NCBI GenBank assembly: GCA_905221615.1 | Contig: CAJNDT010003369.1 | Coordinates: 186,001 to 250,000 of the forward strand | From: Symbiodinium sp. CCMP2592 | Lineage: Eukaryota > Sar > Dinophyceae > Suessiales > Symbiodiniaceae | Direction of reading: 5' to 3' | Length of the DNA: 64,000 nucleotides | In this document: positions 1-64,000 of the stretch, piece after piece | Layout: every line of letters starts with the position of its first letter | Position numbering within the stretch: position 1 is the stretch's first letter | Program-made: the position numbers and the translations under genes | Notes under the pieces: generated by a model | Told to the model about the DNA's origin: nothing | Database searches by the model: none | Seen by the model: only the letters and a program-made list of their open reading frames with translations

Positions 1-1853
1 TGCTCAACGGTTAGATTCAGACAGCCTACAAAACCCAGCTTCCGCCTTGGCTGAAGCACTGAAGAAGTTCAAAGGCCACAGGCCCCTTTGCACATTTCCA
101 GCTTTACAGTTTGGGGTCAGATCGTGCAAATGTAGTGTGTAGATGTGCAGGGTTTGCGCAGGGCTGATGTGACCCAATCCCGACGCCGGGCAGCGCGTCT
201 TTGTTCCTGACTGCTCGCAGAAGAATATCACTGTCAGATGCACAACAACCCGGAACCGGAAACCGCCACGCACCCTGAAACCTTGAACCCCAAAGAATGG
301 AGACTGGCACGCCGTGGCAGCGTGTGTTCTCGAGGTTGAATGTGTTCATCACTGCAATAGTGACGATAAGATACGACCCACAACCATACTGAAGCCAAAA
401 GCCCTGAGCTCTGAGCCCTGAATCGGACATTTTCATCCTCAAACCTGGAAAGCTCGACCCTGCCAGCTCCAAAAGGCCTAGGAAGCCCAGGCCTCTTCTG
501 CCAAAGCTCTGCATCCCCCAAGCTGAGCATGACTGAACCTTCCCAGACTCTACGGGCCGCGATCCCTCCAGAACTTGTTTCGCCAGGACACCGCAGTCCA
601 GAACATCTGCACCACCAGCCGAACGGATGGGAAGAAGTTCAGTGTCTTGCTCGAATTTACAAATCCTCACTTCTTGCAAAGATCCAACCCTCACAGCCAA
701 ACTCTCGAGCACCCGAAACTTCAGCTCTCCGACCCTTGTCCCGAGGCTGGCAGCGTACAGACAGTCAAAGCGACATAGTGGCCCCTCGGCTCCCGTCAAG
801 GTGTGTTTCACTCATAAAGGGGAACTTCTCGGGACTTCCCTGCCAAGCTTGGCCTCGAGATATTTGAGGCGTCAGGATGGCTGACCAGCCTCTGCAGAAA
901 GATTCGGCATCCCAAGTGCTGGACCGATTGAGCACTTGCACGGCAATGTATCTTCCAACCCTAACCACGATAGGGATCTAAAGCGTTGCCGAACATCAAG
1001 TTTGTGAACGGCGCCTGAAATCCATACATATGTATGGAGAGTCATGTGCAGGTGGATAGGTAAGCAAATAAAGGGCGACTAGCAAATAAGTAAGCGAACA
1101 GCCGAGCAAGATATGTCAGTCTTTGTATATATATATATGCGTGTGTATATATGTGTGTTCACGTGTGTATATAGTATTAGTGCATGCCCGATTAAACCCA
1201 TCTCTAAGTCCCTTGAGTCTCAAGCACTCTGAGCACCTGAAGCCAAACATGCCTTCCTGCCAGGACACCTTCAACCTTGAACTTCCAACTTTGAGCCGCC
1301 CAACATGCAAGCCCAAACCTCAAACCTGAGTCCGCCCTTGAGCCCCAAGGCCCAAGCCCGAACAGGAGGTCGGCCCTCCATGCCGAGCACAGGTCGAGAT
1401 TCCGCTGAAGAACTTGCAGCACGACCACAGCTTCAAGGCATAGCGCTTGCAAAAGGTTTGGGGGTTGAAGCCGACGTTGCTGGTTCAGCGTGCAGAAGAC
1501 TGAAGACTTCACAAGTTAAGCAGATTTGAAGCCCGACAGCCGATGCGCATGATTCCCTCAGCCCCGAAGTAGAACTCCAAACCCGAAGCCCAGACATGGT
1601 AAGTCCACAACTTCCCCAGAGCCAATTTTGTTGCCACAAAGTGAAGAGAGCCCGGTGCGTCAACCCGGCGCCTTCCTTCACCTCCCATGTTGTTTGTCCG
1701 TGCTCCGCATGCTGAAGCTTGTGCTCTCAAATCCTAAAGCCTCCCACAACCGTGGGTTTCGCCGACCTTAACTGCTAGGTGGAAAAAGGCGTTCAATAAT
1801 GAAAGCCACCCTGACAATCTCCTGGTAGTACCCCTCAGCTGACAGCTTTTCAG
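1..1853. other. Non-coding stretch, no supported gene
   Basis: I see no exon I can defend here. The stretch is intron- or intergenic-like: it holds many degenerate words of the type CCTGAACC, AACCCTAAA and CCGAAGCC on the + strand, plus a short TA/GT-rich microsatellite around 1125-1175. Several short open frames exist on both strands, but none shows a protein motif or a convincing repeat relationship to the exons further on. Confidence 0.4.
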
Positions 1854-1917
1854 AGCTTCGAGGCCACTCTCACCAGCGCGGTGCAGGCCTCCGGTAGCAA
1901 CGACGACGAGCACAAGG
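1854..1917 (+). CDS. Candidate exon, unrecognised
   Basis: A good acceptor (a short pyrimidine run followed by cag) precedes an open frame reading SFEATLTSAVQASGS and then a DDEHK patch. The composition is coding-like (G/C at third positions, as in the firm exons downstream). There is no recognisable domain. It could be an upstream exon of the CCP-like gene or a chance open frame. The 3' boundary is a guess. Confidence 0.25.
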
Positions 1918-3479
1918 GAAGGCCACGGGTTGGAGAGCTTTAAGATCCTGCTCTTTGAAAGGGTTATTTTGACGGGATTAAACTTTTGGGGAGTTTCAGT
2001 GTTCTCGGGGTTTTTGGGCTCTGAGGGTTGATAGCAGTGGTCTTGGACGTGCGATATGTTGTGAGCTGGAAGGCTTACGGCATACTGCCTGTGGTTTCTG
2101 CGTCGTACTTGAAACTTAAGGCCACTTCTCGAGCGGCCGACCCAAGATTAAGATTGAGATTCTCCACTCCTGGCCAAAACTACAAGCTTCAAATGATTAA
2201 AGCGGCACAAGCGAAACTTCAACATCACAAAACCCCACGAGCCCCATGGCCCCAATATATCGGGGTCGAAATATTTTGTAATATATTCTTTTATCGGACA
2301 ATGGGCCCCGAGACCGTCTTCTAATATCTCAGGTCTCTATTACATAAACCCTTGAGGCTCATCCTGCACAGTTGAACTGCCGGGTGCTGCATCAGGCAAG
2401 TCACCGCCTGGAGTGTCACTTGCGTGATAGCTTCCAGCGAGGCTCCGGCAAGCAGAATCACAGAGCTTTCAGGGGAAATAACCCTACACCCTAAATCCTG
2501 AACCCTTCGCCCTGCACTGTAGACCTCGGAGTAGAAAATTCTTTCGGGGATTTGTGAGCACGTGATCATGAGAGTTGAACCACCGGAGCTCTTTCTCCTA
2601 GTCGTAATGCTAATGCCGTTGCTGCCGCTGCGACGACTAGTGTCATAGACTGCCACCAAGGCAATGCCACTAACAATCATCATAATCTTAATCATAATAT
2701 CATGATCAGCTTCAAATAACAACAATAACAGCAAGATGCATTAATAGCATGAGCAATACTAAGGAAGCCCCAAACTCTGAAGCAGGCCTGTTTGCACCAA
2801 CGTTCTTCGCCTTCGAAAGCCTCAGAGGCTGTACTCTTTTGTGAAGCTAAGCCGGAGCCCTAAAAGCCTGCCATGCAAACCGAACTTGTCACTCTAAGCT
2901 CATGAGCAGGGATCGTTGTGATTCCTAAATGCCAGAACCCCAAAGTTTCTACGAAGCTCTGCGCTCCAGCAACCTTCGGTCCCGGAACCCAGCATGGCTG
3001 ATTCGGGCCCCTAGACCAAGCATCGCCAGGGGACCGCCTGGGTGAAAGTACCAGCAGCAGTGAGTGGTGCCAGGGACTCAGCCTTCGGACGGTTGAAAGC
3101 ACATAGCCCGAAAGTCGGAACGTGATCATCCCAACTTTCTGCGGTTGACTAGGATGTGGGGTGTAGGGGTTCAGTTTAGAATCACTGGACCGTGCACCCC
3201 TTGCAAAGGTCGAGAGTTGTTTGCGCACCCTCAAACTTTCAGGCCCAAATCCCCAAATCCCGAAGCCGAAGCCTGAAACCCTGAGCCAGCCTTTTTGGCA
3301 GAATGCTGCGAGAATCTTAGCGGAGCTGATTCAGGGTCCGTCCAAGGCCTTCGGAGCAGGGCTTTGTTCCCTGTAACCAAGAGCTCACGCCACTGCCCGT
3401 CAACTTTGAAACGCCGGGGTAGGGTGAACCCGGATCTCGGAGCGCCAAGCCGCGGCCTCAACCACCTGTTCGCATCCAG
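1918..3479. other. Non-coding stretch, no supported gene
   Basis: Intron-like sequence. It holds scattered telomere-like words and a short AT-rich patch near 2270-2300 and 2680-2740 (imperfect ATCATAATC repeats). I see nothing with protein homology. Confidence 0.35.
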
Positions 3480-3550
3480 GACTTTACCACCGTGGTCACC
3501 AAAGACATGGGCATCATGATGCCGAAGGATGCAGATGACCTGTACAAGGA
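3480..3550 (+). CDS. Candidate exon, unrecognised
   Basis: The acceptor tccag precedes an open frame beginning DFTTVVTKDMGIMMPKDADD and ending near a GT donor (aaggac then gtgtgt). The residue mix and codon use look coding, unlike the flanks. No domain is recognised. It lies upstream of, and on the same strand as, the CCP-like exons, so it may be an N-terminal exon of that gene; that link is inference only. Confidence 0.3.
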
Positions 3551-4145
3551 CGTGTGTCAGCTGGTTTAGGGGTTAGAATCGTTAGAAGGGCTACAAGCGC
3601 AGGCCCTTGCCGTTCACAGAATACACTGGAAATAACCCGGATCATGTTGTTTTTTGGCACTCTCATGCAGAGAGCTCCAGCAGTGAACCCCAGATAGGGG
3701 GCCTCCGCAACTGGCGTGCATGATCAGGAGAGGTGCGTGAAGCCAAGTGCGAAAGATCTGGCCAACTACACGGCTACTCGGCGCCACAAGTATTCAATGT
3801 CAAGCTATTGTAAGTCTTGCATCTTCGGGTCGATGGAAGCTACATACATAGTAGGTTGATGTAAACCCTAAACACCGAACCCTTCAACAGCACAAGACAC
3901 CCAAACCCCCATGGTAGCTTCGGAAACAGTGAATCCTCCCAACAACCCGAAGCCCAAAACCTGGAAGCCACAGAGAATCATGGAAATCTGTAGCCTGAGA
4001 CAAAAAATCTGAACCATATTTCTGAACCTTATAAACCTTATCCTCAACCCGAAATGCAGAACCCTCAACCCTAAATCCTACATCCTCAACACCGAACCCG
4101 GCACCCTCAAGATCCTTAACCCGGAAACCTCAATGTTGCCTCGAG

Positions 4146-4217
4146 GTCTCAGAGCATTCGCTGAAGTTGGCCGACTTTGACGTGAAAGCCGCGTGCGCAG
4201 CCGACTTCGTGGGGACC
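4146..4217 (+). CDS. CCP/sushi-like repeat exon (fragment of a multi-repeat protein)
   Basis: The frame reads VSEHSLKLADFDVKAAC and then ADFVGTA. This matches the middle of the repeat seen intact at 14282-15021 (hydrophobic start, F-D-V, x-A-x-C, x-x-[YF]-[IV]-G-x-A). It starts after an AG (ctcgag) in phase 0 and probably ends at a GC donor (gggacc then gcctcg). C-rich CCTCAACCC-type sequence precedes it, and G-rich TTTGGGG-type sequence follows, as with other introns of this locus. I could not find the exon that should carry the second half of this repeat. Confidence 0.5.
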
Positions 4218-6055
4218 GCCTCGCCCCTTCGGCCCAAAGCGCTCGGGGTTTTGAGAGTTGGGGTTTCGGGGCTTGTTTCCGGTGTTTAAGGAATAATAGG
4301 GGGGTTTTAGGATTCTGCGGGAGAGGGGGCCTTGTTGGAATCTTTCCGTGCAGGCTTCAGGGATTCTGGGCTTGCTTATCCGATCTCGGGCTCCGTGGTA
4401 CCGGCACGGGTCGCGTTTAGCCGGAAGCTTTCGGAGGAACTATAGCCATATACAAACCCTCTGAGCCCTGAACCCCGGTCTCGCATCCTACCTGACCTCT
4501 ACTACAGTCTCCAGGTAGGCATTTCGCGCCGTGTTACACGTTCGCACTTGACGTTGCACGGATTGTCGGGAATCACTTCAAGCAGTGTTCACCAACAAGA
4601 ATTTGCAGCATCGAATAACTCCCCAAGATCCTGGTCTAACTATGCCGGCTCTCGTAGCACATTCCACAAACCCGTCAGGGTGAAGGTTTGCGCGGAAGAC
4701 GCCACTGAGTGACTTGGCTGAAGCTGTCGCCTTCGTCTGGACTTAAGCCAGGATCTGGCATGGTAAGACTCTGGCTATCTCTGGCTGAAGCTTCTGGGAC
4801 ATTTGCGATGGGGGTATTTTGGATGCGAGGGTACCCGTTCTGGTCCGGCATAAGTCGGAGGTGTGGCAGGGGTGCGGCGAAAGGATGGAGCGGTCTTACT
4901 TGAGCGCTGCGGTTTAGGCGCATTGGAGACATTTCGGGATTACTTCTGCGAACACTGACCACGGCCGCCACATGCCATCGACAACGCGACCGTGATTGAC
5001 CCAGCCATCACCACAGCGCCATCACTCGCAACATGAGCCTCAGCTTCAGCATTGGGGCAGATCAGCAGCAGAGAGCTCGCGTCACTCCTGGCAGGTACTC
5101 GCTCTCTGGTTGTCGGCCAACTGCTTCTTGGCTTCCCGTGGCCATTTCGAGGGTTCTCAAGTCGAGGTTTTGGGGCAACTTTAAACAACATGTGCACATC
5201 AGGAACTTGGGTGCCTGAGGTTTGCGACCTTAGTCTTCAATTTCACCTCCGCCGGCAAACTCCAGCACACGCGTGCGTCAGAGGGTCTTTAGAGGGAACC
5301 TCTTACCAATCTTGAAATGGGAAATGCAGGGCATTGCTAGGCTGAGCCTTGAATTCGTCCTTGTTTGGGGTTTAGGAAACGACGGTTTCGATTTTTTTCT
5401 AGTGCTGCGCGTCGAGCCGGTTTGCGTGACACCGCCGTAAGTTGTCGCAAAGATGGCCGAAACTAGATTGAAACAATAACTTCCATCAGCTCCTTGTACG
5501 AAGACATGTGCTGCCAAGCATCAACCCCATCAGCGCCACTGTAATAACTATCAACATGAGCATTGCTTGCATCGTCCGGGTCACTAATACTGCCACAATC
5601 ACTACTGCAGCAGCACGAGCACGATCACCATCACCATCACCATGATGGTTGTCCTGCTCCTGCTCTTCATCTTCCCATTGTCAGCGTCAGCGCTGCTGCT
5701 ACACATCTTTGTTCGGAGTCTTGCATGATGGTACGTAGGCCGCAGCAGGCCCAAAGAGAGGTTCTTGGAGGCTTGGCAATGGGCATCCGCCTATGTCGGG
5801 ATGTAAAAGTCCCTCTCTCCGAGGTCTGCAAGGCCATCAACGACGTCGCTTACTCTGTCGAGGTGAAGAGCCTGGAAAGGCGGGATCTGAGGTTTGGTTT
5901 GCCGATGCTTGGGGCGATGCTGACCGGTGTTTGGGCACGGATGCAAGCATTGACAGCATGCTGGTTTGCATACATATGGAGCAGGGGAGGGGTTGTTCTG
6001 AAGGTCCGGGATCATCCAAACCACACTTCTTGCTTTTCCTGGAGATCTTAATCAG
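4218..6055. other. Mostly intronic stretch with one weak exon candidate
   Basis: The 5' part is G-rich (TTTGGGG, TTTAGG-like words). A short CATCAC-type run lies near 5620-5645. The only coding-like segment is near 5824-5872, where an AG precedes a frame reading VCKAINDVAYSVEVK. It has no recognisable domain and I do not call it as a gene. Confidence 0.3.
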
Positions 6056-6244
6056 CAAGCGAACCTGCCTTGTGGCTGTTCTGCTGGGGGGTATCTGAAC
6101 AAGGACCATGTCGTGTGCGGTAGCGAAACCCAATGCAACGAGGGCCAAAACATTCGCGCCACCCGAAGCCCTAGACTCAATGTCTGGTATGCCAGGCATT
6201 CCTTTGACGTTGGCGTCAGCTGTGCCGACGGCTATACCGGTGAG
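6056..6244 (+). CDS. Cys-rich and CCP-like repeat exon
   Basis: Starts after an AG (aatcag). The N-terminal part is cysteine-rich, with about four Cys in 24 residues (LPCGCSAGGY, then VVCGS and TQCNEG), EGF-like in spacing but not assignable. The second part is the CCP-like repeat core, FDVGVSCADGYTGE. The exon ends at gag followed by a GC donor (gcagcc). Joining to the next exon at 6543 restores G-E-A-K-V-x-x-C in frame, which fits the repeat consensus and supports a GC-AG intron of 298 bp. Likely a secreted or surface protein, because the repeat resembles sushi/CCP modules; no signal peptide is visible in this exon. Confidence 0.6.
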
Positions 6245-6542
6245 GCAGCCTCTCTCAGCACTTTGGAGCTTGTATCCCGGAGCTAGTCCGTCGAAGTGTC
6301 CCAACCTGTTGCAAGGTAGTTAGGATGGATCCGGTCCGAAACCAGCATCAAGCGCGGCAACAGCGGCAGCCGACAGCACCGACGGCGGCAGTCGCAGCAG
6401 CACAGTATCACTGTCGCGGTAGCACTCTCGCTTGGGCTCGACCTCCACAGTCTTCTCCAGTCCTCCTCAAACCCGAAACCTGTTCAACCCTAAACCCTCA
6501 TGGCCGTGCCACGGCCATGGATTTTCCGGGGTTGTCGGTCAG

Positions 6543-6596
6543 GCGAAGGTGAAGATCTGCGAAGAAGATGGCGAGGGCTTCACTCTCGAAGGCTGT
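6543..6596 (+). CDS. CCP-like repeat exon (second half of repeat)
   Basis: Reads AKVKICEEDGEGFTLEGC, the C-terminal half of the repeat: A-x-V-x-x-C, about seven residues, then [YF]-x-L-x-G-C. It follows tcag and ends just before gtgcgt, a strong GT donor. It joins in phase with the exon ending at 6244. The following intron is G-rich and runs into the Thr/Ser-rich exon. Confidence 0.6.
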
Positions 6597-7031
6597 GTGC
6601 GTCTTCCGACAGCACTGCAGTGTTCTGTATTCAGCTCCATTTTCCAAGGATTGCTGTCCATTGGCTGTGTTTGGGGTTAAGACAGGGGGGAAGGTTTAGG
6701 GCTGAGGGTTCAAGCTTTGGGCTTGGCTGGTCGAGCCGCCCTCCACCTTGAAAGCTGAACCCGCCCGCTCTCTTCTTGCAGGATCGAGGTTCCGGATTGA
6801 GGATACCGGATTGTTCACAGCTTTCAGATTCACAGGAGTCTGCCCTCAGTCTCTCTGTCTCTTCATTCCTTACGGGGAACCCTGAATAATTGCCTATATT
6901 GTTCCTCGGAATTCCTTATGATAGGTAAAAGCTACAACCAATGTATCATACAGCCAGAACCCCTGTTCTGAATATTGAGGCCCCCAAGTCAGACCCATGA
7001 GCTCTAAACAAGCCTGAGAAGCTGATCTGAG

Positions 7032-8515
7032 GTACAACCACAACAACCTCAACGACCACAACCACCACCACGAGCACAACTACAACTACGATCACCACTA
7101 CGACAACGACAACAGTCACGACGACTACCACCACCATCACGACAACCTCAACCGTGACATCAACTACGACGACCACCGTGACGACCACTAGCACCACAAC
7201 TACCACCTTCACAACAACTACCACCACCACGACCACCAGCACCACAACTATTACCACAACGACAACTTCCACGACAACCTCCACCACAACTTCGACCCGC
7301 ACAACTACGAGCACGACAACCACTACCAGTACTACGACCGAGACAACCACCACCACCCTAACAACCACATCTACTACGACCACAACGATTACCTCCACCA
7401 CTACGACGACAACCACGACCACAACGTCGACATCCACAACTACCACAACCTCAACTACAACAAGTACGACCACGACGACAACCACCACAACGACCTCAAC
7501 TTCCACAAGCACTACAACGATCACGACGACGAGCACATCAACAAGCACCACAACGACGACTTCCACCAGCACCACAACGATCACAACAACTTCCACGACG
7601 ACAACGACAACTACGACAAGTACCACCACAACCACAACGTCGACGAGCACTACCACAGTGACCACAACTACAACTACAAGCACCACCACAACAACCTCGA
7701 CCACGACCACTATCACCACTACTTCAACGACCACCATCACAAGTACCACAACCACAACTACCAGCACAACCACCATCACGTCTACAACTACCACGTCCAC
7801 TTCGACTACCACCACCACGAGCACAACAACGACCACTCTTACAACAACTACAACCACCACCACCTCCACATCAACCACGACCACTACCACCTCAACAAGC
7901 ACCACAACCACTACAAGCACGACAACTTTGACAACGACTTCGACAACGACCATCACCACTACCACTACAACCTCCACAACCACAACCACGACCAGCACCG
8001 TGACCTCTACAACAACAACCACAACGTCCACGACGACCAGCACGACAACTACATCCACCACAACGACTACCACAACCACAACCACCACAACAACTACCAC
8101 CACCAGCACAACCACAACGACGACGACCAGCACCACCACATCTACCTCTACCACCACATCCACGACAACCACCACCAGCACAACCACTACTACATCAACG
8201 ACCACAACGACGACAACCACCACTACCACTTCTACATCAACCAGCACGACCACTACGACCAGCACTACAACTACCACAACAACCACTACTTCGACATCGA
8301 CCAGCACAACAACCACGACCTCCACGACGACCTCCACGACCACCACCACCTCCACAACGACGTCGACGACCACGACAACTTCCACAACTACATCCACGAC
8401 AACGACTACGTCGACAACGACATCCACGATCACGACGACAAGCACCAAGACGACCACGTCGACGACTTCCACAAGTACTACGACTACGACCAGTACCTTC
8501 ACGACCACCACCACG
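7032..8515 (+). CDS. Thr/Ser-rich mucin-like exon, (ACN)n
   Basis: About 495 codons, almost all ACN (Thr), with TCN/AGC (Ser) roughly every fifth codon and rare Ile, Val, Leu, Phe, Arg and Lys. It is open on the + strand from an AG at 7030-7031 to a GT donor at 8516 (acg then gtgtct). Third positions vary freely (a, c, g, t), so this is not a pure trinucleotide expansion; protein-level selection for Thr/Ser is more likely. Such blocks behave as O-glycosylated, extended linkers in extracellular proteins. Its position between CCP-like exons fits a surface or secreted role. The reverse strand is also open (Val-rich), which is a simple consequence of GTN codons opposite ACN and is not a gene. Confidence 0.65.
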
Positions 8516-8757
8516 GTGTCTGGACGGCAAAGCTATGCACATTCGCGTGCTTGCGTTCAGGGTTTGACCGGGGTTTCTTAACATCCACACAAGCAGTGGA
8601 TTGACTAGATAGAATTGGGGTAGTATCAGCAGCAGATCACCTGGCCTGAATTTCCGCTTTTGTTCCAATGACCGAAGCAGGGTGAAGATGCGTCCATTAC
8701 ACAGAATCTGTGGCATGCATTTCGGTTCCAAAGCCGTATCTAAGACTTCCGAGCAAG

Positions 8758-8797
8758 GTCACATCTGCCGACTGCGTGCCTCCAAAAGACGTGCAAG
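8758..8797 (+). CDS. CCP-like repeat exon (repeat start, C-x-P-P)
   Basis: Reads VTSADCVPPKDVQ, the first cysteine segment of a repeat. It ends caag before a GT donor. Joined to 8910 it gives D-V-Q-G-Y-D-L, matching the usual P-x(4-6)-G-Y boundary. The intron, 8798-8909, is 112 bp and contains CCCTAAA words. Confidence 0.55.
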
Positions 8798-8909
8798 GTG
8801 GGACGGCCGTTGAAACCCAGAAACCATGACTCGAAACCCTAAACCCTAGGCCCCATGAGCCCTAAATCCTAAACCCGAATAAAGCTTGAGAGCAGAGAAC
8901 TCCTGCAGG

Positions 8910-8952
8910 TTATGACCTGCATGTCAAGTCGATTCACATTGACGACTTCGAC
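8910..8952 (+). CDS. CCP-like repeat exon
   Basis: Reads (G)YDLHVKSIHIDDFD and ends before a GC donor (gcagct). Joined to 9161 it gives D-F-D-V-S-A-S-C, restoring the F-D-V-x-A-x-C signature of the repeat. This is strong frame evidence for a GC-AG intron of 208 bp. Confidence 0.6.
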
Positions 8953-9160
8953 GCAGCTTGCTCCAGAGAGACATGGAGGGCTTCAAAGGTGTATAGGGTT
9001 TGGAGAAGCTGGGTTTTGGGATTCGGGGATCTACGGTTTGATTTTCATGGGATGCACTTGTGGGAGGTTTTAAGACATCTCAAGCAGGCTACCCTCCTCA
9101 AACCTATTCCATTGGCCTTACAGAACCATTACCAACCCCAGTAGAAATATCGATCCCCAG

Positions 9161-9196
9161 GTGTCTGCCAGCTGCTGGGAGGGTTACGACGGCCAG
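9161..9196 (+). CDS. CCP-like repeat exon
   Basis: Reads VSASCWEGYDGQ. It follows ccccag and ends before a GC donor (gcagag). Joined to 10273 it gives G-Y-D-G-Q-A-V-A-M-S-C, as the repeat requires. The 12-codon exon is one of the smallest here. Confidence 0.6.
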
Positions 9197-9214
9197 GCAG
9201 AGAAGTCAGGTTGT

Positions 9215-9800
9215 AGTATAGTACAGTGTCGTGTCGTGTAGTACAGGCAGCATGGGCTAGTATATCATATCGTATCGGGAGGCATTGTATGATCATTTGA
9301 TAATGCACAGTATACTTTGTTGTGTTACACTAGCTTAACCTGTTATATTACGTGCTGCATATGTTTTGTTGCTTCGTTATGGTATGTGAAGTTATGGCAT
9401 GTCATGTTATACGATGCTATTGTCGGATTCTATTATGCGAGGTTGCTTTAGAAAACAGGATTTCATGTTCAATTCTCTATGTTTCTCCATTCTACGATAT
9501 TGTATTATATCATACGATTTTGTATCATGCATTGTACTTATAATATACACACCGTATAGTAGAGTACAGTGTAGTTTAGTATATAGTATAGCATATAATA
9601 TAGTGTATTGTGTATAGTTTAGTATATTTAGTACATTATATGGTAATTGTATAGTATAGTATATAGTATATAGTATAGTGTACTGTATAATATAGTATGG
9701 TAGATAGTATAGTATCGTAAAGTATTGTATAACTAAGTGTAGTATAGTGCATTAGTGTAATATGTAATACTTATGGTAGTATTGTATTGTCTTCGACTAC
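9215..9800. repeat. Low-complexity TATAG/TATCG-type pentanucleotide stretch in an intron
   Basis: AT-rich degenerate runs of gtatag, atagt and tatcg lie inside the 1,076-bp intron 9197-10272. A related TTATCTTATC-like stretch continues to about 9960. No coding signal was found. Confidence 0.6.
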
Positions 9801-10272
9801 ATTTTGTTCTATTGCAACAGACTATGACTACATCATGGTATGTTGTGTTATGTCACATCATGCAGCATTGTGCTAGGTTCATCTCGCCTTATCCTTTATT
9901 ATCTCATCCGATCTTGTCTTGCCTTATCTTATCTTGACTTATCGTATTTTGCATTTCGTTTCATTACAGTGTATGGTTTCAGTGTACAATATTACGATAT
10001 ACGATGTTACAGTATATATCAGACAGCATTGCTGTTGCTGTTGCAATAGTATGCTGTAGTATAGTCTGTATGCTGTACTGCATGAATATCAAATTGTAAT
10101 TGGCAGCATCGAACCGTGCGGCTTTTGCAATGCGGCAGAAGCACTGCCGCATGCCTTTGCCGTAAGTTGTTGGGCTTTGTTGTACACATGGCGGACGTGG
10201 AGGAATCTTCCGGTCCCGAATTTGAAAGCCAAAATACGAAGATAGGTTTCTTTAAGCTTCTTTTGGTGCGAG

Positions 10273-10333
10273 GCGGTCGCGATGTCTTGCGAGCATCCCG
10301 GCCAGAGCTATACACTGACTGGCTGCAAATGGA
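10273..10333 (+). CDS. CCP-like repeat exon (second half)
   Basis: Reads AVAMSCEHPGQSYTLTGCKW: x-V-x-x-C, seven residues, Y-T-L-T-G-C. It starts after gcgag and likely ends at a GC donor (atgga then gcatct). Joining to 11318 gives K-W-S-R-H-C-I-A-P, matching the C4-to-C1 spacing of adjacent repeats. Confidence 0.6.
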
Positions 10334-10743
10334 GCATCTTGGTCATGACTTTGCAAACTTTCTCGCGACTAGACGTACTATGGCTACTTTACATTAGCTG
10401 TCTATGTCAGAACTGCTTCTCAGATTATCTTGGTTGCTACTACGAGACCTCGTTATTATTGTGGTTATCAATTCTGATCGTGATCTATTGTTCATCTTAC
10501 ACCGGCATTTGGAAGCTCATGGTTGTTGCTGCTGCAACCTATCTTATGCTCACTGATTTAGAAGTGATCGTACCGTTGCAGTGGCAATGAGCAGTTGTGC
10601 TTTCTTACACAGGTTTTGTGCCCGCTATACACAAATGCCGCGAAGCCCGAAGGCCTGAAGCCTACTCCTCAAGGCACTATGTATCTATGAACACAGCTCT
10701 TTTCCACCCCGGCACTTCAGCATCTGCCCAGAGCTCCTCCGGA

Positions 10744-10775
10744 AACCCTAAACCCTAAACCCTAAACCCTAAATC
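10744..10775 (+). repeat. Interstitial telomere-like run (CCCTAAA)
   Basis: About four near-perfect CCCTAAA units inside the intron 10334-11317. This is one of many such runs in the window. Confidence 0.7.
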
Positions 10776-10864
10776 CTGTAGCCCCTTTAAAAAGGGAAAC
10801 TTTTCGCCCTGCGATTTCTAGAAGATCGGGCCCCTCGGCTTCCCTGTAACCAAAGACCCCAAAT

Positions 10865-10966
10865 GGGTGGTTGTCAAAAATTAGGGTCCCTTTTCGGGTC
10901 CTTATTACAATACGGCACCTAATATCTAGGGTACCCAAAAAGGGACCATAATTTTGACAACCTCCC
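10865..10966. mobile_element. MITE-like inverted-repeat element, family 1 (copy 1)
   Basis: About 102 bp with terminal inverted repeats of ~25 bp (left gggtggttgtcaaa..., right ...tttgacaacctccc) and inner GGGTCCC/GGGTACC palindromic words. A second copy lies at 43581-43680 with the same centre (aatacggcacct). It has no coding capacity and sits in a CCP-gene intron. Confidence 0.7.
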
Positions 10967-11044
10967 AAATCCCGGACTTGATGGCCTGGGATTTAGAAGT
11001 CCTGGGGGCCGAGATCCTGAAGTCGTGAGATATAAGGCTACAAG

Positions 11045-11230
11045 GCTATTGAAGCTGTCTATATCTATAGCTGTATCTATATCTACGTCTATGCCCCTGC
11101 CTATATCTATGTCTATCTCTATCCCGATCCCTGCCTGCACCTCAACCTATATCTATACTTGTATCTGCATAGATATGTATGGACATGTATAGACATACAT
11201 ACATCCGTTTAGAAAATATACACATATCTA
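11045..11230. repeat. TATCTA microsatellite-like stretch
   Basis: Imperfect ctatatctat repeats followed by acatgtatagac-type words, intronic, just before the exon at 11318. Confidence 0.6.
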
Positions 11231-11317
11231 TATTTGTATAAACACCGTTGTAAGAACCTTATCAACAATCCTCTGAACAAGAGTCGTTCAAAATCAAATA
11301 GCAACCCCATGATGCAG

Positions 11318-11368
11318 GTCGGCACTGCATCGCTCCCAACGAGACCAAGGGCTATAAGATAAGTGAGC
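11318..11368 (+). CDS. CCP-like repeat exon (repeat start)
   Basis: Reads RHCIAPNETKGYKISE, the C-x-A-P...G-Y-K start of a repeat. It follows atgcag, and the likely GC donor is gcgccc. Joined to 11969 the frame continues R-S-L-D-V-D-S-F-D-V, again meeting the consensus. Confidence 0.6.
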
Positions 11369-11968
11369 GCGCCCTGTTTTACAAGGGGTTTGTAAGGTTG
11401 GGGTTGTAGATCTATGGGTCGGAACTGTTGGAAATGCGATTCACTTATAGTCTTGTATAAGCATTTCCAGCATTTTGGGTATGTGGTGTTACATGCTGTT
11501 TTATTTGAAGGCTTGGAAGGATTGCTCAATATTTGGGACGCCTTCTTTGGGGGGCCTCAGAGTAAGGATGCTACTAATTGGGGGTCTACACTGGGCCCAA
11601 AGATTTTCTGAATCTCCCATGCGGCTGCAAGTGTTGCTTTTGAAAAGTAATTTGTGCTAGAGTCTACGGTTGCGCTTAGGGGCTGTTTAGGGTACAGGCA
11701 GATGTCGTGCTTAGGAGCAAGAAAAGGCGGAACAAGCACAGACAATGGTAGCCAGACGCGTTTCAAAAGTAGGGACAAGATTCCTAAGCGAAACATCGAC
11801 AGTTCTATTGGTCCTTTCCTTTTTCGGATGTTGCGACCTGACGGTTCAAAAGCCAGCCCCCACTACTTAAAACCACCGGTCTCTGAGACATTAACCTTGA
11901 CCCTTAACCCTAAACCCAAGAGTTCAACCCTCTCCGAGCAGAATGGCTGTGTTTTCGGGAGTAGTGAG

Positions 11969-12048
11969 GCTCTTTGGACGTCGACAGCTTCGACGTGCAA
12001 GCAGAGTGTTCCCTGGATCCGAGCATGACGGCAAAGGTGACGAAGTGT
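11969..12048 (+). CDS. CCP-like repeat exon
   Basis: Reads SLDVDSFDVQAEC and then MTAKVTKC. The 3' end is uncertain: the frame stays open a little further (APRPKGLYT), and neither of the two possible donors gives a fully satisfying join to the next exon. The repeat signature itself is clear. Confidence 0.5.
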
Positions 12049-12351
12049 GCTCCTCGACCGAAAGGGCTGTATACCAAACGGGTTTCTGTATAGGGCTTAC
12101 CATAGATCAACAAGGCTTACCATAAGGGCTGCTATAAGGGGCACCCCCCCCAAAATCCTCCACCTCCGGCTGCAGATCCCGAAAGCCGAAAGACCAATCT
12201 CTGGAAACCCCAACCAGGTTCGCTGTCTCAAGCTGTCATCCCTAATTCCTACTGGTAGCCCTAGCCCTAATATTAAATGACCCTTGAATCCCTAAACGAT
12301 AATCCTTAAATCCCTAAACCCTAAACTGAGCCCAAAACTTGAAAGTCGCAG

Positions 12352-12437
12352 CTCCGGTCGCCCAGAACGAAACCTTCGCGAAGTACCAGCTCTCCGGATG
12401 CCGTACCAGCGCCATCTGTGTGAGCCCGGAGAACACC
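12352..12437 (+). CDS. CCP-like repeat exon (end of one repeat, start of next)
   Basis: Contains NETFAKYQLSGC followed by TSAICVSPENT, i.e. the Y-x-L-S-G-C end of one repeat and the C-V-S-P start of the next. The likely GC donor (acc then gcgcct) leaves phase 0 and joins to E-G-Y-I-V at 13353. The 5' boundary may be 6 bp upstream. Confidence 0.55.
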
Positions 12438-12698
12438 GCGCCTGGGGCTTTTCAGAGTTTTGGGTTCTCGGGTTCAGTTTTTGTTCTTTGAGTTTAGTGT
12501 TATTGAGATTTCATAGCGGGGTTCGGTTGTTAGGGGGGTCGGAGGGTTTGGATTACAGAGGTTTCAGAGATGTCCGGGTGAGGGGTGTTTGTGGTCTCAC
12601 GAGTCTCACGTTTGTCAGCCGCGAGAGCTTGAAGACCTCCGAAACTCGGTTTGGGAGGATTGAGGGTTTCTTAGGATGTTGTAGGATTCAAAGAAGAG

Positions 12699-12795
12699 TA
12701 TCTTACCTTGGGTTAGTAGGGAATGGAGGAATCGGGTACAGCTATAACTAGTATTACTACCATTCTTCCATTCCCTACTAACCAAAGGTAAGATA
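12699..12795. mobile_element. MITE-like inverted-repeat element, family 2
   Basis: About 97 bp. A left arm starting tatcttaccttgggttagta is matched by a right arm ending taaccaaaggtaagata, over ~35 bp with few mismatches around a short spacer. It sits in the intron between the exons at 12352 and 13353. Only one copy is seen here. Confidence 0.65.
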
Positions 12796-12954
12796 TGCGG
12801 GGCTCTGTGATGTCGCTCCCGCCTTATAGGGGCTTAGGAACCCACATCCAGGAAGCCGCATCAGAGTTGTCACTTGGGACTCCTCGAGTACTCCCCTGGG
12901 CGTTTTTCTAACCCGCTGAAGGGAACATCTGGAGCCTTGACCCCAAACCCGAAG

Positions 12955-13110
12955 CCCGATTTTTCCAACATTGCAACCCTAAACCCTGAGCCCAAACCTA
13001 AACCCTAAACCCTAAACCATTAAACCCCTAAACCCTAAACCCTAAGCCATTAAACCCTACCCTAAAACATTAAACCCCTAAACCCTAAACCCTGAACCCA
13101 AACCAGGGCA
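12955..13110 (+). repeat. Interstitial telomere-like tract (CCCTAAA)n, degenerate
   Basis: The longest such tract in the window: CCCTAAA, CCTAAA and ccattaaa variants upstream of the acceptor at 13351. The orientation is C-rich on the + strand. Confidence 0.75.
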
Positions 13111-13352
13111 AACTGTTGTAGCGGGTGCACAGCGTGCTTAAAACACAGCACCACGGAGATCACCGAGGCTATCAGATTACTCGCTTGCGATCCCGTTTTA
13201 TCTGTAGTATACCCATGGCATAAACCCTGACGACAAACCCTATACCATATATCCTACAAACCTTAATTATAGAAGCCCATAGACCTTATATAACTTATAA
13301 ACCCAACAGCCTCAATCCTGAACCTTGAACCCTGAACCCTTAGCCGCAAAAG

Positions 13353-13431
13353 GAGGGCTACATCGTGGACGAAAAGACGCTCATCCGTCACGACTTTGAC
13401 GTCACGGCCTCCTGTGCCTCTGGATACATAG
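13353..13431 (+). CDS. CCP-like repeat exon
   Basis: Reads EGYIVDEKTLIRHDFDVTAS and then C-A-S-G-Y-I. It starts after aaaag and most plausibly ends one base into the next codon before a GC donor (gcacgg). Joined to 14030 this gives Y-I-G-T-G-S-V-K-P-C. The following intron begins with a strongly G-rich TTTAGGG-like block. Confidence 0.6.
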
Positions 13432-14029
13432 GCACGGGACAGGGTTTGGGGTTTTAGGTTTTGGGTTTAGGATCTAGGGTTTAGGGTGAGGGGGGGGCCG
13501 GGGGCGGGAGAACCTGTGGAACGGTTACTAGAGCGGCCATGAGGACTTCTTTGGTAGGGCTTGGGGTGTGGATTTAGGATCTTAGGATTTGTTCGAGCCT
13601 CTAGGGCTACAGCAGCGGTTTCGGGTGGGGTTTGGCGTTTGTTGGGTTTTAAATTTTAGAGTTTGAAACGGATCTGGGTTTCAGATTTATCGGAGCATAC
13701 ATGTAAGGGCAGACTGTAGCTCGGGTGCTTGGTCTCGCGTTTCTGTGGCGGCCTGCCTATGATTCCGCAGTGCAGTCTACGAAGTCTTGCATGGAGTGCA
13801 TGTGACAATTCTGCGAGTCTGGCCCTGACCTGGACTGTTGGGTGCATCTGGAGCAGACATGTGCGTGCTCCCCAAGTTTTCTCAACCCTCCATACATGCA
13901 GCCCAGACTTCTGCTCCTGGGATCCTTCAAGCGATTCGGGGCTTTACTTTGTCAAGGGCTGGAGCAGTTTGCCTCCCGTGTGTCTGAGATCGGCGCCGTC
14001 CCGAGACGTTTCGCAGAGTTTTCTGGCAG

Positions 14030-14119
14030 GAACCGGATCGGTGAAGCCTTGCGACCATCATCTCAAGCCCTACGTTCTCTCTGGCTGCAACGCTCTCTGC
14101 TTGGCACCGAAGAAAGTGG
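14030..14119 (+). CDS. CCP-like repeat exon
   Basis: Reads TGSVKPCDHHLKPYVLSGC and then ALCLAPKK, covering the second half of one repeat and the first cysteine of the next. The 3' end is ambiguous: a GA donor near 14120 would join cleanly to G-Y-L-V at 14282. Confidence 0.55.
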
Positions 14120-14281
14120 AGAGCTCCTGGCCTCATGAAGAGACGCTTTTGGATGTGGGGTTTACAGGGTTCAGGCTAGTGTCTTGTAGATTAGATTTTC
14201 GGTGCAGGGCTGCTCTCCAAACGCGTGGTGGGAGGGGGGGATGGCTGTTCCTGCTTTGATCGCCTTCCTCCGATGACTGAG

Positions 14282-15021
14282 GCTACCTGGTCGAGGAGAA
14301 CAACCTGTTCATGGAGTCCTTCGATGTGACCGCCAAGTGCATCGACGGCTTCGAGGGCAAGGCGAAGGTGACGAAGTGCTCGAAGCCTGGTGGAACCTAC
14401 TCCTTGAGCGGCTGCTCCTACGGAGGTGCCTGCACGGCCCCAGAAAGCACGGAGGGCTACTTAGTCACAGAGGTGGAGCTCCGCAAGGCGGACTTGGATG
14501 TAACGGCGGAATGTGCCCCGAACTACATCGGCACCGCTGCGGTGACGCCTTGCTCTGACGACTTGGGCTCCTACGCCCTCACCGGCTGCGAGGCGGAGAA
14601 GAAGTGCTTCTCCCCTGCTTCGGACGCTTCGAAGGGCTACGACCTGGTGGAGAACTCCGTGGCCATGGAGAACTTCGATGTCACGGCTACGTGCAAAAGC
14701 ACTCATGTGGGAACTCCCCAGGTGACGGCCTGCACCAGGCCACTGACGCCCTACACCATCGCCGGCTGCGAGGAGAAGATCGTTTGCGTCACGCCTTCCG
14801 AGACAAAGGGCTACAAAGTCACCGAAGTCTCTAAGCTGCAGCAGACCTTTGACGTTAAGGTGGAGTGTGACCTTGGCTACGAGGGCACGGCCTCCGTCAC
14901 AGCCTGCTCGGCGACTGGGGAGGTCTACACTCTTGGCGGCTGCACCTACAGCACCGACGTTTGTGTCGCGCCCGAGTCTACCGAGGGGTACCTGGTCACC
15001 GAAACCAACCTACGCCAGTCG
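14282..15021 (+). CDS. Four uninterrupted CCP/sushi-like repeats (single 740-bp exon)
   Basis: The clearest part of this gene. About 246 codons hold four full repeats plus the start of a fifth. Each is ~55 residues with the pattern C-x(2)-[AS]-P ... G-Y-x-V ... F-D-V-x-[AV]-x-C ... G-[TY]-x-x-V-x-x-C ... Y-x-[LI]-x-G-C. The four cysteines and the hydrophobic spacing resemble sushi/CCP modules, so an extracellular, disulfide-bonded, binding-type protein is likely; ligand unknown. It starts after ctgag and ends at a canonical GT donor (cagtcg then gtgccc) that joins in frame to 15352. The same repeats elsewhere in this locus are split by an intron in nearly every half-repeat, so this exon may derive from a reverse-transcribed or otherwise intron-free copy. 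Confidence 0.75.
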
Positions 15022-15099
15022 GTGCCCTGGGCCGCAATCCCTTCTTTAATCTGGGGATCTGAATACCTACTCATATTAAGATATGCCCTTGTAAGTTGC

Positions 15100-15165
15100 T
15101 ACCTGTATATATATATATACACACATATACATATACACATATAGATATATATATATATAGATAGT
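15100..15165. repeat. TA/CA microsatellite
   Basis: Alternating (ta)n and (acat)n in the intron 15022-15351. Confidence 0.7.
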
Positions 15166-15351
15166 AATCGTAGAGACCTCATTACCAAGGCACCGGTAGT
15201 GCTGGCTAGATTGAAGCTCTCTGAACCCCTCTACAAACGTCTAGTATCCTTATCCCGAACCGCAAAACAGGAACCCCTAAATTTAGAACCCTTATAACCC
15301 CTATATAAGCCTAAAGCCTAAACTCCCACCCTAAACCCTAAACCCTGTCAG

Positions 15352-15424
15352 GTCTTCAAGGTTCAAGCGGCCTGTGCTGCTGGCTACATTGGCATCCCGG
15401 AAGTCACGCCGTGCTCGAAGCCTG
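15352..15424 (+). CDS. CCP-like repeat exon
   Basis: Reads VFKVQAACAAGYIGIPEVTP and then C-S-K-P. It follows a telomere-like C-rich tract ending ccctgtcag. Joins in phase with 15021 through a GT-AG intron. The likely donor is GC (cctg then gctttc). The next recognisable repeat exon is at 33616, beyond the satellite and retrotransposon, and its phase does not fit directly, so an exon is missing or the copy is decayed. Confidence 0.6.
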
Positions 15425-15441
15425 GCTTTCTTGAAGACCCA

Positions 15442-15638
15442 GACCCCCAGGAGGATCCAGAAAGTAGATCCCTTGATGGGGGTCCCTTTAGGGGTTCCTT
15501 TAAGGGTCCCTTTAAGGGATCTTTAGCGTTTTAGGGTTTAGGGTTTAAAACTTAGGAGAAAATCCAACAAGTAGATCCCTGAATGGGAGTACAGGGCCCC
15601 AAATTAGGTTATCTACTTTCTAGATCCTCCCGGGGGTC
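15442..15638. mobile_element. MITE-like inverted-repeat element, family 3
   Basis: About 197 bp. Left end gacccccaggaggatccaga and right end (reverse complement) gacccccgggaggatctaga agree over ~28 bp including agaaagtagat. The interior has repeated GGGTCCCTTTA words. It lies 17 bp after the end of the exon at 15352-15424. Confidence 0.7.
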
Positions 15639-15773
15639 GGGGGAGCGGCTACAAGGTGAGGGGGGTTTGGAGGGAGAGGTTTGGGGGCATATGGGGTAAG
15701 GTTTGGCAGGTTGGCAGGTCGGGATTTAGGCTTTTGAAAGTTTGCGGGGGATCTTGGTTTGGGGTTCAGGATT

Positions 15774-18700
15774 TGGCGAGAGATTCAAACATTGGCTCCC
15801 AACCTAAGCGTTTACCCCGATCTTGTTCGACATCTATTTGTGGCGAGAGATTCTAACATTGGCTCCCAACACAAGCGTTTACCCCGATCTTGTTCGACAT
15901 CTATGTGCGGACAGAGATTCAAACATTGGCTCCCAACAACAGCGTTTACCCCGATCTTGTTCGACATCTATGTGTGGCGAGAGATTCTAACATTGGCTCC
16001 CAACACAAGCGTTTACCCCGATCTTGTTCGACATCTATGTGTGGCGAGAGATTCTAACATTGGCTCCCAACAGAATCGTTTACCCCGATCTTGTTCGACA
16101 TCTATGTGTGGACAGAGATTCAAACATTGGCTCCCAACACCAGCGTTTACCTCGATCTTGTTCGACATCTATGTGTGGCGAGAGATTCTAACATTGTCTC
16201 CCAACACACCGATCTTGTTCGACATCTATGTGTGGACAGAGATTCAAACATTGGCTCCCAACAACAGCGTTTACCCCGATCTTGTTCGACATCTATGTGT
16301 GGCGAGAGATTCTAACATTGGCTCCCAACACAAGCGTTTACCCCGATCTTGTTCGACATCTATGTGTGGCGAGAGATTCTAACATTGGCTCCCAACACAA
16401 GCGTTTACCCCGATCTTGTTCGACATCTATGTGTGGACAGAGATTCAAACATTGGCTCCCAACACAAGCGTTTACCCCGATCTTGTTCGACATCTATGTG
16501 TGGCCAGGGATTCAAACATTGGCTCCCAACACAAACGTTTACCCCGATCTTGTTCGACATCTATGTGTAGCGAGAGATTCAATCTTTGGAGAGATTCTAA
16601 CATTGGCTCCCAACAGAATCGTTGACCCCGATCTTGTTCGACATCTATGTATAGCGAGAGATTCAACAATTGGCTCCCGACACAAGGGTTTTCCCCGATC
16701 CTGTTGGATATCTATGTATGGCGAGAGATTCAATCATTGGCTCCCAACAACAGCGTTTACCCCGATCTTGTTCGACATCTATGTGTAGCGAGAGATTCAA
16801 GCATTGGCTCCCAACACAAGCGTTTACCCCGATCTTGTTCGACATCTACGTGTAGCGAAAGCTTCAAACATTCGCTCCCAACCTAAGCGTTTACCCCGAT
16901 CTTTTTCGACATCTATGTGTGGCGAGAGATTCTAACATTGGCTCCCAACACAAGCGTTTACCCCGATCTTGTTCGACATCTATGTGTGGACAGAGATTCA
17001 AGAATTGGCTCTCAACAGAAGCATTTACCCCGATCTGGTTCGACATCTATGTGTAGCGACAGATTCAATCATTGGCTCCCAACCTAAGCGTGTACCCCGA
17101 TCTTGTTCGACATCTATGTGTGGCGAGAGATTCAAGCATTGGCTCCCCACACAAGCGTTTACGCCGATCTAGTTCGACATCGATGTGTAGCGAGAGATTC
17201 AAAGATTGGCTCCCAACACAAGCTTTTACCCCGATCTTGTTCGACATCTATGTGTAGCGAAAGATTCAATCATTGGCTCCCAACACAAACGTTTACACCG
17301 ATCTTGTTCGACATCGATGTGTAGTGAGAGATTCAAGCATTGGCTCCCCAACACATGCGTTTACCCCGATCTTGTTCGACATCTATGTGTGGACAGAGAT
17401 TCAAACATTGGCTCCCAACAACAGCGTTTACCCCGATCTTGTTCGACATCTATGTGTGGCGAGAGATTCTAACATTGGCTCCCAACACAAGCGTTTACCC
17501 CGATCTTGTTCGACATCTATGTGTGGACAGAGATTCAAACATTGGCTCCCAACAACAGCGTTTACCCCGATCTTGTTCGACATCTATGTGTGGCGAGAGA
17601 TTCTAACATTGGCTCCCAACACAAGCGTTTACCCCGATCTTGTTCGACATCTATGTGTGGACAGAGATTCAACCATTGGCTCCCAACAACAGCGTTTACC
17701 CCGATCTTGTTCGACATCTATGTGTGGCGAGAGATTCTAACATTGGCTCCCAACACAAGCGGTTACCCCGATCTTGTTCGACATCTATGTGCGGACAGAG
17801 ATTCAAACATTGGCTCCCAACAACAGCGTTTACCCCGATCTTGTTCGACATCTATGTGTGGCGAGAGATTCTAACATTGGCTCCCAACACAAGCGTTTAC
17901 CCCGATCTTGTTCGACATCTATGTGTGGACAGAGATTCAAACATTGGCTCCCAACACAAGCGTTTACCCCGATCTTGTTCGACATCTATGTGTGGCCAGG
18001 GATTCAAGCATTGGCTCCCAACACAAACGTTTACCCCGATCTTGTTCGACATCTATGTGTAGCGAGAGATTCAATCTTTGGAGAGATTCAATCATTGGCT
18101 CCCAACACAAGCGTTTACCCCGATCTTGTTCGACATCTATGTATAGCGAGAGATTCAACAATTGGCTCCCGACGCAAGGGTTTTCCCCGATCCTGTTGGA
18201 TATCTATGTATGGCGAGAGATTCAAACATTGGCTCCCAACAACAGCGTTTACCCCGATCTTGTTCGACATCTATGTGTAGCGAGAGATTCTAACATTGGC
18301 TCCCAACACAAGCGTTTACCCCGATCTTGTTCGACATCTATGTGTAGCGAAAGCTTCAAACATTCGCTCCCAACCGAAGCGTTTACCCCGATCTTTTTCG
18401 ACATCTATGTGTGGCGAGAGATTCTAACATTGGCTCCCAACACAAGCGTTTACCCCGATCTTGTTCGACATCTATGTGTGGACAGAGATTCAAACATTGG
18501 CTCCCAACAACAGCGTTTACCCCGATCTTGTTCGACATCTATGTGTGGCCAGGGATTCAAACATTGGCTCCCAACACAAACGTTTACCCCGATCTTTTTC
18601 GACATCTATGTGTGGCGAGAGATTCTAACATTGGCTTCCAACACAAGCGTTTACCCCGATCTTGTTCGACATCTATGTGCGGACAGAGATTCAAAAATTG

Positions 18701-20049
18701 GCTTCCAACAACAGCGTTTACCCCGATCTTGTTCGACATCTATGTGTGGCGAGAGATTCTAACATTGGCTCCCAACACAAGCGTTTACCCCGATCTTGTT
18801 CGACATCTATGTGTGGACAGAGATTCAAACATTGGCTCCCAACACAAGCGTTTACCCCGATCTTGTTCGACATCTATGTGTGGCCAGGGATTCAAGCATT
18901 GGCTCCCAACACAAACGTTTACCCCGATCTTGTTCGACATCTATGTGTAGCGAGAGATTCAATCTTTGGAGAGATTCAATCATTGTCTCCCAACACAAGC
19001 GGTTACCCCGATCTTGTTCGACATCTATGCATAGCGAGAGATTCAACAATTGGCTCCCGACACAAGGGTTTTCCCCGATCCTGTTGGATATCTATGTATG
19101 GCGAGAGATTCAAACATATTGGCTTCCAACAACAGCGTTTACCCCGATCTTGTTCGACATCTATGTGTAGCGAGAGATTCAAGCATTGGCTCCCAACACA
19201 AGCGTTTACCCCGATCTTGTTCGACATCTATGTGTAGCGAAAGCTTCAAACATTCGCTCCCAACCGAAGCGTTCACCCCGATCTTTTTCGACATCTATGT
19301 GTGGCGAGAGATTCTAACATTGGCTCCCAACACAAGCGTTTACCCCGATCTTGTTCGACATCTATGTGTGGACAGAGATTCAAGAATTGGCTCCCAACAG
19401 AAGCATTTACCCCGATCTGGTTCGACATCTATGTGTAGCGACAGATTCAAGCATTGGCTCCCAACCTAAGCGTGTACCCCGATCTTGTTCGACATCTATG
19501 TGTGGCGAGAGATTCAAGCATTGGCTCCCGACACAAGCTTTTACGCCGATCTAGTTCGACATCGATGTGTAACGAGAGATTCAAAGATTGGCTCCCAACA
19601 CAAGCTTTTACCCCGATCTTGTTCGACATCTATGTGTAGCGAAAGATCCAATCTTTGGCTCCCAAACACAAACGTTTACACCGATCTTGTTCGACATCGA
19701 TGTGTAGTGAGAGATTCAAGCATTGGCTCCCCAACACATGCGTTTACCCCGATCTTGTTCGACTTCAAACATTCGCTTCCAACACAAGTGTTTACCCCGA
19801 TCTTGATCGACATCTATGTGTAGCGAGAGATTCAATCATTGGCTCCCAACATCTCCCAACACAAACGTTTACCCCCGATCCTGTTCGACATCGATGTGTA
19901 GCGAGAGATTCAAGATCTGGCTCCCAACACAAGCGTTTACCCCGATGTTGTTCGACATCTATGTGTAGCGAAAGCTTCAAAAATTAGCTCCCAACACGAG
20001 CGTTTACCCCGATCTTGTTCGACATCTATGTGTGGCGAGAGATTCTAAC
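15774..20049 (+). repeat. 67-bp tandem satellite, left block (~64 monomers)
   Basis: The monomer is 67 bp, measured from repeated spacings of 134 bp between identical phrases. Its core words are ttggctcccaac, gcgtttaccccgatcttg and ttcgacatctatgtgt. Two variants (tggcgagagattctaac and tggacagagattcaaac) alternate from about 17380 to 17960, forming a 134-bp higher-order unit. Longer blocks sharing the rare words aatctttggagagattc and attcgctcccaac recur about 1.49 kb and 0.89 kb apart, which shows segmental duplications inside the array. Because 67 is not a multiple of three, long open frames (up to 284 codons) arise by frame cycling; I treat them as non-coding. The block ends at the retrotransposon insertion. 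Confidence 0.9.
20045..20049. repeat. Target-site duplication, left copy (ctaac)
   Basis: The same 5 bp follow the other LTR at 30544-30548. Removing the element and one copy restores a perfect satellite monomer (gagattctaac followed by attggctccc). A 6-bp reading (tctaac) is also possible. Confidence 0.8.
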
Positions 20050-20291
20050 CCCGAAGATACGGGGGAGTGCACAGCGACCGGACCCTATATGTTTTCACGG
20101 ACGAACGAAGCATCATCATCGTCATACTGTAAAAATGCTTAGTCTGTACATTCTCTCACTCTTGATTTGTGCGTGTCTTCTGTTGCAGGGGCCATGCCTG
20201 AGCATATACACGCCTGCGCCTTGAACATATTGTGAAACATGCACCCGCCGTCAACAAGCAAGTAGTAAGCTGCGTACCTGAGGGATTCGCT
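20050..20291 (-). repeat. 3' LTR of the copia-type element (242 bp)
   Basis: By eye this is identical over 242 bp to 30302-30543. The element lies on the - strand, so this is its 3' LTR. Read on the - strand it starts AGCGAATCCC and ends TATCTTCGGG, so it lacks the usual TG...CA ends. Confidence 0.85.
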
Positions 20292-20298
20292 CTCCCCC
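20292..20298 (-). other. Polypurine tract of the LTR element
   Basis: GGGGGAG on the - strand lies directly upstream of the 3' LTR, where plus-strand DNA priming is expected. It is short but correctly placed. Confidence 0.5.
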
Positions 20299-20418
20299 GG
20301 ATGAAAATTTCATCCCTTCGACGGTGTCTGTACATGGTGCATTCCTTCTGACCGCAAAGCTTGGAGCAAGCTCTCTAGCTTCAAAAACGGTTCATATGCC
20401 ATTCCTCCACTGCGCTGC

Positions 20419-23400
20419 TCATGTCCCCTCGCGGATCTCGAGCTCGGTTCTTCCTACCCACTGTTGATCCATCATCCTTCTCGCACTGTCAATCCGGAAA
20501 TTGTCGTCCAGCAGCTCCTCTGTACCATCACTGTATGTGATCACCGTACGTCTCCTTCCTGTGAGTCTGCTCATAGCAACCGGACTTGTAGTGCGATTGG
20601 GATCAAACAGCATAACACGCCATCCGAAGTGCCAACGAATCAACACATTCTGTCTCGCGTCATGCCTTGTGTACTCGTCCCGCGTGTAAGCATCATTGGG
20701 CCGCAGCTGATGCAGCGCTGAAGCTAACCCACCCCAAGCGGACTGGTAAGCAGCCAAGTATGCCAGTGGAGGTTGGTTTTCTGATGCAGGCCAATCGGCA
20801 CGCAGCCGAATGACCGGGTAATTCACAAACTGATTTGGCATCCAGTTTGGGCCTTCATTCGAACCCCTCGCGTCTCGTTGAGCCTCAAGAGCCTGACGAA
20901 CCCGGTTTTGAACATTCCAAGGCGGTAGGCCGGAGGCTTCAACAGCAGCTGGCTCAAAGTCCGGCTCATCATGGTAGACTCTCTGTCCCTGTCTTCTTCT
21001 TCTCAACCTCTCTTCTTCTTCTTCTGGAGGGGGGCCAACATACATCACATCGTCAACGTAACGAACTACCGTCCCCTCAGGAGGCACAGTAAGCTCACGA
21101 GCTACATCATGATCCTCTACCCTGTCCGCTGCCTGAGGCGAGAACTCCTGAAGTTCGTCCTCATCATCAGGCTGATTTTCCCCATCTGAGCTACGCTCCT
21201 CTTCTGGTTCATGTCGCTCAACCTCTCTCCTCTGTACTCTGCGTCGCCTACAACACCAACGACATGCCCACTTCAGACCTTCCCAAAGAGCAATAGACGT
21301 ACAGCATACCAGAAACATCAAAAACCATAGCTCATGGCTGTGACCTTCTGGTTCATCTGGCGATTGCTGAGCCTCTGCCGTAACGGCTGCCAATGTAAGC
21401 ACAACGGCCTGAATCCTGGCTGCGGAAGCTGGATCAATGACCTTCGTAGCTCCTTTTGGGCGCGCATCATGAACATTCCTAACTGCATCTAAACCCATAC
21501 CGTCCCGCAAAAGCTTCAAACGAGGATACGGCAAGGCCTTGGTTCCTGCATCGGCGATGTTTTTCCCCCCCTCTATGTGCCCTACGACGACATGTCCTTG
21601 CTTGGCCTGTTCTCTCAGCACATGTGCTCGAATTCTCAGGTGCCTACTTCTCCACCCGTTGGAGTCGCCATTTACAATAGAGATTGAAGCCATGTTGTCG
21701 TTCAACACGACCAACCGTGGCACCTTACCCATAAACTCCTGAAGGACGTAAGTTTGGGCCCTACCGAAGCTGAATCCGGTCATCAAACTCAAGAGTTCTG
21801 ACTCCGCGGTCGACGCAGCAGTGAACGGTTGTCTACCAGTGTTCCACCCCGTCAGAGACCCTTGAGTGTAAACCAAAGTTGACTCTTGCGATCGCTCACA
21901 TACAGGCGCGAATGCACTGTCTGTCATGGCCTCGATCACACCTTCAGCGTTCGGGGTGGCAGTAGCGCCTGGTTCACCCTGACAAGAATACGTAGCCCGA
22001 TATCGGAGGCAAAGGTCCTGCGTGTAGACAAGGTAACCAATGAGCTGCATGACTCTCTTTCTCACCGTAGCGGGGTCCCTTGACATGGTCTGTGCAAGGC
22101 GGGAAACAGCGAAAATAATGTCTGGCCGAGTGCGCCCTGCAACCCATAAGATTTCGCCCAGCGCCGTTTGGCAAGCAGAAACATCTTCGGGCCTACGCTC
22201 GGAAGCATCCTCTACATCCAAGGGTCCCGGGGTAGCAGGAACGCACGAGGCAGTTGCCTCGGGGTACCTAGTCGCCACATCCCGAATGAAGTCTTGTTGG
22301 CCAAGCAACAGATCCTTACCATCCCAGCGCAGCTCAAAACCAAAGAACTTGAGTGGGGGTTTAGTGGGGTCCTCGGGGATCCACTCTACCGGTCCGCACT
22401 TCCAGCGCGAAGTGATCAGCTCGAATATCATCGTCAAGACTGGACTGGGACCAAAGGCTAAGAGATCATCGACATACACCAACATGCATGCAACAGGCTC
22501 TCTCCAACTGTGGCTCTCTCCATCTTTAGGCACTCTCCGAAGGTACCACAAATTAGAGTCGACCAAACTCTGCTCAAACATGCATGTGACCCCATCGACT
22601 TGGCATGACATGCCCTCAATCTCACTGTCCCTCTTGATAGACCAGTCTCTTGGGGATTGATCCAACCCATACAGTGCCTTACACACCAGCATGAAGCATG
22701 ATCGATCAACATGTCCATGTCTATGCACAATGCTCGGAATCTTCAATACAATCACCTCAGTTGGGACATCCAAGGACAAAGGAGGTGGGGAGGAACGAGG
22801 ATTCACTCGATCAAGCAGCTCGGCGTTCAAAAACGCTGTAGTGATATCTGTAGCTCCCCCCTTCCAGGCTCTCTTAACCGCAATCGATGCCGCTTGGCGC
22901 ATCACTGAAGGGTCGATTCCTCCAGCATACAGGTTCGCCTTGGATGGTGACTGCTTACCCTTAGCCTGGCCCTGCCCATCTAGATGATTTCCACAGGCTA
23001 CCAACCGTGCCTTATGGCGCCCACCAGCCTTTCGGGTAATCACCATCTTGCTAGGAATAATGGTCACGCATGTTCCCTTTTCTTGCATTGCTTGCATTTC
23101 AGCGCTGGTGATCACCCTTACCGCCTGCTTTTCATGAACCAACGAATCAAGTTCTGCCTGGACTGCCGCGGACCACAAACTGTAATGCCTCTCAACTTCT
23201 TCCAACGGAACAGTGTGAGTAGTTAGCACTTCCGCATCGGGGAGCGTGGAATACTCGACACCGTCATCGGCCTTGCAACACCTCTCTTCTAAACGCTTGA
23301 TCGTGGAAGACAGCCCGTGAATATAACCCTCACGGTCACTATCCCCGGCTACCCCACTCCGATCTTGGAGCTTACACTCCCGACTCAGCAACGCCTTGAG

Positions 23401-26400
23401 GGCGATCTGCTGCCCATCAGGGTCAAAAGACTCAGAGGCCTCACCGACCCCAACCCAAGTTTCACCCGAGCTATCATGATCATCAGGTCCAACCTCACGA
23501 TCCGAAGCTCGACCTACAATGCTCTCCCACTCGACACAAGTAGGCTCACAAAACAGAAGATTACTCGTCACGGACACGTCCACCAACTCGCAATCCTCGG
23601 AAAAATCGGCATTCAGAGGGTTTAGACCACCCTTATGCCCCACACGCGCACCCACCCCAAGTGGGTCACAGCTCACATCCTCCCACCCAGCGCTGCCTGG
23701 CCGGCCAAGGGAAGGCGGAGCCTTTAAATCGCTCTCTGCATACTCAACAACATGTCTTTCACAGATTGAGCAAAGTCCAGCTACATCACTTTCACACGCC
23801 TTGCACCTGAAGGACCTACCGGAAAACCCACTTGTACCACTCGAAACCACTGGACCCTCAACTAGACCTGGCGCCCAATGCACACACTTCTGTTTCAACT
23901 TTCCTACACCCTTCAAGATGCCCTGGCTTTCAACCTCTGTCTCTCTGGTGTCATCACGATCACACGAAGAGTCACCACGACGGCCATCAAAACACGGAGA
24001 ATCACCACGACCCTCCTCACGACACTGAGTCTCACCACGACCCTCATCACGACATGGAGTGTCACCACGACCCTCATTACAACACTGAGCATCACTACGA
24101 CCCTCATCACGACATGGAGTCTCACCACGACCCTCATCACAACACTGAGCATCACTACGACCCTCATCTCGACACTGAGCATCACTACGACCCTCATCTC
24201 GCCGACGACTTTCACCCGCAGCTGCGAACTTCCCTGCATTCGCTGGGTCTAACCATGGGTAGGGATCCGGAGCATTCTGATTCCGCACCAAACTCGAGAA
24301 AGACCCTTCCTCATCACCGTATCTAGCATACATAGCTGGGACATCAACAATATCACCGGCTTTCAGCTGATTTGTGAGCCTTCGCCGTTGGACAAGCGTT
24401 AGCCCTGATCGCATCTCTTCTTTCTGAAGATCCCTCACCCTCGGAGCGCAAACATCATGACACTCTGAAGCTGCTTCATCGGATCCTTGGAGAACCTGCT
24501 CTGGGGCTTTGAAAACGTTTTCTTCAATGCGTTGCTCTAGGTCTCCCCCCTGCTGGCAATCGCCAGCAGTCAGCTGGAATCCGACATCACGCAACCGCTG
24601 AAGCTGCTGCTCAGTGACTCTCTCAAGACCCTTCAAGCTGTAAGCTACCAGCAAAATGCGTGACCCTTCACTCCAGTCTTCTGTAGCATGCCACTTGTGA
24701 GGGTTCAAAAGGAAGGGACATAGGGGAGTGAGGTCATGAACAGTGCCTGGTGCTTGTTGCTTGGGCGTGACCCACCTCCGATCAGCCCCGCTTTCATCCT
24801 GCACCCAAATCCCTCCCCCCTTATTGGGAACCTCAAGGGGTATGACAGCGTTGGAGGTCGGTTGGTTGAACTTGTCTTTGTGCGGCTTTGCCGTGGTCTG
24901 ACTGAGGATCGCAAGTGTGGTACACACATGTCCAGGTATCACATGCTGCACAAGACGGTTGAGTAGTTTGGTAAACCCTGGGAAGGATAAGCAATCTTTG
25001 GTCAACCCAACAATGCCACCATGACAATAAAATCCTAGGACCCTAGCGGACCCAGCATTTTCACGAAACCTCGCCCCAAGCCGTCCTGAAGAATCCCGAA
25101 TCCAGCGCGACCCTAACACGAACCTTCGAGACCTCTCGACATCGAACGGCTCGATCGAGGCTAGACATGACGCGTGCTCATCTTCAGACAACAGCCCATC
25201 AAGCATAGCAACAGATTCATCAGCAGCCGGTTTCTTTGCCCTCCGAGCGCTCAACGACGTCTTTCTGCGAACACGAACATCTGGGATCACTGCTGGACTA
25301 GCTGGCTTTGCTTTCTCGGCGGGGATGTGAAACTCTTCAGGGTTTGTATGCACAAGGTCTTCATACACGCATGGTACGTTCAGTAATGTGTCCTCTACAA
25401 GATACCCTGCCGAAAGCTCACGCGCAGGTGCCAACACCTTAGCCTCAACCACTCTCGACTTCCAATCGCCCCCCCTTGCCAAATTCCAACTTCTTTGAAG
25501 CACGTGAACCTTAGCCCCAAAAGGAATCAACCGCGGAATGTCCCACCCAAGCTTGACAGCCTGATCGCGGAATCGCTGAGCGCATGCATGACGGATAGCA
25601 TAGGGCCAATCTTGATCACTAACATCAGACTCTTTCATCAAGGTCCTAGCACACCCCTTCAGGATTCCGATGAGGTTCTCGGCAAAAGGATTGGCCTTGA
25701 ACCGGTCACCTCCTGTGTTTGTTTTGTGCATTCCTCTCTCTTTGGCCCATGTTCGCAACATGTTATTGCAGAACTCTTTACCTGCATCACTATGTAACCG
25801 TGCTACATGGCACCCCATCGCACACAGCCTGGCCTCAATGCCCTTGATTCCATTCATCACGTCCCTTGCCCCTTTTGAGGGTAGCGGTACGACGAACGGC
25901 AAGTGAACTAGCTCTAGCTGTTCTAGCGGTTGTGGCTCTGGCTCCACCGGGGCGTCATCAAGCTCAATAGGGCCCACGCCTCCACCATCATCGTCATCAC
26001 GATCGTCGTCATCCGCATTCTCCCACTCCCCTGGCTCCCCCGGAACAGCTGCTACATCTGCCTCAGGCTTATCCACTCTAGACCCGTTTAGCTCTGGCGC
26101 CCTAGGTACGGAGAAAACTGCCGCAAGGAAGTAGCTTGCCTTCGCACCCTCATGAGTACCGCGCTTAAAAGGTCCTGCGAGATCAACCGACAGCACAAAC
26201 GAATCGCTCACCGTCTGTCTGTAATGATTCTGTTTCTTCGCTCTTCCCGCTACACACGCGTAGCAGTCCTTACGGTAGGGGACATGTCCAGCTAACACGT
26301 GGTCCTTCATGGATTGCTGTACCTGAAGCCTCCGCATACCTTCTACGGTGGGCCCCTGTTGAAGAGCAGCATCCAGGTACTCTTCTACTGCTTGAACTAA

Positions 26401-29400
26401 CCCTGGAGACCAGCGTGCCTGATCTGCACTACACCCCGATGTATCCCGGTTGTGTCCCGGACCTCGGATGTTCATAGCCCAGTTCGGCCATAACCGTTCG
26501 AGACATGCTACTGTGGTAGGCCTTCTACACATGTGCCCCAGGGGGCCTTGATCAAGCCTCAGAAGCTGTAGCCCCAGTGTCTTCCGCAATGTATCAAACT
26601 CTGGCGTTACCCACAACGAAGGAGCCTGCTCGTGGCTACCCCCAAAAACTTCCCAAGGGTCCCTTGGGTTCTCCAGGAGATACGGGAAACCCGCCATTCG
26701 TCCGACTTGGATCTGATCCCGACCCCACTTTGAGGCAACACCCAGAATAAAGCTTCTGAGCATGAGCTGGTCGTCATAGTCAACCTTCTCACGCTCTTGA
26801 TGGGAGAGGTTCTCCAATCCAAACCTTTCAACCCCATACCGCGCCCGAACCACTGGTGGTCCTTCATCCTTACCTCCAAGGGCTGAGCGAGTCCTATCCG
26901 GAAGACCTGAAAGCACCGCAACAACCTTACCAGCGAGCGCCTGCTTCAGCAAGTATGTGTACGTAGCCGGATCGTTAAGGTCTTCAGTGGAGTCTATGGC
27001 TACAACCTTAGCCCCATGCTTCGCGGCTACAGCGTCAAACTCATGCCTCGATCTTCCACAGAAAAGATGCAGAACTATACCCTTGGAACGCTCTGCTGCC
27101 CTGCGCCTCCTACGATTGAAGGCACCTGGGGGCCCAGACCCCTGTGAGATCAAAGACACTGCTTGGGCAGCCTCTCGTGGGAATTCCGGAAAGAGCTTCT
27201 CACATAAAATCTCATGCCACATTTTAGCATCCCTTGACCTACCTTCTCTCACACTCTCGGCTACTTTACACATGACTGCCTCCCAGGACACCGCATCAGC
27301 ATCACGCATCATAGCAAGCTGATCTTCACCATACCCGTGAAGGTTGAAAGTTTCGATGCGGTCAATCAGGTTTTGCGCTACAGCCTTACACACCCTCGGA
27401 CAGCCGGAAGCCGTGGACAAAGGAACCGAGTAACCCTCTTCATCGAACAGTTGACATGCCCTCTTGGACCAAACCAGACGAAAGCCGATGGTGATGAGCT
27501 GTCGGAGTGAAACGATGGGTTCAACTTCTTCGTTAGCAAGTAAAACTCCCCCGGCACTGAATCCCATCTGAACTTCTCCCTGCGCGAGCGAAACCGTCTT
27601 CTCTCCAACTGGCTGCTCATCTTCCCTACGCATGCGCATGCATGTTGTGGCACCGGAGTCTATCAGACCTGTTTCATCGCGGGGACCTGGCTTCGGCGGG
27701 TATTTCGAACCTAGCTGCAAGGCCTTGATTGAGGTTTGAATAGATTCCAACACCGCGTTGGCCCGTGCAATCAGCTCGTCACGAGCCGACTTGTCGGTTT
27801 CACTAGCCCCCTTATCCTGAGCCTTCATAACCTCATCCCCTGATTTCCCCTTTTGGCTACCTTTCCCTGGCTTCCCACCGGGCTCGGCTTGCGCACGCTT
27901 GAACGGACAATCTGGCTTTCGGTGCTTTGTGCTACTGCAGTTGAAACACCTCTTATCGGCAGGGGTGAGGGCATCATGCGCAAACGTACAAGACTTCCCA
28001 TACCTACACCCGTCATCGGTTCTCCAGAGCCGACAAAGTTGTTTTCCACCATCCACCTTGGCAGCCCCCTTTGATGCACCCTTTCCTTCCTTCCCAACCT
28101 TTCCTCCCTTTCCTGGCACCTCATCCGCCTTAGCTACCGTCTGCCTCGCTCCACCCTTGTCTGCAGCTTCTGACAACACCGCCTCCTCGGCCTCTGCAAG
28201 CAGGAGCTCTGAAAACTGCAAAACCGTCTGTTGAGTTGGAGCCTGGTCGAGCAGAGCCTGCGTTCGGAAGGTTTGTACTCGGAAGGCTGCTGTATCGGAC
28301 AATGTCGGGGCGAGCCTTTCAAGACCCTTGAGCTGAAGGCTAGGGTCAGGAACGATTACCTGGAGTTCACGAGCACGGGCTAACCAACGACGCCATTTCC
28401 GCAGTGCTTTAACTGATGCAGCGCTTGTGGTGACGTTTTCAGGGGTGACTAGAAACGACAGAAGTTGCTGTTTCTCTGCAGCTCCTCCCGGTTGATATTT
28501 CGCCATAACCTTGAACACAATAGCGCATGTACCCAGCAAGCGAAGAGAGATCAGATCATCCTTCAGCTCATTACCCACTGCAGCCAACAACAAACTGACC
28601 GCCCGTTGATCAACCCTCGAGAACTTTCCATCGCGGTACCTGTTTACCAAGACCTCCGCCTGGATATGTAGTCTCTCCAGTGGGGAAGAGGATAACCATC
28701 GGCCATAGAACAGCTTGGCCGTGCTTACACAATCCTCCCAAAACACCCAAGCAGAAGCGGACAGCGCTGGCGTCAACGAGATAAGCCAATCCCCTGCTAC
28801 GATGGCTGATGTGGATGGGTTGTACTTGTCCAATTTAGGAAGCTCCAGCGAGGTTTTGGTAGGCTCCTCCGGCTTCTCGCCGATTCCCGGCGAGGGATCC
28901 AATCCGAAACCCCTGATCCCTGAAGCCTCACCGCCTGAGCTCCCCAACCCGAAACCACCCCAACCCATGCTTGCTTGCTGTCCTGTACTACCCGTGGTCC
29001 TCAACGCAGCAGGGATGGGTGGGGGAGGTGGGTAAGCCCCCCATGCCTTAGGTCCAAGTGTCTCCCAACTGCCTGTCCAATGATCCTGTGTCTGATGCTG
29101 TGGCGGGGGTGGTGGCCTAATCACTGTACCACCTGGCGATATCGGATACGGCAGTCTGCCTACAGCCTGATCGTTACCTGGAGTAGAAACTCCCTTACAA
29201 CCCCGATCCTTTTCAGCACTGATTTCGGCTCGTACAGCTGGGGTGTTCCTTTGCTTTGGGGTGCTTCTACTCCTGGGCGGGCTAGTGGTGTGTACCCTCC
29301 GAATGTTAGGAGTAACGACCTCATGATGTACGGACGTAGCCTGAAATGGAGACATCGACCTTTGATCAAGCACCTGGCTGACTGTGCAACTGCCACTCTC

Positions 29401-30258
29401 TCTGCCCCTCTCTCTCTCTTGCACACGCGTGAGTTTAAGACCATCCGGCGTCATCTGCCAGTCGTAAGAGATACCCTCCACCACCGTCACACCCTTGTTT
29501 TGATGCGTTGGGGCCTCAACGTGAGCGGAACCATTGCCCTTGGATGCCAAATCCCGCGCATGATGCAAACGAGTATCCTGAACCCCAACCGCTGACTCAG
29601 GCAAAACACCCGCTGGAACGGTAGTGGGTTGCTTCAACGCTGCATCTGCATTAGCCCCACTAGCACTTGGCTTGGAGCCCACCTCCAACGACTGAAGCAT
29701 GGCCAATACATGCTCACCTTGCGCCGTCAACGGCACTTGGGAGTCTCTCTCACTCTCCAACCTGTCTAGTCGGGACATGACCGCAGCCTGACTCATCATC
29801 ATACGATCTAGAGCAGGAGCCACATGGCTCTGCAGCGTCTGCTGTAGCATAGCACTCAACTGTCCCATGAGATCATTCGTCACCGCTGGTGGCGGCGCCG
29901 TAACTTGAGGCATCCTGCCTGCGGCCACTGATCGTGGCTCTTCTGTGGCTGGAATCAACTCATGATCACTCTGAGGACTGAAGTGTCTTGTTGCCGTCTG
30001 TTCTGTTGAGCTACCCGAGCCCCCATCCAGCAACCCAAGTGCTGCAGCATCCAGACCAAACTCTAAAGATGCCCCAGTCGCTCGCAAACCATACGGTGGA
30101 TCTAGCGGCTCGCTGTCCGGAAACAGGCGTTGACTTCTCTCATCTTCAGGTGAAACAGACGTGTTGCCATCTCTTGCTTCCTCGAACTCTTCATCCATAG
30201 CTTGTGCTAGCGCATCGTCGTGATCAGCAGTGTTAGTGCCATCATCTTGGTGTGCCAT
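20419..30258 (-). CDS. Ty1/copia-type gag-pol polyprotein, 3279 aa, intact
   Basis: One uninterrupted ORF starting 43 nt inside the 5' LTR. Domains in order, with residues: Gag-like region with Pro-rich stretch (~365-435) and capsid-like helical part (~485-690); CCCH finger (C742, C751, C757, H761); CCHC knuckle (C771, C774, H779, C784); aspartic protease D-S-G at 867; C5-methyltransferase-like region (~1055-1215); integrase zinc motif (H...H...C-x2-C, ~1318-1335) and D1359, D1491, E1527 (D-D-x35-E); 2OG-Fe(II) dioxygenase-like region (~1690-1890); ten-residue Cys/Glu/Arg repeats (~2015-2100); C-x2-C/C-x2-C finger (~2150); copia reverse transcriptase with Y-V-D-D at 2595-2598; RNase H (~2770-2910); a hydrophobic segment (~2975-3000) followed by an Arg cluster and acidic tail. 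Copia polyproteins are usually about 1,300-1,500 aa, so this one is more than double. The order protease-integrase-RT-RNase H is diagnostic of copia. Intactness plus identical LTRs suggests recent activity. Confidence 0.92.
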   Translation of the reverse strand: MAHQDDGTNTADHDDALAQAMDEEFEEARDGNTSVSPEDERSQRLFPDSEPLDPPYGLRATGASLEFGLDAAALGLLDGGSGSSTEQTATRHFSPQSDHELIPATEEPRSVAAGRMPQVTAPPPAVTNDLMGQLSAMLQQTLQSHVAPALDRMMMSQAAVMSRLDRLESERDSQVPLTAQGEHVLAMLQSLEVGSKPSASGANADAALKQPTTVPAGVLPESAVGVQDTRLHHARDLASKGNGSAHVEAPTHQNKGVTVVEGISYDWQMTPDGLKLTRVQERERGRESGSCTVSQVLDQRSMSPFQATSVHHEVVTPNIRRVHTTSPPRSRSTPKQRNTPAVRAEISAEKDRGCKGVSTPGNDQAVGRLPYPISPGGTVIRPPPPPQHQTQDHWTGSWETLGPKAWGAYPPPPPIPAALRTTGSTGQQASMGWGGFGLGSSGGEASGIRGFGLDPSPGIGEKPEEPTKTSLELPKLDKYNPSTSAIVAGDWLISLTPALSASAWVFWEDCVSTAKLFYGRWLSSSPLERLHIQAEVLVNRYRDGKFSRVDQRAVSLLLAAVGNELKDDLISLRLLGTCAIVFKVMAKYQPGGAAEKQQLLSFLVTPENVTTSAASVKALRKWRRWLARARELQVIVPDPSLQLKGLERLAPTLSDTAAFRVQTFRTQALLDQAPTQQTVLQFSELLLAEAEEAVLSEAADKGGARQTVAKADEVPGKGGKVGKEGKGASKGAAKVDGGKQLCRLWRTDDGCRYGKSCTFAHDALTPADKRCFNCSSTKHRKPDCPFKRAQAEPGGKPGKGSQKGKSGDEVMKAQDKGASETDKSARDELIARANAVLESIQTSIKALQLGSKYPPKPGPRDETGLIDSGATTCMRMRREDEQPVGEKTVSLAQGEVQMGFSAGGVLLANEEVEPIVSLRQLITIGFRLVWSKRACQLFDEEGYSVPLSTASGCPRVCKAVAQNLIDRIETFNLHGYGEDQLAMMRDADAVSWEAVMCKVAESVREGRSRDAKMWHEILCEKLFPEFPREAAQAVSLISQGSGPPGAFNRRRRRAAERSKGIVLHLFCGRSRHEFDAVAAKHGAKVVAIDSTEDLNDPATYTYLLKQALAGKVVAVLSGLPDRTRSALGGKDEGPPVVRARYGVERFGLENLSHQEREKVDYDDQLMLRSFILGVASKWGRDQIQVGRMAGFPYLLENPRDPWEVFGGSHEQAPSLWVTPEFDTLRKTLGLQLLRLDQGPLGHMCRRPTTVACLERLWPNWAMNIRGPGHNRDTSGCSADQARWSPGLVQAVEEYLDAALQQGPTVEGMRRLQVQQSMKDHVLAGHVPYRKDCYACVAGRAKKQNHYRQTVSDSFVLSVDLAGPFKRGTHEGAKASYFLAAVFSVPRAPELNGSRVDKPEADVAAVPGEPGEWENADDDDRDDDDGGGVGPIELDDAPVEPEPQPLEQLELVHLPFVVPLPSKGARDVMNGIKGIEARLCAMGCHVARLHSDAGKEFCNNMLRTWAKERGMHKTNTGGDRFKANPFAENLIGILKGCARTLMKESDVSDQDWPYAIRHACAQRFRDQAVKLGWDIPRLIPFGAKVHVLQRSWNLARGGDWKSRVVEAKVLAPARELSAGYLVEDTLLNVPCVYEDLVHTNPEEFHIPAEKAKPASPAVIPDVRVRRKTSLSARRAKKPAADESVAMLDGLLSEDEHASCLASIEPFDVERSRRFVLGSRWIRDSSGRLGARFRENAGSARVLGFYCHGGIVGLTKDCLSFPGFTKLLNRLVQHVIPGHVCTTLAILSQTTAKPHKDKFNQPTSNAVIPLEVPNKGGGIWVQDESGADRRWVTPKQQAPGTVHDLTPLCPFLLNPHKWHATEDWSEGSRILLVAYSLKGLERVTEQQLQRLRDVGFQLTAGDCQQGGDLEQRIEENVFKAPEQVLQGSDEAASECHDVCAPRVRDLQKEEMRSGLTLVQRRRLTNQLKAGDIVDVPAMYARYGDEEGSFSSLVRNQNAPDPYPWLDPANAGKFAAAGESRRRDEGRSDAQCRDEGRSDAQCCDEGRGETPCRDEGRSDAQCCNEGRGDTPCRDEGRGETQCREEGRGDSPCFDGRRGDSSCDRDDTRETEVESQGILKGVGKLKQKCVHWAPGLVEGPVVSSGTSGFSGRSFRCKACESDVAGLCSICERHVVEYAESDLKAPPSLGRPGSAGWEDVSCDPLGVGARVGHKGGLNPLNADFSEDCELVDVSVTSNLLFCEPTCVEWESIVGRASDREVGPDDHDSSGETWVGVGEASESFDPDGQQIALKALLSRECKLQDRSGVAGDSDREGYIHGLSSTIKRLEERCCKADDGVEYSTLPDAEVLTTHTVPLEEVERHYSLWSAAVQAELDSLVHEKQAVRVITSAEMQAMQEKGTCVTIIPSKMVITRKAGGRHKARLVACGNHLDGQGQAKGKQSPSKANLYAGGIDPSVMRQAASIAVKRAWKGGATDITTAFLNAELLDRVNPRSSPPPLSLDVPTEVIVLKIPSIVHRHGHVDRSCFMLVCKALYGLDQSPRDWSIKRDSEIEGMSCQVDGVTCMFEQSLVDSNLWYLRRVPKDGESHSWREPVACMLVYVDDLLAFGPSPVLTMIFELITSRWKCGPVEWIPEDPTKPPLKFFGFELRWDGKDLLLGQQDFIRDVATRYPEATASCVPATPGPLDVEDASERRPEDVSACQTALGEILWVAGRTRPDIIFAVSRLAQTMSRDPATVRKRVMQLIGYLVYTQDLCLRYRATYSCQGEPGATATPNAEGVIEAMTDSAFAPVCERSQESTLVYTQGSLTGWNTGRQPFTAASTAESELLSLMTGFSFGRAQTYVLQEFMGKVPRLVVLNDNMASISIVNGDSNGWRSRHLRIRAHVLREQAKQGHVVVGHIEGGKNIADAGTKALPYPRLKLLRDGMGLDAVRNVHDARPKGATKVIDPASAARIQAVVLTLAAVTAEAQQSPDEPEGHSHELWFLMFLVCCTSIALWEGLKWACRWCCRRRRVQRREVERHEPEEERSSDGENQPDDEDELQEFSPQAADRVEDHDVARELTVPPEGTVVRYVDDVMYVGPPPEEEEERLRRRRQGQRVYHDEPDFEPAAVEASGLPPWNVQNRVRQALEAQRDARGSNEGPNWMPNQFVNYPVIRLRADWPASENQPPLAYLAAYQSAWGGLASALHQLRPNDAYTRDEYTRHDARQNVLIRWHFGWRVMLFDPNRTTSPVAMSRLTGRRRTVITYSDGTEELLDDNFRIDSARRMMDQQWVGRTELEIREGT
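23960..24215 (-). repeat. 30-bp minisatellite inside the polyprotein
   Basis: About nine in-frame copies of a 30-bp unit (+ strand: catcacgacactgagtctca then ccacgaccct), encoding ten-residue repeats of the type C-R-D-E-G-R-[SG]-D-[AT]-[QP]. It is charged and Cys-containing. The 30-bp length keeps the reading frame, so copy number can vary without breaking the ORF. Confidence 0.75.
24580..25190 (-). other. Candidate TET/JBP-like 2OG-Fe(II) dioxygenase domain in the polyprotein
   Basis: Residues about 1690-1890. The key signature is H1793-x-D1795 (context K-P-H-K-D-K-F-N), then G-G-G-I-W-V-Q after ~20 residues, then P-H-K-W-H-A-T-E-D-W with H1854 or H1857 as distal iron ligand, and R1867 ten residues after H1857 in G-S-R-I-L-L-V-A-Y as 2-oxoglutarate binder. 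The order HxD ... G-G ... H ... R and the strand-forming hydrophobics are those of the double-stranded beta-helix oxygenases; the H-x-D-x-x-N and G-G-x-[LI]-W spacing is closest to TET/JBP-type enzymes. It lies between integrase and reverse transcriptase. Function is inference; it could also be an AlkB-like or prolyl-hydroxylase-like oxygenase. Confidence 0.6.
26610..27100 (-). other. C5-methyltransferase-like domain in the polyprotein
   Basis: Residues about 1055-1215. It starts V-L-H-L-F-C-G-R-S, like SAM motif I of C5-cytosine methyltransferases (L-F-x-G), followed by an acidic residue ending the next strand (V-V-A-I-D). The region where the catalytic P-C dipeptide is expected reads G-L-P-D-R-T (P1120-D1121), so the nucleophilic Cys appears replaced. 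A later R-F-G-L-E-N-L stretch and an E-N-P motif remain. If the family call is right, the domain may bind DNA or SAM but is unlikely to methylate. Confidence 0.45.
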
Positions 30259-30274
30259 GGCTCAAACAGGATCC

Positions 30275-30300
30275 GGTTACGAGCTGCTTGGGCTCATAAC
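30275..30300 (-). other. Primer-binding site matching a tRNA-Met 5' half
   Basis: The 26 bp immediately inside the 5' LTR read, on the + strand, as a tRNA D-arm/anticodon-arm segment: ggtta, then gagc, then a stem G-G-G, the 7-nt loop ctcataa with CAT anticodon, and C-C-C. On the element's strand the sequence is therefore complementary to the 5' half of a tRNA-Met ending near the anticodon loop. This is the priming arrangement known from Drosophila copia, rather than a match to a tRNA 3' end. Confidence 0.65.
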
Positions 30301-30301
30301 C

Positions 30302-30543
30302 CCCGAAGATACGGGGGAGTGCACAGCGACCGGACCCTATATGTTTTCACGGACGAACGAAGCATCATCATCGTCATACTGTAAAAATGCTTAGTCTGTA
30401 CATTCTCTCACTCTTGATTTGTGCGTGTCTTCTGTTGCAGGGGCCATGCCTGAGCATATACACGCCTGCGCCTTGAACATATTGTGAAACATGCACCCGC
30501 CGTCAACAAGCAAGTAGTAAGCTGCGTACCTGAGGGATTCGCT
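30302..30543 (-). repeat. 5' LTR of the copia-type element (242 bp)
   Basis: Identical by eye to 20050-20291. It drives the polyprotein whose ATG is 43 nt downstream. A TATATGC word and a TTTTT run are present on the - strand; which of them, if either, acts as core promoter cannot be decided here. Confidence 0.85.
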
Positions 30544-30548
30544 CTAAC
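30544..30548. repeat. Target-site duplication, right copy (ctaac)
   Basis: Matches 20045-20049. The satellite monomer resumes exactly here. Confidence 0.8.
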
Positions 30549-33384
30549 ATTGGCTCCCAACACAAGCGTTTACCCCGATATTGTTCGACATCTATGTGTA
30601 GCGAGAGATTCAATATTTGGCTTGCAACACAAGCGTTTACCCCGATCTTGTTCGACTTCAAACATTCGCTTCCAACACAAGCGTTTACCCCGATCTTGAT
30701 CGACATCTATATGTAGCGAGAGATTCAATCATTGGCTCCCAACACAAACGTTTACCCCCGATCCTGTTCGACATCGATGTGTAGCGAGAGATTCAAGATC
30801 TGGCTCCCAACACAAGCGTTTACCCCGATCTTGTTCGACATCTATGTGTAGCGAAAGCTTCAAAAATTAGCTCCCAACACGAGCGTTTACCCCGACTTGT
30901 TGTATATCTATGTGCAGCGAGAGATTCAAACATTGGCTCCCAACACAAGCGTTTACCCTGATCTTGTTCGACATCGGTATGTAGCGAGAGATCCAATCAT
31001 TGGCTCCCAACATAAGCGTTTACCCCGATCTTGTTCGACATCTATGTGTGGCCAGGGATTCAAACATTGGCTCCCAACACAAGCGTTTACCCTGATCTTG
31101 TTCGACATCGGTATGTAGCGAGAGATCCAATCATTGGCTCACAGCAGAAGCGTTTACCCTTTTCTTAATCGACATCTATGTGTAGCGAGAGATTCAATCA
31201 TTGGCTCCCAACACAAGCATTTACCCTGATCTTGTTCGACATCTATGTGTAGCGAGAGATTCAATCATTGGCTCCCAACACAAACGTTTACCCCGATCTT
31301 GATCGACATCTATGTGTAGCGAGAGATTCAAAGATTGGCTCCCAACACAAGTAGTTGCCCCGATCTTGTTTGACATCTATGTGTAGCGAGAGATTCCAAC
31401 ATTTGCTCTTAACACAAGCGTTTACCCCGATCTTGTTCGACCTCTACGTGTAGCTGTAGCGAGAGATTCAATCATTGGCTCATAGCAGAAGCTTTTACCC
31501 TGTTCTTAATCGACATCTATGTGTAGCGAGAGATTCAAACATTGGCTCCCAACACAAGCGTTTACCCTGATCTTGTTCGACATCGGTATGTAGCGAGAGA
31601 TTCAATCATTGGCTCCCAACACAAGCGTTTGCTCCGATCTTGTTCGACATCTATGTGTAGCGAGAGATTCAGTCATTGGCTCCCAACACAAGCGTTTACC
31701 CCGATCTTGTTCGACATCTATGTGTAGCGAGAGATTCAAAGATTTACACCGATCTTGTTCGACATCCATGTGTAGCGAGAGATTCAATATTTGGCTCCCA
31801 ACACAAGCGTTTACCCCGATCTTGTTCGACATCTATGTGTGGCAAGTGATTCTAACATTGGCTCCCAACACAATCGTTTACCCCGATCTTGTTCGACATC
31901 GATGTGTAGCGACATATTCAACACGCTGGCTCCCAACACAAGCGTTTACCCCGACCTTGTCGTATATCTATGTGTAGCGAGAGATTCAAACATTGGCTCC
32001 CAACACAAGCGTTTGCCCTGATCTTGTTCGACATCGGTATGTAGCGAGAGATCCAATCATTGGCTCCAAACATAAGCGTTTACCCCGATCTTGTTCGACA
32101 TCTATGTGTGGCCAGGGATTCAAACATTGGCTCCCAACACAAGCGTTTGCCCCGATCCTGTTGGATATCTATGTATGGCGAGAGATTCAAACATTGGCTC
32201 CCAACACAAGCGTTTACCCCGATCTTGATCGACAGCTATGTGTGGTGGGAGACTCAATCATTGGCTCCCAACACAAACGTTTGCCCCGATCTTGTTCAAA
32301 ATCTATGTGTGGTGGGAGATTGAAACACTGGCTCCCAACACAAGCGTTTACCCCGATCTTGATCGACATCTATGTGCAGCGAGAGATTCAATCATTGGCT
32401 CCCAACACAAGCGTTTACCCCGATCTTGTTCGACATCTATGTGCAGCGAGAGATTCAAAGATTGGCTCCCAACAGAAGCGTTGACCCCGATCTTGTTCGA
32501 CAGCCATGTGTGGTGGGAGATTCAATCTTTGGCTCCCAACACAAACGTTTGCCCCGATCTTGTTCGACATCTATGTGTGGTGGGAGATTGAAACATTGGC
32601 TCCCAATACAAGCGCTTACCCCGTTTTGTTCGACATCGATGTGTAGCGAGAGATTCAAAGATTGGCTCCCAACACAAACGTTTACCCCGATCTTGTTCGA
32701 CATTTATGTGTAGCGAGAGATTCAAACATTGGCTCCCAACACAAGCGTTTACCCTGATCTTGTTCGACATCGGTATGTAGCGAGAGATTCAATCATTGGC
32801 TCCCAACATAAGCGTTTACCCCGATCTTGTTCGACATCTATGTGCAGCCGTAGCGAGAGATTCAATCATTGGCTCACAGCAGAAGCGTTTACCCTTTTCT
32901 TAATCGACATCTATGTGTAGCGAGAGATTCAATCATTGGCTCCCAACACAAGCATTTACCCTGATCTTGTTCGTCATCTATGTGTTGCGAGAGATTCAAA
33001 CATTGGCTCCCAACACAAACGTTTACCCCGATCTTGATCGACATCTACGTGTAGCTGTAGCGAGAGATTCAATCATTGGCTCACAGCAGAAGCGTTTACC
33101 CTGTTCTTAATCGACATCTATGTGTAGCGAGAGATTCAAACCTTGGCTCCCAACACAAGCGTGTACCCTGATCTTGTTCGACATCGGTATGTAGCGAGAG
33201 ATTCAATCATTGGCTCCCAACACAAGCGTTTTCGCTGATCTTGTTCGACATCTATGTGTAGCGAGAGATTCAACATTTGGCTCCCGACACAAGCGTTTAC
33301 CCCGATCTTGTTCGACATCTATTTGTAGCGAGAGATTTAAACATTGGCTCCCAACACAAGCGTCTACTCCGATCTTGTTCGTTG
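30549..33384 (+). repeat. 67-bp tandem satellite, right block (~42 monomers)
   Basis: Same monomer and phase as the left block, but more divergent: many tagcgagagattcaatc variants, monomers with cagcagaagcg, short insertions (agctgtagcg) and partial units. It ends abruptly inside a monomer (gatcttgttcgttggaag). The lower homogeneity fits an older or less recombining edge of the array. Confidence 0.9.
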
Positions 33385-33615
33385 GAAGTTGCCAATTTTC
33401 GGTTTGCGCGCATGTCCAGAAGACCACTGCTGGCCAACACTGGACCATTCTCCCAACAGAGCTATGTACCAACGCTGCGCAAAATAGACTGCTACACTAA
33501 TACTGGCACCCCGAACCCTATGCCGAAACAATGGCACTCAGACTCAGACACCCTGCCCTCAACCCTAAACCCTAAACCCAACGCATCTTGCTTTTCCCTT
33601 TTTTCAATACCTCAG

Positions 33616-33665
33616 GAACGATTTGGAGCCTTACGCACTCAGCGGCTGCGCAGCTCGTCTTGAAT
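33616..33665 (+). CDS. CCP-like repeat exon beyond the satellite
   Basis: Follows cctcag and reads NDLEPYALSGCAARLE, the Y-x-L-S-G-C end of a CCP-like repeat. It shows that the repeat gene, or a second copy of it, continues on the far side of the 17.6-kb satellite/retrotransposon block. C-rich telomere-like words precede it. Confidence 0.5.
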
Positions 33666-34173
33666 GTGGGAGAACTCGCAGTACCAGATCATCGAGCTAC
33701 CCGTAGTCTCCAATGTACTTCCTTTTTGGAGTTACTCTCTAGGATCCTTAACTTGAAACTAGTTAAACCCAAACAGGACGTACAATGGAGACTATAGGTA
33801 AAACTAAAGGTGGCGAAGAACAGGTTAAAGCGTCCGAGACACTACAGGGTTTTCGGTTTGGCATGCGGCATATCCTGGACCCTAAGCTGTCACTAGCAGC
33901 CATAACAAAAGCAAGACAACTGTCGCTTGGAGGTGCTCGATCCATGCTCTCAGTTTTCGAAGCTTTCGGCACACCCCTGCGGGACTTTCGGCTTGTGGGT
34001 GTTCTCCCTGAGCCCAAAACCAACTCTTGCTTCCAGGGTCCTTAAACCGCATAAGGATTTAGCTCTATACACGGGGCTGATGTAGCTGCGATCTTTGTCA
34101 GCGAGTTGTCCAGCAACCCTCAACCCTAAACATCCCGAATCCCTGAACCCCTAACTCCAGGGTGTCTTTGAAG

Positions 34174-34228
34174 CTTCGTTTCCGCTGGGTGCAAGTGCGT
34201 TGATGTCCAGGAACATATCGGCGACGAG
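34174..34228 (+). CDS. CCP-like repeat exon (divergent)
   Basis: Reads SFVSAGCKCVDVQEHIGDE, which aligns to F-D-V-x-A-x-C...I-G-x-A but has an extra Cys. It starts after ttgaag and probably ends at a GC donor (gag then gccgtc). The second half of the repeat was not found before the PA14 modules begin. Confidence 0.4.
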
Positions 34229-34799
34229 GCCGTCTTCTTCCCTATGGTTGAGGGTTTACTGTTTGGGAAAAAAGGTGTTGCGGAATTGGACATGAATTTG
34301 GTGTAGGCTTTTTTGGTGCAGTTGCTTTTAGGGTTTGGGAATTGGGGGTTTGCATGTTGGGGTTCAGTGGCACAGAAGCTTGCTTAACAAGGTGTTTCGT
34401 GGCTGAGGCCCCGAAGGCGTTGCCGATTCAACCAGTTGCGAAAAGGGCGTGAATTCTGAGGGAGGCATTCGGGATTTTTGGGCTACTGGGTTCTGGGATA
34501 CGGGGAGGGTTGTCTTCATCCTCGAAGCACCGAGGGCAAGCTAATGCATGGCCCAGTATCAGGTTCTCCATCACGTCATCTCCACTCGCTAGTGAAACTT
34601 CTCCCACCCGACGGAAAATTCAAGATCCTCAGCGCGTTGCACCGCCAGAGGCCTTCGAAACAAGAACGACTAACAAAACAGCAAGTAGAAGAAGAAGAGG
34701 TGGAACCACATAACACAAGCGCAAACGGAAGAAGCAAACCCTGAGCCACAAACAACCGAAGTCAAAGTAACCAGACAGCTAAAAGCAAATTACAAGCAG

Positions 34800-37178
34800 G
34801 TCACGCTCGAGGATGGCATTGAGTGTCAGTATTTCTACGACCAATCCCAATGCCACTTGGGTCGTTTATGGGGCAGTAAGATGTAAGATAGGGTTGGGGG
34901 GTAGATTATCCCAGAAGTAGGGCAAGAATTCAGGCTACCATGATAGTCTATGGGGCCTTCCAGGCTTTGTTTGTTCTATAGGTATTGGGGTTTGGGGCTG
35001 TAGAGCTTCAGGGTGTTCAGGGTCCGGGTTCGGGTGTTGCGAGAGATTCGTGTATGGGGTTGTAGTCCCTCAACTCTCATTCCTCAAACTACACTGTGAT
35101 GGGTTCTGTGAGCTCTTAGCTTGACACCACTAGTTGGAAGAGTGCCAGATTTGTTCAAAGGTACATCATTAAGCTCATGAATAAGTTCATTGATTTTGGG
35201 GTGGAGCGTTTGTTTGGGGTCTTGGCTTCAAGCGCTTAGGGTTCCAGCTTACGAAGTTCTGAACACCGGAGTTTTCAAATCCGAAGATCTGCCAGTCTCG
35301 CTCACTCCGTCTTCTGTCAGCTGTCGCGTCTCGTTCTTCTATGAGTCTGCTCTATTTCGTCCCGAAGCGGCGCAGCCGCTTGAAAGCCCTTTTGGACACC
35401 ATTTAGCATTCTAAGGATGTCAAGCGCAGCGGTACTCAGGATCCTGCCAAATCCACCGGTCTTCCCAGAGCAATGTAGCGGCAAGCGCAAAATCGAAGGA
35501 TATTCGTGTAGGGTTGAGGGCTTAGGGCTTAACTTAGGATCTCCTAAACGCAACCCTGGCTCCCTGCCCCCCTGATGCAGATGAGGTCACATCCCCGACC
35601 TCGGTACCTTGCTGCCCGGCGCAGTTGGGTTGGGCTTTGGGATTTTCAGCTTGGGCTTCGGTCCTTCGAGCAAACCATCTCGGCGGGCTTTGAGGCGAAG
35701 TAAGCGCGTTTGCTGGCAACGCATCTGCAGCCTTCGCTGGCCTGTCCTGTACCCTCAGCAGTCAGTAATCCACGGACCTATTTTTCATGATTCATACTAT
35801 TCCACTAGCTACTCTGATTCTTTGCAGCATGCCCCGGCCGGTCTATTGCATGCGTGATCAGTCCTCGTTGGCAGGAAATTCCAGATTTGTCGAAGCATGT
35901 CGCAAGCAAAGAAGGGCCTGCAGCAGAGTTTCCAATCCCGCAGAATGCACTTCCAAGGACACCTGCGAATAAAGTGGTTGTGCCAGAGATCTTCATGGAC
36001 CGGGAAAGCCCAACAAAGCTGCTCCTGAAGCACTAGAATCGGAGTCGAAATACTTGCGAATTAAGTATTTCGAAAATGGGACCCAAAACCCATCGTAGTC
36101 TTTAAACCCTTGTATTTCATATCCCAAGATCTCCTTGGAAAGTGCAGGAGAACCGCAAGTTCCCCGACGTCCGGCAAGGCAATAATTTCTGCATCAGGCG
36201 GGGGACACCTTTGAGCTTGAAGAATAGCCCTCAACCAAACGTCAGAAGCCTGCAGCCCTACGGGGCGTTGAAGTTCTAATTCCTTATTCCCTCAAGCCAG
36301 GACTAGAAACCCCCGAAACTAGCTCAACCCTCTTGGCATCCCCCACGAGGTGCAGTGGTCTCCTGGTTACCAAGAAGGAGGGCAACTACAAGTTCTTCCT
36401 GAGTTCGGACGACGGTGCTGTCCTGAGCTTGAAGCGGTGGTCCTAAAGGGCTTAGGGCTGAAGTTGAGGCTTAGGATTGAATTTTCGCAGGGCTTGTTGG
36501 GGGAAGAAGCTGCGTGGTGTCTTGAAAGGCAGAAGATGCAGCACTACACAAGGTTTAGGGTTTTGGGTACTACAGACCCTGGCTCTGACCACTTTGATTC
36601 ACTGTTCATGAAGCCGTTCAGCCCAAAGTTTCTGCCAGGCTCCATTATGTATCTGGACGGGCAGAAGCTCGTCGACAACAATGGCTGCCACGGGGAGCAG
36701 GAGAAGAGCAGTGGTGACACCTTCATGGCGAAGGGAACTCACCGGGTGACGGTGGACATGTGCGAAAAGGGTGGCGGCGAGGTCGGGATTCTCAAAACTT
36801 GGGTTTCATGTCCCCAAACTGCTCCTAATGGGCATTTTCAACGGGACCTTCGCAAATCTGTATGGAACCCCGGTACGTACATCCAAAGCCCCTGAAGTTT
36901 GGAATGGCGCACCGTTGCTCGCTTGTCAGGGCAGCCATGAACCCTCCAACTTGAACCCTCGAAGCTCCAGCCCTCAGATCCCAATAGCCGGAACCCGAAT
37001 GTTGAACCCTAAACTGGCCCTAAAACCCCTAGACACCCCAAAATCTCTTAGAGGTGGAACCCTTCGCGACTTCGGTCCCAAAGCCCTATCCCCTCAGGTC
37101 CTGAAGCTGCGCTACAAGGGCCCGGACACCGGCAACTCCAAGGCGAAAGTCCCCAAGAGCGCTCTCAAGTACGGCAAG
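34800..37178 (+). CDS. PA14-like module A (seven exons; two exons split by extra introns)
   Basis: Exons 34800-34851, 35586-35610, 35958-36003, 36148-36197, 36350-36414, 36639-36781 and 37098-37178. The module encodes E-C-x-Y-F-Y-D-Q-S-Q-C, P-D-L-G, V-V-V-P-E-I-F-M-D-R, K-F-P-D-V-R-Q-G, L-V-T-K-K-E-G-N-Y-K-F-F-L, S-S-D-D-G-S-I-M-Y-L-D-G-Q-K, V-D-N-N-G-C-H-G and M-C-E-K-G-G-G-E-V. The core G-x-Y-x-F...S-D-D-G-S-x-x-Y-[LI]-[DN]-G...V-D-N is the PA14 beta-barrel signature, a carbohydrate- or ligand-binding extracellular fold. Exon sizes 46, 50 and 65 bp equal those of the seven other modules; the first exon (52+25=77) and last (143+81=224) equal the undivided exons elsewhere, so the two extra introns are placed exactly. 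A readthrough at 37178 would instead end at a stop at 37220. Confidence 0.7.
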
Positions 37179-37541
37179 GAGCCGGACTTGGAGGCGGCCG
37201 CGTCACCAAGAGAGCCCTAAAGGAGCCGAAAAAGGAAAGAGCTTTATGGTTTAGGGTTTAAGGTTTAGGGGGAGAGAAATGAACGTGCTGCGTGCAAATA
37301 AGACAGAAGTAACGTAATGACTAAACGGAAAGCGATTCAGCTGGGCTTCTTCCAACCCAACACAGTAAAATCAAGGAATGCGGAGAAACGACAAGAGCAG
37401 ATCATCAACAGTAATTACTTAAATAGGCTTTCATTTGTCTTTTTGCACTAGCTGGCACCCTAAACTGCCTTACACCCTAAACCCACTGAAGGCTCCCCGA
37501 CATCCGCCACGAATCCAAACCCTGAGCTGCACCCTGGTCAG

Positions 37542-38318
37542 GCTGAGCTCGAGGGTGGCATGGAGTGCGACTACTTCTACGATTCTGGGATCTGGAATGT
37601 GTGGATAACGGTTTAGAGATTTAAAGCATCCTTCAAGCCTCCACTTAGTCTCTACCATCTAGGGATAGCAGTTTTTGTGTTTCTTATCTCCGGCCTTAAA
37701 GCCCTCTTGAACACCTCAAGTTTTCGAAAGCGCAGATTGAACCGTAAACCGCCCAATGAAACTGTAAAAGCACAGACGCAACCCTGCAACCCTAATCGCC
37801 CATCGAAAACAATTGTGAAATCTTTAACCCTGCACTTCAACTTTCAAGACTTTTTAAAGATTAAGCCACACCTTGACGTTTTGACTCGAGATGGATGATT
37901 CTGCGAATGAGAATTCCAGACACCCGCACCAGCTATATTTGTAGCAGTAATGCTAATAACAATAAAACTGATAATAGCAACAATAATAATAACAATAGAA
38001 AACAGCAATAACAACAATAATAACAATAACAATAATAATAACAATAACAATAATAATAAAGTCATACTAATAACAACATTAATGATAATAAAAAAAGTAT
38101 AACTGACAATAATAACAATTGTAAGAATAGCAATGGACAAATAGCAATAAACACAATAATAATGACAGTTATATTGGTAATAACAATAGCAGTAATAACA
38201 ATAGAAAATAACAATAACAACGATAATCATAATGATAGTATTAACAATAACAATAATAACGATAATCATAACGATAGTAATAATACTAACAATAATAATG
38301 ATAATAATAATAATAACA

Positions 38319-38349
<31 letters not shown>

Positions 38350-39498
38350 ACCCCAGAGCCCAGGATCAGGCGCAATGCCAAGTGCCGGACCTGAGTTCTC
38401 TGACGCTCAGCAGCAGCTGGGGAAGTCTACTTGGAGCTTCATGGGCTCCTTTAAGGGATCTAGAAGGATCTATCAGTGCTCCTACAAGGGCTCCATGAGG
38501 GCTCTGCTTGGAGTTCATGGGTAGTTATGAGTAGGGTTAGGAGTCCCTAAGTAAAATGGGCTGTTAGAATTACAGTTAGCCTGCTTGTAGCTCCACTAAT
38601 AACTACCCATGAGATCCAAGTAGAGGATTGAGAATGATCGTACCCCATTCAAGTTCCCACGTGAATATACTGAGCACAATATATAATGCCGCAAAACCTA
38701 TTCTAATTTACAAGACTCGTGCATCAATTAGGGCTTCGAGGAGTTCTGGGGTTAAGGTTTCAGGTTAGGGTCTCGTTAAGGTTCGGGCAGTTGTGGCTTT
38801 AGGGGTTCAGGTTCTGGCATTCTGGCTGCCCCAACATCTCGGCAGGACCCCAGCTCACCGCGTGACTGTGCCAGAGATCTACATGGACCGGGATTGCCAA
38901 AACTCATCCGGGTTCAGTTCAGGGCCGCTCTGCGTGGGTGTTGTTGACCAGTGCTCATGCAAGTTGCACTTTGCATCTCGATCAGACCAATGGGAAGTTT
39001 CCGGACGTACGTCAGGGAGATCAGTTCTGCACCAGGCGGGTTGTGGGTGGGCTTGGGGCGCCGGCACATCCCAGAAGTCAGAATCTGCGGCAGGTGCACT
39101 GGTCGTCTCGTTACGAAGAAAGAGGGCAACTACAAGTTCTTCCTCGCCTCAGATGACGGTGTCTTAGCTGCAAACAAGAGTGGTAGGAAGGTGATGTCGT
39201 CGTGATTTGGGCTGCAGAATCATAGGGCATAATGTCCGTGTGCACCACCGTAGCCATAGCCTGCACTATGGGAGGTTCCCTCATGTACTTGAACGGGGAG
39301 AAAATCGTGGACAACAACGGCTGCCACGGAGAAAGGGAGAGAGGCAGTGGCGACAAGTTCCTGAAGCCGGGTGCCCACGACATCGTGGTGGACATGTGCG
39401 AGAGGGGCGGTGGCGAGGTCTTGAAGATGCGCTGGAAAGGACCAGACAGTGGCAATTCCAAGTCCAAGATCCCTGCTGCCGTGCTCAAGCACAAGAAG
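37542..39498 (+). CDS. PA14-like module B (six exons; first exon split)
   Basis: Exons 37542-37580, 38364-38401, 38846-38891, 38986-39035, 39094-39158 and 39275-39498. It carries the same PA14 signature (K-E-G-N-Y-K-F-F-L-A-S-D-D-G-S-L-M-Y-L-N-G-E-K). The first exon is divided after D-Y-F-Y by a 783-bp intron that begins gattct (GA donor) and ends ccccagagcccag, with the downstream exon beginning gatcag. That intron holds the AAT/AAC-rich microsatellite. 39+38=77 bp equals the undivided exon 1 of module E. The last exon ends at a GC donor (aag then gcagtt). Confidence 0.75.
37905..38352. repeat. AAT/AAC/GATAAT-rich microsatellite in an extra intron
   Basis: Long imperfect trinucleotide-type repeat (aataataac and similar) filling most of the intron 37581-38363. 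It gives spurious Asn-rich and Ile-rich open frames. Confidence 0.8.
38507..38620. mobile_element. MITE-like inverted-repeat element, family 4
   Basis: About 114 bp. The left arm cttggagttcatgggtagtt and the reverse complement of the right arm (cttggatctcatgggtagtt) agree over ~28 bp. It sits in module B intron 38402-38845. Single copy here. Confidence 0.65.
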
Positions 39499-39643
39499 GC
39501 AGTTGTGCAGCAGAGCATGCCTTGGCGTTTTTTCACAAGACAACCTTGTTGTGTTGTGTCATGCTATCCCTCCGCTGAAGCAACCGGACGCCGCACAGTA
39601 GCCCCCTTTTTTCCATGTCTTTTGCTTTGTCCCTGCTGGCCAG

Positions 39644-40524
39644 CCGAAGCTGAACCTCGTAGACGGCTTGGAGTGCGACTACTTCTACGATCAGTCGCAG
39701 TGCCAAGTACCGGACCTAGGCGCCCTGACACTTGGCAGCAGAATGTGCGCGTGGCGCATGCGAGTGGTAGATGCACCCTTGGCTACGTAGGCACAGCGTG
39801 ATCTTTCAAGTTGTTTCAAGCGGCGAGATGTCATGGTAAGGACCCCAGCCCATCGTGTGATCGTGCACGAGATCTACATGGACCGGGATTACAAAAGTGA
39901 TCCGGGTTTAGTTCTGGGGCCTCTGTGTGGGATGGTTGCCTTGTACCTTGTTGACGCATTGCTTGTTCACTTGGTTCTTGAAGACTGTAGTCTGCTTTGC
40001 TCTTGTGCTCAGACCAGTGGGAAGTTCCCGGACGTACGTCAGGGGGATCAGTTCTGCACGAGGCGGGAGGGCGCATCCCAGAAGCCAGACTATTTCGGAG
40101 TTCGTGAATGCTCTGGCAGGTGCACTGGTCGTCTCGTTACGAAGAAAGAGGGCAACTACAAGTTCTTCCTCGCCTCAGATGACGGTGTCTTAGCTGCAGA
40201 CAAGAGTGGCAGGAAGGTGCGGTCGTTGTGAGCTGGGCCGCAGAAGCATAGGCCATAATGTCCGTGTGCGCCACCGTAGCCATACCCTGCACTATGGGAG
40301 GTTCCCTCATGTACTTGAACGGAGAGAAAGTCGTGGACAACAACGGCTGCCATGGAGAACAGGAGAAGGGCAGTGGCGACAAGTTCCTGAAGCCGGGTGC
40401 CCACGAGATCGTGGTGGACATGTGCGAGAAGGGCGGCGGCGAGGTCTTCAAGATGCGCTGGAAAGGGCCGGACAGCGGCAACTCCAAGGTTAAGATCCCC
40501 GCTGCCGTGCTGAAGCACGAGAAG
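39644..40524 (+). CDS. PA14-like module C (five exons, archetype)
   Basis: Exons 39644-39726 (83 bp), 39841-39886 (46), 40013-40062 (50), 40120-40184 (65) and 40301-40524 (224). All junctions keep frame: exon 1 ends ...L-G-A plus ct before a GA donor (gacact); exon 2 ends M-D-R before a GA donor (gattac); exon 3 ends C-T-R before a GC donor; exon 4 ends S-D-D-G before a GT donor; exon 5 ends K-H-E-K before a GC donor. The reconstructed protein is a compact PA14-like domain with additional cysteines (D-Y-F-Y-D-Q-S-Q-C, Q-F-C-T-R-C, N-G-C-H-G, D-M-C-E), probably disulfide-bonded. The module repeats head to tail with D in the same phase, so multi-PA14 proteins are expected. No signal peptide exon was identified. 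Confidence 0.8.
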
Positions 40525-40659
40525 GCGCTCCGGGCTCTACAGTTTCAAGTGGATAACTAGCGAATTTTGTTCGCTTGCGTGTTATGTCATGCTTTCGTCT
40601 TGGGTGCCGAGCACTAAGCAACTACTTGTCATCTCGTTTGCCTTGTCCCGGCTGGCCAG

Positions 40660-40943
40660 CCAAAGTTCAACCTTGCCGACGGCATGAAGTGTGAGTACTT
40701 CTACGATCAGTCGCAGTGTCACATACCGGATCTGGGTGCCCTGACACTCAGCTGCAAGATTGGGCCGTGCATGTGTGGGTACGTGCATACATACCTACGT
40801 ACAGGCATGCACACATACACACGTGCGCACAAACGCACACACAGACACACACACACACACACACACATACACATCCACAGACACGCACACACACACACAC
40901 ACACATACACATTCACATGCACATACACCGACACATGCACACT

Positions 40944-41011
<68 letters not shown>

Positions 41012-42277
41012 CTTACCATCCCATACCCATCCGCATCATCCGCGTCCGCACCCCTCATCTGCATCCGCATGCGCATACGCACACGCATACATACATACAT
41101 ACATACATACATACACACACACGAAGCACATGCACATGCACATGCAAATACATATTCAGACATATTCATACATCACGCCTGCATACATGTGCATACATGG
41201 CATACATAAACATGCATATACATACACGTACATGTACAAATATGTGCCACATACATATGCATGTATATGCATACACATGCATGTGCATGCATATACACAT
41301 ACATGTACACATACATGCATGCATGCATACATACATACATACATACATATACATGCATACATACATACATACATACATACATACATACATACATACATGC
41401 ACACACACACACACATCCAAACACAAACAGGAGCCATGGGTCAGGTTGTCACTGCTTATAACCTACAGCTGAGATTCATGTCATTAACATGTCATTCAGG
41501 AAAGCAGCCCATAGCGTGATCGTGCCGGAGATCTACATGGACTGGGATTTCAACATTTTGTCCAGGGCATGGGCGCGCATCGTTCCCTAAACCCTCAAGC
41601 CCGAACTCCCCGAACCCAAAGCCTAAACCCGGAATAGGGATTCTGTTGCTATGTCGTGCTTACCTATGCATGTTGCATTTCACATCACATGCTCTGCTCT
41701 GGTGATCAGACCCACGGGAAGTTCCCGGATGTACGTCAAGGGGATCGCTTCTGCACCAGGTGGGGCCGGGGCCTGGGCGTGGGAAACCCGGTAAATCGGG
41801 TTTAGAGTGTATTCGAGTTTAGGGTGTAGGGTTTAGGATTCCCAATGCTTCGGGAGTTCACTGATGCGGCAGGTGCACTGGTCGGCTGGTCACGAAGCAG
41901 GAGGGCAACTACAAGTTTTTCCTCGCGTCAGACGACGGCATCCTGGATGAATGGAGAAACAGCAGGGACTTTCCGTGCGTCTAAAGATGGGCCACGCATG
42001 CATGTGGTGCAGTGACATGAAGTGTGCTTTCCCTGGCCTGCAATGTTTCCGAGGTTCCCTCATGTACCTGAACGGGGAGAAAGTCGTGGACAACAACGGC
42101 TGCCACGGAGAAACCGAGAAGGGCAGTGGCGACAAGTTCCTGAAGCCGGGTGCCCACGAGATCATGGTGGACATGTGCGAGATGGGCGGCGGCGAGGTCT
42201 TGAAGATGCGTTGGAAAGGGCCGGACAGTGGCAACTCCAAGGTCAAGATCCCCGCTGCGGTGCTCAAGCACGACAAG
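40660..42277 (+). CDS. PA14-like module D (five exons)
   Basis: Exons 40660-40742, 41500-41545, 41710-41759, 41873-41937 and 42054-42277, with the standard 83/46/50/65/224 sizes. Differences from C: the M-D-R at the end of exon 2 is M-D-W; exon 3 ends at GT (gtgggg); exon 4 ends at GC (gcatcc). Intron 1 is expanded to 757 bp by CA/TA/ATAC microsatellites. The last exon ends K-H-D-K in phase 0, which could join directly to module E at 51184 or to the candidate exon at 42421. Confidence 0.78.
40780..41425. repeat. CA, TA and (CATA) microsatellite cluster
   Basis: Blocks of (ca)n, (ta)n and (atac)n in the first intron of module D. They create His/Thr-rich and Cys/Val/Tyr-rich open frames on both strands that I do not regard as genes. 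Confidence 0.85.
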
Positions 42278-42420
42278 GCATGCATATTTGGCTAGGGCTC
42301 GTCCGGTCGCAGTCGGCTTCTGCGAATTTCTTCCATGATCTGGGTACCGTGTTTTGTGTCTGTAGTAATCTTCCAACGCACAGTCGCTGTTGTTGAAAAG
42401 ATGCCGATGCAATCCATCAG

Positions 42421-42486
42421 GATGTTCCCGTCGATCAGTACGGAACCATTGACGTCCAGGGGAAGACCTACAACAAGTTCTGGTGG
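42421..42486 (+). CDS. Candidate exon of an unrecognised extracellular-type domain
   Basis: After ccatcag the frame reads DVPVDQYGTIDVQGKTYNKF and then W-W. It is phase 0, compatible with the end of module D. The residue pattern looks like a real beta-rich domain, but I do not recognise it. The 3' end is not defined. Confidence 0.4.
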
Positions 42487-43136
42487 TTTACGCGACTCGG
42501 GCCATCAATGGAGTCGAAAGACTTGTGCATCTCCCCAACCCGAAAGCCGGAACCCTTAGCCCCCCAAACCGCTTAATGAGCAAATACTCCTGCTGTACAT
42601 GGACACCTTGATAGACGGATAGACAGATAGGAGTATGGCTTCGTTGATGCATGTTGGAGTCTTTGTACCCTAAGTCTCTGTTCCCCTGGTCCTTCCGAGC
42701 TCAGAGCTGAGGAAGGGCTCCTCTTGGCCTGCAGGAAACTTGGCGTTAAAGCACCCTTGGGTTCCTAAGGACGTCAGAGCAGAGGGCTTCATATAGGGTC
42801 TATAGAACTTTATGGTTTGGGATTTTGCGGTTTACAGGAATACCCCAGGTCGCGGGAATTGCCATGCTTCTTGGTTTTGATCCGTCTTCCCAAGAGGGCG
42901 GTTTTAGAAAAGCAAGCGCCCTGAGCCCTAAATCCAGACAACACTGGAAAGCCTGAGCTCGTCAACCCTAGCTGTTAGGCCTGGGGTTCAGAGTTTAGGG
43001 TTCAGGGTTTAGGGTTTCCTAACCCCTAGACCTTAAGCCGGTATCCCTGAACTCCCGACCTCAATCCCACGGGTCCAAACCCGAAGCCCTGAAGCCCCAA
43101 AACCCTAAACTCCAAAGCCTCTGACGTAAACACCAG

Positions 43137-43213
43137 GAAAGGCCGACGTCTTGGGCGATTCCTTCGGGACCTGCGACGATGGGGACAAAGTCTGCTTCCA
43201 GAGGTTGCCGAAG
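43137..43213 (+). CDS. Candidate exon of the same unrecognised domain
   Basis: After caccag the frame reads KADVLGDSFGTCDDGDKVCF and then Q-R-L-P-K. It ends at a GT donor (gtgggg) and leaves phase 0, which fits the next candidate at 45119. The upstream flank is C-rich and the downstream flank strongly TTTAGGG-like, as at the firm exons. Confidence 0.45.
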
Positions 43214-45118
43214 GTGGGGCTGAGGGTTTTGGAGTTTAGGATTTAGGGCTTAGGGGGCGTCGCGTTAAGAGGGGTAAGGGCTTAGGGTTTTGGACGTTTA
43301 GGGGCTGTTTAGGGGCTTTAGGGCTTTACTGGAGGCTTAAGGGGGTTTTAGGGTTATGATGTGGAGGCTCAGGGCGGTTAGGCTTGCGATGTCAGGGTTT
43401 CTGGTTGCAGAAGGCTTTTCTGTCTCTTTTCTTGTCGGGACTCCGTGGAGCCACCCTAAACACTGAAATCCGCAAACCCTTGAACCCTAAACTCCTCAAG
43501 CCCCGAAACCCCAAAGCCCTAATACATGTCATGTATCGTTTTTCATGTTATCTAATGCGAAGATCTGTTGAATACCGTATGGGTGGTTGTCAAAATTATG
43601 GTCCCTTTTTGGGTCCCCATGATAATACGGCACCTATTATTTAGGGTACCCCAAAAGGGACCCCTAATTTTGACAACCGCGCAGATATGCTACAATATGT
43701 TTTATGCTCTACTACATGGCCTGTTATAGCCTTACATGGTCCACTACATGTTATGCACTGTAACTTAGGGGTACTTAGAAATAATTTTTGGTTATTAGGG
43801 TATTATAATCCTTAAGAGACAGCTAAAATTACAATTTTTGTTAGGGTTCCAAGTTCAGTATAGTGTATGTGCCCCAAGCTCTCTCAGTTTTCTTGTCTCT
43901 GGGAGGTCGAGGAAAAGGACTTAGAGCTCCTCGCAGTCGCACCTCGGCCTCTTCTTCGGCTCATTGCGGCTTGAAAGTTCAGGGTTCCGGGTTTAGGGTT
44001 TAGGGTTGCAAGGTTTACGGTTTAGGGTTTTGGGTTGCAAGGTTTTGGGTTTAGGGTTTCAGGTGTGTTTTTGTTGCTGAGGGTTTCGGGCAGTTTGTTT
44101 CTTGAGGTCTGAGAGTTCCGCATGCCGAGACCCGTTTAGGTGGATTGAAAACCACATTTGTCTGGGATTGGATTTAGAGCCAAGAGTTTAAACTTTCGCG
44201 GGTTTATGTTGTTACCACCCCCTCCAAGCGATTTTGCTACTTGCATCCCGGACAAACCACTTTCATTCGCAAGGCTTTAGGCGCTCGGCTGAAAGGGTGT
44301 GGTTCAGCATCTGATTCATAAATCTCCCTTTTCTTGACATACCTTACTATTGGGTGTAAGTAGGGTGATCAGCACCTTACTTCGGGAGCGGAAGTTGCTG
44401 TAATCATACTGATGCTCCGACGTTAGGAACCCATAGAATCTAGCCTCAAGACATCTCAGAACTGGTATTTACACAACAGCGACTGAAACCGATATTGGCA
44501 GGAGCAATGTGTGGTACAAGTCAAAGGCCGCAACATAGAGGAAACCAGAGGTCACGGCGGAATCAGAACATTCAAGCTGTCCGTCTCACCGAGGGCCACA
44601 GAATGCCACAGATACCAACACATCAACCCCAGGCACCAAACACGGAGCCACTAACCATCCTGTAATGCCCTGGTTAATGAACCCTTGTTCACCTTGAATC
44701 AGGGTCATGATCAGAACTGCAAGATTGAGCCTTTACTTGTTCATGCTTTCTGGGTGCCCTTGCTTTGAGCCCAAAGCCCTGTCCGAATGTAGGCCGCTAA
44801 CTAGTCACCCCCGTTCTTTAAGGGCAGTAGCAGTATTACGATCAAGGCTCTGGGTTCACCCCGTTACATGAGCTTCAAGCGTAGTGTTTGAATGCAGGTC
44901 AGTAGCCTTGGTGCTACCAGATAGCAAGCAGGATACACCAAGATAGCAACAAGAAGACATGAGAATCGACCCGCAAGCTTCTTTTAGCTGCCTGGCTTGT
45001 AAGCTGCAAGGTCTGAACCTAAGCCTCTAGGCAAACCACATACATAAAGAATAAAAACCTGAACCCTGCAAACCCTAGGCCCCGAGCTGACTTTAGGCAT
45101 CCCCATCAGTGACCCGAG
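43214..45118. other. Intron-like stretch with telomere-like words and a MITE
   Basis: TTTAGGG-type words dominate 43214-43370 and 43990-44070. A family-1 MITE lies at 43581-43680. I see no coding exon. Confidence 0.5.
43581..43680. mobile_element. MITE-like inverted-repeat element, family 1 (copy 2)
   Basis: About 100 bp, starting gggtggttgtcaaaattatg and ending tttgacaacc, with the same internal aatacggcaccta word and GGGTCCC/GGGTACC palindromes as 10865-10966, in the same orientation. Confidence 0.75.
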
Positions 45119-45187
45119 GATGATGTGGGCAATCAGTTCCGGTGGCAGTTTGATGCCTCGAACAGCGTGGCCCATGCGGCTTTTGAG
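45119..45187 (+). CDS. Candidate exon of the same unrecognised domain
   Basis: After cccgag the frame reads DDVGNQFRWQFDASNSVAHA and then A-F-E, ending before a GC donor (gccttc). It is phase 0 at both ends, 69 bp, and coding-like. It would follow L-P-K of the exon ending at 43213. Confidence 0.45.
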
Positions 45188-47634
45188 GCCTTCAGGTGGC
45201 GTGGCTTGATAAGGAGCGACAACACTTAGACTCGGTCATGAGGGAAAAAACAAAGTTGGCGATATTGGGACTTTAATGGCATGTTCTCATGAATTTCTAT
45301 CTCTCCATCCCAAGCCCGAACCTTTCAAGATCCCCGCAAAATGCACTGTGCAGCCGCCAGTGACCGCCAGTGTTTTCTTGCTCTGCGGAGTGCTAGCACA
45401 TGCCAGCAGCGGTCGAAGTCTTGACAGGACTGCGCACATCAACGCAGCACAAGAAGCCCACCAGTGGTCGTGAGTTGTTTTTCCTTTCGGCTGGAATCCT
45501 TTCCCAGGCCTCCAAAAAGTCCGGGTTTCGGAGAAGGCCTGAAGCCATAAGATGGGCAAACAGAGCATCTTCAAGAATGTTCTTCAGGTTCCTTTTCGAA
45601 GCCAATGTGGAGTTGCCATACTGGGAAGATGTAGTAAATGACATGCCTTCCCTACTTTCTCGTGGTATCTTGAACCGAATTACAGGCCCTGTCTATCAGG
45701 AACCCCTTTGGCCCCAAGCGTCGGACTGAACACCCGGCTGGCGAATTTGCGCTTGAGCTGGCAACCGTAACCCCGGTCACCTGCACCCCAAGGATGAAAC
45801 CCTGAAACCCCTAATTGCATGCTCTAGGTTCTGAAAACCAAAGTCTTGAAATCTATCCGGCCGAACAGTGGCTCCATGTAGTCTAGAGGTCCGAATAGCT
45901 GGTCATAACGTCCTCTTCTAAGCCTATACATATGCCCGAATACCCTGAGTACACTGTTCCCAAAACCCTAAACCCTTAGTATCGTCATCCCTAGACCCTA
46001 AAACCTTAAGCCCTTAGTATAGTGATTTTTGGAGGTGGCTTCCTGCCCAGGCATGGAAAGACCACTCAGAAGACGCACGGGCCGGCCTGGGCCCCCGAGG
46101 TTCTCAAGGCTCGATAGCTGTCTCTTCTGTTCTTTCTGTAAGGTCTGTAAAGACTTTGCTTTTTTATTTTGGGTTTCCAGGGGTTTACCGTCTTCTTCTT
46201 GTCTATGACTAATATGAATCCTCATAGTTAGTATCATTACCCTTGCCGTGCTACTATCGTAATTATTACTATGACTGTTATGCCTCGGGTTCAGGGATCT
46301 ATCTTACTCTTGTACTTTTGGTGATTTCGGTTTACTAGTTTGATGGATTTGGATCCTGGCGGGTTCCTTGGGGGTGTTTGTTAGGGGGTCTTGGTTAAGA
46401 GATTTTTTCCATATTCAAGTCCTACGTTTCCCCCAAGCCAATGCTACAACGGTGCACGGAAGCATAAGCTCTGGAGCCATGAAATTTCTCTGACGCGACA
46501 CTCGCCACTTGCTCCAGTTGCTGCGAGTGAGTTGTTGTTCTTTGTATCGAAACACCGCTTCCCTTGGATTCGGGGTTGCTGTCGGAAGCTGGACACAGAA
46601 CGGACGCTTCGTGTGTTGTTGATTCTTTGAAGATGTTGCCGGATGTCTGCCCACAAAGCCATGTTGTGGTGTGAAGATTAGGCCCCTATTCTTGCAAATG
46701 GTGTCCTCATTATTGTTATTGCTGCTTGTCCACATTGCTCTCGTTGTTCTACTCACCAATAACAGCTGCAGCGCTCAAGGATCTTGGTGCTACAGGCCAA
46801 ACCCCTGGAATGCTGAACTGGAGCCCGAAATGCCACAACAGCTTTTCTAGAACCTTAAGCGACTGTCGTCGACAGGGCTCTGTCACCAGTGGGGCACAGG
46901 ACACGCTCATGCGCCGTGGCGGTCTTTCGCAGGTTTCAGGGCTCGCCGACCGGGTTAAAGCTTGGAGTGCGGGCTGGTCAGAAATTGAGCTGAGACATAG
47001 TTTTGTGAGCAGGAGGAAGTCGAATTCTCAGAGACTCCAAAATCTCTTCAGTCAGGTTTCCGGATGAAGGGTTCCTTCTTTTGCTAGACCGAATCCCAAA
47101 AGCCTTAGCAATCCTTAAACGCTCGAAGCCATCTTCCGTGGGAGTTTCGAGGATTCTGCCTGAATTCGTTTCGGTGGATCGCGGCCCTCATGCCTGTGTT
47201 TCAGTGCTTGGAGCAGCAGACCCTTCCAGCTATTCAGGGAAGCGCGTAGTACAATTATGATATAGGCTCGTTTTCGCATAGTATCGTATGGTATGGTATA
47301 GTAGAGTATCGTATGGTATAGCACAGTATAGCATTTTATAGTAGAATATTATGATACGTTGTTATCTAATATCCTACAATATAGGGCATTTGGGCGCAAG
47401 CCCCCGTAGCCCCGTGCATTCTCCTTCTTAGGGCCTTGCTAAACTGAAGCTGCAGTACCTTGTCGTTCTGGGAGCATCCTCTTCGTGCAGACTTCAGCGC
47501 AACGATGCATTTCCCGCCGAAGTCGGACCCCTGAACCCTAAACCCTAAACCCAAAATCCTAAACCCTAAGTCCTAAACCCTAAACCCCTAAACCCTAAAC
47601 CCAAGCATCCCAGCTCCTAAGCTGCACTCGTCAG
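45188..47634. other. Intron-like stretch, no firm exon
   Basis: Short coding-like bits exist (for instance near 46770-46800 and 46880-46930), but none has a motif. A degenerate gtatcgtatggtatag run lies near 47270-47350 and a CCCTAAA tract at 47526-47610. Confidence 0.4.
47526..47610 (+). repeat. Interstitial telomere-like tract (CCCTAAA)
   Basis: About ten near-perfect CCCTAAA/CCTAAA units shortly upstream of the acceptor at 47634. Confidence 0.7.
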
Positions 47635-47714
47635 GTACAGGGACCAGGATGGAATTCGCTCCTTCATGTTGGACGACGATGCCTGCGAAACTGGGCACTC
47701 GAAGGCTTCAGCCG
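47635..47714 (+). CDS. Candidate exon with a MITE at its donor
   Basis: After ctcgtcag the frame reads YRDQDGIRSFMLDDDACETG and then H-S-K-A-S-A, ending at gccg before a GT donor (gtatgg). A family-5 MITE starts four bases into the intron. Domain unrecognised. Confidence 0.45.
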
Positions 47715-47718
47715 GTAT

Positions 47719-47810
47719 GGGAGTTTCCGAAAATAGGGGTACCTTATTTTGGGGTCCTTATAATAAGGATCCTACTATTTATGGTACTATATTGGGGTCC
47801 CCTTTTTGTT
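47719..47810. mobile_element. MITE-like element, family 5 (copy 1, right end degraded)
   Basis: Begins gggagtttccgaaaatagg and matches the reverse complement of 50271-50370 across most of its length (GGGGTACC, TTATTTTGGGGTCC, GGATCCTA). The right inverted repeat is no longer recognisable. Confidence 0.6.
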
Positions 47811-50270
47811 GGTGGACTTTTGTAAAGATGGGGGGAAATTCAGTGCCCAAGGCTGAGTATAAGGGTCTCGTATACCGTGGGCGTCCATTCGGCTTTGAGC
47901 CTGAAGACGAGGGGTTACTTAGAGGCTCCGTGTTCCTTTTTGGAGGGGGTCACAATCAGAATCCTATAAAGGTAATCCCCAAAAAGAACTAAGCTGAGCT
48001 GCCGCACGTTAGCAATCCTCGGCGATGTGATTGTCGAGCAGGAGGGAGACTAATGAGTTGAGGTTCTCCGAAATTTGCAGCACGGCCTAGGGGTTTTCAG
48101 TATCTCTCAAACTCAGGAGGTTTGAGGCGGTGAACAACAGACGAAAGGGGTCTCGGTCTCTCAACCCTGGCCCTTTGAGCCAATGTAACCCAAAACCGTG
48201 CTCTCCATTGACAGCGGAACCCCCAGAAGGCAACAAGCAAAGTAGCGAACAAGAAGCAAAAAAGGGGCACCATACTATCACCATACATTTTGCTTCTTCT
48301 GTTTCTCCTCCAGAGTCTCGGAACAGGCGGTTCAAACCCAGGACTCCAAAGGTAGAGAATCGGAGCCCCCGGCCCCAGTGAGGCCAAAGGTCCAAGACCC
48401 TAAGTACTCAACTCTCAAACATGCATCCTAAACCACTCCAAGGATTGCCACTCCACGCTCTCCATGGGCCATGCCATGTGCGGCAGCGGATGCAACCAGC
48501 AGTATGGATCTTTGGCTGTTTGGGGTCCGTAGGATCCAAGTTGTCGGGCCACCCTCTCGAAAATGAGTTTTGGGGCTTCGGTTGTTGTTTGGTTTTCGGC
48601 CTTCCTTCACGGCACAGGATTGTAAACGGCGGGTGCTGCTGTTTTGTTCAGTTCTTCGTCGACGGGCCAGCTGCTGAGGAAGATATTCAAGATGCTGGAT
48701 TGGATTTTTTTGGGATGTTGCCGGAGTTCTCGGCACTAACGCTTTGGCATCGTTACCTAGGACCTAGTAGGTGTCTAGATGCAGGGCTCTTTCTCACACT
48801 CTCTTGGAAAAATGGCTTTGCTTGGCGGCGGAAATCTCAGGAAACTGCCAGATCAAGGGTGGCGTGGACAAGCTTTCCGAAACTCGGACGGATTGCGGCT
48901 TGGGGCTTAGGATTCGAGTCGCCAGGGTTCAGGATGGATCGCGTGGAGGTCTCCGGGTTTGGGGATTTGGGTTTAGTGAGGCTTTGTAGGGTCCTAAAGC
49001 TTTGCACCTCCTTAGCAGCCATTGATGTTCTGCTTGCCTCAAGTTCCTTCCAGGGACTCGATGTAGTCGTGTAAGCAGAACTCCCTAGAACAACGTCACC
49101 TAGTCACGTAAAGGCCAAGAGGTAGTCATTCGTTTGTGCTCGCGATCGTGATCGATGTGCAGCTGGCTCCGTTGTTTCGCTGCCACCGGGGCTCATACTC
49201 GTTCCCGGATGTCATTTCGATCAGGATTACGTCTACTCCTAGCCTTTCTGTTGCTGCTGCTACTGCTACTGCTGCTACTACTACTGCAAGTGCTGCTGCC
49301 ACTCTTGCTACTGCTACTGCTACTATTATTCCTTTCCTATTGGTCTTCTGCTAGATTGGTCTGCCGCTCTGCTACCCGACTACTCTACTGCTTCGATTCC
49401 ATGTCCACCCGGGCCTCCCCTGTTCTCTGAAGCTTTGCTACACTGGACCCTGCTTTGAAAACCGCTAACTGTTCAGCCCTGAACCCTAAACACCAAACCG
49501 CAAAAAAAAAACGCCGTTTCGCCAGGATCGGTCCGAAACGGGTGGAGAGGGGTCTGGCTCCAGCTGCACAGGATTCTAGCACTGAAAGGATGTTTCCAGA
49601 TATTTTCAATATGAGGGTGCTTGAAAGGGTCTGCAGGTGTACTATCGGGGATGTTACGTGGTTGCGGACCAAAAACTTTATGTAGCCTATTACGGGTCCT
49701 GTGCGGGTTTTGCAAAGACACTACGCTGCTCAAGCACAGAAAAAGTATTGAATGGGAAGTATGTTTGCTGCTATGCGCCGAAGACGGGTTGCTGTCGTTT
49801 CAGTTGACATGCTCAGAGGGCCCATTTTGTTCCGACATGTTTCGGATCGGTTCTCTGTCCACAGACGCTTCTGTTTTGGTAAGCATTGTCCATCAGTTGA
49901 CGAGCTTTGCCTCTTTCTTGGTCATAACACGGGTGCTCGTTGCAAGGGTATCGGTCCAGATCCAGGGGGCCAGGGGGTTTGTGCGTCTGCGGGGAGGGTC
50001 CTCGAAGGCAGCTCTGGAGGGTGGCCTGAGATTTCAGGTTGAGGTTGCCTGCCAAATTCATGCTTGCATACAGGCCTTCCGATCAAACCCTACGTTCAAA
50101 CCCCAACAGCAATAGCGCTTGGTAGTAATCGTATAAATGGCGATCATCATCATCGTCATCATCATGATCATCGCCATCATCAGAATCATCATGACCACGT
50201 GGATTACGTGTTAACAATAGCCAATAGCAGCAAGTTACATGAAGATAAGCTGCAAAGGTGCATGAATATA
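47811..50270. other. Intron-like stretch with a CTG/CTA microsatellite and weak exon candidates
   Basis: Possible exons near 48850-48890 (frame N-C-Q-I-K-G-G-V-D-K-L-S) and 48008-48050 (T-L-A-I-L-G-D-V-I-V-E-Q) look coding, but boundaries and family are unclear. Imperfect (ctg/cta)n runs span 49235-49335 and catcat/atcatc runs 50140-50190. Confidence 0.35.
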
Positions 50271-50370
50271 GGGGTTTCCGAAAACAGGGGACCCTTATAT
50301 GGTACCGGAATTAATAGGATCCTCCTTATAAGGACCCCAAAATAAGGTACCCCTATTTTCGGAAACTCCC
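50271..50370. mobile_element. MITE-like inverted-repeat element, family 5 (copy 2)
   Basis: Exactly 100 bp between ggggtttccgaaaacagggg and ccctattttcggaaactccc, which are inverted repeats of ~25 bp. The flanks atata and atat(g) could be a short target duplication. It ends 20 bp before the acceptor of the exon at 50392. Confidence 0.75.
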
Positions 50371-50391
50371 ATATGGCTCCACTTGTAAGGG

Positions 50392-50470
50392 CTCAGTTTT
50401 CCGCTCTTGACGGCATAGGACCTGCCACGGACCACGGCCTCACGCTCTACTTCCGGCAGAAAGGAGCAGA
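50392..50470 (+). CDS. Candidate exon next to a MITE
   Basis: After cttgtaag the frame reads AQFSALDGIGPATDHGLTLY and then F-R-Q-K-G-A-D, ending in an acidic run. The 3' end is uncertain. Plausibly part of the same unrecognised domain as 42421-47714. Confidence 0.4.
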
Positions 50471-51183
50471 TGAGGACGAGGAGCAGGCCCGGGGTCCCCG
50501 GATTTCGAGCTTTTTGGAGTCGGGCTTCGGATTTAGGGCATTCCGATTGCGAAACTCAAGTCCCTGAGAACGCCCGTCACTTAGTGCTCCACCCCCGTAA
50601 CCGGCATTGCGACACATGCTACACCTCAACCAAAGTGGGATTTTTGGCATGGTTTCTGAAACATGCAGGATTCAATGGTTCCGGTTCCGAGGAGAGATTT
50701 TCTGAACTTGCAGCTTCTCTTCGGGGCAGCAACAAGCGACTACCGGGTTGTGGCTGTACTGAGGCCTTGACGCCGTAAACTGTCGACAGCCCACAAGCTC
50801 CAATTCGCGAAGCCCTACACACCAAACCCTACCATAGCCACCAAGCTCCAAAAAACTTGGGTCTTTCAAGCCTCAATTCAACAGCTACAAGAGCGAAGCC
50901 ACTCCAACAGCCTTGCATGAAGGATGAAGGGACTGTGGAAAATCTTTCCTTGCCTTGCTTTGTCTATCCGGCAAACCCTTTTCAAAACCTCATACCGCCT
51001 TACAGAGTCATCATACAATCATCCCCAAAGAAAGAGCCGTTTCCCCACGTTGCAAAATTTACAATGCAACATGTAAGCTGCAGGTGGACATGAACAGGGT
51101 GCATAGAGCACCTACCTTAAATCCTAATCCCGAAGCCCTAAACCCTAAATCGTAATTCCCTAAACCCTAAACCCTAAACTCAG

Positions 51184-53266
51184 GCGGACATGAACGAAGG
51201 TCTCGAGTGCAACTACTACTACGACCAGTCCCAGTGCAAGGTTCCTGACTTGGAAGCTTTGCCTCTCGGTGAGAACTCCTGGCTGCTTTTTTGCTGACTT
51301 TTTTGGGGGCCAGGATTGACTATTCCATGGAGTACATGCAGAATGCATGATTAAACTCAGCTGTCTCTTAGCGGCGGTGTAGTCTCTGGAATGGCTAGTT
51401 AGAGCTACATCGCATCCAGACAATCCGGCAGCCGTTGACCTTATGGTTGCCTGATATCGGTCTTGGCCGTTTGCATCTCGACGAGGAGAACTCTTATGGT
51501 AGCCTCCGGCTCCAGGTTTCGGGTACGAAGTTTGACAAATTTGCCCGTACATCCCGAAGCCCGAAGACCCGTAAACAACAAGCTGTCTCGATCCTAAAGC
51601 TTAAAGGGAACTCCAGAAAGTTGGAATATGATTATCCTAAACCTTTTATGGTAAATTATAAGGTATCCTACCCTGAAACCATATTCCAACTTTCTGGAGT
51701 TTCCTTTAAGGCTTAAGGCTCCCCCAAGCAAAGACTAAACATGCGAAAAGGACCCCAGCGAACCGGGTGGTGGTTCCGGAGATCTTCATGGACCGGGCTT
51801 GGGGAGCTCGGGGAATTTTTTGCCACCACTAGCATAGGAGTTGCTGATGACAGTGATCGTAATGGTGAGATGATCACAATGCTGACGATGATGATGATGA
51901 TGAGGATGAGGATGAGGATCATTTTGCCGAATGCCTTTATTACCTCAACTTTTTATTCGGACTAGGGGTGCTGCCATCAAAGCATCTTGCTTGCTTGCTT
52001 GCTTTCTTCTTCGATGGGTCGTGGCGGTTCTGGGAATCAGATGGGCCTTGCTGTAACGATTCATAGTTACTCAGGTGGGTATACTGTCGTTGGATCATGG
52101 TTTCAAGTCGCAATAAACCTTCAGCAAACCGCAGGCCCAAAACCTCAAGCCTATGCCAAACCCTCAACTCTACGACTTTACGCCGTGCCCGAACGCCTGG
52201 GGCGATACCGGCACATTCCAGAGGGGACTCAGGATTAAGCTGAGGTTTCGGAAGAATATATTTCAATCTGGTAAGCAATTTACACTTCCGTAGACTGTTA
52301 TGATATACTAGGACGATACACTCCGAAAGCTTGTTCTAATTCGTCCAACACCTATACTCGTGGTATGTTTTTGTCGGGAACCTTTCCTTCTTGCGTGTGG
52401 CGAGCAGGTCCAGGGAATAAAGGATTTAGCGTTGGGGGGTGGGGATGGAGGGTGCAGGAGGAAGTTTAGTGTTGAGGGTGCTTGGCTGTCAGAGTTGTAG
52501 GATTTTTGAGTTTGGGCCGGGTTTGAGACTGGGGGTCGCAGAGTACATCAACAGGCCGACGGTTTAGGCGGTGGCCGGCACGAGGCCCATGTAACCGGGT
52601 CGTTGCTTTTTGTGTTCTTACAGGGTCCATTGCCTTGAGGAGAATGGGAAGTTCCCCGAAGTGCGCCAGGGCAACCATTTCTGCATCAGGCAGGGCGGGT
52701 GCATCTGAGTCTGAGCTGTTGCGGAACCGGGGGTTGATGTTTCGGACGGGTTTGTGGCTTCGGGTTTAGAAGCGCCTAAGGCTAGTAATTACTAGTGTTT
52801 TGACAAGCCTGTGTGCTCACCAAAAATATTGATCTTCAGCACTGCAGATGCTGACGACGTCACGTTCAGGTGCACCGGTCACCTCGTCACGAAGAAGGAG
52901 GGTAACTACAAGTTCTTCCTCAGTTCGGACGATGGCGCCTGGGCTTCTGTAGGGGAGAAAGGGTACGTGGTTGAGGCTGAGGGGTGGTGTCCTTTTCAGT
53001 CACAGTTCCGTCAAGCTCAGATCCCTGCATTGAGAGGTTCAGTCATGTATCTGAATGACGAGAAGGTGGTCGACAACGACGACTGCCATGGAGAAAGGGA
53101 GAGGAGCAGCGACCAGAAGTACCTGAAGAAGGGAAAGCACAAATTGGCCGTGAACATGTGCGAGATGGGCGGTGGCGAGGTCCTGAAGATGCGCTACAAA
53201 GGGCCGGACAGTGGCAACTCCAAGGTCAAGATCCCCAAGTCTGCGCTGAGGCACGACAAGCCCGAG
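51184..53266 (+). CDS. PA14-like module E (five exons)
   Basis: Exons 51184-51260 (77 bp), 51751-51796 (46), 52640-52689 (50), 52870-52934 (65) and 53037-53260 or 53266 (224 or 230). Encodes E-C-N-Y-Y-Y-D-Q-S-Q-C, V-P-E-I-F-M-D-R, G-K-F-P-E-V-R-Q-G, K-E-G-N-Y-K-F-F-L-S-S-D-D-G-S-V-M-Y-L-N-D-E-K. Donors are GC at exons 1, 2, 3 and 4 (gcctct, gcttgg, gcaggg, gcgcct), unlike the GA donors used by most siblings at exons 1 and 2. At 53260 the next bases are cc, so the end is probably six bases on, before gccccc. Confidence 0.75.
51599..51712. mobile_element. MITE-like inverted-repeat element, family 6
   Basis: About 114 bp. Left arm gcttaaagggaactccagaa(agttggaatatg) and right arm (catattccaac)tttctggagtttcctttaag are inverted over ~30 bp. 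It sits in intron 1 of PA14 module E. Confidence 0.75.
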
Positions 53267-53433
53267 GCCCCCGTGCTCTTAATGTCAACCACGACTACTT
53301 GCGTGATAATTCGAGTGATGATTATTAGAGTGATGGTGATTTTGGTGGTAGTCGTGATGGTGTTGGTTTGAGGATCATGGTTTTGGTCCTATGGATGAAG
53401 GCCGCTCTTTCGTAACAGAGCGCATGGAGAGAG

Positions 53434-54428
53434 GGGCCACTGCCGAAGGATGTTGACCTCGAGGACGGCTTGGAGTGCGACTACTTCTACGATCAGTCGC
53501 AGTGCCAAGTGCCGGACTTGGGCACCTTGACCCTCGGCAAGCAACTTCATAAAGAAGGAAGGTGTTTAACAGTAGCGAGAATAATGAACAGAAAAAGACG
53601 AATACGACTACTATAGCAACAACACACAATCATGATAAACGCAACACTAATCACAATAATATTTATCATAATGACCTGTGCGCGCTGGCTTTCGGGGAAG
53701 GGAATCAGGGTCCAGCGCATCCCATCGGCCATGTAGCTATGAGCTTGACGGACTCATGCAGTCAGCAGGAGCCCAGCCCATCGCGTGATTGTGCCAGAGA
53801 TCTACATGGACCGGGATTGCAAAAAGTAATCCGGGATCGGGATGAGTTCAGGGCAGCTTTGCGTGAGTGTTGTCGTGCAAGCTGCATGTCTCGATCAGAC
53901 CAATGGGAAGTTTCCGGAAGTACGTCAGGGGGATCACTTCTGCACGAGGCACGGTGGGCTCAGGGCGATAAGCATGCCAGAAGTAAGAACCCTTCGCAGT
54001 TCCTTAATGCTCTGGCAGGTGCACTGGTCGTCTCGTTACGAAGAAAGACGGCAAATACAAGTTCTTCCTCGCCTCAGATGACGGTGTCTCAGATGCAGAC
54101 AAGGGTTGCAGGAAGGTGATGTCGTCGTGAGCTGGGCTGCAGAAGCGTAGGGCATATAGTGCCCGTAAGTGCCACCGTAGCCATAGCCTACACCACTATG
54201 GGAGGTTCCCTCATGTACCTGAACGGAAAGAAGATCGTCGACAACAACGGCTGCCACGGAGAAAGGGAGAGAGGCAGTGACGACATGGACTTGAAGTCGG
54301 GTGCCCACGAGATCGTGGTGGACATGTGCGAGAGGGGCGGTGGCGAGGTCTTCAAGATGCGCTGGAAAGGACCAGACAGTGGCAACTCCAAGGTCAAGAT
54401 CCCGGCTACTGCGCTCAAGCACGAGAAG
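53434..54428 (+). CDS. PA14-like module F (five exons)
   Basis: Exons 53434-53528, 53769-53814, 53899-53948, 54019-54083 and 54205-54428. Exon 1 has an N-terminal extension (G-P-L-P-K-D-V-D) before L-E-D-G-L-E-C-D-Y-F-Y-D. Donors: GA, GA, GC, GT, GC. The core S-D-D-G-S-L-M-Y-L-N-G-K-K and V-D-N-N-G-C-H-G are intact. Confidence 0.75.
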
Positions 54429-54554
54429 GCATGCCGGTGTTAGCACCAGTCAGCTGGCAAATCATATGCACTTGCAGTGTCGCATTGCATTTCGGACATC
54501 GTGTGAGTAGCCTGAAGATGGAGACTGAGCGCTTTCAAGCTTTGTCCCTGCCAG

Positions 54555-55380
54555 CCCAAGCTCGATCTCGAAGACGGATTGAAATGCGACTACTTCTACG
54601 ATAAGTCGCAGTGCCGAGTTCCCGACCTGGGTGCCCTGACACTCGGAAGCAACTAAGTGCGCATAGCCCAGGGGTTTAGGATTTAGGGCTTTGCTTGGTG
54701 CGTCGCAGAGACATCCTTGGCTACGCAGCCTGAGCTTCTTCTCCTGCTCTCGTGGCCCCTTGGACAGGAGCCCGGCTCATAGCGTGATTGTGCCCGAGAT
54801 CTACATGGACCGGGATTGCTAAACGGATCGATATGCAGAGTGTGGCGTTTGACGTTTGCAGCTACTTCAAGCCTTCGGTGCTCTTGTGACCAGACCAGCG
54901 GCAAGTTCCCCGACGTCCGGCAGGGAAACCACTTCTGCACGAGGTGGGCTCACGGGGTGAGGACTAAAGATACATTTGGATGGGCCGGAATGTCGGACTT
55001 GTTGCTAGGTGTACCGGTCGGCTGGTCACGAAGAAGGAGGGCAAGTACAAGTTCTTCCTCGCTTCAGACGATGGTCCCTGCATGCAAGATGTCGTCACGT
55101 GCCAGACATGTACGGTGCCGTGAGACGGTGTGTGACTCGTGTAGCTTGCTTTCGAGGCTCTAACATGTACTTGAACGGAAAGAAGATCGTCGACAACGAT
55201 GACTGCCACGGAGAAAGGGAGAGAGGCAGTGACGACGTGGAGTTGAAACCGGGTGCCCACGAGATCGTGGTGGACATGTGCGAGATGGGCGGTGGCGAGG
55301 TCTTCAAGATGCGGTGGAAAGGACCAGACAGTGGCAACTCCAAGGTCAAGATCCCGGCTACCGCGCTAAAGCACGAGAAG
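54555..55380 (+). CDS. PA14-like module G (five exons)
   Basis: Exons 54555-54637 (83), 54768-54813, 54894-54943, 55009-55073 and 55157-55380. Donors: GA (gacact), GA (gattgc), GT (gtgggc), GT (gtccct), GC (gcacgc). Encodes F-F-L-A-S-D-D-G-S-N-M-Y-L-N-G-K-K and V-D-N-D-D-C-H-G. Adjacent introns are short (71-130 bp), making this the most compact module. Confidence 0.78.
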
Positions 55381-55679
55381 GCACGCAGCAGAGTCTTGCG
55401 TACAGTAGGTTACAAGTCTTTCAATTGCCACGCACGTGGCCTTCAAGCCGTCAATGATGATGAACCTCTTAGGTCCTAACGAATCAAGCACCAACCTGCA
55501 GCGAGAACCTTCGGGGACCACTTGTTACTCAACGTTCGGGCTTACAGTCCCAAGTTGCAGATGGAAGTGGTGGTGATGCTGGCGATGACGACGAGGAGCA
55601 GGTATTAATGAGGGTGGTGAAGAAGCATATGACGATCATGATATGATGGTAAGCGACATTATGTGCAAGGAATGGTGGT

Positions 55680-55925
55680 CCTGACCATAACCACTACCGC
55701 CACCCACCGCCACCCACCGCCACTCACCGCCACCCACCGCCACCCACCGCCACCCGCGCCACCCGCGCCAGCCACGCCAGCACCGCCGCCACCGCCATCG
55801 CAATCACCATGGCCATCACGCCATCACCATCACACCAGCACCATCAAAACCATCACACCATCAGAATACCATCACCATCACCATCCCATCACACCGTCAT
55901 CGTCATCATCGTGATCGTTATCGTC
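55680..55925. repeat. CACCGC and CCATCA minisatellite/microsatellite
   Basis: Imperfect ccaccgccac repeats followed by catcaccatcacc and atcgtcatc repeats inside the intron between modules G and H. Confidence 0.75.
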
Positions 55926-56369
55926 ATCGTCATCATCCGCGTCTTTGTCCGTCGTAGCTGCTGCTTTTTGCTTTCCCTGGCCAGGCGATGGTCAAGGCCG
56001 GGCTCGCTTTGCCCGCTTTGCTCGAGAGCTGAGTGGCAGTGGGGGCGCGTTGGGGACTCTTCTGACGCAGCGATGCATGCGAAACCTGCGGAATGCGTCG
56101 GGATAAGATAGGTGGGGACCTCTGGTCTCACAAGGGGTTGTGGAGTATGATGCAGGGTTGGAGAGTCATGACAACGTGTTCGAGAGGCACGTGCAAGGCG
56201 CAGAGTAAGGAGACATGGGGCAAATGCCCCGGATGTGTTGAAGCCACTTCGCGGCTGCGCGTACATCTTGAATCTGTGCAGCTGCTTGCGATGCAGACTG
56301 CCAAGACTAAGACAACAAAAGATTAAGTGCCGAGATTAAGACCATAGCTAGCATTGCTGACGTCGCGAG

Positions 56370-57205
56370 GGTGGCTTGGTGTGCGACTACTTCTATGACC
56401 AGTCTCAGTGCCAAGTGCCGGACCTGGGAACCTTGACCCTCGGTAGCAAAATTCGCAGCAGATCCTCTTTGGGAAAGGCCCCCAAGCCCAAGAGCCTGGC
56501 GACTCCAAGATCAGTCGGAGAGTCTTCGTTGCAAGGACCCCGGGCAATCGTGTGGTCGTGCCCGAGCTCCACATGGACCGGGATTGTGAAAATGTGCAAA
56601 GGGGCAAAGGGTCCATGCATGGTATAATCTGATTCAGATCTTGTGCATATGGGTCTGCCTGCCGTCCTGCGCTCTTGCGATCAGACGAACGGGAACTTCC
56701 CCGAAGTCAAGCAGGGCAACCAATTCTGCGTGAGGCGCGGCTTGCTTAGTCACAGAGTCTTTCGCAGCAGCCGAACCTTCTCCGAGTCGCAGATGTCTGC
56801 GTAGGTGTACTGGTCAGCTTGTCACGAAGAAGGAGGGCAAATATAAGTTCTTCACAGTCTCAGACGATGGTGCCTTGCATGCGAGCACTTGTAAATAAAA
56901 GGTGGTGACATTGAGCAGTGAGGCGCTGTGTCTAAGGTTCCCTCATGTACCTGAACGGAAAGAAGATCGTCGACAACAATGGCTGCCACGGAAGCAGGGA
57001 GAGAGGCAGTGACGAAATGGAGTTGAAGCCAGGTACCCATGACATCATGGTGGACATGTGCGAGAAGGGTGGCGGCGAAGTCTTCAAGATGCGCTGGAAA
57101 GGGCCGGACAGCGACAATTCCAAGGTGAAGATTCCTGCCCGTGCTCTTCAGCATGTGGAGGCCGCAGACGAGTCACGGGGGCTCATAATAGTGCTGCAAT
57201 CCTAA
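56370..57205 (+). CDS. PA14-like module H (five exons, terminal, with stop codon)
   Basis: Exons 56370-56434 (65 bp, shortened 5' end), 56536-56581, 56685-56734, 56805-56869 and 56937-57205. Instead of a donor after the usual 224th base, the last exon reads on through A-A-D-E-S-R-G-L-I-I-V-L-Q-S to a TAA at 57203-57205, so this is the natural 3' end of a multi-PA14 gene. Donors: GA, GA, GC, GT. Divergence is slightly higher than in B-D (V-P-E-L-H-M-D-R, F-F-T-V-S-D-D-G). Confidence 0.75.
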
Positions 57206-58020
57206 CCCCGTTTAGGCATGCTTAGGCCCTAGCTTTCTGCGCCGCGTAACCAACGAACGATTTTCGCCCATTCATCAGAAACCGTCGAGCCCTACAAGAT
57301 AGCTTCTGCTGCATCTTTGCAGCCTCGAAAGGTGTCAGCTAGCCGCTAGCCCAAATAAGAAGTCTCAAAGCGCGGCTTTTTCGGACCCGGAACTTGCTTA
57401 AGGGAAGGGAGCAGGTTCGGCAGATGGAGCCCTAACACCCTAAACCGAAACCGAGAAAAGGCAAAACTGAAGCGCTTCTTATCTTTGAGGTCGGCGGCCC
57501 CAGCAGCTTGCGCAGCTTTCGGGTGTAGGGTTTGGGTTAAGGTTTGGGTTTAGGGTAATTAGGTTTTGGGGTTTCGGGGGATAAGGGTGCAGAGTTTGAG
57601 GGCATTGGCCCACGAAACAGTTAGACTAACATAGGAGCCTGAATAATTACCTCTACTATTTTGGGGGGTTCCTTGTTAGACTTATAGTATAATGGCCCCA
57701 ACACCCTATTAATTGTTAAGGCCCCTTCATTACAATTCAGAGATTTGCAGCCCACGACAGCCGATGCGGAAACCCAGAGCCAAGATTCCAAAGCTCTGCA
57801 AGCCCGTGAGTCTGCCCACAAACTGAACCACCCGAAGCCCTGACCACTGCAAATCCTATTCCCCGAGCCCAAACCATTCCTAAACCGCTAAACCCTAAAA
57901 CTCCAAACCCTAAAGCCCTAAACCCTAGACCCTGAAAACTAAACCCTAAAACCTAAACCCTAAACCGAAACCTTGACCTGAAACTGCAAACCTCCATCCC
58001 TATCGACCCACGTGGCCAGA
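57206..58020. other. Intergenic stretch with telomere-like words
   Basis: Probable 3' UTR and spacer between the PA14 gene and the laminin-G-type gene. It holds G-rich words (57525-57600) and then CCCTAAA-type words (57870-57965). No gene is seen. Confidence 0.45.
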
Positions 58021-58090
58021 TCTCGCTGAAGCCTCCCTTGGTCCTCAGCCACAAAGCGGCCTTTGAGTGCGGGAAGTGCCAGCCACTGGG
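58021..58090 (+). CDS. Candidate exon, unrecognised
   Basis: After ggccag the frame reads ISLKPPLVLSHKAAFECGKC. It is coding-like, and the flanks have the usual C-rich/AT-rich character. It may be an upstream exon of the laminin-G-type gene. Confidence 0.3.
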
Positions 58091-60501
58091 CCTGGGGTGT
58101 TGATTTATTCAATACATACATTTTATTCTTGTTGCTTATTATTGGGGGGAGGGGTGGATTCGGGTTTGCGAAATTTCGGGAGTTGGTGGTTTCTGAACCT
58201 AGCAAGTCTAGCATTGAGGGATGCTCGCGGGTGCAGGGTTAAGCCACAAACCCCTGACACACGGAACTCCCCAAGCCGCTGGACTCCTAAGTTTCAAGCA
58301 AGCCAAAGTTCCTCTATACTAGACTATGATATACTATGAGATGTCATATATTATCTGTAATATACTGTACTATACTGAGATAACTACTCCTGACAGTTCC
58401 CCAATATACCTGTACAGTATACAGCCCCCTTGATGCCCATACAGTGTTTTGTTTCTTGCTCCCCTCACCTTACAAGCCCTAAAGTAAAACACAAGCCCTG
58501 AACCCTAATCTAACCCCAATAGCCCCAGCTACACTAACCCCAATAGCCCCAGAAGCAAAAAACTATTCCCTCCCCTGCCCGCCAACAAACCCCTAAACCT
58601 AAAAGGCAAGCCCTGAACAACAGCCCCACCTACACTAACCCGAGCAACCTCAGAACCAATGCCCGCCAAGGAGCCCTAAAGGAATCCTCAGCCCTGTAAA
58701 TCCGAAGCCCTCAACCCTAAACCCAAGACTCAGGTTTAGGGTTTAGGATTTACAGTATCCTGAACCCTTTAGCCCCCTTCATAGCAGTTTAGGGTTTAGG
58801 GTGTAGGGAAACCCTAAACCCTAAAACCGTAAAATCTCAGTACCCTTTAGTCCGCAAGGTTGTCGAGCGAGGGTTCGAGCGCTGCGCTGCCCACTGGAGG
58901 GCCTTTCACCTTTTTCGCTGAGGCGCTCCTTTGCGGAGTTGTCCAGGGATTTTGGTAGCAGCGTTATATTGGGGTTTTGTAGAGTTGTCGTCGGATTTGT
59001 AAGCATTCTATGTTTTGCTTTGTTTCTTGCGTTTCATGAGGGGTTGTCGAGGCTTGCATTGGGGTGTTATTTGGTTTTGTTAGAGTCTTGTGAGGTATAT
59101 TGTTGGGTTGGGTCAGGTTTTTTTCGGGTCTGATGCGGGACCTGGGTGCGGTTTACGCCGTTATGTGGGTTCTAACTATGGGGTCATTCTCGGTTCCTGT
59201 ACTTGGTCAGTATAGGTTTGGAGTTCTCACACAGGCATACATGCTATCTTGGGCCTCGGGGTTGCAAGTCATTATACGGGTCCTGCCCTAAGCCACATGT
59301 GTCCAAAACTCGAGAGATTTAGTCACCTCAACTATGACTGCCGGCCCAGAAGAAGCCATAAATCCCCTGCAAACCCCAAACGGAAAAGCACAGGGAGCTT
59401 CTGCCAGGTCCTTCGAACAACCCTTTCTCTTTGTCTTACCAGCCCCTGCGTCTTCCAAACTCAAAATCCCAAACCCCGAAAGCCCCAGGCCTTGAATCTG
59501 AAGGCTTCGCTTGTACGAACCCCGAGCCCCATAAGCTAAATCCGAAACCTTCAATCCTAAATCTCGAGCTCCAAAATCCTACCAAACCCTACCCCCTAAA
59601 TGGCCCTAAATCTTAAACCCTGAGCCATTAAAAGCCCCAAATCCGACCTCTTTTGGCCAACACTAAGTCCTACATGCCTCTACACCCTAAACCCTAAACC
59701 TCAAACCCTAATTCTTGGGTGAGAAATGAGTGAACAGGGTCAGTAAGTCTGCTCCATTGGAGCTCTCCGACTGTACTGCAGCTGGAAAAAGGCCTTCAAA
59801 AAAAACACCTAATTCTTGGGCCAGGTCAACCCAAAGGGCCAAGCCGGAAAGCATCCTGGCATCCTCGGCTGGGGGAGCAGTGGGGCGCCTTGGCCTTCCT
59901 GGCTCCCAGATATGTTACGGGTTGAGGGTTTAGGGTGTATATATATATATATATATATATAATACTAATAGGAATAATGTTAATAATACCACAAAAAATA
60001 AGTGAGGCCTATCTGTTGAGGTATTCTGCACCAGATACTTGAAATCATGAGAATAGGCTCTGAAAGCTTCTATACGGTGTTGCGGTTCAGTGTTCTATAA
60101 GTGTCCGATAATAACAGATCGTCGGGCTCAGGGTCCTATACGGGCTCTGTAGGAATTTCACGGTTTGCTGCTGTAGGGTTTTGACTTGAGGTTACGGGTG
60201 GGGATTCGGGAGTTCGGAGAGGGTAGCTCCTTCGGCTATTTTTAGGTTGAGGGGAGCAGGTGCAACGATGCAGAGCTACTTGCTTTTGGGGTGTCAGCTC
60301 GATTTTCCAGCGCGTTATGTGCGTGGTTTGAGTTTGCATTGTGGGCTTACAGTTAGAGGGCATGCGAGTTTGCCTGGAATGTAAGCGTGAGCGATTGGGC
60401 GGGAGAGCTTGCTTTGGCTTCAGGTGAACGATTTAGAGCTGGCCCAAAACAGTACCAGTACTCACTACTCAGTATCCCCTGATCGTCCCCATACCATACA
60501 G
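58091..60501. other. Intron-like or intergenic stretch
   Basis: Telomere-like words on both strands (58490-58830, 59560-59710), a (ta)n run at 59938-59962 and short open frames without motifs. Nothing else is supported. Confidence 0.4.
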
Positions 60502-60590
60502 AACTATCTCCGCAAAGCCTACTGTGCCCAGGACAACTTCGTGGCCCTGCGAATGTTCCCCGGCCACAACAACGGCGGTCTCCATCTGCA
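60502..60590 (+). CDS. Laminin-G/concanavalin-like gene, exon
   Basis: After catacag the frame reads NYLRKAYCAQDNFVALRMFP and then G-H-N-N-G-G-L-H-L, ending at a GC donor (ctgca then gctctt). Joined to 60722 it gives L-H-L-Q-Y-W-K-A-N-G-Q-F, a beta-strand/turn pattern typical of LamG/ConA-like sandwiches. Confidence 0.55.
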
Positions 60591-60721
60591 GCTCTTTTTG
60601 ATGGGAAGGTTTTCTATAGCTTAGTCTTCTTTATATTTCGTATGAACCAGCCCTGAGCCCCCGAAACGAAGACTAATTCAAGGTCCTAAACCCTGAACCA
60701 AGATCAGAATACGAAGCTCAG

Positions 60722-60767
60722 GTACTGGAAAGCGAATGGCCAGTTTAAGGAGCTCGCCGTGGAGTCT
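60722..60767 (+). CDS. Laminin-G/concanavalin-like gene, exon
   Basis: Reads YWKANGQFKELAVES. It follows agctcag and ends phase 0 at a GC donor (gcaggt). Fits between the exons at 60502 and 61048. Confidence 0.55.
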
Positions 60768-61047
60768 GCAGGTTTGCTGATGCTTGGCCACGTCCGATGA
60801 TCAGAGTATCCGGTATGGAACCTGTAGAACTTGACACCGTTTCAGTCGAAGGCTATGGCTCCAGGGTGTCGGGTATTGTGTGAGTCAGGGGCCTCCATGA
60901 TAATTGCATGTCTGAGCACGCCGGGGTTTTGGGGGATATTTTAGCAAAGTCTATGGTGGGTGCTATCTTTGTAGCAGGGGTTTGGGGTTTACAGATATTC
61001 GGGTCTGGGATCTGGGGGGCTTTAGTTGAAGGTTTCGTGTTCTCCAG

Positions 61048-61162
61048 TCGAAGACAATGATGTGCTCCACAAGGAACGATGGTTGGAAGACCGTCGCAGC
61101 ATCCTGGGACAAGAGCACCATCAAGCTGTATGCCAACGGACAGCTCTTGAAGTCCAGCAGTG
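61048..61162 (+). CDS. Laminin-G/concanavalin-like gene, core exon
   Basis: Reads NDGWKTVAASWDKSTIKLYA and then N-G-Q-L-L-K-S-S-S. The W-x-x-V-A-x-[ST]-W-D...L-Y-x-N-G pattern is the best-known part of the LamG_3/pentraxin-type fold. It likely ends at a GC donor (agtg then gcttga) and joins to gctatt at 61688. Confidence 0.65.
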
Positions 61163-61687
61163 GCTTGATGTGAAAGGTTTGCTTAGGCTTTTATGGGTTT
61201 GGAGGTGCAGCAATCAGAGGTTTCACGCATAGGACTTTGTGCATAAATTCCACAATTTGCAAAGCCAGGCTTCATGAAGACGCTTGAAAACCGATCGTCA
61301 AACCCTAAGCCCTTGCTGGGTTGTTTTTAGGAAACTTTGCTTAAGTTACCGAATAGGGATCTATAGTAGATAATATGGTTTCATTATTCTGTTAATATTA
61401 TGACGGTTACTTAATATTAACTTTAGTCCCTCAAAAAGACCCAGTTAAGATGCGGAGTGACCATCATGCCACATCCAGACAAGACGCTGATGTCGGGTAC
61501 AAGTGATCTAACAACTCTTATAGGGCCCCATTAAAGGAACCCATAGAGTACATGGGCCCTAAACAAGGTTCTTCGTTGTGCTGTTAGACAGTCGTGCCCG
61601 CAGGTCCTGCTTATGCAGGCTTTACATTCAAGGTTTAGGGTACGAGGTATAGGGTTTCCATGGGTGGTAGCTGTTCGTCTTCTGCAG

Positions 61688-61764
61688 GCTATTCTGGTGC
61701 TTTCAATGCAGCAGACAAGAGCGGCTTCTGTGCATGCGTCGGCGAGCCCGGCCGTACCCATGAG
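61688..61764 (+). CDS. Laminin-G/concanavalin-like gene, exon
   Basis: After tctgcag the frame reads YSGAFNAADKSGFCACVGEP and then G-R-T-H-E, with a possible GC donor (gccatg). Two close cysteines. The 3' end is not certain; a further candidate exon with a strong gtaagt donor ends at 61887 (frame M-L-N-A-G-K-P-R-F-E-V-P). Confidence 0.45.
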
Positions 61765-62027
61765 GCCATGGAAGGGCAAGGTTGTAGGGCGTGAGGTTTA
61801 CAGTTTATAGAGTTAGGGTCAAGCTTCTACCATGCTCAATGCCGGAAAGCCACGCTTTGAGGTTCCGATGATGCGGGACTGGGCTCTGTAAGTGTTTGCA
61901 GCCGCGACTCTGCAGCGCCCTCACCGACCTTTGAACCCTGAGCAGAGAAGATGCAACACTCTACGGGTTTAGCATGCGCTGAAACTCCTAGACATTACGA
62001 ACCTGAAGCCTCCCTGTAGTTCCCGAG

Positions 62028-62335
62028 GTGATGGCAATATGAAAATCGGGAGCCGGGGAGCCATTGTGGCAAGGAACGAACCGGCATTGGAGAATCCTTA
62101 TGAACAGAACAGCGAGCGCCTCAAAGCACGAAGAAGGACATCCCCACTGAACCCTTTCACCTCTCACGAAGCCCTCGTAGGGCCAATAATTCCTTTCTTG
62201 GGCCAGGCTCTTGGTGGCAAGATGCGGAATGTCCAGATCATGAACAAAGCTCTCAGTGATGCAGAAATTGCCAAGCTTCCCTTGGAGCCTCCGCTGCAGC
62301 TGGGGGCTGCCCCCTCGCGTGCACTTGCAATGTAG
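62028..62335 (+). CDS. Laminin-G/concanavalin-like gene, terminal exon(s) with stop
   Basis: An open frame starting D-G-N-M-K-I-G after a cccgag acceptor and ending at TAG 62333-62335. The stretch from 62207 (G-G-K-M-R-N-V-Q-I-M-N-K-A-L-S-D-A-E-I-A-K-L) is the characteristic last strand and helix of LamG_3/ConA-like domains. An AG at 62205-62206 suggests that the piece 62050-62206 may be an in-frame intron. It marks the 3' end of this gene. Confidence 0.6.
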
Positions 62336-63117
62336 GGGCGGGCTTTTGTTCTGTCCTACGTGTAGGTGGGGCCGAAAGTCCCTATACTCTAAAACCCCTA
62401 AACTCTGTACTCTAAACAAACAACCTATACAAGCTTTTTGCCATTTGCAGTCTCTTCAACGGGTAAACCTAACATGTGAGCGCGAAATGATGCATCTGTT
62501 CGCTGAGGCGTGAGCGGAGTGTCACGAGATGACGGTTTCTCAGACAGCCCAATGTGGCCCTGGTACAGAAGCAATATATTGCGTAAGTCATGGCAGCCGC
62601 CTCATGTATGATGTAACGATATGGATAGCTGTATAGATTGCTTAGTCAAGATCTTTTCGGGCTCTCTGGGGTGGGCTAGTTAGGGCTCGTGTTCAGAGCT
62701 TAACTCGTTGTTTTGAGGGAGCAGCGTGAAAGATGAACCCCTACAGCCTAAGCCCTTAACCTAATTGTGCAAGACTTTAGGAGTTTCATATCCTTGCTGG
62801 AGACAGGCAGGAATCCGTTTCACCGACAGCGCGCGAGCTCTGCGCGAAGACCAAAAGTGAGAGCCTTTCTGCACGCAGTACATCCTAAGCCTAAGCCTGC
62901 AGGACGGGCTGGGAGATGAATCCGGTTAGGGTTAAAAGGGTTTAGGGTGTAGGGTAAAGGGTTTAGAGTCCACAATCCTGAAGCATATGTCCCAGTACCG
63001 GAGAATCGTGAGCCTTCAAGGCTCAACATGATGCTGTGAAAATGGCTACGGCTCGAGGCGTGGTTGTCTCTTTGCATGACTTGCTCAGTGTGCGGGGCTT
63101 TGAGGCTTTAGGGCGCA
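62336..63117. other. Intergenic spacer
   Basis: Between the stop of the laminin-G-type gene and the start of the oxidase-like gene, same strand. A TTTAGGG-like patch lies near 62925-62965. The sequence gctttag directly before ggcgcaATG could serve as a splice or trans-splice acceptor; that is speculative. Confidence 0.4.
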
Positions 63118-64000
63118 ATGGAGACCAAGAGGATGATGGACGACTCCAACTTCACTGGCTACACGCTGCTTTTCCTGATCGGTATTTTTGGATTCTTCCT
63201 GTCCAAGAGCCATTTGAAGCCTTTGTTCGTGCCTCGGTTTCGGAATTGGTCCGTGGCCAACATCGCCGCGGCCAGCGCCGGCGCGATTATTGTGGTGTGT
63301 GTTGCTGCATCCTCAGACAGCGTGTCCCGCGTGAACAGCACTGGAGATGCCACCGCCATGGCGATGTGGGTCTCCTTGCTGTTTTCCTTCTACAAGTTCG
63401 GACTGCATGATCTCCTCCGGATGTCGCGGGAAGCTGCCTGGAAGATTCACTACGCCTTCGGCATCTTCACGATTCTCATGGGGATGTTCCACGCCGGAAT
63501 AGTTTTCCGTCGTCTTGGCAACAATGTGTTCCACGAACTCCTTGCAGTCTTCGGCCTGGTAGGTTTGATCCTGATGATCTTGGGCGTGGTGCCCGCCCTC
63601 TTCGTGCGCTACGATCGGTGGAAGTCGCTCCACTTCCTGAGTTTCCTCGGGCTTCTGTTCACGATCTACCACGCCGTGGTTGAAGCTTTCAAGCGCAAGA
63701 CGCCGGTCACCATTACCACTGCCATCCTGAATTCAACTGCTGTATTGGCGTATCTGGGCCAGAAGATCTACACCCATGTGGCCACCAAGTATGCCGTGGT
63801 GCAGAAGAGTGAGGTTTCCGTGGAGCCGCGGTCCTCCCACGTCTTCCTGGATCTCAGCATTCCGGGCTTCGCCTTTCAAGCTGGGCAGTGGGGGCGACTG
63901 CGTGTACCCAGCCTCTCCTCCGTCGCACATCCGTTCACCCTCGTCCCCGGCCGCGATGGGGCCACTGTGAGTCTCTGCATCAAGGTGGGTGGAAAATTCA
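63118..64000 (+). CDS. NADPH-oxidase / ferric-reductase-like membrane protein (3' truncated by window)
   Basis: An open frame of 294 codons from ATG 63118 runs off the window with no intron, unlike the rest of the region. It has five or six hydrophobic segments. Two heme-ligand pairs are visible: H-x13-H (H-Y-A-F-G-I...M-F-H) and H-x12-H (H-F-L-S-F...I-Y-H), the exact spacing of the b-type heme histidines of NOX and FRE proteins. A FAD-binding ferredoxin-reductase-type domain follows, with H-P-F-T-L-V (the FAD-binding H-P-F-T motif) and G-Q-W-G-R-L-R-V-P before it. The C-terminal NADPH-binding part lies outside the window. Expected role: transmembrane electron transfer to oxygen (superoxide) or ferric iron; which of the two cannot be told. 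The start is the first in-frame Met after an upstream non-coding block. Confidence 0.8.
   Translation, partial: METKRMMDDSNFTGYTLLFLIGIFGFFLSKSHLKPLFVPRFRNWSVANIAAASAGAIIVVCVAASSDSVSRVNSTGDATAMAMWVSLLFSFYKFGLHDLLRMSREAAWKIHYAFGIFTILMGMFHAGIVFRRLGNNVFHELLAVFGLVGLILMILGVVPALFVRYDRWKSLHFLSFLGLLFTIYHAVVEAFKRKTPVTITTAILNSTAVLAYLGQKIYTHVATKYAVVQKSEVSVEPRSSHVFLDLSIPGFAFQAGQWGRLRVPSLSSVAHPFTLVPGRDGATVSLCIKVGGKF

What the first reader, a model, noticed from the sequence alone, without database searches (positions are those of the whole stretch)
24580..25190. Copia-type retrotransposon carrying a candidate TET/JBP-like 2OG-Fe(II) dioxygenase
Seen: within one uninterrupted gag-pol ORF, between integrase and reverse transcriptase, a ~200-residue segment has H1793-x-D1795 followed by N, a G-G-G-I-W stretch, a distal His (1854 or 1857) and R1867. 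Known: this order is the Fe(II) and 2-oxoglutarate site of the double-stranded beta-helix oxygenases; TET/JBP members oxidise 5-methylcytosine or thymine, and dinoflagellate DNA is rich in 5-hydroxymethyluracil, the product of thymine hydroxylation. Inference: the element may carry its own DNA-base hydroxylase, which could mark its cDNA as self, influence integration, or be the source of thymine-modifying activity in these genomes.
Basis: partly seen in the sequence, partly recalled or inferred. Interest (0 to 1): 0.88.

Follow-up and report, generated by a model that had tools for sequence, protein, structure and literature searches.

The report
Retrotransposon carrying a TET-like DNA oxidase
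A recently inserted, open-frame Copia-type jumping gene in a coral-alga (dinoflagellate) genome carries, inside its replication polyprotein, an enzyme domain of the kind animals use to oxidise methylated DNA bases, and other retroelements of the same genome carry relatives of it.

The parts
20419..30258 (-). single Gag-Pol ORF, 3,279 aa
   Evidence: three more near-identical copies with open frames of 3,254-3,296 aa
30301..30545 (-). 5' LTR of the element (245 nt)
   Evidence: identical over 245 nt to the other LTR; LTR search: 12 strong matches = 6 paired elements, and one weak match
20049..20293 (-). 3' LTR of the element (245 nt)
30280..30300 (-). candidate primer-binding site; its complement resembles the anticodon-arm part of an initiator Met tRNA
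   Evidence: sequence read; tRNA identity recalled, not tested
27973..28038 (-). CCCH zinc finger (residues 741-762); a CCHC-like knuckle follows by eye
   Evidence: Pfam zf-CCCH_4 E 4.8e-6, over cut-off
27640..27666 (-). aspartic protease motif LIDSGATTC (residues 865-873)
   Evidence: motif; region homologous in L039 and L040
26311..27132 (-). C5-methyltransferase-like module (residues 1043-1316); the motif-IV cysteine is replaced by Asp
25339..26310 (-). integrase region (residues 1317-1640, query bounds)
   Evidence: DLAGPF, HSDAGKEF motifs; homologous in L039, L040, L042; rve E 0.025, below cut-off
24550..25149 (-). TET/JBP-type 2OG-Fe(II) oxygenase domain (residues about 1704-1903)
24874..24882 (-). 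H1793-x-D1795, iron ligands
   Evidence: 33 of 33 distinct places
24865..24867 (-). N1798 (D+3), position of TET2 Asn1387, NgTET1 Asp234, CMD1 Asp350
   Evidence: 32 of 33 places; role from PMC7854593 passages
24688..24690 (-). H1857, distal iron ligand
   Evidence: 33 of 33 places
24658..24660 (-). R1867, position of TET2 Arg1896 and NgTET1 Arg289 (2OG carboxylate)
   Evidence: R in 23 of 33 places, P in 7, S in 3; role
24640..24642 (-). Y1873 (R+6), position of TET2 Tyr1902, NgTET1 Phe295, CMD1 Phe416 (stacks on the base)
   Evidence: Y or F in 32 of 33 places; role
21979..23121 (-). Copia-type reverse transcriptase region (residues 2380-2760, query bounds; YVDD at 2595)
   Evidence: RVT_2 E 8.9e-5, below cut-off; homology
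21409..21981 (-). RNase H region (residues 2760-2950, query bounds)
   Evidence: homology with L039, L040, L042

Best explanation
It is a recently inserted Ty1/Copia-type retrotransposon with an open frame, whose Pol polyprotein carries a TET/JBP-type Fe(II)/2OG base oxygenase between integrase and reverse transcriptase. The module is presumably cut out by the element's protease, or stays joined to integrase or RT, and travels with them. The favoured mechanism is that it oxidises the 5-methyl group of a pyrimidine, most likely 5-methylcytosine, in the element's own cDNA or in freshly inserted copies, so countering host silencing or degradation. Shown: element, predicted fold, active-site residues, conservation, few amino-acid changes, recurrence. 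Inferred: catalysis, polyprotein cleavage, substrate and purpose.
For: Element: LTRs identical over 245 nt, six paired-LTR elements in the genome, four with the frame open. Domain: 100-bit profile match; hhalign 99.5%, E 4.2e-23 with a group of 11 relatives. Of 10 relatives scanned, six match Pfam Tet_JBP (E 8.7e-7 to 0.014), and the L005 domain does at 6.8e-7, all under the 34.9-bit cut-off. Model nearest NgTET1 by VIA-align; profile of the relatives against the PDB lines up with TET2 at HRD..HN and HATTP, E 0.3. Active site: with roles. Selection: 12 synonymous against 1 non-synonymous change in the domain between the window copy and the C900 copy; Nei-Gojobori 0.00-0.24 in the 25 pairs kept (not independent). 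A methyltransferase-like module in both Copia and DIRS-like elements points to methylated cytosine.
Against: No Pfam hit on the window domain itself; of 33 proteins with the domain only six match Tet_JBP at E <= 0.01, and no score seen passes the cut-off. The His that contacts 5mC in TET2/NgTET1 (R+8) is L, V, T or S here, so 5mC specificity is not established. The methyltransferase partner lacks its motif-IV cysteine in this subfamily, which weakens the own-made-5mC idea. AlkB structures are only 1.1 Z behind, Foldseek ranks ALKBH5 first, and the first BFVD match is named an Asp/Asn/Pro hydroxylase. Two sister lineages have lost the 2OG arginine. No expression or activity data.
Confidence: 0.6

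Rival explanations
1. Same TET/JBP-type enzyme, but the substrate is thymine: it makes 5-hydroxymethyluracil in element DNA, and such elements contribute to the 5hmU of dinoflagellate chromosomes.
For: [quoted passage not shown] The base-contacting residue is Asn, which could in principle bond to the O4 of thymine; the His that contacts 5mC is absent. The family is very abundant in this genome, and the four Pfam Tet_JBP matches found in it (150 of 155 candidates scored) are of one DIRS-like kind.
Against: Human TET2 also has Asn here. The Breviolum paper names Maverick elements as particularly enriched; I saw no statement on Copia in the passages. An intron-split host gene would be missed.
Confidence: 0.22
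2. AlkB-like RNA or DNA demethylase captured by an LTR element, as in orchid Gypsy elements.
Against: Some relatives match Tet_JBP and none an AlkB family in Pfam. Asn and an aromatic stand at TET base-contact positions. NgTET1 leads the VIA-align ranking, by 1.1 Z.
Confidence: 0.07
3. A 2OG oxygenase acting on protein (prolyl or asparaginyl hydroxylase-like), for example on Gag or integrase.
For: Prolyl-4-hydroxylase and AspH structures are among the Foldseek matches; the best BFVD match is a phage protein named Asp/Asn/Pro hydroxylase domain protein, while a Sylvanvirus JBP1/TET protein ranks fourth. The fold is shared.
Against: No Pfam or NCBIfam hydroxylase match in the relatives tested; TET-type base-contact residues are conserved.
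Confidence: 0.04
4. A non-catalytic remnant kept as a nucleic-acid-binding or folding part of Pol.
For: Ten of 33 places lack the 2OG arginine; the adjacent methyltransferase-like module is probably dead here.
Against: All iron ligands kept in 33 of 33 places, and fewer amino-acid changes in this domain than in the methyltransferase-like or integrase-side stretch (small counts, no test made).
Confidence: 0.07

Closest known systems
TET/JBP dioxygenases of fungal DNA transposons and Helitrons (PMC12730594; Kyakuja and others)
   Same: a mobile element carrying a TET/JBP-type oxygenase, in several families of one genome
   Different: those are DNA transposons and Helitrons of fungi; [quoted passage not shown] Here it is fused inside a Copia Pol polyprotein, in a dinoflagellate
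SymbioDIRS-Dnmt3 and SymbioLINE-Dnmt retrotransposons (PMC5890265, passages)
   Same: dinoflagellate retrotransposons with a captured DNA-modifying enzyme
   Different: they carry a methyltransferase; the paper says Symbiodinium Copia lacks any DNMT domain, and the words TET, JBP and dioxygenase do not occur in its main text. Here there is an oxygenase, and a methyltransferase-like module lies in Copia too
Orchid Ty3/Gypsy elements with AlkB m6A demethylase (PMC9289625, abstract)
   Same: a 2OG-Fe(II) oxygenase inside an LTR retrotransposon
   Different: AlkB family, in an additional ORF of a 25-kb element, acts on RNA m6A
NgTET1, human TET2, CMD1, CcTet
   Same: fold (compared here with NgTET1), HxD...H...R, residue at D+3 (Asn as in TET2), aromatic at R+6
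   Different: no His or Arg at R+8; 15-16% identity to NgTET1 over the aligned residues; part of a retroelement polyprotein
Phage cassettes of C5-methyltransferase and TET/JBP (as stated in PMC12730594)
   Same: pairing of a methyltransferase module and a TET/JBP module in one selfish element
   Different: retroelement, and the methyltransferase looks inactive in this subfamily

Membership tests
TET/JBP (Pfam PF12851 Tet_JBP) | profile match over the curated cut-off | tested here: not met
   window domain: no match; best relative 29.6 bits against 34.9
TET/JBP (Pfam PF12851 Tet_JBP) | significant profile homology, directly or through intermediates | tested here: met
   Tet_JBP E 6.8e-7 for L005 and 8.7e-7 for P0007, six of 10 relatives; that group to the Copia group hhalign 99.5%, E 4.2e-23
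TET/JBP (Pfam PF12851 Tet_JBP) | double-stranded beta-helix closest to TET structures | tested here: met
TET/JBP (Pfam PF12851 Tet_JBP) | HxD...H iron ligands and 2OG arginine | tested here: met
   H1793, D1795, H1857, R1867 in the window; ligands in 33 of 33 places, R in 23 of 33
TET/JBP (Pfam PF12851 Tet_JBP) | base-recognition residues: Asn/Asp at D+3, aromatic at R+6, His/Arg at R+8 | tested here: inconclusive
   first two met (32 of 33 each), third not met: L, V, T or S in 33 of 33; positions by my spacing from residues named
TET/JBP (Pfam PF12851 Tet_JBP) | oxidation of 5mC or thymine in DNA | not testable with these tools
   needs an enzyme assay
Ty1/Copia LTR retrotransposon | Gag-PR-INT-RT-RNase H order in one polyprotein | tested here: met
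   RVT_2 on the window below cut-off, on the related element L043 49.7 bits, over it
Ty1/Copia LTR retrotransposon | paired LTRs | tested here: met
   245 nt, identical; ends are not TG...CA
Ty1/Copia LTR retrotransposon | short target-site duplication | tested here: inconclusive
   no clear 5-nt duplication at the flanks inside the satellite array
C5 DNA methyltransferase (module 1043-1316) | catalytic PC motif IV | tested here: not met
   P-D in the window copy and the three other open copies; P-C in relatives P0002 and P0003
C5 DNA methyltransferase (module 1043-1316) | Rossmann fold with motifs I and VI (ENP) | tested here: inconclusive
AlkB | AlkB-family profile match | tested here: not met
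   no AlkB family among Pfam matches for the window, for 10 relatives, or among the six families tallied for 33 members

The most novel reading that the evidence does not exclude
Retroelement-borne TET/JBP enzymes, not a host gene, make much of the 5-hydroxymethyluracil of dinoflagellate chromosomes: selfish elements write their own mark, and the genome has come to live with it.
Probability: 0.1. Interest if true: 0.96.

Novelty: new variant of a known kind. Interest (0 to 1): 0.8.

Why it matters
Transposon-borne TET/JBP enzymes were known from fungal DNA transposons, and a 2025 study of fungi remarked on their absence from retrotransposons. Here they are fused into Pol, recur in several retroelement lineages of one genome, show few amino-acid changes, and can sit with a methyltransferase-like module. 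This makes two open questions directly testable: whether retroelements can erase or recode host DNA marks on themselves, and which enzyme makes 5hmU in dinoflagellates. The domain is about 200 aa and can be assayed by itself.

Tried and rejected
Rejected: chance motif; pseudogene (open frame, four copies with open frames, few amino-acid changes); a hit owed to the low-complexity repeat at 23962-24198 (it lies outside the domain). Led nowhere: Pfam and NCBIfam on the window domain; sequence search of the PDB with two of the three profiles tried (only histidine kinases, E 1.9 or worse; nothing); profile of 100 DIRS methyltransferases with hmmsearch against the proteins in hand, no match to P0001-P0003, and a first hhalign with a thin alignment, 4.8%, before the deep one; hhalign of the window module with the L043 module alone, 0.4%, although the L043 module matches the DIRS group at 95.5%. 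The viral structure library gave 54 matches at E <= 0.001, mixed 2OG oxygenases and some plant-virus replicases (which carry AlkB domains, recalled); it does not decide between families. Dropped before counts: six of 39 domain rows that repeat the same place; 12 of 37 listed codon pairs that involve L002/L008, whose upstream stretch is out of frame and which gave ratios 0.68-0.98 (only pairs with dS 0.02-1.2 of 741 were listed); rows covering less than 130 profile positions; the upstream counts of the three pairs with L009, which were out of register because of length differences (222-227 and 708-711 changes). In the database alignment the two iron histidines are H in 31 of 33 rows each, R in two.

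Full report
What is there. The finding lies on the minus strand, in a 3,279-aa ORF from 30258 down to 20419. Two LTRs, identical over 245 nt, flank the ORF at 30301-30545 and 20049-20293. The element sits inside an array of a 67-bp satellite that runs from 15774 to 20049 and from 30546 to 33381. A search of the whole genome with the LTR gave 13 matches: 12 strong ones at six places with two LTRs each (contigs C4980, C3369, C3935, C685, C1669, C900) and one weak (73% over part of the LTR); no solo LTR was seen. Four of the six have the oxygenase in a frame of 3,254-3,296 aa; in C685 and C1669 it is broken by stops or frame changes. So this is a small, young family. The genome is probably Symbiodinium sp. 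CCMP2592: the near-identical protein P0004 carries that name and its contig of 528,344 bases has the same length as contig C4980; this is inference.

Polyprotein. Pfam sees a CCCH finger over its cut-off and a weak Copia RT. Motifs place protease DSGA at 865, integrase DLAGPF/HSDAGKEF at 1359 and 1489, RT YVDD at 2595. Pieces of the ORF used as queries found, in the related elements L039 (two frames) and L040 (one frame), the same order protease, methyltransferase-like, integrase, oxygenase, RT, RNase H. In L042 and L043 the oxygenase lies before the integrase. L043 is a clear Copia element (RVT_2 49.7 bits, rve E 2.6e-5).

The oxygenase. Pfam and NCBIfam give nothing on the window domain. Searching the whole genome with Pfam Tet_JBP (155 candidates, 150 scored) gave four matches, E 2.2e-4 to 3.0e-4, all below the cut-off, in a different kind of element: a frame of up to 1,283 aa with an oxygenase, a methyltransferase-like stretch and an RT, with a recombinase-like ORF upstream in the one read in full. 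I call it DIRS-like from ORF order, from motifs read by eye and from the description of SymbioDIRS in PMC5890265 (passages); Pfam support for its RT and recombinase is weak (RVT_1 E 0.012, Phage_int_SAM_1 E 0.41). Tet_JBP scores this oxygenase alone at E 6.8e-7. Of 10 relatives scanned, six match Tet_JBP at E 8.7e-7 to 0.014 and four do not; of 33 proteins with the domain, six match at E <= 0.01. Window domain and L005 domain align at 31% identity with H, D, N, GG, W, H and R shared. Profile against profile, three Copia sequences against 11 of the other group give 99.5%, E 4.2e-23 over 160 columns. A profile of those 11, with no Copia member, scores P0001 at residues 1728-1903 with 100 bits, against 4.7 for the best other frame of the window and 5.6 for the best of 1,000 shuffles.

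Active site. Papers give the TET roles: TET2 Asn1387 / NgTET1 Asp234 / CMD1 Asp350 bond to N4 of 5mC, Tyr1902 / Phe295 / Phe416 stack on the base, His1904 / His297 bond to the base (Arg393 at that place in CcTet), Arg1896 / Arg289 hold 2OG (PMC7854593, passages; PMC11040006, passages; PMC4224472, passages). By my spacing from the HxD and from the Arg these are D+3, R+6, R+8 and R. In 33 distinct places of this genome the two iron histidines and the Asp are kept in 33, Trp in 33, Asn at D+3 in 32, Tyr or Phe at R+6 in 32, Arg in 23 (Pro 7, Ser 3), and R+8 is L, V, T or S in all 33. In 33 proteins of alignment A8 (window included): Asp 33, Asn 33, Arg 33, aromatic 33, Trp 31, each iron His 31. 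So two of the three base contacts are met and one is not: probably a base oxygenase with a changed pocket.

Selection. Between the window copy and the C900 copy the domain has 12 synonymous and 1 non-synonymous difference (151.7 and 481.3 sites); the methyltransferase-like stretch, residues 1041-1270, has 10 and 5 (169.3 and 520.7 sites). Between the C3935 and C900 copies the domain has 15 and 1 (151.5 and 481.5 sites), the 500 codons upstream of it 23 and 10 (351 and 1149 sites). The counts are small and I made no test. The 25 pairs kept have ratios 0.00-0.24 (many share sequences and are not independent); L027/L028, the most diverged of them, have dN 0.046, dS 0.237.

Spread. The domain searched against the own genome gave 4,775 candidates, of which 150 were scored; all 150 rows matched at E <= 3.5e-23 (two broken copies take two rows each). 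They include long frames of 1,000-3,557 aa and a class with frames near 350 aa. Two of the latter were read: L041 and L047 agree at 95.7% over 9.7 kb; L041 carries a ubiquitin hydrolase (over cut-off), a kinase-like ORF, the oxygenase and a glycosyltransferase-like ORF (below cut-off). Pfam named no RT among the five L041 frames scanned. In the protein database, 25 of 96 proteins found with the DIRS-like query carry all or part of the oxygenase (that search scored only the 7,994 candidates sharing most words). In a quick tree the window-type Copia sequences form one group (SH-aLRT 85) next to other own-genome Copia groups, apart from the DIRS-like sequences; 17 of 48 inner branches are open.

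Interpretation. Mobile elements with a TET/JBP gene, and retroelements with a methyltransferase, are known; PMC12730594 (passages; [quoted passage not shown] PMC5890265 (passages) says Symbiodinium Copia lacks any DNMT. The listings of my literature searches on this question showed no title reporting a TET/JBP domain in a retrotransposon; several listings were cut (20 of 149, 20 of 30, 12 of 13, 12 of 223), and the library lacks most subscription journals and all bioRxiv preprints. The most likely role is oxidation of 5mC in the element's own DNA. Thymine is a real alternative, given 5hmU enrichment over repeats in Breviolum (PMC11071213, passages). Neither is tested.

Noticed in passing
L041:4005-5045 and L047 (contigs C715, C890): A repeated stretch (95.7% identical over 9.7 kb) with the oxygenase in a 347-aa ORF beside a ubiquitin hydrolase, a kinase-like and a glycosyltransferase-like ORF; one search lists many frames of this length. 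Not one of the retroelements described; could be a large DNA element.
   Followed up: partly
15774-20049 and 30546-33381: 67-bp satellite array into which the element is inserted.
   Followed up: partly
30280-30300: Next to the 5' LTR, a stretch whose complement resembles the anticodon arm of an initiator Met tRNA, as in the half-tRNA priming of Drosophila copia (recalled).
   Followed up: no
20049-20293, 30301-30545: LTRs do not begin TG and end CA (AGAGCG...TCGGGG on the minus strand), and no clear target-site duplication was seen.
   Followed up: partly
23962-24198: In-frame 30-bp tandem repeat inside the ORF (DEGRSDAQC-type units) after the oxygenase domain.
   Followed up: no
L029-L038: Two sister Copia lineages (10 of 33 places) keep the iron ligands but have Ser or Pro in place of the 2OG arginine.
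   Followed up: partly
P0004 (GIP, Symbiodinium sp. CCMP2592): The public protein for a near-identical copy lacks most of the oxygenase and part of the methyltransferase-like stretch, although the DNA frame is open: probably false introns in the gene model.
   Followed up: partly
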